From the NCBI GenBank assembly GCA_028864885.1, contig JAGWLR010000002.1, positions 1 through 39,170 of the forward strand: 39,170 bases of DNA. The letters run 5' to 3'. The DNA comes from Burkholderiales bacterium. Lineage in GTDB: Bacteria > Pseudomonadota > Gammaproteobacteria > Burkholderiales > Burkholderiaceae_C. The notes under the pieces are model-generated. The model saw only the letters and a program-made list of their open reading frames with translations. It was not told the origin of the DNA and made no database searches. The translations under genes and the position numbers were made by a program. Shown piece by piece: positions 1 to 39,170 of the stretch (position 1 is the first letter of the stretch; each line of letters begins with the position of its first letter).

Positions 1-411
1 GACAAGGCCCAGGCAGGGTTGGTTCTGGGCCAATTGATGTCGGCGGTGCGGCGCAACTACTCCAGCCCGCCTACCCACGGCAGTCAGATCGTGGCCCGCG
101 TGCTGCAAACCCCTGAACTGCGCCAGCTGTGGGAAGGCGAGTTGACTCAGATGCGCGACCGCATCAAGGTGATGCGCCAGCGCCTGTACGACGGCGTGGT
201 GGCTCGCCTGCCGGGACGCGATGTGCGTTACTTCATCGACCAGCGTGGCATGTTCAGCTACACCGGGGTTACCCCTGAGCAGGCGGATGCTTTGCGCGAA
301 CAGCATGGCGTGTACGTGTTGCGATCGGGGCGGATGTGCGCAGCAGGCCTGAATGCCAACAACGTGGATCGCGTGGCCGAGGCCTTCGCCGCGGTGTTGC
401 GCAGCGCCTGA
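1..411 (+). CDS. Aromatic amino acid aminotransferase, C-terminal fragment (cut by window start)
   Basis: This is the last ~136 codons of a class I PLP-dependent aminotransferase of the AspC/TyrB family. The frame is open from base 1 and stops with TGA at 409-411. The small-domain end is recognisable: a run containing RRNYSSPPTHG, then FIDQRGMFSYTG, then the SGRMCAAGLN segment. The Arg in that last segment matches the substrate alpha-carboxylate-binding Arg386 of E. coli AspC. The SSPPTHG and GMFSY variants fit the aromatic (TyrB-like) branch better than strict aspartate enzymes. The PLP lysine lies upstream of the window, so the subfamily is inferred. The reaction is transfer of amino groups between aromatic amino acids or aspartate and 2-oxoglutarate in the cytoplasm. 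Confidence 0.85.
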   Translation, partial: DKAQAGLVLGQLMSAVRRNYSSPPTHGSQIVARVLQTPELRQLWEGELTQMRDRIKVMRQRLYDGVVARLPGRDVRYFIDQRGMFSYTGVTPEQADALREQHGVYVLRSGRMCAAGLNANNVDRVAEAFAAVLRSA

Positions 412-427
412 CACTGCACACTGAAAC

Positions 428-463
428 GGTTTGAATGACGCCTTCATGAGGCGCATTCAAACC
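428..463 (+). terminator. Strong hairpin after the aminotransferase gene
   Basis: A perfect 10-bp stem (GGTTTGAATG with CATTCAAACC) continues, after one bulged A, into CGCC/GGCG around the loop TTCATGA. It starts 16 bp after the aminotransferase stop and is followed only by a broken T-run (TGATTTGCCGTTTT). It probably terminates or stabilises the upstream transcript. The weak T-tract makes classical intrinsic termination uncertain. Confidence 0.6.
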
Positions 464-544
464 TGATTTGCCGTTTTGGCGTTAAACGGACATAAGGGGC
501 ATCCCCCTAACGGCCCATGACTTGGCGTAGAAGAATGTCAAATC

Positions 545-2254
545 ATGAACGTCGCTTATCGCACAAGTCTGTCTGGCGCCCAATTGGATCGGGTCTGGTT
601 GGCCCATTACCCGCCGGGGGTGCCTTTCACCGTCGATCCGTCGGTCTACCAGTCGCTGGTCGAGCTGATTGACGAAGGGCTGATCAAGCACGCCGCCCGG
701 CCGGCTTGTGATTTCATGGGCAAGTCCTGGACGTATGCCGAGCTGGACGATGCCTCGTGGGCGCTGGGGTGCTACCTGCAGTCGCTGGGCTTGCATCCGG
801 GCGACCGCGTGGCGGTGATGATGCCCAACGTGCCCCAATACCCAGTGGCCGTGCTGGCCATCCTGCGGGCCGGGTTTGTGCTCGTCAACGTCAACCCCTT
901 GTACACCCCCCGTGAGCTGGAGCACCAGCTCAAGGATTCGGGGGCCAAGGCCATGATCATTGTCGAGAACTTCGCGGCCACCTTGCAGGCCGTGATCGAG
1001 CGCACGCCAGTGCAGCACGTGGTTCTTACAGCCCTGGGCGACATGCTCGGTGGGGTCAAGCGCACCCTGGTCAACACCGTGGTGCGTCACGTCAAAAAAA
1101 TGGTGCCGCCGTTTTCGCTGCCGCGTGCGGTGCGCTTCAACGAGGCCATTGAGCATGGCCGCCACATGACGATGCTCGAAGCCCACCCTGGCCCTGAAGA
1201 CATTGCGGTCTTGCAATACACCGGCGGCACCACGGGGGTCAGCAAGGGCGCGGTGCTGCTGCACCGAAACATCATCGCCAACCTGTTGCAAAGCGAGGCG
1301 TGGAATCACCCTTTGTGGAAGCAGATCCCCGAGGGCGAACAACCTGTGATGGTGTGTGCCTTGCCGCTGTATCACATCTTCGGTTTCACCATCAATTTGA
1401 TGTTCGGGCTGCGGGTGGGTGCTCGCAACATCCTGATCCCCAATCCGCGTGATCTGAAGGCCACCCTGAAGGCACTGAAGGGCAAGCGTTTTCATAGCTT
1501 CCCCGGGGTCAACACCTTGTTCAATGCGCTGGCCCACCATCCTGATTTTGAGCAGGTGGACTGGAGCGGCCTGCGTTTGTGCGTGGGGGGCGGCATGGCC
1601 GTGCAACACGCCACGGCGCGCCTGTGGAAAGACAAAACCGGATGTGCCATTGCAGAAGGCTACGGCTTGTCTGAAACCTCGCCTTCGGTGGCATGCAACC
1701 CGGTCACCAACACGCAGTACACCGGGTCGATCGGGCTGCCCCTGCCCTCAACCGACGTGCTGATCCTGGATGAGGATGGCCACCCCAGACCGTTTGGCGT
1801 ACCGGGTGAGTTGGCCGTGCGCGGGCCTCAGGTGATGGCGGGTTACTGGCACCGGCCCGAAGAAACCGCTCAAGTCATGACCGAAGACGGCTTCTTCCGC
1901 ACGGGCGACATCGCCACGATGGATGAACACGGCTACATCCACATCATCGACCGCAAGAAGGACATGATCCTGGTGTCTGGCTTCAACGTCTATCCGAACG
2001 AAGTGGAAGACGTGGTGGGCCAGTTGCCCGGCGTGTTCGAGTGTGCGGCTGTGGGCGTGCCCGATCCGCACTCGGGCGAGGTGGTCAAGCTGGTGGTCGT
2101 GCGCAGCGACCCGAACCTGACCGAGCAGCAGGTGCGGGATCACTGCGCCAAGAACCTGACCGGCTACAAGCGCCCCAAGGTGATTGCCTTTGCCGAATCG
2201 CTGCCGAAAACGCCGGTGGGCAAGATCCTTCGGCGCGAGTTGCGCGGGTCGTGA
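545..2254 (+). CDS. fadD: Long-chain-fatty-acid--CoA ligase
   Basis: This 569-aa member of the ANL adenylating superfamily activates long-chain fatty acids to acyl-CoA through an acyl-AMP intermediate at the inner face of the membrane, feeding beta-oxidation. All core motifs are visible: the phosphate loop YTGGTTGVSKGA near residue 225, the GYGLSETSP motif in the middle, the FFRTGD motif, the FACS signature DRKKDMILVSGFNVYPNEVE near residue 465, and the C-terminal PVGKILRREL with the catalytic lysine. Length and motifs match proteobacterial FadD. The ATG at 545 gives the usual N-terminus; only a weak GAAG stands upstream. The gene is monocistronic here and converges with yaeQ, whose stop lies 13 bp beyond this one. 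Confidence 0.93.
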   Translation: MNVAYRTSLSGAQLDRVWLAHYPPGVPFTVDPSVYQSLVELIDEGLIKHAARPACDFMGKSWTYAELDDASWALGCYLQSLGLHPGDRVAVMMPNVPQYPVAVLAILRAGFVLVNVNPLYTPRELEHQLKDSGAKAMIIVENFAATLQAVIERTPVQHVVLTALGDMLGGVKRTLVNTVVRHVKKMVPPFSLPRAVRFNEAIEHGRHMTMLEAHPGPEDIAVLQYTGGTTGVSKGAVLLHRNIIANLLQSEAWNHPLWKQIPEGEQPVMVCALPLYHIFGFTINLMFGLRVGARNILIPNPRDLKATLKALKGKRFHSFPGVNTLFNALAHHPDFEQVDWSGLRLCVGGGMAVQHATARLWKDKTGCAIAEGYGLSETSPSVACNPVTNTQYTGSIGLPLPSTDVLILDEDGHPRPFGVPGELAVRGPQVMAGYWHRPEETAQVMTEDGFFRTGDIATMDEHGYIHIIDRKKDMILVSGFNVYPNEVEDVVGQLPGVFECAAVGVPDPHSGEVVKLVVVRSDPNLTEQQVRDHCAKNLTGYKRPKVIAFAESLPKTPVGKILRRELRGS

Positions 2255-2267
2255 TCCGCGCGGGGCT

Positions 2268-2819
2268 TCAGCCTTTGAGCTTGTTGGGCGTGATTTCGAC
2301 GGTGTCGTTGCCGTCATTCACCCACACGGCGCCATCTTGCACCGTGATCTGCAGCTGCATGCTGCGCTGAGCCAGCTTGGACAAGGCCTGGCTTTGATCG
2401 GCCGGGATCTGCCACACGGTCAGGTTGTGGGCGCGGCTGACCTTGTTGGCCAGGTTGTCCCACCAAATCGGCGTGCTGCTTTGAAACGCCCACACCGTGA
2501 CCGATCGGGCCCGGCCGCTGGCTTTCATCAGTCGCTTGTCATCGGGTTGGCCCACTTCCACCCATTGCAGGATCTCGTCTGAGAAGTTCTTTTGCCACAG
2601 GGCGGGCTCGTCAGGCTCCCACATGTCCTTGGCCAGCTCCAGCGTGCCTTCCGAGGTGTCGACGGGCCATCCCAAAGCGAGGGCCAGCACCCGAATCATC
2701 ATGCGCTCGTCGGCTTCAGAGGGGTGACGAGCAATGGTGACCGCGGTGTCGGTGTAGACGTTGCGGTCCATGTCGGCCAGGTTGATCTGGGCTTTGTAAA
2801 TCGTGGCTTTGAGCGCCAT
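2268..2819 (-). CDS. yaeQ: YaeQ family protein
   Basis: This 183-aa protein is a full-length member of the YaeQ family. Recognisable segments are MALKATIYKAQINLADMDRN at the start, HPSEADERMMIRVLALAL near residue 35, and the C-terminal VTVWAFQSST and LTVWQIPADQS blocks. YaeQ folds like PD-(D/E)XK nucleases and was once described as a suppressor of RfaH deficiency; its real function is not settled. The ATG at 2819 is preferred over an in-frame TTG four codons upstream because family proteins start MALKATIYK. The ATG follows the stop of the upstream hydrolase by a single base (TGA-C-ATG), so the two are translationally coupled as the last genes of the hyi-hydrolase-yaeQ operon. Confidence 0.9.
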   Translation of the reverse strand: MALKATIYKAQINLADMDRNVYTDTAVTIARHPSEADERMMIRVLALALGWPVDTSEGTLELAKDMWEPDEPALWQKNFSDEILQWVEVGQPDDKRLMKASGRARSVTVWAFQSSTPIWWDNLANKVSRAHNLTVWQIPADQSQALSKLAQRSMQLQITVQDGAVWVNDGNDTVEITPNKLKG

Positions 2820-2820
2820 G

Positions 2821-3690
2821 TCAGGTTCCAAAAATCTGCTTCAGCCAGGGGCCCAAAGGGGCCAGAGCTTTCTCGCGGTCGGGTTCGTTGAAGATTTCGT
2901 GCGCCATGTGCTCGAAGGGCTGGCTGGTGACCACGGCTTTGGGCGCTTTGGCGCTGAATTCGGCCGAGCCGGCGGGGGCCACGCACTTGTCGGAGCCGGC
3001 CCACAGCAGCAAAGTCGGCACCGTCCAGTTCGCGGCACGGTCGCGCACCAGTTGGCCGGCGTCGATCATGAAGCGGCTGGTCTTGCCGGTGATGCGGTCA
3101 TGCACGGTGGGGTCGGCGAGATAGGTCTGGACCTCAGCCGGGTCGTTGCTGACCCACTCGGCCTTCAAGCCACTGGCCACCGCAAAGTCGGGCATCCATT
3201 TGGCGACTGTGTTGAGCAGGAACTTCTGGATGGCGTTGATGTTGAGCAGCAGGGCGGGGGATGACAGGATCAGGCCATCCACGGCGCGGACCCAGGGCGC
3301 GGCATCCTTCGGGGCAGCCGTGGCGGCGACAAAGCGCGCAGCAATCAAGCCACCCAGGCTGTGCGCTAGCAACACCAGCTTCTGGCCGGGGTAGGCCTGG
3401 CGGGTGGTGTCAATCATCTGGGCCAGGTCGTAGAGGTAGTCGTCAGACTGCTTGAGCCCACCGCGTTGACCTTCGGATTTGCCGTGGCCCCGGTGGTCGT
3501 AGCCCACCACAGCCCATCCCAATTGGTTCAGGTGTTCAGCCACGTGCTTGTAGCGGCGCACGTGTTCACCGTGGCCATGCACCACCAGGATCACGCCTTT
3601 GGGCGCGACGCCGCTTGGCAGGGGCCAGTGCTGGGTGACCAGTTTGGTGCCATCGCGGGCGGCGATGGTGGCAGGAAACGCGTTCGACAT
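2821..3690 (-). CDS. Alpha/beta hydrolase, monoacylglycerol lipase-like
   Basis: This 289-aa serine hydrolase belongs to the Hydrolase_4 (S33-like) branch that includes monoacylglycerol lipase. The oxyanion region is VVHGHGEH (residues 37-43), a YDHRGHGKSEG segment follows at 64-74, and the nucleophile elbow is AHSLGG with Ser111. The acid is in WAGSDKCVAP and the catalytic histidine in EHMAHEIFNE near the C-terminus. There is no signal peptide, so it is probably cytoplasmic. The most likely substrates are monoacylglycerols or small esters; specificity cannot be read from the sequence. A GAGGA Shine-Dalgarno lies in the 7-bp gap after the hyi stop, and the stop is one base from yaeQ. Confidence 0.85.
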   Translation of the reverse strand: MSNAFPATIAARDGTKLVTQHWPLPSGVAPKGVILVVHGHGEHVRRYKHVAEHLNQLGWAVVGYDHRGHGKSEGQRGGLKQSDDYLYDLAQMIDTTRQAYPGQKLVLLAHSLGGLIAARFVAATAAPKDAAPWVRAVDGLILSSPALLLNINAIQKFLLNTVAKWMPDFAVASGLKAEWVSNDPAEVQTYLADPTVHDRITGKTSRFMIDAGQLVRDRAANWTVPTLLLWAGSDKCVAPAGSAEFSAKAPKAVVTSQPFEHMAHEIFNEPDREKALAPLGPWLKQIFGT

Positions 3691-3697
3691 TCAATCC

Positions 3698-4516
3698 TCA
3701 CAGTGGGTTGGCCTCACGCAGCCAGCTCAGGCCGGCGGTGGTGCCGCCGGGGCCAGCTTGTCGCGGACGGTATTCGCAGCCGATCCAGCCCGCCCATTGC
3801 AGGGCACGCAGTTCGGCAAAAACATGGGGGTAGGACAACTCGCCTTGATCGGGCTCGCCGCGATCGGGCACGGCAGCGATCTGCAGGTGTCCGACCCGAC
3901 CGCTGGGCAGCCATTGCCGCAGTTTCATCGTCAGGTCGCCCTCCACAATCTGACAATGGTAAAGGTCCATCTGCACTTGAACATGCGGAGATCCGATACG
4001 TTCAACCAGGGTGTGGGCTTGCGCCTGGGCTTGCAGCAGATAGCCGGGCATGTCGCGGCCGTTGATGGGCTCGATCATCAACGTGCGGCCGGCCTGACGA
4101 GCCTGTTCTGCGGCCCAGGTCAGGTTGCGTTCATAGCGATCCCATGCGGTGGCCCGATCAGCATCGGCGCACAGCCCGGCCATCACATGCACGCGTGGGC
4201 AACCGAGTTCGGTGGCCAGATCCAGGGCTTGCAGCAAGGCGGTCTGAAACTCGGCCTCTCGACCGGGCAAGCACGCCAGCCCACGCTCCCCCTGAGCCCA
4301 ATCGCCGGGCCGGGCATTGAACAGCACCAACGCCAAGCCCGTGTCTTTCAGGCGCGCTGCCACCTCAGCACGCGGGTGCTCATGCGGAAACAGGCATTCC
4401 ACCCCTGTGAAGCCATCTGCCGCAGCGGCGGCGAAGCGATCCAGAAAGGGCAGATCGGTGTAGAGCCACGACAGATTCGCGGCAAACCGAAGGGAATGGG
4501 GGGCGGGGGTGTTCAT
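3698..4516 (-). CDS. hyi: Hydroxypyruvate isomerase family TIM-barrel protein (Hyi/OtnI-like)
   Basis: This 272-aa protein has the xylose-isomerase-like TIM barrel of the Hyi/OtnI family. It starts RFAANLSWLYTDLPFLDRF, has GVECLFPHE at residues 38-46, and shows the metal site expected of the family: Glu149 in MIEPINGRD, Asp184 in QMDLYHCQ, His210/Gln212 in VGHLQIAAVPDRGEPDQGEL, and Glu248 in CEYRP. Family members interconvert hydroxypyruvate and tartronate semialdehyde (glyoxylate metabolism) or 2-oxo-tetronate 4-phosphates. No gcl, glxR or ygbK neighbours are visible, so the substrate is undecided. It is the first gene of a three-gene minus-strand operon. No clear Shine-Dalgarno precedes the ATG. 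Confidence 0.82.
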   Translation of the reverse strand: MNTPAPHSLRFAANLSWLYTDLPFLDRFAAAAADGFTGVECLFPHEHPRAEVAARLKDTGLALVLFNARPGDWAQGERGLACLPGREAEFQTALLQALDLATELGCPRVHVMAGLCADADRATAWDRYERNLTWAAEQARQAGRTLMIEPINGRDMPGYLLQAQAQAHTLVERIGSPHVQVQMDLYHCQIVEGDLTMKLRQWLPSGRVGHLQIAAVPDRGEPDQGELSYPHVFAELRALQWAGWIGCEYRPRQAGPGGTTAGLSWLREANPL

Positions 4517-4576
4517 CAGGGCAGCAAGCGTAGCGCAGAAGTGGCGCCAAAGCCGCCCCTCGCGTTCACGGCCCCA

Positions 4577-4602
4577 ATGAAAACGCCGGCGCGAGGCCGG
4601 CG
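4577..4602 (-). terminator. Rho-independent terminator of the chemoreceptor gene
   Basis: On the minus strand a perfect 7-bp GC stem (CGCCGGC / GCCGGCG, loop of 5) is followed by GTTTTCATT. It lies about 22 bp past the chemoreceptor stop, between that gene and hyi, and should separate the two minus-strand transcripts. Confidence 0.75.
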
Positions 4603-4624
4603 TGGTGTGGGATGTCAGCTCAGA

Positions 4625-6352
4625 TCAGAAGGTTTCCCAGTCCGAATCCGACGTGCTGGATGACGGCGTGGGTTTCGGTGACATCAGCGGCGGCTCGAAG
4701 GGCTCGCGGCTGGGGGCGGCGGCACTCAGCTTGGGGGCTGCCGGCCTGCTGACGGGGGGAGGCACATACTTCACTGGCGCTGCCGAGGTGGACATCGCCT
4801 TGGCGATCACGGTTTGCGCGGTGCTGTGGGCTTCAGCCAGGCCTTGACCGAGCTTGAAGGCGGCCACAGCCTGGGCCAGACGCGCAGCCTGGTCCTTCAG
4901 GCTTTCAGCGGCGGCGGCCGATTGTTCGACCAAGGCGGCGTTCTGCTGCGTCATCTGATCCAGTTGGGTTACCGATTGGTTCACCTGGCCAATGCCTTGA
5001 CTTTGCTCGGTCGAGGCGGCCGAGATCTCACCAATGATGTCCGACACGCGTTGCACGCTGTTGAGGATCTCCATCATCGACGAGCCCGCGTCTTTCACCA
5101 GACGTGAGCCGGATTCGACCTTCTCACTCGACGCGTTGATCAGCGACTTGATTTCTTTGGCGGCGTTGGCGCTGCGTTGCGCCAGCGAGCGCACTTCGCC
5201 GGCCACCACGGCAAAGCCACGGCCTTGCTCACCAGCACGGGCGGCTTCCACCGCGGCGTTCAGTGCCAAGATGTTGGTCTGGAAGGCGATGCCGTCGATC
5301 ACGGTGATGATCTCGGTGATCTTGCGGCTGGCGTTGTCGATCTCGGACATGTTCGAGACGACTTGCGACACGATTTCTTCGCCGCGTTGTGCAGCTGTGG
5401 CCGCGCCGGATGCCAGTTGGTTGGCCTGGCGGGCAGCGTCGGCGCTTTGGCGCACGTTGCCCGTCAACTCTTCCATTGAGCTGGCGGTTTGTTGCAGGTT
5501 CGATGCAGTGGTTTCGGTGCGCGATGACAGATCGGCGTTGCCGCTGGCGATCTCAGTCGAGGCCGTCGAAATTGAATCGGTCGCCTGACGGATCAAGGCG
5601 ATGGTGTCTCGCAGGCGCTGGGTCATGGCTGCCACCGAGCCGTGCAGCGACTTGTCGTTGGTGTTCACGTGGCCGAGGTCGATGTCCAGATCGCCATCGG
5701 CGATGCTGCGCACCAACTGGCGCAGGTTCGAGGGCTCATCGCCCAGGTCTTGCCACACCGACGACACGATGGCCGCTGAGGCCAGGCCCAGCACGCCCAG
5801 CACGATCACGCCGGTGATGACGGTGACCCACAGATTGGTGTTCACGCCACGGCGGGCGGAATCCTGGGCCTCATCGATCGAGGCTTGGGCTGCGCTCTTG
5901 TCATCCGCCAGCAGCTTTTGCAAGGTGGCCAGCGAGGTTTGCATCTGCTGCACCTGATCGCCCGGGGGCTGTTGGGTCAGCATGGCGCGAATGGCGCCGA
6001 TGGCCGAGGTTTGATAGGCGTCGAAGGCATCAGACAGATCCTTGGCGATCGCCGTTTTCTCGGGCAATTTCTGCATATTGGCCAACGCGACATGCGCGTC
6101 CGCCACCATCACGTCAGTCTCTTTGAGCTTTCCCTTGTCCCCTTCTGCAGCTGCAGTCTGCAGCGTCAGCTTCAACTGTTCGGTGCTGCGATCCACCGTG
6201 TTGACATAAGCGAAATGGGGATTATCGACTTCGTGGAGATGCTTGAGCACGTTGGAGGTGCGTTCCCCCACGAAAAAGCTCACTGCCACGCCCACCACAA
6301 ACACCGCGGCGGCGCTGATGGGCAACATCCAGATTTTTGTACGAAAGTTCAT
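4625..6352 (-). CDS. Methyl-accepting chemotaxis protein with C-terminal CheR-tether motif
   Basis: This 575-aa transmembrane chemoreceptor has TM1 at residues 8-28, a periplasmic sensor of ~140 residues (mostly helical, probably a four-helix bundle), TM2 at 173-197, a HAMP segment around 200-250 ([10 protein letters not shown]) and a long cytoplasmic coiled-coil signalling domain. The hairpin tip, [28 protein letters not shown] (residues 352-379), binds CheA/CheW. A Pro/Ala/Ser-rich linker from ~500 ends in the pentapeptide DWETF, the motif that tethers CheR (and CheB) in high-abundance receptors such as Tar (NWETF). The ligand cannot be predicted. Translation starts from a strong AGGAGG. 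A sigma28-like promoter lies just upstream (6405-6433) and an intrinsic terminator follows. No other che genes are in the window. Confidence 0.93.
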
Positions 6353-6404
6353 TGTGCCTCCTCAGGCTGACACCCAAAAAACGTCCGGGGGTATCCCATT
6401 GCCC

Positions 6405-6433
6405 GTATCGGCATCTTGTCGCGGAAACTAAAG
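6405..6433 (-). promoter_or_regulatory. Sigma28 (FliA)-like flagellar-class promoter for the chemoreceptor
   Basis: Reading the minus strand, GCCGATAC (6412-6405) matches seven of eight bases of the FliA -10 element GCCGATAA. A TTTAGTTT element (6432-6425), close to TAAAGTTT, stands 12 bp upstream (consensus spacing 11). Initiation would fall near 6398 and give a ~45-nt leader containing AGGAGG. Chemoreceptors are classical FliA targets. Confidence 0.55.
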
Positions 6434-6505
6434 TCCGTTTGTCAGAAAAGTCCTATTTCATCCCCGTATAACGGAGTTTGGCGGGGCTGTTCCTAGAATC
6501 GCGGC

Positions 6506-8014
6506 ATGCACTCTTCTTCCAACACGCCCCGCTGGGGTGCCCAGCGCCTGATGGCCTGGGTGGCCTTGCTTTACTTTTCCGAGGGCCTGCCCCTTGGCCT
6601 GTTTTACGACTTGTTCCCGGTGAACCTGAGGCAAGCCGGTGTCAGCCCGGCCGAAATCGGTTTGTTGAGCCTGATCGGTCTGGCGTGGACCGTCAAATTT
6701 CTGTGGGCCCCCTTGGTGGATGCTTGGCGGGGCCACCGCTGGTGGATTGCGGGGGCGAACTGGGGCATGGCCGCCACCACGTGTGCGCTGGCCCTCAATC
6801 CGCAGGCGATGGGGCAAGGCGCCACTTGGCCGTGGCTGCTGCTGACGGCCTTCACCGTGCTGTCGGCCACCAACGACATCGCCACCGATGGCTACACGAT
6901 CGAACTATTGAGCAAAGGCCAATACGGGGTGGCCAACGGCTTGCGCATCGGCTTTTATCGCGTCGGCATGCTGGCAGCGGGCGGCTTGCTGGTGGTGGCC
7001 GGCGCCATGGGCGAGGCCGGTCACCCTGACTGGTCGGCGGCCTATGGCTTGGGCGCGGTGCTGATGCTCTTCAATGGGTTGGCCGTGGTGTTCGCGCCCA
7101 GGCAGCCGATCGCGCGAGCCAAAGTCGAGGGGGCCTCGGCCCGCGAATGGCAGGCCCTGCGCGAGCAGCCACTGTGGTTGGCAGCGCTCGGCCTGGTGCT
7201 GGCTGGCTTGCTGTGGCCGGTGCTGGGCCCCTTGGCCAAATGGTTGGGCTGGCAGTGGGTGCTCACTTATAGTGCAACTTGGTGGTTCAAAGGCGCCGTG
7301 CCGGTGGGCTTGATGTTTGCCGGTGCGGGCTTGATGGTGCGAGCCGCCAAGGGGCCGCAGGCCCATGCCATGGCCGATGGCCCGGTGTTCGGGGCCTGGG
7401 TGTCGCTGCTGGCGCGCCCCGGCATGTTGCCGGTGCTGTTGTTCATCCTTTTGTTCAAACTGGGGGATGCGGCCATGGGCTTCATGGTCAAGCCTTTCTG
7501 GGTGGACAGCGGGTTCACCCCGGCGCAAATCGGGCTGGTCAGCGTCAACGTGGGCTTGGGCCTGTCGATCCTGGGGGGGCTGATGGGCGGCTGGTATGTC
7601 GATCGCCAGGGCATCTTCAAAGGCTTGTGGGTGTTGGGCTTGGCTCAGGCCTTGTCCAACCTGGGCTATGCCCTGGCGGCTTGGTATGTGCCGCATGTGG
7701 CCGCCGGCACGCCGGTGGAACCTCAATACCAAACCGCGGTCTACTTCGCCAGTGGGCTCGAAAGCCTGACCAGTGGTTTGGGCACGGGGGCCTTCATGGC
7801 CTTCCTGATGGGGATCACCGACAAGCAGCGTGGCACCACAGAGTACGCCATCTTGTCGTCGATCTTTGCGTTTTCTCGGGCGGTGGCGGGCTGGGCCGGG
7901 GGGCTGGGGGTGGAAGAGATGGGCTACGCAGCCTTCTTCTTCCTGACCTTCTGGCTGTCATTCCCGGCTTACCTGCTGTTGCCAGCGGTTCGGCGTATGC
8001 TTGAGCGCGAGTGA
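6506..8014 (+). CDS. AmpG-like major facilitator superfamily transporter
   Basis: This 502-aa polytopic inner-membrane protein has about 12-14 predicted membrane segments. The N-terminal pattern YFSEGLPLGLFYDLFPVNLRQAGVSPAEIG followed by LIGLAWTVKFLWAPLVD, and the TNDIATDGYTIELLSKGQYGVANGLRIGFYRVGMLAAGG segment, are characteristic of the AmpG / acetyl-CoA-transporter (SLC33) branch. AmpG imports anhydromuropeptides for peptidoglycan recycling and beta-lactamase induction. Proteins of this length and type in Burkholderiales are often only distant paralogues, so the muropeptide role is an inference. It lies divergently from the chemoreceptor. No good Shine-Dalgarno precedes the ATG. Confidence 0.78.
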   Translation: MHSSSNTPRWGAQRLMAWVALLYFSEGLPLGLFYDLFPVNLRQAGVSPAEIGLLSLIGLAWTVKFLWAPLVDAWRGHRWWIAGANWGMAATTCALALNPQAMGQGATWPWLLLTAFTVLSATNDIATDGYTIELLSKGQYGVANGLRIGFYRVGMLAAGGLLVVAGAMGEAGHPDWSAAYGLGAVLMLFNGLAVVFAPRQPIARAKVEGASAREWQALREQPLWLAALGLVLAGLLWPVLGPLAKWLGWQWVLTYSATWWFKGAVPVGLMFAGAGLMVRAAKGPQAHAMADGPVFGAWVSLLARPGMLPVLLFILLFKLGDAAMGFMVKPFWVDSGFTPAQIGLVSVNVGLGLSILGGLMGGWYVDRQGIFKGLWVLGLAQALSNLGYALAAWYVPHVAAGTPVEPQYQTAVYFASGLESLTSGLGTGAFMAFLMGITDKQRGTTEYAILSSIFAFSRAVAGWAGGLGVEEMGYAAFFFLTFWLSFPAYLLLPAVRRMLERE

Positions 8015-8061
8015 GCGAACCCCTGGGTTTGTCGATTGTTTGGATTGGATTTTTTTGCATC

Positions 8062-8985
8062 ATGAAGCAGCGTGTTTCTTCGCGTTTGACGCATCTGAGC
8101 CTGTCGGTGGCCTTGGCCGTTTCGGCCCTGGTGGGCGTGCCGGCCTGGGCCCGCGAAGGGGTCGATGTCGGGCGTGAATCGTGGGCCACCCGGCTGGTGC
8201 CCGCTGAGCAGGTCGAGCAAGCTGCGCAGCAGCAATATGCGCAGATGCGCGACGATGCGCGCAAAAAGGGCGCCTTGCTGCCCGATAACAATCCGCAGGT
8301 GATCCGCTTGCGCGCCATCGCCAAGCGCATCATTCCCTTTGCCCAGGGCTGGAACCCCCGCGCCGCCGATTGGCAGTGGGAAGTCAATGTGCTCGATTCG
8401 AAAGAGCTGAATGCTTTTTGCATGCCCGGCGGCAAGATTGCCTTCTTCACCGGCATCCTGGATCAGCTCAAGCTGACCGACGACGAAGTGGCCATGGTGA
8501 TGGGGCACGAAATGGCACACGCGCTGCGTGAACACGCCCGCGAGCGCATGGGCAAGCAATCGGCCACCAAACTGGGCGCCAACCTCATCTCAAGCCTGCT
8601 GGGTTTGGGCAGCACAGGCGATGCCCTGCTCAACATGGGCAGCCAGCTGCTGACCCTGAAGTTCAGCCGCGAAGACGAATCCGAGGCCGATCTGGTTGGC
8701 ATGGAACTGGCCGCCCGGGCGGGCTATGACCCGCGTGCCGGCCTCAGCCTGTGGCAAAAGATGGGGGCCGCCGCAAAGGGTGCGCCACCGCAATGGCTGT
8801 CGACCCACCCCTCAGGCAGCACGCGCATCCAAGACATTCAGGCCAACCTACCCAAGGTCATGCCCTTGTATGACCGCGCGCCCAAGCCCACCCAGCGCTT
8901 TGATGTGCCCAAGAAAACCGGCGAGGCCTATAACAACAACGACCCGTATCGCCACCTGATTGGCTGGACGCCATCTGATGGCTGA
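8062..8985 (+). CDS. Periplasmic M48 family zinc metallopeptidase
   Basis: This 307-aa secreted peptidase has an N-terminal signal peptide (MKQRVSSR, hydrophobic core, cleavage after VPAWA). The zinc site is HEMAH at residues 149-153 within VMGHEMAHALREHARERMG, and the third ligand Glu lies in SREDESEADLVGMELAARAGYDP near residue 210. WLSTHPSGSTRIQDIQ near the end is the conserved M48C tail motif. It is similar to LoiP (YggG) and to the peptidase half of BepA, which degrade misfolded outer-membrane proteins; no TPR domain is present. The ATG at 8062 is chosen because it places the signal peptide correctly; an in-frame GTG at 8011 would add 17 residues ahead of it. It converges with the cupin gene. 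Confidence 0.88.
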   Translation: MKQRVSSRLTHLSLSVALAVSALVGVPAWAREGVDVGRESWATRLVPAEQVEQAAQQQYAQMRDDARKKGALLPDNNPQVIRLRAIAKRIIPFAQGWNPRAADWQWEVNVLDSKELNAFCMPGGKIAFFTGILDQLKLTDDEVAMVMGHEMAHALREHARERMGKQSATKLGANLISSLLGLGSTGDALLNMGSQLLTLKFSREDESEADLVGMELAARAGYDPRAGLSLWQKMGAAAKGAPPQWLSTHPSGSTRIQDIQANLPKVMPLYDRAPKPTQRFDVPKKTGEAYNNNDPYRHLIGWTPSDG

Positions 8986-9007
8986 CGCCGCGATTTGGTG
9001 TCGTGGC

Positions 9008-10039
9008 TTAGCCGACGTGCTGGCTGCGCGGGTCGATTGTGATCGTGGCGGGGTCGGGTGCCCACTCGGCTGAGACCGGGCTGATCCGGCCCGGGAAGGA
9101 CAAGGCTCGCGCCATGCGGGGCGATTCTTCTTCCAGCCACTCCATCCCGCTCATGCAAGAGCCCATGGCCAGATAAAAGCTCGCCTTGATCATGGCCTTG
9201 GCCATCCCCGAGGCGCGCGCGCCTTTCAGACCCGACAGAAACGTTTCGCTGACGAACGATCGCCAGTTGGATCGGTCGATGATATTCATGCCGATCGAAA
9301 TCGACGGCGTGAGTGGCCGGGCCGTGTGCCACCAGCCCCGGGGGATGAACACCATGCTGCCAGGCTTGAGCACGGCCCGATAAGGCGTGACCTTCGCCAT
9401 CAGCGGAAAGCGCGTCAAATCCGGGCGCAGCGGATCGAACACCAATGATTTGTTGGGCTGATCCTGCCGGGCGTACACATAAGGCGTGTCTTCGGGGCGG
9501 ATCAGCACGAACTCCTTGTCGCCGTAGATTTCGGTGACGGTGGCATGCACGCCATTGGCGTCGTAATGCATGATGGGAAAGCTGCTTCCCGGGCCGCCAA
9601 TCAACAGCTTCAAAAAGCCATCCGGGCGGCGCCACCCATGCGGCATCCACGGGCTGGCCAATCGGCGTGGGAACCCGTGCAGCGATTGGGGCGACAAATC
9701 GGGCAGCACCTCGGGCAGATCCTGGTGGATGAACAGCCGATACATATAGGGGCAGGGCTTGCCGGGCGCCGAGGCCAGCATCTCGTCAATGAACTGCCGA
9801 AACGGCTTTTGCTCTGCATAGCCCACTGGCACGATGCGGTCGCCGAACTGCTCGCGAAAATACGCGGGCGTCCATTTGTGTAGCGCCGGCCAGCCAGGCG
9901 CCACATCCGTCACCACCACGGGGCGCCCGGCGCGCATGAATCGGTGCAGAAAATCCCGGTAAGGCAGATAAGCCGCCGAGACTTCGTCGACCGGACGGGT
10001 GAGCAAGGCGTCATCCGCGAGTTGGGCCAGTGCAGACAT
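9008..10039 (-). CDS. JmjC/cupin-like (Cupin_8) domain protein
   Basis: This 343-aa protein is related to the cupin-like Fe(II)/2-oxoglutarate oxygenases (FIH/JmjC fold). An N-terminal block with YRDFLHRFMRAGRPVVVTDVAPGWPA is typical of the family entry region. The metal-binding HxD is in PIMHYDANGVHATVTEIYG, and the distal histidine in PGSMVFIPRGWWHTARPL, about 70 residues later. The putative substrate (a protein or small molecule) is unknown. The ATG at 10039 has an AGGA about 10 nt upstream and is preferred to an in-frame start 16 codons earlier. It is probably a single-gene unit, convergent with the M48 peptidase. Confidence 0.75.
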   Translation of the reverse strand: MSALAQLADDALLTRPVDEVSAAYLPYRDFLHRFMRAGRPVVVTDVAPGWPALHKWTPAYFREQFGDRIVPVGYAEQKPFRQFIDEMLASAPGKPCPYMYRLFIHQDLPEVLPDLSPQSLHGFPRRLASPWMPHGWRRPDGFLKLLIGGPGSSFPIMHYDANGVHATVTEIYGDKEFVLIRPEDTPYVYARQDQPNKSLVFDPLRPDLTRFPLMAKVTPYRAVLKPGSMVFIPRGWWHTARPLTPSISIGMNIIDRSNWRSFVSETFLSGLKGARASGMAKAMIKASFYLAMGSCMSGMEWLEEESPRMARALSFPGRISPVSAEWAPDPATITIDPRSQHVG

Positions 10040-10164
10040 CGACAGGTCCTTTCCACGAGGGAGGCGGGCACAAATGAGGGCGCACAAGGGGTGCGCCTCA
10101 CTCTACGCCGCTGAGCCTGCTGCCGTCACGCCCTAGGCTTTGGGATGAGCCAGCAATGAAGTCT

Positions 10165-10794
10165 TTACAAAAAGGGATTAGAAAGCCGCTCTTCGCCGAA
10201 GGTGCTTTCAGGCCCGTGCCCGGGCGTGAAGGTGATGTCGTCGCCCAGTGGCAGCAGCTTGTGCTTGATCGCGTGGATCAGATCGGCGTGGTTGCCGCCC
10301 GGGAAGTCGGTGCGGCCAATGCTGCCGGCAAACAGCACATCGCCCACATAAGCGTGGCGGGCTTGCGGGTCAAAAAACACCACATGGCCCGGCGTGTGCC
10401 CTGGGCAATGGATCACCTGCAAGGTGCTGTTACCGATGCGGACCTCGTCGCCATCCTTCAGCCATTGCGTGGGCTTGAACGTTTCGGCCTGCGGGAAGCC
10501 GAACATCTGCGATTGCTTGGGCAGGCCGTCAATCCAGAACTGATCGCCCGGGTGCGGGCCGATGATGGGCAGGTGGTGCACCCGTGCCAACGTGCCCGTG
10601 GCGCCTGCATGGTCGATGTGGGCGTGGGTCAACCAAATCGCTTTGAGGGTCAGGCTGCGCTCGCGCACCGCTTGCTCCAGCACCGGGATGTCGCCGCCCG
10701 GATCGATCAAGGCCGCATCGCCCGTTTCATCGCACCACACCAGGGAGCAGTTCTGTTCAAAGGCGGTAACGGGGATGGTGAGGCGTTGCAGCAT
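10165..10794 (-). CDS. MBL-fold metallohydrolase, YcbL/glyoxalase II-like
   Basis: This 209-aa metallo-beta-lactamase fold protein has the canonical THAHIDHAG metal motif (His57, His59, Asp61, His62), CPGHTPGH, the bridging Asp in YVGDVLFAGSIGRTDFPGG, and PGHGPESTFGEE at the C-terminus. The short length without the glyoxalase II C-terminal helical domain places it with YcbL-type hydrolases, which act weakly on S-lactoylglutathione. The ATG at 10794 gives the family N-terminus MLQRLTIPVTAFEQNC; an in-frame TTG 12 codons upstream is less likely. The region ~65 bp upstream of the start is where homology to a truncated bdhA begins, so the native upstream context may have been replaced. Confidence 0.85.
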   Translation of the reverse strand: MLQRLTIPVTAFEQNCSLVWCDETGDAALIDPGGDIPVLEQAVRERSLTLKAIWLTHAHIDHAGATGTLARVHHLPIIGPHPGDQFWIDGLPKQSQMFGFPQAETFKPTQWLKDGDEVRIGNSTLQVIHCPGHTPGHVVFFDPQARHAYVGDVLFAGSIGRTDFPGGNHADLIHAIKHKLLPLGDDITFTPGHGPESTFGEERLSNPFL

Positions 10795-10826
10795 GAGCGT
10801 GTCGAAAGGAATCGGATAACAAAGTT

Positions 10827-10994
10827 TCAAAATTCAAAACATAGTCGTAAAGCCCACTGGGTTGCCTTAGCAGCCTCCAAAGACAGGTCTGCGATGCAGA
10901 CCTTGGCCCCCCGCGCGGCATACTCCAGCGCAACCTCTTTTCCGATGCCACTGGCTGAACCCGTGATGATGGCGACTTTGTCTTTGAGTTGCAT
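10827..10994 (-). pseudogene. bdhA: Truncated 3-hydroxybutyrate dehydrogenase (first ~45 codons only)
   Basis: The reading frame starts MQLKDKVAIITGSASGIGKE and has the short-chain dehydrogenase nucleotide-binding motif TGxxxGxG, then GAKVCIADLSLEAAKAT. This is a clear N-terminus of D-3-hydroxybutyrate dehydrogenase (normally ~260 aa). After about residue 45 (near 10859) the protein stops resembling the family and ends at a TGA after 55 codons. The catalytic Ser-Tyr-Lys is therefore missing and the fragment cannot be an active enzyme. It still has an AGGAAA Shine-Dalgarno and sits 14 bp after adc, as expected for the third gene of a patatin-adc-bdhA operon. The break marks the left edge of the less GC-rich block. 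Confidence 0.8.
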
Positions 10995-11008
10995 GTGAAT
11001 TTCCTGTT

Positions 11009-11749
11009 TCAACGAGCCAAATAGTCGTGAACCACCGCACCCAATGGCAAGGTCAGGTCAGCAAGGATGTGCACGGTTGACAAAACCTCTAGCACCGGCA
11101 GATCCGCAACAGGTGCCAGGGCATGGCTACGCAAATCCAGCGAACCGGGACCAGACCACGCGCCCTTGATCTGTATGTCCGTCAGGCTATAACGCACCAA
11201 CTCACATACCCTGGGCGTACCATCTACATGAGGCATTATCTTGAGCAGGTAGTTGGGGGCGGCCATTGAGGCCTTGACCTTCTCCAGATCCAGGGCCTGA
11301 TGTTTGAATCCCATCGTGCCGGTTGCTACCCGAAAATCGCTGTAGTCAAGTGTGCCCATCAGCGTGTCGGTGTGCACTCGCAGCTCTGGCTGCCCCAATT
11401 TCTTGGGAAAGCCCCACAACTCACGCCCTGCCGCTATCGGTGGGTGATCATTGAGGAACATCGACAACACATAACCGCCAGTCTCATTCCCATGCCGAAC
11501 TGGGATGACCTGGCCGGACTCGCAGTAATGCCCGAAACCGGTGGAGTCCGGCATGTTGATGAACTCGAACTTGACGACAGGTTCAAGCAATTCCAACGGC
11601 GCCGGGATCAATCTGCGTAAAGCGTCTGGGTCCGTTCTGTAGGTAATGATCAGATATTCCCGATCAATGAATCGATAGGGCCCCGATGGATAGGCCGGAT
11701 TGTGAAGGGGCATGGCGAATGCCCTTGAGCGCACGTCATCTTCCGTCAT
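11009..11749 (-). CDS. adc: Acetoacetate decarboxylase
   Basis: This 246-aa cytoplasmic enzyme converts acetoacetate to acetone and CO2 through a Schiff base. The active-site motif is [14 protein letters not shown], where Lys116 corresponds to the Schiff-base lysine (Lys115) of the Clostridium enzyme, followed by the pKa-perturbing Lys117. The acidic residues in VKFEFINMP and [10 protein letters not shown] are at the positions expected for the family. The ATG at 11749 has AAGG upstream in a 9-bp gap after the patatin stop. It lies between a patatin phospholipase and the bdhA remnant, a set that would handle acetoacetate/3-hydroxybutyrate; with bdhA broken, only the acetone branch remains here. 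Confidence 0.88.
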
Positions 11750-11758
11750 GTCGACCTT

Positions 11759-12904
11759 TCAGTCCTCTTGAGGTAGTTCGTGAATCACCATACCCACGTG
11801 GGGAGGCAAGGGCTTGAGCCAACATTTGTGTCGCAATGCCCTATCTGCATCCCGTATACCGGCTTGCCATCGGGTATTCAGGCTTGAACGCGCAAAATCC
11901 ACATCTTTGTTGTGATCATCCGTTGGCAATGCCCGCATGATGAGGCGCACGATGTTGATCGTTTTGCGACAACCCAATTGAGTCAATCGCTTGATGTCCG
12001 GGTCTTGCCGCTCCTTGTCCGTCAGACGAGACGACAAGATGTTGATGGCACGCCGCATGTTCTGCATGTCTCGGTGATCTTCAAGATGCTCGCGTGTGCG
12101 GCTAGAGTACTGAATGTCCTTCTGGCGTGCCATCGCTGCACTGATCGATCGGGGTTCTTCTTCTGTCGGATCCCAGAGGTCAACCATGAAGCACAGCGTG
12201 TCCCGACGTTCGGCATCGTCAAGCACGATGTCTGCTGGGGTGTTCGAGTAAATGCCACCATCCCAATAAGCCTTGCCGTTGATCAGCACCGGCGGAAACC
12301 CAGGTGGCAGTGCCCCGCTGGCCATGATGTGTTTGGGTGTCAGCCGCTCCTTGGCGCTGTCGAAAACGACTAGCTTGCCCGAACTAACTTCGACGGCGCA
12401 AACCGTGCATCTCACATGCCCAGCGTTCAAATAGTCAAAGTCGACCAGACGCTCCAACGTGGCGTGCAAAGGCGACGTATCGTAAAAACCGGCTTCCGGT
12501 GTCGGCACATGTTGCTCGATGTTGAACGATGCGCCCTTGCGCGGCACAAAAAATCCGGGAATCCCCCGCGCGAGGGTGTCCAAATAGCTGTTTGCTTTGA
12601 TCCACCGGCCCAACCATGCCGTGAAAGGCGCAAAATTGGAATCGAGTTGAACATCGGCGCGCCCGACCTGTTGCCAGAACTCCTGCAATCTGGCCAATCG
12701 ACGCTCCGGTGGATTACCTGCGATCAACGCACTGTTGATGGCGCCAATCGATGTCCCAACCACCCAATCCGGAATGATCCTCTGTTCTGTCAGAACCTGA
12801 AAGACGCCGCCTTGATAGGCGCCCAAAGCACCGCCTCCCTGCAACACCAAGACAGTTTGGGCAGATTCATGAGGAACGTTCTTCCGAGAGATAGCTCGTG
12901 GCAT
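11759..12904 (-). CDS. Patatin-like phospholipase with DUF3734-type C-terminus
   Basis: This 381-aa protein has a complete patatin catalytic dyad. The oxyanion loop QGGGALGAYQGGVF is at residues 22-35, the nucleophile elbow GTSIGA carries Ser52, and the acid is Asp215 in YWDGGIYSNTP. The C-terminal ~130 residues, rich in Arg and His (ARQKDIQYSSRTREH, KTINIVRLIMRA), match the DUF3734 extension found on such proteins in proteobacteria. It is expected to hydrolyse phospholipid or other acyl esters. No signal peptide is seen. It is the first gene of the patatin-adc-bdhA' operon on the minus strand. Confidence 0.85.
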   Translation of the reverse strand: MPRAISRKNVPHESAQTVLVLQGGGALGAYQGGVFQVLTEQRIIPDWVVGTSIGAINSALIAGNPPERRLARLQEFWQQVGRADVQLDSNFAPFTAWLGRWIKANSYLDTLARGIPGFFVPRKGASFNIEQHVPTPEAGFYDTSPLHATLERLVDFDYLNAGHVRCTVCAVEVSSGKLVVFDSAKERLTPKHIMASGALPPGFPPVLINGKAYWDGGIYSNTPADIVLDDAERRDTLCFMVDLWDPTEEEPRSISAAMARQKDIQYSSRTREHLEDHRDMQNMRRAINILSSRLTDKERQDPDIKRLTQLGCRKTINIVRLIMRALPTDDHNKDVDFARSSLNTRWQAGIRDADRALRHKCWLKPLPPHVGMVIHELPQED

Positions 12905-13151
12905 GACAGCGGCCTGATGGCAATGGTTTGAGCGACAGATTACCGCATAGCAGGTCGGAAAGGGCTTGAATTGGGGCGATTGGGCTCCGAGGTCGGCCAG
13001 CCGCCACCGAAAAACGAACCTTCATGTCAGCAGCGAATCTACCCACGTTGGGTATTTCGTAGCCTGCTGCAGGCTGTTGGGGCGTGACTCAGCGAAATCT
13101 ACGGACCCTTGTTGTGCAGAAAGACCATTGATCCATACTTTTGGAGTGACC

Positions 13152-13718
13152 ATGTCAGAAGATTTCGAAGTCAAGCCCGTGCATGATGAAGTGGTTGAGG
13201 AACTGGTGCGAGAAAGCAATCTGGCTTCTCGTGTTGCGCTGTTTACCGCTATCTTGAGCACTCTGGGCGCCATCTTCGCGTATCGCTCGGCGGGCACAGA
13301 GGTAGATGCATCTGCCCTGCGTAGTCAGGCAATCTTGCTACAGGCGCAAGCCAGCGACAGCTGGAACTATTACCAAGCCAAGAGCCAGCGTGCATACCTG
13401 GCCAAAAGCATGGCTCGGCTGTCGGCTGACGAAGCCGTCAAGGCTGAATTCTCGAAAGAAGCGATGCACTTCGAAGCAGACAAACGTATAGCCGAAAAGC
13501 AAGCCCGGGATCTTGAAATTCAATCCCGTGCAAAGCTTAACGAGTCTGAGGATTCGCTGCGACCACACCATCGGCTCGCACTCGGCATGTCGATCTTGCA
13601 AGTGGCGGTGGCACTCGCCTCCATCACGGTACTGACGCGTCGGAAATGGCTGTTTGTCATTGCTGGCGTGACAGGTACGGCTGCAATTCTCACCTGTGCG
13701 TCGGCATTCCTAATCTGA
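13152..13718 (+). CDS. DUF4337 family membrane protein
   Basis: This 188-aa protein has one N-terminal hydrophobic segment (residues ~28-45), an alpha-helical middle and two C-terminal membrane segments (~143-161 and ~167-186). The QASDSWNYYQAKSQRAYLAKSMA stretch is the hallmark of DUF4337, a family of unknown function. The ATG at 13152 is preceded by TTGGAG; in-frame codons further upstream are not family-like. It stands alone between the divergent patatin operon and the NHL gene. Function unknown. Confidence 0.75.
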   Translation: MSEDFEVKPVHDEVVEELVRESNLASRVALFTAILSTLGAIFAYRSAGTEVDASALRSQAILLQAQASDSWNYYQAKSQRAYLAKSMARLSADEAVKAEFSKEAMHFEADKRIAEKQARDLEIQSRAKLNESEDSLRPHHRLALGMSILQVAVALASITVLTRRKWLFVIAGVTGTAAILTCASAFLI

Positions 13719-14072
13719 GCGGCCGCTTTGATTACTACCGGCCAATCGACTGGTGGCGTGCGTATGGCCGTACCGCCACCGAAACCTGCCACGCAACAGT
13801 TGGAGGCATCGTCCCAATCCTGAATGGCCGGTCCGGTTTGAGGTCACTGGGCGGAACCGACACGTTACAGACCTAGCCAGAGGGCGAGCTTGACGCCCGA
13901 AAGGTGCCGCGCAATGGCGCAGCAGTACGCTGTAAAGCCGTAACGAACAGTTGGAGGGATGGATTTCACGCTACTGAAGCTGCCCTAGATGTCGTAGCTC
14001 CTAAACGAAAGCCAGCCGACTTCAAAATCCGTAGTCAGCGGATCTGCTCACACCCTTAACGGCCTGAATATT
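13719..14072. other. 354-bp intergenic stretch without a recognisable gene
   Basis: It lies between the DUF4337 gene and the convergent NHL lipoprotein gene. The related string ACAGTTGGAGG appears at ~13795 and again at ~13946, the only internal repetition I could see. No open frame, transposase remnant, tRNA or convincing terminator was found. It may be decayed sequence. Confidence 0.4.
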
Positions 14073-15836
14073 TCAGGGAAAATTCGTTACTGAAGCCACT
14101 CCATTGTTCATGGTCATGTAGAGCGTCGAGCCATAAATGGCAACTCCGTGGGGCGCCCCAATGATGCCGGGCAATGCCCCGGGGACAAAACCGCTTTTTC
14201 TTGGGACACCCACCACGGTTGTGACGACGCCGGTCGGTGTGATCTTGCGTATGGTCGTATTGTCTGCGACGTACAAGTTACCTGCGCGATCGGTGGCCAT
14301 GCCCTGCGGATAGACCAAACGGGCTGTCGATCCGATCCCGTCCACGCTGTCTTGAACCCCCGCCATGCCTGCCAGCGTGCTCACCACTCCTGCTGGCGTG
14401 ATCTTGCGGATGGTTGAGTTGTAAGAGTCGGACACATAGACGTTTCCGGCGCTGTCCGTAGCTACGCTTGAAGGATGATCGAATCTGGCTGCTGCGCCAA
14501 TGCCGTCCACGCTGCCTTGAGCCCCCGCCGTTCCTGCCAAGGTGCTCACCACTCCTGCGGGTGTGATTTTGCGGATTGTGTTGTTCGCTAGTTCGGCCAC
14601 GTACACGTTGCCCGCGCTGTCGGTCGCTATGCCATTCGGCCAGTAGAAACTGGCGGCCGATCCGGTGCCATCCCCGCTGCCTTGCACTCCCGCCGTACCG
14701 GCCAAAGTGCTCACTACCCCAGCCGGCGTGATTTTGCGAATCGTGTCGTTTGCACTATCAGCGACATACACGTTGCCAACGCTATCAGTGGCGATGTGTC
14801 CGGGCCCAGAGAAGCTGGCCGTCCCTCCAGTGCCATCGGCGCTACCTTGTACACCGGCTGTACCAGCGAAGGTGCTCACCACCCCAGCCGATGTGATCTT
14901 GCGAATCGTCCTGTTGCTGTAGTCGGCCACATAGACGTTACCCGCGCGATCCGTTGTGGTGCCATATGGATTAAAAAAACTGGCTGCCGCTCCGTTGCCA
15001 TCCGCGCTACCTTGGGCACCCGCCGTACCGGCCAAAGTACTCACTACCCCAGCCGGGGTGATCATGCGAATCGTGTTGTTTCCACTGTCAGCCACATACA
15101 CGTTGCCGGTGCTGTCGGTCGCAATGCCCATGGGGTAGGTGAATCTAGCGGCCGATCCGCTGCCATCGGCGCTTCCCTGCGCACTCGCCCGGCCTGCCAG
15201 TGTGCTCACCAACCCACTCGGCGTGATTTTGCGGATCGTATGGTTTCTGCTGTCCGCTACATAGACGTCACCCAGGTTGTCTGTCGCGACGGCAGCTGGG
15301 TTGTTAAAAGTGGCCGACGTTCCGATTCCATCGCCGCTATAAGCCACGCCGGCAATGCCAGCCAAAGTGCTCACCACCCCCGCAGGCGTGATCTTGCGAA
15401 TCGTGTTGTTGAAAGTGTCAGCCACATACACGTTACCGACGGTATCCGTCGCAATACCCAAAGGGAAATTGAAACGGGCGGCTGATCCGCTGCCGTCTGC
15501 GATACCTTGCACGCCGTATGTGCCTGCCAAGGTACTCACATCCCCAGCAGGCGTGATCTTGCGAATCGTGTTGTTGTAGGATTCGACCACGTAGACGTTG
15601 CCATCGCTGTCCGCCGCGATGCCAGCAGGGGCGCTGAATCGGGCTGCGGCTCCATTGCTATCTAAGTTTCCTGCCCCAGCGGTATTGCCCGCAAATAGGG
15701 CCAAAGTCGGGGCCGGGGTTGTAGCCATACTTCCGCCCCCGCTACCGCCCCCGCATGCGCTCATTAGCCCCAAGATTGCGCCGGTCATCAGGGCCGATGC
15801 AGCGCGTTTCGGTACCGATTGAAAAAACAATTTCAT
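14073..15836 (-). CDS. NHL-repeat lipoprotein (nine-repeat beta-propeller)
   Basis: This 587-aa exported protein has a lipoprotein signal (basic MKLFFQSVPKR, hydrophobic core, Cys28 in LMSACGGG), a Gly/Ser linker, then nine tandem NHL-type units. Each unit is ~55 residues and carries GNVYVADSxNNTIRKITPAGVVSTLAG then DGxGxAARFxxPxGIATD. A propeller or open solenoid displayed on the outer or inner membrane is expected; family members bind proteins or carbohydrates, and the ligand here is unknown. The ninth unit is shortened (GNLYVADNTTIRK) and a non-repeat tail ends MTMNNGVASVTNFP. The ATG at 15836 has GGGAG upstream; a longer in-frame start would displace the signal peptide. The repeat is also strong at the DNA level (165-bp period). 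Confidence 0.82.
   Translation of the reverse strand: MKLFFQSVPKRAASALMTGAILGLMSACGGGSGGGSMATTPAPTLALFAGNTAGAGNLDSNGAAARFSAPAGIAADSDGNVYVVESYNNTIRKITPAGDVSTLAGTYGVQGIADGSGSAARFNFPLGIATDTVGNVYVADTFNNTIRKITPAGVVSTLAGIAGVAYSGDGIGTSATFNNPAAVATDNLGDVYVADSRNHTIRKITPSGLVSTLAGRASAQGSADGSGSAARFTYPMGIATDSTGNVYVADSGNNTIRMITPAGVVSTLAGTAGAQGSADGNGAAASFFNPYGTTTDRAGNVYVADYSNRTIRKITSAGVVSTFAGTAGVQGSADGTGGTASFSGPGHIATDSVGNVYVADSANDTIRKITPAGVVSTLAGTAGVQGSGDGTGSAASFYWPNGIATDSAGNVYVAELANNTIRKITPAGVVSTLAGTAGAQGSVDGIGAAARFDHPSSVATDSAGNVYVSDSYNSTIRKITPAGVVSTLAGMAGVQDSVDGIGSTARLVYPQGMATDRAGNLYVADNTTIRKITPTGVVTTVVGVPRKSGFVPGALPGIIGAPHGVAIYGSTLYMTMNNGVASVTNFP
14250..15640. repeat. Coding tandem repeat, ~165-bp period, about nine units
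   Basis: The DNA encoding the NHL units repeats every 165 bp, with nearly constant blocks such as GTGCTCACCACTCC and CATAGACGTT. The number of units and their similarity suggest expansion by unequal recombination. The period and coding nature exclude a CRISPR array. Confidence 0.75.
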
Positions 15837-16149
15837 CACTCCCACACCATTTTTCTGATCAAGACTTGTGGAACCAAAACATGAGCGCAATTTTGAACGA
15901 TCTGGACGCAACCCTATAACCACGATAAGGGCCTATCCCCCTGCCCAAGTGGAGCTAAATCCCAAGTCTCGAAAGCTGCCTTTGGCGGCTGATCGCTTTT
16001 GGCTAGTGCCAGTTCGTGGACGGTACCAACACCTGACATTGGTTGGATGCCGTTCAAGAGTTCAAGAAGCCTCTTCGATTAAACTGGTTGCGAGGTCTAT
16101 CCTTTCCCCCGCCTACGATCAGTGAAAACCGGCACATACATTTGTCGCC
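15837..16149. other. 313-bp intergenic region between divergent NHL and MEST-like genes
   Basis: It must contain the promoters of both divergent genes, but no pair of -35/-10 boxes stands out. No gene, repeat or RNA structure was recognised. Confidence 0.35.
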
Positions 16150-17055
16150 ATGAAAACACACCTCACCTCTAGCTCCGCCGGCTCACGCATCTCGCTCTCA
16201 GATTGGGCGGCCGGCGGACGACGGATCAGCTATCGGGGCCATTCGATCTTCGTGCGCAGCGGTGGTGACCCTGCTGCAGAGCCTTTGCTGCTCATTCACG
16301 GCTTCCCAACGGCTTCGTGGGATTGGGAGGCGCTCTGGCCGGCCTTGACGGAGCGTTACCGCGTCTACACCTTTGACCTCATCGGCTTCGGCTTGTCTGC
16401 CAAACCAAGAGTCTACGACTATGCCATCGTGGACCAGGCGAACCTGTGTGAGGCTTATCTCAAAGGCGAGGGTGTACATGCTTACCACGTGCTCGCTCAC
16501 GACTATGGTGACAGCGTGGCCCAGGAACTGCTGGCACGCCGCCATGAGCCTGGGGCTCGCCCCAAGATTCTGAGTGTTGCGTTACTGAATGGTGGCTTGT
16601 TTCCAGAGGCGCATCGACCGGTGCTGGTTCAAAGGCTGCTGTTGTCTCCACTGGGCTTTCTCCTGAGCAAGTTCAACAGCCGCGCCACACTGGCCAAGAG
16701 CATGCGTCAGATCTTTGGCCCAGAAACCCAACCGGATGACGCACTGATCGATGACTTCTGGTCACTGCTGAATACGAACCATGGTCAAGCTGTCATGCAC
16801 AAGCTCATTCACTACATACTGGAGCGCCGCCAAAATCGGGCCCGCTGGGTCGGTGCGCTTCAAGGGCGGGATGTGCCCATCAAACTCATCGATGGCACCT
16901 TCGACCCGATCTCTGGCGGGCACATGGTGGCACGCTACAAAGAGTTGGTGCCACAACCCGATGTGACTGAGCTAGATGGGATCGGTCACTACCCACAAGT
17001 GGAAGCGCCCAACGCCGTGCTGAAGGCCTATCTGGCGTTTCGGGCGACTCAATAA
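16150..17055 (+). CDS. Alpha/beta hydrolase, MEST/haloalkane dehalogenase-like (Asp nucleophile)
   Basis: This 301-aa hydrolase has the oxyanion loop HGFPTASWDWE (residues 50-60), FDLIGFGLSAKP, and the nucleophile elbow AHDYGDSVAQELL, which places Asp118 rather than Ser at the nucleophile position. That pattern, especially HDYGDxVAQELL, is shared with vertebrate MEST/PEG1 and with epoxide hydrolase and haloalkane dehalogenase relatives. The distal acid is in IDGTFDPISGG and the histidine in GIGHYPQVEAP. The substrate is unknown; epoxide, haloalkane or ester hydrolysis are all possible. No signal peptide is present. It stands alone on the plus strand and converges with rcnA. Confidence 0.8.
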   Translation: MKTHLTSSSAGSRISLSDWAAGGRRISYRGHSIFVRSGGDPAAEPLLLIHGFPTASWDWEALWPALTERYRVYTFDLIGFGLSAKPRVYDYAIVDQANLCEAYLKGEGVHAYHVLAHDYGDSVAQELLARRHEPGARPKILSVALLNGGLFPEAHRPVLVQRLLLSPLGFLLSKFNSRATLAKSMRQIFGPETQPDDALIDDFWSLLNTNHGQAVMHKLIHYILERRQNRARWVGALQGRDVPIKLIDGTFDPISGGHMVARYKELVPQPDVTELDGIGHYPQVEAPNAVLKAYLAFRATQ

Positions 17056-17234
17056 GCCCTTTCAAACTTTGGCCGGGGCAGACGACCAGGTTTTGACACA
17101 GAGTTCAGGACACACAATGGCGCGGGCAAAGGAAGCGGAAAGCAAATTTTTGATGGATGTATCAATGTATCGAACCGGTTTGATGCACCTGATTATTTGG
17201 CTGCGACATACGTACTCCTGAGTAGGTGCGCCGT

Positions 17235-18062
17235 TTAGTTTGGCATCAGATGATTCAAACTCTGCCAACCCTGCACGCCCATATAGATACCAACAAGTGC
17301 CATGATCACACCGGACAGATAAGGCGCGCGCTGGGACACAGCACCAAAGCCTGACCACCGCTTGGAGATCCGCTTGATGCTCAACGCTGCAAGCACCCCG
17401 GAAGCCACCATGGTCATCGCCAGTCCTACACTGAAACCCATGACCAATGTGGCGCCCAGCGCCATCCGCTTGACTTGCAAGCACAGCAGCAGCACGGCGA
17501 CAGAGGCCGGGCAGGGAATGAGCCCGCCAGTCAGACCAAACATCACAATTTGAGGCGTTGTCACAGCCTGATTGGCAAAGCGCTTCTGGATGTCAGCCTC
17601 ATGCGCGGCAGCATGAGCATCAACGTGTTCATGCGCATGCCCGTGGTTTGTGCAGTGACCGTGCTCATGGTCGTGTGAGTGCGGGTGGTGATGCGCGTGC
17701 TCACCGTGGTCGTGGAAGCACGTTGCTTGCGCTCGGCTGGTCCGCCAGATCATCCAGGCAGCCACACCGAGCACGATCACCGCAGAAGACAGCTGGAGGT
17801 AGGCTTCCACACCGTGCATATTCCAGTTACGCCCGAAATAGAGACCAGCCATGGCGACGGCCCACACAACGGCTGTATGGGACAGCGTAGCGGACAGACC
17901 GAGCATGACAGCCTGTGAAACAGTGCCTCGTACAGCGACGATGAACGCGGCCATCATCGACTTGGAATGACCGGGCTCCAGCCCGTGAAGCGCACCGAGA
18001 AGAATGGCGCTTGGCAGGAACATCCAGGCGTTACCGCCATGTAGCAGGTTTGCGAATTCCAT
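17235..18062 (-). CDS. rcnA: Nickel/cobalt efflux protein, RcnA/NreB type
   Basis: This 275-aa inner-membrane protein has six or so membrane segments. The signature motif LHGLEPGHSKSMMAAF is at residues ~25-40, and GGLIPCPASVAVLLLC follows the central loop. Between them lies a histidine-rich cytoplasmic loop (residues ~117-150: HDHGEHAHHH, then repeated HDHEHGHC/HGHAHEH), as in RcnA and related NiCoT-fold exporters. It exports Ni2+ and/or Co2+. The start ATG at 18062 is 11 bp from the stop of the upstream regulator gene, so the two form a regulator-exporter operon on the minus strand. Metal preference cannot be fixed from sequence. Confidence 0.88.
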   Translation of the reverse strand: MEFANLLHGGNAWMFLPSAILLGALHGLEPGHSKSMMAAFIVAVRGTVSQAVMLGLSATLSHTAVVWAVAMAGLYFGRNWNMHGVEAYLQLSSAVIVLGVAAWMIWRTSRAQATCFHDHGEHAHHHPHSHDHEHGHCTNHGHAHEHVDAHAAAHEADIQKRFANQAVTTPQIVMFGLTGGLIPCPASVAVLLLCLQVKRMALGATLVMGFSVGLAMTMVASGVLAALSIKRISKRWSGFGAVSQRAPYLSGVIMALVGIYMGVQGWQSLNHLMPN

Positions 18063-18073
18063 GAATGAATGCC

Positions 18074-18343
18074 TCAGAGGTACTTGGTGATTTCTTTGAA
18101 TTCGCGGATTGTTTCCTGCGCACTCTGCTTACCTTCACCAACAGCGTGCTCCAGGCAGTGATCAATGTGGTCATGCACAAGCGTCTTTTTGGCCTTGGAG
18201 ATGGCGTTTTCTACGGCGAGCAACTGCTGAGCAATGTCCAGGCAGTCTCGGCCGCTTTCCACCATCTGAATGATGCTGTTGAGGTGGCCATAAGCACGCT
18301 TGAGGCGCTTGAGGACATCTGGGTGGGTTGTATGCGTCGTCAT
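18074..18343 (-). CDS. CsoR/RcnR-family metal-responsive repressor (NreA/NcrB-like)
   Basis: This 89-aa all-helical DUF156 repressor starts MTTHTTHPDVLKRLKRAYGHL. Candidate metal ligands are Cys34 (GRDCLDIAQQL), His59 and Cys63 (VHDHIDHCLEH), plus N-terminal histidines 4 and 7. The Cys-His-Cys spacing resembles CsoR/InrS rather than the Cys-His-His set of E. coli RcnR, but the neighbouring nickel/cobalt exporter argues for Ni or Co sensing, as in NreA/NcrB. It should repress the rcnR-rcnA operon when apo and release DNA on metal binding. A G-tract operator candidate lies immediately upstream. Confidence 0.85.
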   Translation of the reverse strand: MTTHTTHPDVLKRLKRAYGHLNSIIQMVESGRDCLDIAQQLLAVENAISKAKKTLVHDHIDHCLEHAVGEGKQSAQETIREFKEITKYL

Positions 18344-18349
18344 GCTCGC

Positions 18350-18379
18350 ATCCTATCCTACAGGGGGGGATGTTGGCAA
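18350..18379 (-). promoter_or_regulatory. Promoter with G-tract operator for the metal repressor-exporter operon
   Basis: On the minus strand TTGCCA (18379-18374) and TAGGAT (18355-18350) are separated by 18 bp. The spacer contains a run of seven C (seven G on plus, 18363-18369) flanked by ACA/TGT. CsoR/RcnR proteins recognise just such G-tracts flanked by short inverted repeats. The last AGGA of the region is 7 nt before the ATG and may instead act as a Shine-Dalgarno, so the -10 call is tentative. Confidence 0.5.
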
Positions 18380-18506
18380 GAGTGTTTTGCGGTGCTACAC
18401 TGCCCTTCATCGCAACTATGGAGGGCCTCTCCTGTGGACATACCGAGTCGTCGACTGAGCTTCGACACACCACAGGCAAGGTAAAAGGCGGGTGTCATAT
18501 CTCGCT

Positions 18507-18533
18507 GCTACCTTGCCACTATTGGCAGGTAGC
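18507..18533 (+). promoter_or_regulatory. Imperfect palindrome/hairpin upstream of the porin gene
   Basis: GCTACC-T-TGCCA-CTAT-TGGCA-GGTAGC forms an 11-bp stem with one bulged T and a 4-nt loop. It lies ~113 bp upstream of the porin start in the long divergent intergenic region (18344-18645). It could be an operator for the porin-ABC operon or an RNA hairpin in its leader; no U-tract follows, which argues against a terminator. Confidence 0.45.
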
Positions 18534-18645
18534 AAGTTGTTTAGTGCCATCGCGCTGAAGATCTGCTCCCTATTCTGGATTGATGGGAGCCCTCGCATCG
18601 ACGAGGGCCACAACCGACGTGCACGCCTTGCGTCGGGGAGTAGAT

Positions 18646-19998
18646 ATGCGTTTCAAATTCTTGAATGAACGCCAGCTCGGTTCGAGCTTATTGCGTCTAG
18701 TAGCGTTACTTGCCGGGGCTTTGGCTGGCGTCAGCCATGCGGCTGATACGGTTGCGCCAGAAAGCTGGAACCTCAAATTCCAGTCAACCTATGTCTGGCA
18801 GGAAAAAAGCCCGTTTTCGGCCAGCTACTCTGGCGCCAACAGCCTGTCGACCAACCAGGAGCGCAGCTACTCCTTCACTGCTACGGCGGCTCTGGGCTTT
18901 CGTCCCTGGGCTGGCAGTGAGTTCTATGTCGATCCCGAAGCCGCACAAGGTGTCCCCCTGTCGAACTTGACGGGGCTTGGTGGCTTCACCAACGGAGAAA
19001 TGGCGCGCTCCTCCGGTCCAACGCTCAAGATCTACCGCGCCCGAGCCTTTCTGCGTCAGACCTGGGGTGATGGTGGCGAGCAGGAAGCTGTCGAGTCGGC
19101 TGCCAACCAACTGGCTGGCATGGTGGACAAGCGCAGATGGGTGCTGACGGCTGGCAACCTCTCCGTCATCGACATTTTTGACGCCAATATCTACAACCAC
19201 GACCCACGCACTCAGTTTCTCAACTGGAGCGTGATGACGCATGGCGCGTTTGACTACGCAGGCGATGCCAGAGGCTATTCCTGGGGGCTGGTCCTGGAGC
19301 GTTATCACGATGATTGGGTGATTCGTGCCGGGCGTTTCATCGAGCCCAAAGAACCCAACCAGCAGGACCTTGATGATCGCTTGTTCAAGCACTACGGCGA
19401 CCAGATCGAGCTGGAGCACGCGCATGAACTGGGCGGGCAACCGGGCAAGTTGCGGCTGCTCGCGTTTCGAAACCGGACCAAGATGTCTCGCTATCAAGAT
19501 GCCTTGGATCAGTCTGCCAAGACCGGGGCAGCCCCGGACATCAACGCGGTGCGCACGGGCGATCAAGTCAAGTACGGCCTGGGGCTCAATCTGGAGCAGG
19601 CCATCTCGCCTGACATTGGCCTGTTTGCGCGTGGAAATTGGGCTGATGGTGCAACAGAGACGTATGCCTTCACGGAAATCGACCGCTCCATCTCTGCTGG
19701 CACCTTGATCAAGGGAGCGCGATGGGGGCGAGGTCAAGACAGTGTCGGCTTGGCTTTTGCACGCAATGGTCTGTCTCAGGCGCATCGCAGCTACCTAGCT
19801 CAGGGCGGCTACGGCTTTTTCATTGGCGATGGCAAGCTGCGCTACAAGCCAGAGACGATTGTCGAGGGCTTCTATGATCTGAGTTTGTGCAAGGCCGCTT
19901 GGATCTCGCTGGACTGGCAGCGGATTTTCAACCCCGCCTACAACGCGGATCGGGGACCAGTTTCCGTTGCCACATTGCGCTTTCACACCGAGTTCTGA
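18646..19998 (+). CDS. OprB-like outer-membrane porin
   Basis: This 450-aa exported protein has a signal peptide (MRFKFLNERQ, hydrophobic core, likely cleavage after VSHA). It is a beta-barrel protein of the carbohydrate-selective porin (OprB)-like group: alternating aromatic strands, ALGFRPWAGSEFYVDPEAAQGVPLSNLTGLGGFTNGE near residue 80, and a C-terminal TLRFHTEF ending in Phe, the outer-membrane sorting signal. The ATG at 18646 has GGGGAG upstream. The ABC permease starts only 2 bp after its stop, so the porin is the outer-membrane part of the same uptake operon. The solute is unknown; 'carbohydrate-selective' is a family label only. Confidence 0.78.
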   Translation: MRFKFLNERQLGSSLLRLVALLAGALAGVSHAADTVAPESWNLKFQSTYVWQEKSPFSASYSGANSLSTNQERSYSFTATAALGFRPWAGSEFYVDPEAAQGVPLSNLTGLGGFTNGEMARSSGPTLKIYRARAFLRQTWGDGGEQEAVESAANQLAGMVDKRRWVLTAGNLSVIDIFDANIYNHDPRTQFLNWSVMTHGAFDYAGDARGYSWGLVLERYHDDWVIRAGRFIEPKEPNQQDLDDRLFKHYGDQIELEHAHELGGQPGKLRLLAFRNRTKMSRYQDALDQSAKTGAAPDINAVRTGDQVKYGLGLNLEQAISPDIGLFARGNWADGATETYAFTEIDRSISAGTLIKGARWGRGQDSVGLAFARNGLSQAHRSYLAQGGYGFFIGDGKLRYKPETIVEGFYDLSLCKAAWISLDWQRIFNPAYNADRGPVSVATLRFHTEF

Positions 19999-20000
19999 CG

Positions 20001-21743
20001 ATGAAGAGTACCTCACCGCAACTGGTCGTCAAGACCGTCCAACCGAGCTTCACCAAGGTTGATGGCATCGTCTTGCTGACCCTCTTTGGTCTGCTGTGGA
20101 GCGCGATGCACTTTGGGCATGGGATGTTGGCTGCCTTCGATCCCGCCAAGATGCCCGAGCTTGACACTTCCACGAGCCAGATTCCCTACTACGCAGGCAG
20201 AACGCTTCTGCGCATGTGGATCGCCTTTGCATTCTCTTTGTTCTTTGCGATTTCACTGGGGTACCTGGCCGCCAAGAACGCCATGGCACGAGCCATCATC
20301 CTACCCGCACTCGATGTGCTGCAGTCCGTGCCCGTTCTGGGGTTTCTGTCGGCCACCGTCACCGGGTTCATGGCACTTTTTCCTGGCAGCTTGCTGGGCG
20401 TAGAGTGCGCGTCCATCTTTGCCATCTTCACCGGGCAGGTCTGGAACATGGCATTTGGCTTCTATCACTCAATGGTCACGGTGCCCAATGACATGCAGGA
20501 AGCCGCCACCAACTATGGGCTGTCCCGCTGGCAGCGGTTTCGAGTCGTCGAGTTGCCCGCCTCTGTGCACAGCCTCATCTGGAACTCGATGATGTCCTTT
20601 GGCGGAGGCTGGTTCTTTGTGGCGCAGAGCGAGGCCATCAGCGTCATGAACAAGGACATCAAGCTGCCTGGCCTGGGCTCCTATATGGCCTCCGCCATCG
20701 AGCGTGGAGACAATCAGGCCGCCTTGCTTGCCGTGGTGGCGATGCTCGTGCTGATTCTGGCCAGCGACCAACTGGTATGGCGGCCAATGCTTGCTTGGGC
20801 GGACCGCTTCAAGATTGAATTGACCGGATCCAGTACTGCGCCTACCTCATGGGTCTATGACCTGCTGCAAGGCACGGTACTTTTCGCTTGGCTGCAAGAA
20901 CGTGTATGGACGCCGCTTGGCGATGCACTCAACCGCTGGTCGGCAAAAGGCCGCCTGCCCAGTGCGCGGGTTAAGCCAGAGCTTTCGCATCGGATTTGGC
21001 AAGCGCTGGGTTCACTCATTGGCCTATGGCTGCTCTACGAGATAGCCACTGGCCTGTTCTCCGCGATTGCCATCTTGCACGGCGCCTTGACCTTGCCGTT
21101 GTTGCTCAAGGTCATCTGGCTTGGTGTGCTGACCTTCCTGCGCGTACTGGCCATGACCGTCATTGCCACCTTGATCTGGACGCCCGTTGGCGTGTGGATT
21201 GGTTTTCATCCTGGCGCCGCCAGATTCGCTCAGCCGCTTGCCCAAATCGGCGCATCCTTTCCCGTGAATATGACGTTTCCCGTGGTCGTGGGCTGGTTTG
21301 TGGCGACCCATACCTCGATGAACTGGGGCAGTATCCTGCTGATCGCCATGGGTACCCAGTGGTATATCCTTTTCAACGTGGTGGCCGGCGCGATGTCTAT
21401 CCCCAATGACTTGAAGGAGGCCGCAGACATCAACGGCTTGAAGGGCTGGCAGCGCTGGAAGACTTTGATCCTGCCCGCGATCTTTCCCTATTGGGTGACT
21501 GGCGCCTGTACGGCAGCCGGTGGCGCCTGGAACGCCAGCATCGTGGCTGAAGCCGCGACGTGGGGCAGCACGACTCTGAAAGCAGACGGGCTTGGCGCGT
21601 TCATCGCGGATGTGACCCGAGCTGGCGACACCCCCATGATCATCGTCAGCATCGGCGTCATGTCGCTGTTCGTGGTCACGATGAATAAGTTTGTGTGGCG
21701 TCGTCTATATGGCTATGCGGAGCGCCGCTTCCGTCTCGATTGA
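20001..21743 (+). CDS. Twin-domain ABC transporter permease (nitrate/sulfonate/taurine-type)
   Basis: This 580-aa protein consists of two fused BPD_transp_1 permease halves. Each half has about six membrane segments and its own EAA loop for contacting the ATPase: PNDMQEAATNYGLSRWQRFRVVELPA near residue 165 and PNDLKEAADINGLKGWQRWKTLILPA near residue 470. A soluble linker of ~90 residues (GSSTAPTSWVYDLLQG to RVKPELSHR) joins them. The fused arrangement and the ATPase partner are those of the nitrate/sulfonate/bicarbonate class. The start ATG lies 2 bp after the porin stop. No substrate-binding protein is encoded nearby, so substrate and direction of transport are open. Confidence 0.85.
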   Translation: MKSTSPQLVVKTVQPSFTKVDGIVLLTLFGLLWSAMHFGHGMLAAFDPAKMPELDTSTSQIPYYAGRTLLRMWIAFAFSLFFAISLGYLAAKNAMARAIILPALDVLQSVPVLGFLSATVTGFMALFPGSLLGVECASIFAIFTGQVWNMAFGFYHSMVTVPNDMQEAATNYGLSRWQRFRVVELPASVHSLIWNSMMSFGGGWFFVAQSEAISVMNKDIKLPGLGSYMASAIERGDNQAALLAVVAMLVLILASDQLVWRPMLAWADRFKIELTGSSTAPTSWVYDLLQGTVLFAWLQERVWTPLGDALNRWSAKGRLPSARVKPELSHRIWQALGSLIGLWLLYEIATGLFSAIAILHGALTLPLLLKVIWLGVLTFLRVLAMTVIATLIWTPVGVWIGFHPGAARFAQPLAQIGASFPVNMTFPVVVGWFVATHTSMNWGSILLIAMGTQWYILFNVVAGAMSIPNDLKEAADINGLKGWQRWKTLILPAIFPYWVTGACTAAGGAWNASIVAEAATWGSTTLKADGLGAFIADVTRAGDTPMIIVSIGVMSLFVVTMNKFVWRRLYGYAERRFRLD

Positions 21744-21767
21744 TCTTGGTGGCACAAGAGGTTTGAT

Positions 21768-23096
21768 ATGAATGAAGCAAGCAACAAGAAGGCGCCGATT
21801 GCTGAACTCAAGTCGGTCACCAAGTCCTATCTGACGGACGGTGGACATGAGCTCAAGGTGCTGGATCCGATCGATCTGGCTGTAAGTGATGGCGAGTTGG
21901 TCGCTCTGCTCGGGCAGTCCGGCTCCGGAAAGTCAACCATCCTGCGGTGCCTGACAGGTTTGGTCAAACCCAGTTCAGGCATGGCGCTGCACAAGGGCTC
22001 GCCCTTGCACGGCGTGAACACCGATGCATCCATCGTGTTTCAGACGTTTGCCCTCTATCCATGGTTGACGGTGGAGCAAAACGTGGCAGTAGGGCTGATG
22101 TCACGAGACATGAGCCGCGCCGACAAGCAAGTGGCTGTGGACCGCGCCATTGAAATCATCGGTCTGGCCAATTACCACGCAGCCTATCCTCGTGAACTAT
22201 CTGGCGGCATGCGTCAGCGCGTGGGTATTGCACGAGCACTCGTTTCTCGGCCCAGGATGCTGTGCCTTGACGAGGCATTCAGCGCACTGGATGTTTTGAC
22301 CGCAGAGAACCTGCGTCAAGAATTGCTGACGCTGTGGCGCTCGCCAAGTGGCGACCTCAGCTCGATTTTCATGGTCACACACAACATAGAAGAAGCTGTG
22401 GAGATGGCCACACGCATCGTGGTCCTCTTCCCGCGACCGGGGCGCGTTGGCCTAGTGTTGGAAAATCCGCTGCCTTACCCGCGTGACAGCAAGAGTCCGG
22501 AGTTTCAGCGTCTGGTCAAGTTGATTCACGAGTCCATCACAACCACGACGCTGCCCGACCTGCCACCTGAAGTGCCCATTCCTGGGCAACCCATCTCGCG
22601 TGGTCGCTCGCGTATGGAGTCGATCCCGCTGGTTCCGGTGGGCCAGATCCTTGGTTTGCTCAGCTTGTTGCATGACGAGCCGGATCTCTCCAACATCTAC
22701 GACATCTCCGACGAAATTGGGCGCGAGTTTGGCGAGACCATCGCCATTGTCAAAGCTGCCGAGATTCTGGAGTTCATTGACACGCCCAAAGATGAGGTTG
22801 TTTTCACCGAACTCGGGCGTAAGTTCATCGCGTCCGATCCGGCAGGGCGAAAGGCTATCTTCGCTGATCAGGTCTTCAAGCTGAGGCTGTTCCACATCAT
22901 CCTGGCCCTTCTGCGCGAGTACGAAGAGATTGATTCAGGGCGAATCATTAAGGACATTGCGTCGGTGCTGCCCTATGACAACCCAGAGAAGATCTTCCAG
23001 ATCATGATTGCGTGGGGCCGCTACGCAGGTCTGATGGACTACAACGCCAAGACGGGGATGGTGTTTGTGCCCGAGGATGAAACCGAGCAGGGTTAA
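21768..23096 (+). CDS. ABC transporter ATPase with C-terminal AAA-associated domain
   Basis: This 442-aa protein has a standard ABC domain: Walker A GQSGSGKST at residues 49-57, Q-loop IVFQTFALYPWLTV at 89-102, signature LSGGMRQR at 144-151, Walker B LCLDEA at 165-170, and the H-loop in FMVTHNIEEAVEMA. This half resembles SsuB/TauB/NrtD. From about residue 285 (SIPLVPVGQILGLLSLLHDEPDLSNIYDISDEIG) to the end it carries the AAA-associated C-terminal domain, a winged-helix-like module whose role, possibly sensing or regulation, is not established. AAGAGG precedes the ATG 24 bp after the permease stop. It is the last gene of the porin-permease-ATPase operon. Confidence 0.88.
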   Translation: MNEASNKKAPIAELKSVTKSYLTDGGHELKVLDPIDLAVSDGELVALLGQSGSGKSTILRCLTGLVKPSSGMALHKGSPLHGVNTDASIVFQTFALYPWLTVEQNVAVGLMSRDMSRADKQVAVDRAIEIIGLANYHAAYPRELSGGMRQRVGIARALVSRPRMLCLDEAFSALDVLTAENLRQELLTLWRSPSGDLSSIFMVTHNIEEAVEMATRIVVLFPRPGRVGLVLENPLPYPRDSKSPEFQRLVKLIHESITTTTLPDLPPEVPIPGQPISRGRSRMESIPLVPVGQILGLLSLLHDEPDLSNIYDISDEIGREFGETIAIVKAAEILEFIDTPKDEVVFTELGRKFIASDPAGRKAIFADQVFKLRLFHIILALLREYEEIDSGRIIKDIASVLPYDNPEKIFQIMIAWGRYAGLMDYNAKTGMVFVPEDETEQG

Positions 23097-23178
23097 AGCT
23101 TTCACTACTGAGCCATCGAATCTCGACAGCTGCGCAAACCCTATGACATGCGCGGTGCTCATGATGACCAAACGTCGG

Positions 23179-25557
23179 TTACACGCCGAGGAACATGAAG
23201 CGCCGAAACACGACACTCTTGATTCGGTCGAGAAGGAGGGCGAACACGGCGACGGCACAGACCAAGGCGCCTACGAGTTCCAGTGGGACTGCTGCCATCA
23301 GCGTTCCGGTTACGGCCAGCACACTCACCAGGACTATGTCGATGGCGCTGGCCCACGCCATGAGCGTTCCGGGAGCGAACGCCCACATTGGCCCGTCGTT
23401 GCGAAGTACGTAGATGTTGGTCTGCGTGGTGAATACCAGCAGCAGGAACACCATCGTTTGCGTCTGCCCGGCACTCAGCCCGAACTGCGTGAGCGCCACG
23501 CCATACAGCGATAGCGTGAACGCAAGCGAAACTGCTGCGAGCACGGCCGCGGCGCCGACCAGTTGCCCGACTCGCCAGCGTTGTGGCTGTGTTGCCGGTC
23601 GAACGCGGTCGGTTGCGATGCTCATTGTGACGAAGTCATTGGCGAACAGCAGCAACACGATCAGTCGCGGTGAAATCACAAAGCCTTTGGTGAGCCAGAG
23701 ACCGAGTGTGAGGAAAACGACGATCTCAAGTGTCTTGACTATCTTGTTGAGAATATACGTGAGCATGCGTCGGTGCACTTCTCGCCCTATATCGACCACG
23801 GTCAGGACGCCACTCAGGCCCGGATCGGTCAGAACAACGCCTGCTGCAGCCTTGGCCACATCGGTGGCACTGGCCACGGCGATCCCGAGTTCCGCCTGTC
23901 GCAGCGCAGGTGCGTCATTGACGCCGTCGCCCGTCATCCCCGCGACGTGTCCGGCCTGTTGCAGCGCACTGACGATGGCATGCTTTTCTTCTGGCAGCAC
24001 GCGGGCGAAGATGTCGCATTTTTCGGGTTGTCGTAAGTCGTCTTCGTGCGGAACGCAGGTCCGTGTGCCCAGCCCAAGTCGTTGTCCGATTGCCCGTGCT
24101 GTTTCCAATGCGTCGCCGGTGGCCATGCACACTCTCACGCCACGCTGGCCGAGTTTTGCGATGAGGTCGGCAGCGTCGTCTCGCAGCGGATCGGAGAGGC
24201 CGACCAGGCCGATCGGTCGAATCGCGCCCACCGGGCCTGCCGCAACCGCGAGCACGCGCGCTCCCCCAGCGGCCCAGTCCCTCCCCGTGTCTTGCGCGGC
24301 TTGACGCTGGGCCGCGTCGGCCCCGCAATGTTCGAATACTGCGCTGGTCGCGCCTTTCAGTGCATGCCACTCCTGTCCATCGACGACATAGATGCCTTCA
24401 CTGAATCGGGTTGCCGGATCGAAGGGGCGAAAATCCGTGCGTGCGGGCAGAAGCGCAGATTTTGCGCTCGTACGATAAGCACAAAGGATCGCAAGGTCGA
24501 GGGGATCCTGCGATGCATCGTCGCTGGCCATTGCTGCTGCGCGTAAGACGGTGTCCTCGTCGGCATCTGCCCATGCCTTGACCCCGGCGACGGACAGCCT
24601 GTTCTGCGTCAATGTACCGGTCTTGTCGGACAGTAGGGTATCCATTGCCGCTGCTTCCTCTACCGCAGGCAGCCTCGTGACGAGAACACCCAGTTTTGAA
24701 AGGCGTGTGCTCGCAAGAGCCGTAGCAAAAGTGTAGGTCGCCGGCAAAGCGACCGGAACCGACGCGACGAGCAGCAATAACGCGAACACCGCAGTATCGC
24801 CTAAGGGCAGATCATGCGTCGCGGCGTAAAAGATGACCAGTACCACGAGCACGAGGTCGAAGGCGACGAGGCGCTTGACGATCGAGAAGATCGTGCCTTG
24901 CATATGGCTGGGTGCGTTGGACGTGCGCACGAGTTCTGCCGTCCGACCGAAGTAGGTTCGCGAGCCGGTGGCGGCTACTTCGCCGCTGGCTTCGCCCTGA
25001 TGTATGACCGACCCGGTGTACGCGGGCTGTCCGGGGCCTGCGTCGACAGCGAGAGACTCGCCGGTAAGGGCCGACTGATCCAGCGTCACTGCCCCATCGA
25101 ACAAAACGAGGTCTGCGGGGACGATGTCGCCTGCTCGTACGTGCACCACATCTCCAGGAACCAGTTGCGCGGCGGGAAGCTGACCCCACTGCGCGTCGCG
25201 GAGCACGCGCGCATTGACCTGCAATTGCCGTCGCAGCAACGTCAGCGCGTTTTGAGCGCGCCCTTCCTGAATGGAGGCAACAAGGGCATTGAAAGCAAGC
25301 AGAAACAGGATGACCAGGGCCTCCTCGCCACGATGAAGCATGACCTGTAGCACGATCACCACTTCGAGCATCCAAGGCACCGGCCCCCAGAGTTTTCCGA
25401 GAAGCAGGCGCCATCGCGGTGTGCGAACCTCTTCGATCGCATTCACGCCGAATGATTTCAGGCGATGCAGGGCTTCTGCCGACGTAAGTCCTGTTGCTCG
25501 ATCGGTGGTCGGCAGCGCTTTTGCAGTGTCAGCGGGAGGTTTGGCGGCGCTTGTCAT
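23179..25557 (-). CDS. Plasma-membrane proton-efflux P-type ATPase (P3A)
   Basis: This 792-aa P-type ATPase has the A-domain TGES (ALTGESLAVD), the membrane motif VPVALPATYTF of the P3A class, the phosphorylation motif LSDKTGTLTQN near residue 310, and the hinge MTGDGVNDAPALRQAELGIAV. In the M6 region, LLFANDFVTMSIATDRVRP aligns with the plant and fungal pump segment that holds the essential proton-binding Asp (Asp684 in AHA2); the Asp is present. The long C-terminal autoinhibitory domain of plant pumps is missing, so activity is probably controlled at expression level. It should pump H+ out of the cytoplasm, relevant to acid or metal stress. It converges with the ABC operon. Confidence 0.87.
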   Translation of the reverse strand: MTSAAKPPADTAKALPTTDRATGLTSAEALHRLKSFGVNAIEEVRTPRWRLLLGKLWGPVPWMLEVVIVLQVMLHRGEEALVILFLLAFNALVASIQEGRAQNALTLLRRQLQVNARVLRDAQWGQLPAAQLVPGDVVHVRAGDIVPADLVLFDGAVTLDQSALTGESLAVDAGPGQPAYTGSVIHQGEASGEVAATGSRTYFGRTAELVRTSNAPSHMQGTIFSIVKRLVAFDLVLVVLVIFYAATHDLPLGDTAVFALLLLVASVPVALPATYTFATALASTRLSKLGVLVTRLPAVEEAAAMDTLLSDKTGTLTQNRLSVAGVKAWADADEDTVLRAAAMASDDASQDPLDLAILCAYRTSAKSALLPARTDFRPFDPATRFSEGIYVVDGQEWHALKGATSAVFEHCGADAAQRQAAQDTGRDWAAGGARVLAVAAGPVGAIRPIGLVGLSDPLRDDAADLIAKLGQRGVRVCMATGDALETARAIGQRLGLGTRTCVPHEDDLRQPEKCDIFARVLPEEKHAIVSALQQAGHVAGMTGDGVNDAPALRQAELGIAVASATDVAKAAAGVVLTDPGLSGVLTVVDIGREVHRRMLTYILNKIVKTLEIVVFLTLGLWLTKGFVISPRLIVLLLFANDFVTMSIATDRVRPATQPQRWRVGQLVGAAAVLAAVSLAFTLSLYGVALTQFGLSAGQTQTMVFLLLVFTTQTNIYVLRNDGPMWAFAPGTLMAWASAIDIVLVSVLAVTGTLMAAVPLELVGALVCAVAVFALLLDRIKSVVFRRFMFLGV

Positions 25558-25647
25558 TGTGAGGGGGCGATGAGGTTGACCGAGGGAACATTGTCGCCCG
25601 CTGCGTTATAAAGCGGGCCTGTCTCAGGCAAAGCCGAAGGTACTTCT

Positions 25648-26367
25648 ATGAAAGCGTGTGTTCTGCAAGTGCTGTGTCTGGCAAGCTGTGCCTCGTGGAG
25701 CGAAGCCAGCTACGCCGAAGCGGGCCAGGTCAATGCCGCCCTCAAGCTAACAGTCGGCGACTACCAGTACCAAGATGACCAAGGCCAGGACGTTAACCTG
25801 CGCTGGCAGCATGGCAACAGCCATGTATGGCTGGGCCACTATCACGACGGCAGCTTCGGCTCGCAAGACCGCATCGGTGCCGACACCAGCATCGACATCA
25901 GCGACAATGTGTCCTTGCAGCCTTCCGTGCAGGCGGCCACCGGCGATTTCGTCGGTGGCAGTCTGAATGCCCAGATCGGCCATCAGTGGTATGGCCTGGT
26001 GGGATGGGGTCGTACCAACCTGAAACCTTACTTCAACCTCAATTTCGACCCCAATGATGCGGTCACCCTGGGCGCCGGACACCAATTCGACAATGGTCAG
26101 AACTGGTCATGCTTCGTTGTGCATGATGACCGCCTGCACACAGGCCAGACCGACTGGCATCTGACCGCACGCATCCCGATTGATGGCGAGCGCCTCTCGT
26201 TGGACCTGATGCGCAAGACTGGCGAGAGCGATGTGGGCTATATCCGTACCTGGTCCCTGAGCGTTGGCTGGGACTTCCCGAGCTGGTTCATGAGGTTGGC
26301 GCGAGATCCCAAGCAGAACTTCACTGGCCAGGACGCTTGGCGCGTATCTGGGGGCGTCCGATTTTGA
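25648..26367 (+). CDS. Putative outer-membrane beta-barrel protein, function unknown
   Basis: This 239-aa protein has an N-terminal export signal (MKACVLQVLCLASCASWSEA, cleavage probably after SYA) and alternating hydrophobic/polar beta strands rich in Trp, Tyr, His and Gly. It ends SGGVRF with a terminal Phe, as outer-membrane proteins do. I do not recognise a named family. It starts 90 bp from the divergent P3A ATPase and ends near the EAL gene, so it is the last gene of the putative acquired block. It may be a small barrel of 8-10 strands. Only a weak Shine-Dalgarno (GAAGG) precedes the ATG. Confidence 0.6.
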   Translation: MKACVLQVLCLASCASWSEASYAEAGQVNAALKLTVGDYQYQDDQGQDVNLRWQHGNSHVWLGHYHDGSFGSQDRIGADTSIDISDNVSLQPSVQAATGDFVGGSLNAQIGHQWYGLVGWGRTNLKPYFNLNFDPNDAVTLGAGHQFDNGQNWSCFVVHDDRLHTGQTDWHLTARIPIDGERLSLDLMRKTGESDVGYIRTWSLSVGWDFPSWFMRLARDPKQNFTGQDAWRVSGGVRF

Positions 26368-26440
26368 TGCCCGGGCCGTATCAACCTGCACTGACCAGCG
26401 CCAACAGCAACTTGGGGGCACACGCAGACAGCTTGGTAGA

Positions 26441-27715
26441 TCAGCCGCCGTCCCAGACGATGTCGCCGCACAGCACGCGCAACACGTCCTGGCCCATGAC
26501 CTGGCATCGAAAGGCCACCGAGGCGGTCACGCATTGATGCGCCCCGATCAGGGTTCGATAGGGGCGCGTGATCTGGACCTGATCGATGTGGTCAACCGCC
26601 CGGCGGAAGTAGGGGCGCCGCGACCAGCACGCGCCTTCGGCATCCAATAAAGGTGAGGCTTGCGCGCCCTGCGCCGGCTGACGTTGAGCCGACCACAGGT
26701 TGTGACCGATTTGGTGGCCATCAGCATCGAGCAGGTAGCACACCTCGGCCTGTGGCAGGCCGAGGAAAGCCTGGCAAGCTTCTTCAAGCGGGCGGTTGGC
26801 GAGCATCATCTGCCGAGCCTGCTCAATGGCGTGACGAACCGGCGCAATCGATGCGTGATGCTCGTCGCGTTTGCGAAGCCTCATTTGGCGAAGGTCGTCG
26901 TACAAGGTGCGCAGCGATTCGGGCTCGTGGTGCGCGGGGGCGAGCAGGGGTTGAGGCCGCCCGAAGAAATAGCCCTGCACCATGTCGGCATCGCTGTCGA
27001 GCGCTAGCAGGGCTTCATCAATCGTTTCCACACCTTCCATCAGGACCATGGCCCCGCACTCATGCAACAGCGACACCATCTGGGCCACGATGCGTTGGGC
27101 GCGCCGGTCGCTGGCGGCTTTGGCCACCAGGCTGCGGTCGAGTTTGACGATGTCGGGCTTGATCTGCCAGACCCGGTCGAAGTTGGAGTGCCCAGCACCA
27201 AAATCGTCAATGGCGATCTGAATGCCCAGCGAGCGGGCGATGGGCAGGGCTTGATCGAAGTACCCGGCCAGCTTGCCGCCGACTTCCAGCACCTCGATGA
27301 CCAGATGCTCACAGGGCACGCCGAAGTGCTGGCAGACCTGTTGCAGGTAGCTGGCACCCACCCCTTGCGCCAGTAGCTGGAAGACATCGGGGTGGATGTT
27401 GAGAAACAACCATTCGCCGTGGCGTTGTTGGCGGGCATAGTTGCCCAGATGGATCATGCGGCTGAGCCGGTCGCAGGCGGCCAAGGCCCGATCGTCTTGG
27501 CAGCCATGGAAGACATCCAGGGGCGGAACCGAGCGGCCTGTTTGGTCGTGCGCACGCAGCAGCGCTTCATGCCCCACCAACCGCATGTGCGACAAGCTGT
27601 AGATGGGCTGGAAGTGGCTGCTCAGAATGTGGGGGCCGAAGTGACCCACAACGCCCCCTGGCGTCGATTCAATTTGATCGAATAAGCGTGACGGCGGTCG
27701 CGTTGACTCGCTCAT
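26441..27715 (-). CDS. EAL-domain c-di-GMP phosphodiesterase with C-terminal PAS/Cache-like domain
   Basis: This 424-aa protein has an N-terminal EAL domain that keeps all expected catalytic motifs: GHEALLR, FLNIHP, the acidic motif LVIEVLEVG, IAIDDFGAGHSN, DIVKLDRSLV, LMEGVET and MVQGYFFGRP. It should hydrolyse c-di-GMP to pGpG. A charged helical linker (LYDDLRQMRLRKRDEHH) leads to a C-terminal ~150-residue domain with CYLLDADGHQIG and a WSRRPYFRRAVD motif, as in Cache/YkuI_C-like sensor domains. No membrane segment is seen, so regulation is probably by a cytoplasmic ligand. The ATG at 27715 is chosen; an in-frame TTG at 27763 would add 16 residues. It is divergent from the ars operon. Confidence 0.85.
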   Translation of the reverse strand: MSESTRPPSRLFDQIESTPGGVVGHFGPHILSSHFQPIYSLSHMRLVGHEALLRAHDQTGRSVPPLDVFHGCQDDRALAACDRLSRMIHLGNYARQQRHGEWLFLNIHPDVFQLLAQGVGASYLQQVCQHFGVPCEHLVIEVLEVGGKLAGYFDQALPIARSLGIQIAIDDFGAGHSNFDRVWQIKPDIVKLDRSLVAKAASDRRAQRIVAQMVSLLHECGAMVLMEGVETIDEALLALDSDADMVQGYFFGRPQPLLAPAHHEPESLRTLYDDLRQMRLRKRDEHHASIAPVRHAIEQARQMMLANRPLEEACQAFLGLPQAEVCYLLDADGHQIGHNLWSAQRQPAQGAQASPLLDAEGACWSRRPYFRRAVDHIDQVQITRPYRTLIGAHQCVTASVAFRCQVMGQDVLRVLCGDIVWDGG

Positions 27716-27864
27716 GGCATCGGGAGCTTTCCTGCGGGCAACTACTTTGGGTTTATCGGTCAAGCCTGAGGATACCTGAGGGTAGATCCTCCCTGGCGAA
27801 GACCCCTATCTGTTGGTGGCCCCCGGATTGGCTTTTGTGGCCTTCAGCAAAGAGCCGTCAGCCC

Positions 27865-27896
27865 TTGACTAATCCAATGATTCAACTATTATTGAA
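27865..27896 (+). promoter_or_regulatory. ars operon promoter with overlapping ArsR operator
   Basis: TTGACT (27865-27870) and TATTAT (27887-27892) are separated by 16 bp, a good sigma70 promoter. An inverted repeat TTCAA-N6-TTGAA (27881-27896) covers the -10 box, the expected arrangement for repression by ArsR. Initiation six bases past the -10 would fall on the A of the arsR ATG. Confidence 0.68.
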
Positions 27897-27898
27897 AT

Positions 27899-28240
27899 AT
27901 GGAAGAAAACGAAGTCATCAAATCCCTCACGGCTTTGGCCCAGTCCGTTCGCTTGCGGGTGTTCCGGGCTTTGGTTGTGGCTGGGCCCAAGGGGCTGACG
28001 CCGGGGGCTTTGGTGGAGCAATTGGCCGTGCCGGCGACATCGCTTTCTTTTCATTTGAAAGAGTTGGTGCACGCCGGGTTGGTGTCGCAAGAGCGAGAGG
28101 GGCGCCACCTGATCTATCGCGCGGCTTTCGATCACATGACGGCGTTGCTGGGCTACCTGACTGAGCACTGCTGCCAGGGCCAGCCATGCAGCACCACCGA
28201 ATCCCCCACCGCAGGCACGCGTGCCTGTTCATCTTGCTGA
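27899..28240 (+). CDS. arsR: Arsenic-responsive repressor ArsR
   Basis: This 113-aa winged-helix repressor has the ArsR HTH in LTPGALVEQLAVPATSLSFHLKELVHAGLVSQEREGRHLIYR (residues ~33-74). It lacks the CxC in the DNA-recognition helix of the plasmid R773 type. Instead Cys91-Cys92 and Cys97 follow the last helix (EHCCQGQPC), the C-terminal As(III) site described for the Acidithiobacillus-type ArsR; a further Cys pair ends the protein (ACSSC). It represses its own operon arsR-arsI-arsC-acr3 until arsenite or an organoarsenical binds. There is no Shine-Dalgarno, and the promoter abuts the ATG. Confidence 0.92.
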   Translation: MEENEVIKSLTALAQSVRLRVFRALVVAGPKGLTPGALVEQLAVPATSLSFHLKELVHAGLVSQEREGRHLIYRAAFDHMTALLGYLTEHCCQGQPCSTTESPTAGTRACSSC

Positions 28241-28252
28241 CAGGAGATCGCC

Positions 28253-28756
28253 ATGAAGCGCTTTCACGTTCACATCCATGTTGACGACTTGGCTCGCAAC
28301 ATCGACTTCTATTCCAAGATGTTTGGCGTTCAGCCCGCGCGGGTCGAATCCGACTACGCCAAGTGGATGCTGGATGAACCCGCAGTGAACTTCGCCATTT
28401 CGATCCGTGGCCATGGGCATGTGGGGCTGGATCACTTGGGTATCCAGGTGGACAACGATCAAGATCTGGCCACGCTCAAGGCGCAGGCTCAGCAAGCCGA
28501 TCTGGCCTTGATCGACGAAGGGGCCACCACCTGCTGCTACGCCCGCAGCGACAAGCATTGGGTGGTCGATCCCCAAGGTCTGCCCTGGGAGCATTTCCGC
28601 ACGCTGGGCACGATTCCGACTTTCCGCGAATCGCCTGACCTTGTGCAAGATGTGGCGGCGCCAGAAGCTGCCGCTGCCAGCCCGTGCTGCACGCCTCTTC
28701 CCCGAGCCAAAGGCTCGCCCATCCCCATCAAACAAGCCGGATCTGGCTGCTGTTGA
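28253..28756 (+). CDS. arsI: ArsI/CadI-family vicinal-oxygen-chelate protein (C-As lyase candidate)
   Basis: This 167-aa glyoxalase/VOC-fold protein matches ArsI, the Fe(II) dioxygenase that cleaves the carbon-arsenic bond of trivalent methyl- and aryl-arsenicals, and its relative CadI. The N-terminal FHVHIHVDDL supplies the first metal histidine, His61 (LDHLGIQV) the second, and Glu113 (PWEHF) the third. Vicinal Cys94-Cys95 (ATTCCYARSDKHW) sit where ArsI binds the arsenical. The C-terminal extension adds two more Cys pairs (SPCCTP and a terminal GSGCC). AGGAGA precedes the ATG, 12 bp after arsR. The ars context favours ArsI over a cadmium role. Confidence 0.85.
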   Translation: MKRFHVHIHVDDLARNIDFYSKMFGVQPARVESDYAKWMLDEPAVNFAISIRGHGHVGLDHLGIQVDNDQDLATLKAQAQQADLALIDEGATTCCYARSDKHWVVDPQGLPWEHFRTLGTIPTFRESPDLVQDVAAPEAAAASPCCTPLPRAKGSPIPIKQAGSGCC

Positions 28757-28762
28757 TTCACC

Positions 28763-29266
28763 ATGACCACCCACGTTCTGATCCTGTGCACGCACAACTC
28801 GGCGCGCAGCGTCCTCTCTGAGGGCATGCTCAACCATCTGGCCCGCCAACTGGGCAAGGATGTTCAGGCCCACAGTGCGGGCAGCGCGCCCAGCGGCCGA
28901 ATCAATCCATTTGCGGTTGAAGCCTTGAGCCAGGCTGGCATCGACACGTCGGCTTACCGCAGCAAAAGCTGGGACGAGTTCACCACGCCAGATGCGCCAC
29001 CGCTGTCCATCGTGATCACGGTGTGCGACAGCGCTGCGGCCGAGGCCTGCCCCGTCTTCTTTGGCGGCAATGGGCAGCCGGTGAAGGTGCATTGGGGCTA
29101 CCCTGACCCGTCCAACGCCGAAGGCGGTGATGAGGGCAAGCGCCGCGCGTTCGAGCTGACACGCCAAGCCATTGGCTACAAGATGCTGCAGTTGCTGTCT
29201 TTGCCGCTTGACACGATGGACAAGCCAGCACTGGCGGACGCATTGGCTGCCATTGCGCGCAGTTGA
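28763..29266 (+). CDS. arsC: Arsenate reductase, low-molecular-weight phosphatase type
   Basis: This 167-aa enzyme has the PTP-like loop CTHNSARS (Cys9 to Arg15, CX5R) at the N-terminus, followed by AHSAGSAPSGRINPFAVEAL, both typical of the LMW-PTP-fold arsenate reductases. VITVCDSAAAEACPVFFG near residue 87 supplies additional cysteines for the disulfide cascade. It reduces As(V) to As(III), which the downstream Acr3 exports. The start lies 6 bp after the arsI stop. Confidence 0.92.
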   Translation: MTTHVLILCTHNSARSVLSEGMLNHLARQLGKDVQAHSAGSAPSGRINPFAVEALSQAGIDTSAYRSKSWDEFTTPDAPPLSIVITVCDSAAAEACPVFFGGNGQPVKVHWGYPDPSNAEGGDEGKRRAFELTRQAIGYKMLQLLSLPLDTMDKPALADALAAIARS

Positions 29267-29278
29267 TTGGGGGGCATC

Positions 29279-30334
29279 ATGTCGCAATCCAGCGCGCAGC
29301 AAATGAGTGTGTTTGAGCGTTACCTCACCGTGTGGGTGTTTCTGTGCATCGTGGCGGGTATCGCCTTGGGGCAGATGGCACCCGCGCCGGTTCAGGCGGT
29401 GGGCCATATGGAGGTGGCTCAGGTCAATCTGCCGGTGGGCCTGCTCATTTGGGTGATGATCATTCCCATGCTCATCAAGGTGGACTTCGCCAGCCTGTCA
29501 CAGGTCAAAGCCCACTGGCGTGGGATCGGGGTCACCCTGTTTGTGAACTGGGCGGTCAAACCGTTTTCCATGGCCTTTTTGGGGTGGTTGTTTGTTCGGC
29601 AAGTGTTTGCGCAGTGGCTGCCGGCCGAGCAACTCGACAGTTATGTGGCTGGGTTGATCCTGTTGGCCGCCGCACCTTGCACGGCGATGGTGTTCGTCTG
29701 GAGCCGGCTCACCAACGGCCACCCGCTGTTCACCCTCAGCCAAGTGGCACTGAACGACACGATCATGGTGTTTGCGTTTGCCCCCATCGTGGGCTTGCTG
29801 CTGGGCTTGTCGGCCATCACCGTGCCTTGGGCCACCTTGGTGACGTCGGTGGTGCTTTACATCGTGATCCCGGTCATCTTGGCGCAGCTCATTCGCAAAT
29901 CGCTCCTGGCACGCGGTCAGGCTGCATTGGATGCAGCACTGGCCAAGATCGGTCCGTGGTCGATTTCGGCTTTGTTGGCCACCCTGGTGCTGTTGTTCGC
30001 TTTTCAGGGGCAGGCGATCATCGACCAGCCTCTGGTCATCGCCATGCTGGCTGTGCCCATCTTGATTCAGGTGTTCTTCAACTCGGCATTGGCCTACTGG
30101 CTCAATCGCCGATTGGGCGAGGCGCACAATGTGGCTTGTCCCTCGGCTTTGATCGGCGCCAGCAATTTCTTTGAGCTGGCTGTGGCTGCGGCGATCAGCC
30201 TGTTTGGCTTCAAATCGGGGGCGGCATTGGCCACTGTGGTGGGCGTGCTGATCGAGGTGCCGGTGATGTTGCTGGTGGTTCGCATCGTCAACCAAAGCAA
30301 GGGGTGGTACGAACAAGGTGCCCGCCAGGCATGA
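29279..30334 (+). CDS. acr3: Arsenite efflux transporter, ACR3 family
   Basis: This 351-aa inner-membrane protein has ~10 membrane segments of the BASS/ACR3 type. Recognisable segments are SVFERYLTVWVFLCIVAGIALG, VGLLIWVMIIPMLIKVDF, NWAVKPFSMAFLGW, LLAAAPCTAMVFVWSRLTNGHP (with the conserved transport cysteine) and ALIGASNFFELAVAAAISLFG. It extrudes As(OH)3 or arsenite using the proton gradient. The ATG at 29279 is chosen; a GGGGGG tract lies 5-10 nt upstream, and the stop of arsC is 12 bp away. It is the last gene of the ars operon and converges with the Lrp regulator. Confidence 0.93.
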   Translation: MSQSSAQQMSVFERYLTVWVFLCIVAGIALGQMAPAPVQAVGHMEVAQVNLPVGLLIWVMIIPMLIKVDFASLSQVKAHWRGIGVTLFVNWAVKPFSMAFLGWLFVRQVFAQWLPAEQLDSYVAGLILLAAAPCTAMVFVWSRLTNGHPLFTLSQVALNDTIMVFAFAPIVGLLLGLSAITVPWATLVTSVVLYIVIPVILAQLIRKSLLARGQAALDAALAKIGPWSISALLATLVLLFAFQGQAIIDQPLVIAMLAVPILIQVFFNSALAYWLNRRLGEAHNVACPSALIGASNFFELAVAAAISLFGFKSGAALATVVGVLIEVPVMLLVVRIVNQSKGWYEQGARQA

Positions 30335-30443
30335 AGCAGCCCTCGCAACGCCACCAGCTTCCCAATTGCCAGCCCTTTGCCTTTGAATTAGCCGCTTGAC
30401 AGGGGACAATTGGCACCGACGGTGGCACGCTTGGCAAGCAACG

Positions 30444-30914
30444 CTATTCCGGGCGATCCAGCTTGGTCGACAGCAAGATCGTCGAGAAGGTGTCTTCCAC
30501 CCCTTGCACATTGCGGATGCGATCCAACACCGCATCCAGCTCTTGCGTGGAATCGGTCAGCAGCATGGCGCACAGGTCATAACGGCCGCTGACCGAGTAC
30601 ACCTTGGTGATCTCATGGCGCTTCGATAGCTCTTTCACCACGGTGGATTCGTGCCGTGAATCAATCGAGATCAGCACCATGGCCCGGATCACATGGGGCC
30701 CGCGGGTGCTGCTCACACTCACGGTGTAGCCGGTGATCACGCCGGCATCTTCGAGCGCCTTGAGCCGTAGTTGCGCGGTGCTACGAGCGCAGCCCAAAGC
30801 CTTGGCGAGGTTGACCAGGGGCAGGCGGGCGTTGACCTTCAGCAGCTCGATGAGCTGGTGGTCCATCGCATCCAGATTGGGCTTGAGCGACAGCTTGGCA
30901 GTGGGTTTCGGCAT
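30444..30914 (-). CDS. Lrp/AsnC-family regulator, probable controller of the lysine operon
   Basis: This 156-aa regulator has an N-terminal HTH (LDAMDHQLIELLKVNARLPLVNLAKALGCARSTAQLRLKALEDAGVITGY) and a C-terminal RAM/ActD ligand-binding domain (ISIDSRHESTVVKELSKRHEITKVYSVSGRYDLCAMLL). The family forms octamers that respond to amino acids. It is divergent from kamA with 118 bp between the starts, and that gap holds a perfect 14-bp inverted repeat. This makes it the likely autoregulated, lysine- or intermediate-responsive regulator of the kam operon; the effector is inferred. The ATG at 30914 has no Shine-Dalgarno; a CATAAT box ends six bases before it. A longer in-frame start would overlap the operator. 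Confidence 0.85.
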   Translation of the reverse strand: MPKPTAKLSLKPNLDAMDHQLIELLKVNARLPLVNLAKALGCARSTAQLRLKALEDAGVITGYTVSVSSTRGPHVIRAMVLISIDSRHESTVVKELSKRHEITKVYSVSGRYDLCAMLLTDSTQELDAVLDRIRNVQGVEDTFSTILLSTKLDRPE

Positions 30915-30920
30915 AAAGCC

Positions 30921-30926
30921 ATTATG
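30921..30926 (-). promoter_or_regulatory. -10 box of the lrp-type regulator promoter
   Basis: Minus-strand CATAAT ends six bases before the regulator's ATG; the -35 region is weak and falls beyond the left operator arm. Initiation would coincide with the A of the start codon. Confidence 0.45.
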
Positions 30927-30927
30927 G

Positions 30928-30974
30928 CGATCAAATTGACTGATTGAAAGCAACAAGTTAAGTCAATTTGATCG
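30928..30974. promoter_or_regulatory. Perfect 14-bp inverted repeat, Lrp-type operator between the regulator and kamA
   Basis: CGATCAAATTGACT (30928-30941) and its exact reverse complement AGTCAATTTGATCG (30961-30974) are separated by 19 bp; arm centres are 33 bp apart, close to three helical turns. Each arm contains the near-palindrome TCAA-A-TTGA, as expected for a half-site bound by one Lrp dimer. The left arm overlaps the regulator promoter and the right arm abuts the candidate kamA -35 box. Confidence 0.8.
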
Positions 30975-31003
30975 TTTTCATCGGCGGGGCGTCTGCCGAT
31001 ACT
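30975..31003 (+). promoter_or_regulatory. Candidate kamA promoter
   Basis: TTTTCA (30975-30980) and GATACT (30998-31003), each four of six consensus bases, are spaced by 17 bp. The right operator arm ends directly before the -35, centred near -42 relative to a start at ~31010, a position compatible with activation. A GGAGAG Shine-Dalgarno then precedes the ATG. Confidence 0.4.
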
Positions 31004-31032
31004 GAAGGCATGGAGATGGCTGGAGAGTTGTC

Positions 31033-32244
31033 ATGCTGCAGATCATCGAAGCCCCGGAACTCGTGCCCGCCGCATCGTGTTCGAGCACGCCCAGGAAGCT
31101 CCTGACCTGGGAGGCCCTGCAGGCTTACGACCCCGAAAGTGAGCCCTGGCAAAAACAGTTCGCGCGTCGCTACACCCATCACCGTGAGCTGATGGGCGTG
31201 CTGCACAAGGTCGAGGATGTGGACGACACCGTCTACGCCAAATTCGCGATCGCCGTCACGCCTTACATGGCGCAGCTCATGGACCGCGATGACCCGAATT
31301 GCCCGATCCGCCTGCAATACCTGCCGTCTTTCCATGAGCAAACCCATCCCGGCTTTGCCACGTTGCTGGATGAGCTGGGCGAAGAGAAGGACACCATTCC
31401 CGGCACGAGCGTGGTGCACCGCTACCCACGTCGGGTTCTGTTTCTGGTCAGCAATACCTGCGCCACCTTGTGCCGCTTCTGCACGCGCAAGCGCATGGTG
31501 TCGCAGCCCACAGGCTCGGTCCACAAGGACGAGATCGAGGCCTCGATTGACTACATTGCGAGCAACAAGCACATCGAGGATGTGCTGCTGTCGGGCGGTG
31601 ACCCGCTGACCTTCACCGATGAGCGCCTGGATGAGATCCTCGGTGAAATTCGGCGCCGGGCACCCCATGTGCGCTTCTTGCGCATTGGATCGCGCATGGT
31701 GGTGCAACTGCCCACGCGCATCACGCCCGAGTTGTGCGCGGTGCTGGAAAAGCACCGCGTGCAGATGCTCAACATCCACATCAACCACCACAAAGAGATC
31801 ACCCCCCTGCTGCGCCAGCGCGTGAAGATGATCCAGAAGGCCGGTGTGATGATGGGCTTGCAGACTGTGTGCCTCAAGGGTGTGAACGACAGCGTGGAGG
31901 TGATGCGCGAGCTGTTCATGCAGGCCATCGAGATGGGGGTGCGGCCTTACTACGTGTACTCGACCGACATGGTCGAAGGTGCGCACCATTTCATCGTGCC
32001 GCACCGCCGTATGCTGGAGCTGTACGAAGGGCTGCGCGGCTGGATCAGCGGGCCGGCGGTGCCCACCTTCATCGTGGATGGACTGGGCGGCCTGGGCAAG
32101 CTGCCCATCATCCCCAGCTATGTGCGAGAAGAGCCCTTGCCCGATGGCAGTGGCACCACCATCCAGTGCCGCAACTATGCAGGCAAGACAGTGGAGATGC
32201 CGGGCTTGGGGCAGCACTTCAGCTTGCCCACGAAAAGCAATTGA
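31033..32244 (+). CDS. kamA: L-lysine 2,3-aminomutase
   Basis: This 403-aa radical SAM/PLP enzyme converts L-lysine to L-beta-lysine (3,6-diaminohexanoate), the first step of the pathway. The [4Fe-4S] motif is Cys143-x3-Cys147-x2-Cys150 (CATLCRFC), followed by TRKRM and the LLSGGDPLTF motif. Lys356 in VDGLGGLGKLPIIPSY aligns with the PLP lysine (Lys337) of the Clostridium enzyme. Asp312 (YSTDMVEG) and Asp349 (FIVDG) have exactly the spacing of Asp293 and Asp330, which hold the substrate side-chain amino group. This favours a true lysine 2,3-aminomutase over EpmB. It is the first gene of the operon. Oxygen sensitivity of the cluster is expected. Confidence 0.93.
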   Translation: MLQIIEAPELVPAASCSSTPRKLLTWEALQAYDPESEPWQKQFARRYTHHRELMGVLHKVEDVDDTVYAKFAIAVTPYMAQLMDRDDPNCPIRLQYLPSFHEQTHPGFATLLDELGEEKDTIPGTSVVHRYPRRVLFLVSNTCATLCRFCTRKRMVSQPTGSVHKDEIEASIDYIASNKHIEDVLLSGGDPLTFTDERLDEILGEIRRRAPHVRFLRIGSRMVVQLPTRITPELCAVLEKHRVQMLNIHINHHKEITPLLRQRVKMIQKAGVMMGLQTVCLKGVNDSVEVMRELFMQAIEMGVRPYYVYSTDMVEGAHHFIVPHRRMLELYEGLRGWISGPAVPTFIVDGLGGLGKLPIIPSYVREEPLPDGSGTTIQCRNYAGKTVEMPGLGQHFSLPTKSN

Positions 32245-32256
32245 GCGGGAGGCACC

Positions 32257-33294
32257 ATGAAGCCCGCCTGTCCTTATGGCACCCACCGCGTGATCGAGCC
32301 CCTTGGCGTGTTGCCGCAGCCCGCCTGGCGGCTCGACAACACGATGACGGTGCGTGACAACGAGATCCTCATCGACGTGCAGGCGCTGAATGTCGATGCG
32401 GCCAGCTTCACTCAAATCAAACAAGCCGCGCAGGGGAATGTGGATCGCATTGCGGCCACCCTCGTGGATATCGTGGCGCGACGCGGCAAGCTGCATAACC
32501 CGGTGACGGGATCGGGGGGCATGTTGATTGGGCGCGTGGCGGAACTGGGTGCAGGTTTGGCAGGCAAGAGGGACCTGACCGTGGGCGACAAGATCGCGAC
32601 CATGGTGTCCTTGTCGCTCACGCCCTTGCGCATTGACCGTATCCACCGGGTGCACCTGCACAAGGATCAGGTAGAGATCGACGGACAAGCCATCCTGTTT
32701 GAAAGCGGGCTGTACGCCAAGTTGCCTAACGACATCCCCGAGCCTGTGGCCCTGGCCATCCTGGATGTGGCGGGGGCCCCGGCGCAAACGGCGCGGCTGG
32801 TTCAGCCCGGCGACACTGTGGTGGTGGTGGGCGGCGGTGGCAAATCGGGCACCTTGTGTGTGTACGAGGCTCACAAGCGCGCCGGCCCGCATGGCTGTGT
32901 GATTGGCCTGTCGCCTTTTGAGCAGGATTGCCAGCGCATGCGCGAGCTGGGCTGGGTGGACCACGCCTTGCAAGTGGATGCCACCGATGCCGTGGCCACG
33001 ATGCAGGCGGTGGCTCACGCCACGCAGGGCCGCCTGGCTGATGTGGTGATCAACTGCGTGAACTTGCCAAACACCGAAATGGGCAGCATCTTGTCCACCC
33101 GGGACCGGGGGCGCCTCTATTTCTTTTCGATGGCGACGAGCTTCACCGCTGCTTCATTGGGGGCTGAGGGGGTGGGCAAAGACGTGGACATGTTGATGGG
33201 CAACGGCTATGCCAAGGGCAACGCCGACTACGCCTTGTCGCTGTTGCGAGAGTCGCCGGCCTTGCGGCGCTTGTTCGAAACGCTTTACGTGTGA
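32257..33294 (+). CDS. kdd: L-erythro-3,5-diaminohexanoate dehydrogenase
   Basis: This 345-aa NAD-dependent dehydrogenase oxidatively deaminates 3,5-diaminohexanoate to 3-keto-5-aminohexanoate. It belongs to the Kdd family, distantly MDR-like: an N-terminal substrate domain (VLPQPAWRLDNTMTVRDNEILIDVQALNVDAASF, then GSGGMLIGRVAELG) and a Rossmann domain with VVVVGGGGKSGTLCVYEAHKR at residues 187-207. No zinc-dehydrogenase catalytic cysteine cluster is seen, as expected for Kdd. GGGAGG precedes the ATG, 12 bp after kamA. Identification rests on family resemblance and operon position. Confidence 0.88.
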   Translation: MKPACPYGTHRVIEPLGVLPQPAWRLDNTMTVRDNEILIDVQALNVDAASFTQIKQAAQGNVDRIAATLVDIVARRGKLHNPVTGSGGMLIGRVAELGAGLAGKRDLTVGDKIATMVSLSLTPLRIDRIHRVHLHKDQVEIDGQAILFESGLYAKLPNDIPEPVALAILDVAGAPAQTARLVQPGDTVVVVGGGGKSGTLCVYEAHKRAGPHGCVIGLSPFEQDCQRMRELGWVDHALQVDATDAVATMQAVAHATQGRLADVVINCVNLPNTEMGSILSTRDRGRLYFFSMATSFTAASLGAEGVGKDVDMLMGNGYAKGNADYALSLLRESPALRRLFETLYV

Positions 33295-33307
33295 AGCGAG
33301 GCAAGCC

Positions 33308-34381
33308 ATGGTCACCCCCTTGTGGCAACGAATCGAATCGCAGCACCTGCCCACCGTGGCCGTGATGGGCATGAGCAAGAACACCGGCAAAACGGTGTGC
33401 CTGAACCATCTGCTGGCTCAGGCTCATGCGTCGGGGCGAGCCATGGGCATCACATCGATTGGGCGCGATGGTGAAGAACGCGATGAGGTGTTCGCCACGC
33501 CCAAGCCGGCGGTGCGGGTGACTCCAGGCTGCCTGGTGGCCACCGCCCGCGACACCTTGGTGCGATCGCGAACCCGCACGAAAGTCTTGGGGGGCACCGG
33601 GGTTCACAGCCCGATGGGCGAGATCCTGATCGTCAAGGCCATCGAGGCCGGTGACATGGAGGTGGCTGGTCCCTCCTTGAGTCAAGATCAACAGCGGGTC
33701 ATCGGTTTGCTGCGGCAATGCGGGGCCCAACAGATCTTGCTGGATGGGGCCTTGGGGCGCAGTCACCATGCCTCGCCCGCGATTGCCGACGGCGTGATTC
33801 TGGCCACGGGCGCCGCCTTGGGTGGGGGCATGGGCGATGTGCTGCGCAAGACGCGTGACCGCCTGGCCATTTTGGGTTTGACCGTGGCCGAGCCCGACCT
33901 GGCTCAGCGTGTACAGCCCGTCTTTGCTCGCGGCGGAGTGGGCGTTTGGGGCCCTGATGGCCAATGCTTGTTTTGCGAGCCGATTGCCACACTCAATGCC
34001 GCTGCGGCCTTGATGCACCTGCACAGCCGGCATGCTCGGGCTGGGGCTGTGGCCACCGTGGCGGTGTCAGGCGCGGTGGGGCGCTTGTTTTGGCGTGCCT
34101 TGCAGACCCTGCTGGATCACCATCCTGGTTTGACCTTGGTCGTGGCCGATGGCACCCGCTTGTTCATCGACGCAAGGGAGCTGCATGCCTATCAGCGGCA
34201 AGGCGGATGCGTGCGCGCCCTGCGCGGCATCCGCCTGCTGGGTGTGACGCTCAACCCCGTCTCGCCAACCGGCGCCAGCTTTGATGCGGGTGCGTTTCTG
34301 GATCAGGCGCGAACGTTATTGGCACCGCATTGGGTTGGGGACGTGGGGGCGCCGCCCCTGCCGCAGGAGGAGGAATCATGA
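33308..34381 (+). CDS. kamB: Lysine 5,6-aminomutase reactivase subunit KamB
   Basis: This 357-aa protein has a Walker A-like P-loop GMSKNTGKT (residues 21-29) and TSIGRDGEERDEVFATPKPAVRVTPGCLVAT, then GTGVHSPMGEILIVKAIEAGDMEVAGP and LLDGALGRSHHASPAIADGVILATGA. This pattern is that of KamB, found with kamC (MutS-like ATPase) next to kamDE and thought to reactivate the B12/PLP aminomutase after suicide inactivation. The ATG at 33308 has GAGG upstream, and its stop overlaps the kamD start (ATGA), preceded by AGGAGGAGG. No kamC is present in the window, an unusual arrangement. Confidence 0.85.
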   Translation: MVTPLWQRIESQHLPTVAVMGMSKNTGKTVCLNHLLAQAHASGRAMGITSIGRDGEERDEVFATPKPAVRVTPGCLVATARDTLVRSRTRTKVLGGTGVHSPMGEILIVKAIEAGDMEVAGPSLSQDQQRVIGLLRQCGAQQILLDGALGRSHHASPAIADGVILATGAALGGGMGDVLRKTRDRLAILGLTVAEPDLAQRVQPVFARGGVGVWGPDGQCLFCEPIATLNAAAALMHLHSRHARAGAVATVAVSGAVGRLFWRALQTLLDHHPGLTLVVADGTRLFIDARELHAYQRQGGCVRALRGIRLLGVTLNPVSPTGASFDAGAFLDQARTLLAPHWVGDVGAPPLPQEEES

Positions 34382-35946
34382 GCCACCTCACACTGGATTC
34401 ATCACAAATCGACCGGGCCCGCGATCTGGCCCGACGCATCGCGCAGCAGGTGCATGAGGACATGCACCGCTTCACCACCACTTCGGTTGAGCGCGCTACC
34501 TTGCGCCTGATGGGCGTGGATGGCGTGGATGCCGACCAGGTGCCTTTGCCCAACCGGCTCGTGAGCCACCTGCACGATCAAGGCCTGTTGCGACATGGCG
34601 CGGCCGTTACGGTGGCTGGTGCCATGCTGGATCACGGCTTGGGCTTGCAAGAAGTGGCACACGCCGTGGCCGATGGCCGGTTGGAGTTGCAGCGCCCCAA
34701 GCATGAGGCCGCCGCCCGGCGCGAGGCCGACCATCTCGCCGCCTATGCATGTGAACGCATCGCCGCCAACCGCGCCACACGCGAAGCCGCCATCGCCCAG
34801 CATGGTGACGCCCGCACGCCCTGGCTGTACCTGATTGTGGCCACCGGCAACATCCATGAAGACATCGTGCAGGCTTGCGTGGCAGCCGAGCAAGGAGCCG
34901 ATGTGATCGCGGTGATTCGATCCACCGGGCAAAGCCTACTGGATTACGTGCCCTATGGCGCCACCACCGAAGGCTTTGGCGGCACCTATGCCACGCAAGA
35001 GAACTTCCGCCTGATGCGGGCCGCGCTGGATGAGGTGGGTCACAAGATCGGGCGCTACATCCGCCTGACCAATTACTGCTCTGGCTTGTGCATGCCCGAG
35101 ATCGCTGCCATGGGGGCCATGGAGCGCCTGGACATGATGCTCAACGACTCGATGTACGGGATCATCTTCCGCGACATCAACATGCAGCGCACCTTCATCG
35201 ACCAGTTCTTCTCACGCATGGTCAATGCCTATGCCGGCATCATCATCAACACCGGTGAAGACAACTACCTCACCACGGCCGATGCCTATGAAGCGGCGCA
35301 CACGGTGCTGGCCTCGCAGTTGATCAACGAACAATTTGCCTACCTCAGCGGGCTCAAGCCCGAGCAGATGGGCCTGGGTCATGCCTTCGAGATCAACCCC
35401 GCGCTGGAGAACGGCTTTTTGTGGGAGTTGGCCCATGCGCAACTGGTGCGCCAGGTGTTTCCCGAGGCCTGCCTGAAGTACATGCCCCCCACCAAACACA
35501 TGACGGGCAACATCTTCAAAGGCCACATCCAGGATGCGCTGTTCAACGTGGTCAGTGTGCTCACGCGGCAGAACATCCATCTGCTGGGCATGATGACCGA
35601 GGCCATCCACACGCCTTGGATGCAGGATCGATTTCTCGCGATCCAGAACGCACGCTATGTCTTTGGCAACCTGCAGGACCTGCACGCTGAAATCCAGTTC
35701 ACCCCGGGCGGCCAGATCGAGCGCCGAGCGCAGCAGGTGCTGGCCGATGCCTTGGCGCTACTTGACGCCATCGCCCAGATCGGCCTGCCCGCAGCCATCG
35801 CCCAAGGCACCTTTGCCGACATCGCGCGCACCCCCAAGGGGGGCAAGGGGCTGGACGGCGTGGTGCCCAAGGCGGCCGATTATCACAACCCCTTCCCGGC
35901 CTTGATGTTGCCGACCTCGCTTCGGCATGAGGAGCGCGTGTCATGA
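34378..35946 (+). CDS. kamD: Lysine 5,6-aminomutase, alpha subunit
   Basis: This 522-aa large subunit of the adenosylcobalamin- and PLP-dependent aminomutase moves the terminal amino group of L-beta-lysine (or D-lysine) to C5. It covers the full family length, with a TIM-barrel core: LYLIVATGNIHEDIVQACVAAEQGADVIAVIRSTGQSLLDYVPYGATTEGFGGTY in the middle, RLTNYCSGLCMPEIAAMGAMERLDMMLNDSMYGI, then FIDQFFSRMVNAYAGIIINTGEDNY and HAFEINPALENGFLWELAHAQL. The ATG at 34378 overlaps the kamB stop; an earlier in-frame start lies inside kamB. The stop overlaps kamE (ATGA), consistent with stoichiometric co-translation of the two subunits. Confidence 0.95.
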   Translation: MSHLTLDSSQIDRARDLARRIAQQVHEDMHRFTTTSVERATLRLMGVDGVDADQVPLPNRLVSHLHDQGLLRHGAAVTVAGAMLDHGLGLQEVAHAVADGRLELQRPKHEAAARREADHLAAYACERIAANRATREAAIAQHGDARTPWLYLIVATGNIHEDIVQACVAAEQGADVIAVIRSTGQSLLDYVPYGATTEGFGGTYATQENFRLMRAALDEVGHKIGRYIRLTNYCSGLCMPEIAAMGAMERLDMMLNDSMYGIIFRDINMQRTFIDQFFSRMVNAYAGIIINTGEDNYLTTADAYEAAHTVLASQLINEQFAYLSGLKPEQMGLGHAFEINPALENGFLWELAHAQLVRQVFPEACLKYMPPTKHMTGNIFKGHIQDALFNVVSVLTRQNIHLLGMMTEAIHTPWMQDRFLAIQNARYVFGNLQDLHAEIQFTPGGQIERRAQQVLADALALLDAIAQIGLPAAIAQGTFADIARTPKGGKGLDGVVPKAADYHNPFPALMLPTSLRHEERVS

Positions 35947-36710
35947 GCACCCAGCCCTTACCTGATACCTTGGTGCGACCCTACGGCGACACCCTGGATG
36001 ATGGCCGCGTGCAGTTGTCCTTCACGCTGCCTGTGCCGCTGGACGACAATGCCAAGGAGGCGGCGCGCCAGTTGGCCGGCCAGATGGGCATCGAAGAACC
36101 GGCGGTGGTGCACAGCGAGAGCATGGGAACGGGCTTCGCCTTCTTTGTGTTGTACGGACGCTGCCGACACCGCGTAGACATGAGCCGCATCCAGGTGGCC
36201 AAGCCCGATTTCGAGGTGCTCGACAAAGAGGCCGTGAACGCCAAGATCGCGCGCCTGATGGGGCGCAAGCTGGTGGTGGTGGGCGCCTGCATCGAAACCG
36301 ATGCGCACACGGTGGGCATTGACGCCATCATGAACATGAAAGGCTTCAATGGCCACAAGGGTCTGGAAAGCTATCACGAGATCCGCGCCATCAACATGGG
36401 GGCTCAGGTCGATTCGGAAGACCTGGTGGCACGCGCGATCGACGAGCACGCCGACGCGATCCTCGTGTCGCAAGTGGTGACGCAAAAGAACATCCACCTC
36501 GATAACCTGACACGATTGTCAGACATGTTGGAGGCCGAAGGCTTGCGCAGCCGCGTGATCTTGGTGGTGGGTGGCCCGCGCATCAGCCATGAGCTGGCCA
36601 AGGAGCTGGGCTATGACGCTGGCTTTGGCCCAGGGTGCTATGCCGAAAACGTGGCGTCCTTCCTGATCGAAGAGTGGGCGCGACGCCATGTTGGGCAACA
36701 CGCACGTTGA
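35943..36710 (+). CDS. kamE: Lysine 5,6-aminomutase, beta subunit (B12- and PLP-binding)
   Basis: This 255-aa subunit carries the cobalamin-binding domain with the base-off motif DAHTVG (Asp120-His122-Gly125) and the following SQVVTQKNIHLDN and GGPRISHELAKELGYDAGFGPG elements of the Rossmann-like B12 fold. Lys133 (MNMKGF), eleven residues after His122, matches the spacing between His133 and the PLP-binding Lys144 of the Clostridium (Acetoanaerobium) sticklandii enzyme. The subunit therefore appears competent for both cofactors. The ATG overlaps the kamD stop and is preceded by GAGGAG. The B12 supply (biosynthesis or import genes) is not in the window. Confidence 0.95.
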   Translation: MSTQPLPDTLVRPYGDTLDDGRVQLSFTLPVPLDDNAKEAARQLAGQMGIEEPAVVHSESMGTGFAFFVLYGRCRHRVDMSRIQVAKPDFEVLDKEAVNAKIARLMGRKLVVVGACIETDAHTVGIDAIMNMKGFNGHKGLESYHEIRAINMGAQVDSEDLVARAIDEHADAILVSQVVTQKNIHLDNLTRLSDMLEAEGLRSRVILVVGGPRISHELAKELGYDAGFGPGCYAENVASFLIEEWARRHVGQHAR

Positions 36711-36722
36711 CAGGAGACAAGC

Positions 36723-37124
36723 ATGCAAGAGTTCACCAGCCTGATCCGCCTGCGCATGGCCTCGCATGAGGCCCACTACGCTGGCAACCTGGTCGATGGG
36801 GCCCGAATGCTGCAACTGTTTGGCGACGTGGCCACCGAGTTGCTGATTCGCAGTGATGGCGATGAGGGCTTGTTCGTGGCCTATGACCGGGTGGAGTTTT
36901 TGGCGCCGGTTCGGGCGGGGGATTACATCGAGGCCGAGGGGCGCATCGTGGCCATGGGCAAGTCATCTCGCAAGATGGTGTTCGAAGCCCGCAAGGTGAT
37001 CAGCGCGGTCGAGGTGCCGGGCCAACCGTCAGCTTGCGATGTGCTGCCCGAACCCGTGGTGGTGTGCCGGGCGTCGGGCACCTGTGTGGTGCCAGCCGCA
37101 TGTCAACGCAAGGGGGTCTCATGA
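36723..37124 (+). CDS. kal: 3-aminobutyryl-CoA ammonia-lyase
   Basis: This 133-aa hotdog-fold enzyme eliminates ammonia from L-3-aminobutyryl-CoA to give crotonyl-CoA. It matches the Kal family (about 130 aa) with [67 protein letters not shown] over the first two thirds. AGGAGA precedes the ATG, 12 bp after kamE; the stop overlaps the kce start (ATGA). Its position between kamE and kce fixes the role. Confidence 0.9.
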
Positions 37125-37939
37125 ACCCGCTGATCATCACCGCCGCGCTGACCGGGGCCGAGGTCACGCGTGAGCAGCAACCAGCCTTGCCCGTGTCACC
37201 CCAGGAAATCGGCATCGCTGCGGCCGAGTGTGCCGAAGCGGGCGCCAGCATCGTGCATGTGCATGCGCGTCTGCCCGATGGGCAATCCACCCAGGATCCG
37301 GTCATCTATGAACAAATCTTGCGCGAAGTGCGCCAGCGCAGCGATGTGATCGTGCAGATCTCGACGGGTGGGGCCGTGGGCATGACCCCGCAGGAGCGCT
37401 TGGCGCCGGTGGCCTTGCGCCCCGAAATGGCGACCTTGTCGATGGGGTCGGTGAATTTTGGCCAGGACGTGTTTCTCAATGCGCCCTCCGACATCGCCGT
37501 CTTTGCGCACGAGATGCTGCGCCTGGGAGTGAAGCCTGAGCTGGAAATCTTTGACACCGGTATGCTGGCCACCGCCAAGAGATGGCTGCGTCAGGGCTTG
37601 CTGCCTCAGCCTGCGCATGTGGATCTGGTGTTGGGGATGCCGGGTGGCATGGCGGCCACGCCCCAAACGCTGCTGTACCTCGTGTCTGAATTGCCCCCCG
37701 AGTGCACGTGGTCAGCGGCTGGCATTGGGGCTGCCCAGTTGCCAGTGGTGACCTGGGCCATCTTGCTGGGGGGACACGCGCGGGTCGGCCTGGAGGACAA
37801 CATCTACTATCGCAAGGGCGAACTGGCGGTGAGCAACGCGCAACTGGTGGCGCGGGTGGTGCGCCTGGCTCACGAGCTGGAGCGCGAGGTGGCCACGCCC
37901 GCACAAGCCCGGCAGATGCTGGGCCTGTCGGGTGGCTGA
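37121..37939 (+). CDS. kce: 3-keto-5-aminohexanoate cleavage enzyme (BKACE family)
   Basis: This 272-aa Zn-dependent TIM-barrel enzyme condenses 3-keto-5-aminohexanoate with acetyl-CoA to yield acetoacetate and L-3-aminobutyryl-CoA. Zinc ligands His46 and His48 lie in SIVHVHAR and Glu225 in [10 protein letters not shown], matching the two histidines and glutamate of characterised Kce. The [16 protein letters not shown] and [16 protein letters not shown] segments are typical of the BKACE superfamily. The ATG at 37121 has AGGGGG upstream and overlaps the kal stop; a longer in-frame start would lie inside kal. BKACE enzymes vary in substrate, but the operon leaves little doubt here. It is the last gene of the operon. 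Confidence 0.92.
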
Positions 37940-37945
37940 CCCCGA

Positions 37946-38557
37946 TCAAGCAGGGCGTTTGAAACGGCGCCGAGCTCGATCCACTTCAGCGCGTGAGGCA
38001 CAGCCTTCGGCGTGATCGTTGATCAGCCCCATGGCTTGCATGAAGGCATACACCGTGGTGGGGCCCACGAACTTCCAGCCACGCTTTTTCAGATCTTTGG
38101 ACAAGGCGATCGAGGTGGCAGAGGTCGATGCGGTTTGCGGCGCGGCCAGGTCGGTCGTGGCAGGCTCGTGGCGCCAGAAGTAAGCTGCCAGTGAGCCTTC
38201 TGCTTTCACCAACTCTTGCGCCCGGGCGGCGTTGTGGATCACCGCTTCGATCTTGCCGCGGTGTCGTATGATGCCTTCGTCCTGCAGCAGGCGCTCGACA
38301 TCGGCTTCTTTGAAGCGCGCCACTTTGTGAAAGTCGAAGCCTTTGAACGCTTGGCGGAAGTTCTCGCGTTTGGCCAAAATCGTGCGCCAGCTCAGGCCCG
38401 ATTGAAAGCCCTCCAGGCACAGCTTTTCGAACAGCCGGATGTCGTCGTCCACCGGAAAGCCCCACTCCCGATCGTGATAGGGCAGGAATTCGGGCGTGAT
38501 GCTGCACCAGCGGCAGCGCATGAGGCCGTCCGGGCCTTCCCAAGGGGTGTCGTTCAT
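37946..38557 (-). CDS. tag: 3-methyladenine DNA glycosylase I
   Basis: This 203-aa base-excision repair enzyme has Zn ligands Cys15 and His28 (MRCRWCS...PYHDREWGFPVDDD), and His and Cys in the C-terminal INDHAEGC, matching Cys4, His17, His175 and Cys179 of E. coli Tag. The catalytic Glu49 lies in LCLEGFQSGLSWRTIL. It removes 3-methyladenine from alkylated DNA. The ATG at 38557 overlaps the regulator stop by ATGA, so the two are co-translated; a much longer in-frame start would overlap the regulator over ~500 bp and is rejected. It converges with kce, 6 bp away. Confidence 0.93.
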   Translation of the reverse strand: MNDTPWEGPDGLMRCRWCSITPEFLPYHDREWGFPVDDDIRLFEKLCLEGFQSGLSWRTILAKRENFRQAFKGFDFHKVARFKEADVERLLQDEGIIRHRGKIEAVIHNAARAQELVKAEGSLAAYFWRHEPATTDLAAPQTASTSATSIALSKDLKKRGWKFVGPTTVYAFMQAMGLINDHAEGCASRAEVDRARRRFKRPA

Positions 38558-39170
38558 GTGGCCTCCTGATGTGTGGCCGTCCAGCTTAATGCCTCCAGCG
38601 CTGCGGCGACGTGAATGCGGGCTTGATCCAAGGGGCGGGGGAGCAATTCTTGCGCGCGTGCCAGCCGGCGCAAGAGGGTGTTGCGGTGGGTGTGCAGCAG
38701 GGCGGCCGCCTCGGTGGCATTGCATCCGGTGCTCAAAAAAGTGAGCAGGGTGCGCTGCAGGATGGGGTCGGCCGTGGCCAGATCCCCCAGGGTGTGGGTG
38801 ATGAACTGCTGCGCGGCTTCGGCATCGTGTGAAGTCAGTGACACCAACCGTACCTGATCGAAGTGGACGACGCGAGTGCGGGCGCGCAAACGCCCCAGCA
38901 CCCGCTGGGCATTCAGGGCATCGAGGTGCGCGCGCCGAAACCCTTCGATGCCCGCATCGGCCGAGCCCAAGGCCATGCGCACCCCAGCCCAGGCTTTGGC
39001 TGACAGATTCAGCGCATGCCAATCCAGCGATTCGCTGCCATCGATCCAGCACCACAAGGTGGCCGCATTCGCAATCACGGTCAGGATGGGCTTGCCCCCG
39101 GTGGTACGACTCAGGGCCTGGGCCGCGGCTTCCAGCTGGCTGAGCTCGGTCTCCGCTTCCTCGCTCCAGA
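38554..39170 (-). CDS. PucR/CdaR-like helix-turn-helix regulator, C-terminal part (cut by window end)
   Basis: The frame is open from the window end, giving ~205 visible residues. The C-terminal HTH_30-type domain is clear: TADPILQRTLLTFLSTGCNATEAAALLHTHRNTLLRRLARAQELLPRPL, as in PucR and sugar-diacid regulators (CdaR). The preceding region (ALNLSAKAWAGVRMALGSADAGIEGFRRAHLDALNAQRVLG) resembles the GGDEF-like middle domain of that family. The N-terminal sensory part is outside the window, so ligand and targets are unknown. Its stop overlaps the tag start, so tag is in its operon. Confidence 0.78.
   Translation of the reverse strand, partial: WSEEAETELSQLEAAAQALSRTTGGKPILTVIANAATLWCWIDGSESLDWHALNLSAKAWAGVRMALGSADAGIEGFRRAHLDALNAQRVLGRLRARTRVVHFDQVRLVSLTSHDAEAAQQFITHTLGDLATADPILQRTLLTFLSTGCNATEAAALLHTHRNTLLRRLARAQELLPRPLDQARIHVAAALEALSWTATHQEAT

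Follow-up and report, generated by a model that had tools for sequence, protein, structure and literature searches.

Can a lysine degradation route best known from obligate anaerobes serve a respiring betaproteobacterium and, if so, does it run in air or only when oxygen is scarce? The question arises from an operon in the window, i.e. the whole stretch of 39,170 nucleotides analysed here, in which the first-pass annotation saw a complete aminomutase-type pathway in a betaproteobacterial setting. Our main reading, to which we give a probability of roughly three in four, is a respiratory lysine catabolic operon in a betaproteobacterium that is probably lysine-responsive, has KamB without KamC and stands under Lrp control. 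For this reading we infer the enzyme activities, the substrate, the direction of flux, an action of KamB alone, the pairing of regulator and operator, and the ligand.

A compact lysine operon

Open reading frame calls place kamA, kdd, kamB, kamD, kamE, kal and kce on the forward strand at positions 31033-37939, alongside a divergent Lrp/AsnC-family gene. The intergenic gaps in this order, taken from the ORF coordinates, are 12, 13, -4, -4, 12 and -4 bp, confirming that the seven genes are closely packed, with none more than 13 bp apart and three pairs overlapping at ATGA. Chance is excluded, since all eight genes are arranged in the same way in 33 of the 42 other proteobacterial loci.

Going by its predicted products, the operon encodes all steps from L-lysine to acetoacetate and crotonyl-CoA, with the checked catalytic residues intact. 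KamA, a radical SAM and PLP enzyme, would turn L-lysine into beta-lysine, and KamDE (B12, PLP) would shift the terminal amino group, forming 3,5-diaminohexanoate, which Kdd would oxidise to 3-keto-5-aminohexanoate; Kal would take off ammonia to yield crotonyl-CoA. The assignment to lysine degradation is borne out by six of the seven products, which exceed curated NCBIfam cut-offs, the exception being KamA when held against the lysine 2,3-aminomutase equivalog. Kdd (3,5-diaminohexanoate dehydrogenase; 32257-33294) scores 270.5 bits with NF052381 (cut-off 200) and matches PDB 7dl3 at E 2.1e-109, while KamD, the alpha subunit of lysine 5,6-aminomutase with its PLP TIM barrel (34378-35946), reaches 852 bits with NF052384 (cut-off 600) and E ~1e-206 with PDB 8t0v/1xrs. 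The B12-binding beta subunit KamE, which bears the PLP lysine (35943-36710), scores 391.7 bits with NF052385 (cut-off 280). Kal, a 3-aminobutyryl-CoA ammonia lyase (36723-37124; NF052388, 192.3 bits, cut-off 160), matches the beta-alanyl-CoA ammonia lyase PDB 4mtu at E 2e-23, and Kce (37121-37939; NF052387, 401 bits, cut-off 382) matches PDB 2y7d at E 1.2e-79.

The active sites of the radical SAM and B12/PLP enzyme pair were retained wherever they were checked, and none of the essential catalytic residues aligned was lost. In KamE, the DAHTVGIDAIMNMKG motif aligns with 9q1a/8t0v, and H133, which we take to be a known KamE site, is kept. The identity of KamD to 38 non-proteobacterial rows has a median of 59% and a maximum of 69%. 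Its PLP residues R184, S189, Y236, S238, Y263, R268 and N299, read by eye from the PDB alignment, are all kept, as is K144 of KamE (sites as given in an excerpt of PMC3958899).

The operon is a variant of an already known lysine pathway. It shares its steps and its PLP and B12 residues with the lysine fermentation operon of Fusobacterium and Clostridium (kamA-E, kdd, kce and kal), but differs in having hosts with respiratory oxidases, no KamC, a KamA without the zinc site and a divergent Lrp gene with conserved sites; its gene order also differs from that of KamC-bearing loci. Calling it complete is right in so far as every step to acetoacetate and crotonyl-CoA is encoded, but not with respect to the known second reactivase gene, kamC, which is missing. 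Similarly, the parallel drawn with named anaerobes holds for the enzyme steps of Clostridium and Fusobacterium but is inexact for Cloacamonas, which, according to an excerpt of PMC3149608, has no kal and uses Kat to transaminate 3-aminobutyryl-CoA; the KamA, KamDE, Kdd and Kce steps are common to both, whereas the window has Kal. No report of a kam pathway in Betaproteobacteria was among the matches listed in searches of open-licence literature. Two other sources, as excerpted, describe a COG3246 protein beside catechol genes, with no lysine in that excerpt (PMC6449761), and a Pseudomonas CoA-dependent ammonia lyase for beta-valine that is not a Kal homologue (PMC4619459).

Distribution among proteobacteria

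The operon is rare but not unique to the window's genome: a sample of 399 genomes from the order contains it once, in the window's own genome, and it is present in 42 other proteobacterial loci, 33 of them with the full set, eight cut by contig ends and one without kamB. The proposed betaproteobacterial setting was upheld, the nearest relatives being Aquabacterium MAGs. Isolates with the operon belong to Paucibacter, Undibacterium, Ideonella (including Ideonella paludis), Dechloromonas (CZR5) and Aromatoleum and, because they carry it, the question posed above can be tested in culture.

The same isolates already refute the idea of a binning or assembly artefact, to which we attach next to no credence even though the assembly of the window's genome has 194 contigs and, in the KamD tree, the group takes in one MAG labelled Sphingomonadales and one labelled 'Gammaproteobacteria'. 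The GC content of the operon, 63.3% against 60.1% in the rest of the window, also speaks against an artefact; nor does base composition give any sign of recent transfer. A plasmid home was considered and rejected: kamD matched two records filed as 'plasmid', from Acetoanaerobium and Fusobacterium, but with sizes of 2.6 and 2.1 Mb these look like misfiled chromosomes.

A diverged first enzyme

KamA (31033-32244) is the most diverged of the six operon proteins compared. It lies over the threshold of the subfamily model TIGR00238 (263.3 bits against 199.2) but under that of the lysine 2,3-aminomutase equivalog TIGR03820 (316.7 bits against 525.4), and its identity is 78-93% inside the proteobacterial group, with a best outside match of 42%. 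On these sequence comparisons, proteobacterial KamA is a separate lineage of radical SAM 2,3-aminomutases and not a standard lysine 2,3-aminomutase. With the latter (2a5h/AblA; E 2.5e-79), it shares the cluster motif, the PLP lysine and the lysine-binding aspartates, but Cys268 is replaced and the tail is shorter.

The CxxxCxxC motif and the equivalents of R134, D293, D330 and K337, whose numbers and roles we take to be those of lysine 2,3-aminomutase sites, are kept in all 38 proteobacterial rows. The aspartate pair is informative, since the D330 position is T in the annotated arginine 2,3-aminomutase BlsG and C in a Rhizobium KamA-family protein. The structural zinc cysteines are absent, position 268 being V, I or L in 38 of 38 proteobacterial rows, with one Cys in the tail. 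After the PLP lysine, this tail runs for 47-48 aa, compared with 61-91 aa in the 28 other rows from the pathway or from genomes (KamA row counts leave out three Firmicutes loci, L090, L093 and L097). Cys268 is also missing in five of the 28 rows, an annotated Bacillus ablA is without a tail Cys, and short tails recur in BlsG (40 aa) and the Rhizobium protein (35 aa). BlsG, Rhizobium, locus L092 and others contradict the idea that a short tail or the loss of zinc is peculiar to proteobacterial KamA.

The divergence of KamA would fit an operon whose true substrate is external beta-lysine or D-lysine, with lysine entry via KamA secondary. We consider this unlikely, given that kamA is the first gene, is conserved at 78-93% in the group and keeps its lysine-binding aspartates. 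An identification of KamA as EpmB was rejected (217.9 against 369.3 for EpmB), KamA being the sole match in its own genome, and a search for a viral copy of KamA found none.

KamB without KamC

In known systems, the reactivase of lysine 5,6-aminomutase is the KamBC pair (NF052386, NF052383). The window has the subunit KamB (33308-34381; 314.9 bits against a curated cut-off of 210) without the KamC ATPase. A search of 39 proteobacterial genomes, several of which are MAGs and may be incomplete, gave no KamC over cut-off; this search left out the proteobacterial loci L027, L029, L034 and L045 and recovered all of its positive controls (L050, L058 and L062). In the window's own genome, the one match to the KamC model is a 935-aa frame whose 183.8 bits, against a cut-off of 300, are what MutS would be expected to give. 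For the KamD tree, any locus on a short contig was scored as lacking KamC. KamB was not found in one Sphingomonadales MAG.

Structurally, KamB is predicted to resemble P-loop NTPases of the SIMIBI type, to which the B12-mutase chaperones MeaB/MMAA belong, through a remote fold match in which SRP GTPases score equal to or above MeaB/MMAA/IcmF. Against the PDB, Foldseek gave no KamB matches at E <= 0.001 and sequence search none at E <= 1; the PDB fold comparison covers only folds that Foldseek ranked. A beta-rich segment (~69-121) after the first strands sets KamB apart from the MeaB/MMAA and IcmF G-protein chaperones. In our main reading, KamB alone would service the suicide-prone KamDE, in which case it would represent a minimal reactivase that can be compared with the KamBC pair. 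Among the matches listed in the open-licence literature, there was no report on a KamB/KamC reactivase.

A divergent regulator and its putative operator

The Lrp-type regulator was likewise confirmed. Its gene lies on the reverse strand (30444-30914, in a frame open to 30956; likelier start, ATG at 30912-30914), and its HTH and ligand-binding domains are over gathering (PF01037, 52.1 bits; PF13404, 38.7 bits). The nearest NCBIfam model, LysM, scores 93.8 bits, below its cut-off of 180. The gene is present and always divergent in 36 of the 42 proteobacterial loci; the remaining six are cut by contig ends.

A putative operator spans 30928-30974, with a perfect 14-bp inverted repeat (30928-30941 and 30961-30974) and, inside the repeat region, TGACTGA (30937-30943) and TAAGTCA (30959-30965), 22 bp apart. 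Of the 37 lrp-kamA regions, 30 contain TGACTGA/TCAGTCA where 0.45 would be expected; because the regions are related, the counts are not independent. Allowing one mismatch, 19 convergent 22-bp and 14 divergent 10-bp site pairs were seen. Phased TGACTGA half-sites are thus conserved before kamA, and the divergent Lrp protein would bind them and control the operon.

FNR-like sites (up to two mismatches to the FNR consensus) occur in nine of the 37 regions, including the window's, against 2.2 expected from shuffles or 2.8 from random windows. This excess is weak, since five of the nine regions overlap TGACTGA half-sites and five are left after masking these; an FNR box before kamA is accordingly a weak candidate.

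Respiration, cofactor supply and fate of the products

The cytochrome oxidase CtaD is present in all 12 proteobacterial host genomes tested (695.9 bits in the window's own). This argues against a facultative fermenter with the ordinary fermentation pathway and butyrate and acetate as its products, as does an operon without a CoA-transferase or Bcd gene; the enzymes are the same as in the clostridial pathway, yet we hold this explanation to be quite improbable. Butyrate may nevertheless be formed. For metagenomes, kam genes alone are no evidence of butyrate-forming fermenters.

Searches for an acetoacetate CoA-transferase and for B12 supply were both successful in the window's genome, with a ScoA-family candidate at 261.1 (the model, pcaI_scoA_fam, also covers 3-oxoadipate transferases) and the cobalamin synthesis protein CobQ at 394.9; CobQ occurs in all 14 host genomes tested. 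No acetoacetyl-CoA synthetase was over cut-off in the window's genome, and a ScoA-family or AacS candidate exists in each of the nine proteobacterial genomes given to both searches. Together with a PHA synthase (710.6), CtaD and NarG, these genes make it plausible that, as first suggested, the products feed respiratory metabolism: a ScoA-type CoA-transferase would activate acetoacetate in place of reduction to butyrate, crotonyl-CoA would enter beta-oxidation or PHB, and electrons would pass to oxygen or nitrate.

Enzymes that use radical SAM or B12 radical chemistry are generally oxygen-sensitive. Were the pathway to operate in air, an oxygen-breathing cell would have two such enzymes acting in series in its catabolism. 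Alternatively, it may run only under oxygen limitation, in microoxic or denitrifying cells, with a decarboxylase or another route in air. We see this as close to an even chance, if slightly below it. The iron-sulphur cluster of KamA and the cob(II)alamin of KamDE would fit it, as would the FNR-like sites, weak as their excess is, and NarG, which is over cut-off in nine of 14 genomes including the window's (two partial copies, both over cut-off) and partial at contig starts in two more. Against it, NarG is absent, even as a partial match above 500 bits, from three of the 14 hosts (Paucibacter Y2R2-4, Ideonella MAG2 and Dechloromonas CZR5).

Returning to the respiratory operon, a tentative evolutionary account, which we think less likely than not, is that a respiring proteobacterial lineage adopted the lysine pathway of anaerobes and remodelled it for respiration: a zinc-free KamA of another lineage would have been swapped in, repair cut to KamB, and the route run in oxygen-breathing cells towards beta-oxidation or PHB. 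The kam operon need not be the sole lysine route, because the window's genome and eight of eight relatives also encode a member of the lysine/arginine/ornithine decarboxylase family. In some relatives, the operon is flanked by genes for amino-acid ABC transporter-like proteins, for arginase or for ornithine cyclodeaminase, as seen on clustering neighbouring genes with a codon-position filter.

Operon content and active sites

Judged from its sequence, the kam operon would encode a known pathway, set apart by the lack of one reactivase partner, by divergence of the first enzyme and by site conservation ahead of kamA; no description of the lysine pathway in such a setting was found in the literature searched, and the operon calls for experiment more than for a new category. 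As proposed in the first-pass annotation, kamA, kdd, kamB, kamD, kamE, kal and kce (31033–37939) all run in the same direction, divergently from an Lrp/AsnC gene (30444–30914, extending to 30956 if translation begins at the earliest start). Curated NCBIfam cut-offs for the named functions are exceeded by six products; the seventh, KamA, scores over the KamA subfamily model alone, and Pfam agrees wherever models exist. Neither a tRNA nor an Rfam match over gathering was found in the window.

KamA aligns to 2a5h, the structure of the C. subterminale-type lysine 2,3-aminomutase (E 2.5e-79). Its cluster cysteines are intact, as are the positions equivalent to R134, D293, D330 and K337, and the same holds for all 38 proteobacterial rows (37 loci plus the window). 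The D330 position is T in BlsG, an annotated arginine 2,3-aminomutase, and C in a Rhizobium KamA-family protein, so retention of both aspartates favours lysine as the likely substrate. By our reading of the alignment, KamD keeps all seven PLP-site residues named for the 5,6-aminomutase alpha subunit in PMC3958899 (R184, S189, Y236, S238, Y263, R268 and N299; 8t0v numbering equals 1xrs + 1). The DxHxxG and PLP-lysine motifs of KamE are likewise kept in alignment, and Kdd and Kal match PDB entries 7dl3 and 4mtu, respectively. Kce, aligned to 2y7d, keeps the HxH and ED motifs. With the checked active-site residues kept, the loss of catalytic residues that had been named beforehand as refuting the pathway was not seen.

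A diverged KamA

Within proteobacteria, KamA is 78–93% identical to the window's protein (n = 37). Its median of 83% exceeds that of each of the other five operon proteins compared, and its best match among 28 other rows is 42%. The corresponding best outside rows reach 67% for Kdd, 69% for KamD, 67% for KamE, 77% for Kal and 62% for Kce. In the tree, proteobacterial KamA forms one branch (support 100). At zinc ligand position 268, all 38 proteobacterial proteins carry V, I or L, and the tail past the PLP lysine measures 47–48 aa versus 61–91 aa in 28 other rows; these stand for 26 distinct genes, with three more loci not represented.

A zinc-free, short KamA as a mark of this group alone was ruled out, because the 268 cysteine is also missing in five of the 28 other rows, tail cysteines are absent from some, and short tails occur in BlsG (40 aa) and the Rhizobium protein (35 aa), both outside the pathway. 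What is peculiar is such a form, highly conserved, within a lysine operon. Gene exchange at kamA fits this pattern best, even though a search for the source found none; rapid change of KamA followed by constraint may instead have produced it. In a Negativicutes MAG (L092), the zinc cysteines are missing and the tail is long.

Absence of KamC

The cut-off of the KamC reactivase ATPase model NF052383 (NCBIfam), reached via clostridial and Bacteroidetes neighbours, was exceeded in three of 50 genomes (L050, L058 and L062), each with KamC beside kamB, and in none of the 39 proteobacterial genomes searched. Sub-threshold matches in the latter were mostly 850–1000 aa frames, a size as expected of putative MutS; three genomes had none. 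A second model, which we built from five neighbour KamC sequences, placed KamC nearby in 17 of 80 fetched loci (the best 80 of 584 KamD loci), none of these proteobacterial. Since KamC was likewise below cut-off in eight of 11 non-proteobacterial genomes, its absence extends to the presumed donor side and is no proteobacterial invention. On the KamD tree, with short-contig loci scored as lacking KamC, the label needs five changes, at least four of them forced by well-supported branches. In two Firmicutes (L051:8469–9917 and L055:3941–5503), an ORF resembling a PAS-type regulator occupies the kamB–kamD interval, the place of kamC elsewhere.

Distribution and origin

A single KamD query against the genome collection gave 42 proteobacterial loci, assigned by title and tree place, among the best 80 of 584 confirmed loci. 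All eight genes are collinear, with lrp divergent, in 33 of these 42; of the other nine, eight lie on contigs ending ahead of the missing genes. A Sphingomonadales MAG (L038) lacks kamB, with no KamB match in its genome record; there, kdd directly overlaps kamD (L038:8895–10004). The operon is rare yet widely spread, as KamD occurred in one of 399 genomes sampled across the window's order, namely the window's own, and in none of 13 other listed family members.

Proteobacterial KamD forms a single group (SH-aLRT 98). A pair of Negativicutes MAGs adjoins it, followed by one Peptococcaceae MAG; this placement, on a tree whose root was not inferred, suggests that the source was Firmicutes-like. 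Base composition gives no sign of recent arrival (operon GC 63.3% versus 60.1% in the rest of the window).

Individual loci vary. In an Undibacterium locus, kal and kce are separated by ~800 bp in which the only ORFs are small and unconvincing (L012:12966–13772), and KamB of a lake MAG is broken across two overlapping frames (L048:8801–10004), through sequencing error or a real break. In the plasmid collection, kamD is present on the chromosome-like records NZ_CP154629.1 (2.6 Mb) and NZ_CP084075.1 (2.1 Mb). In the Peptococcaceae MAG L042, a 417-aa aminotransferase-like ORF lies between kamE and kal (12344–13597), where Kat might be, so Kat and Kal routes may coexist.

Putative regulatory sites

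Of 37 lrp–kamA regions (36 loci plus the window), 30 contain TGACTGA on either strand, where random windows drawn from these loci predict 0.45, although the counts are not independent because the regions are related. With one mismatch allowed, convergent pairs at 22 bp occur 19 times and divergent pairs at 10 bp 14 times, with no such pairs in L037 and L038. Phased site arrays are expected for Lrp-type proteins. The window's region holds a perfect 14-bp inverted repeat, and FNR-like sites show a weak excess across the regions.

Host context

The window's own genome encodes CobQ, a ScoA-family CoA-transferase and a PF01276-family decarboxylase, together with a class I PHA synthase, the cytochrome oxidase CtaD and NarG in two partial genes; acetoacetyl-CoA synthetase (AacS) was not found over cut-off there. 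CtaD exceeds its cut-off in 12/12 proteobacterial genomes versus 0/3 comparators, of which Carboxylicivirga falls barely below (665.2 versus 670.75). CobQ was found in 14/14 genomes, NarG in 9/14, and the ScoA family and PHA synthase in 8/9 each; all nine proteobacterial genomes covered by both searches have ScoA-family or AacS.

Near the operon in some relatives lie amino-acid ABC transporter-like genes (e.g. Dechloromonas L032 and L035, Accumulibacter L028), arginase (seven loci) and ornithine cyclodeaminase (six loci), in line with a catabolic role; none of these occurs near the window's operon. There, an arsenic gene set (27899–30334) adjoins it, comprising an ArsR-like regulator, an ArsI/CadI-type metalloenzyme (133.2 bits, over the cut-off of 116), an ArsC-like protein (66.1, under 174.3) and ACR3 efflux (382.9, over 282.8). 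A P-type proton-efflux ATPase (23179–25557; 624.6 bits versus a cut-off of 615.5) is encoded upstream of both the arsenic set and the kam operon.
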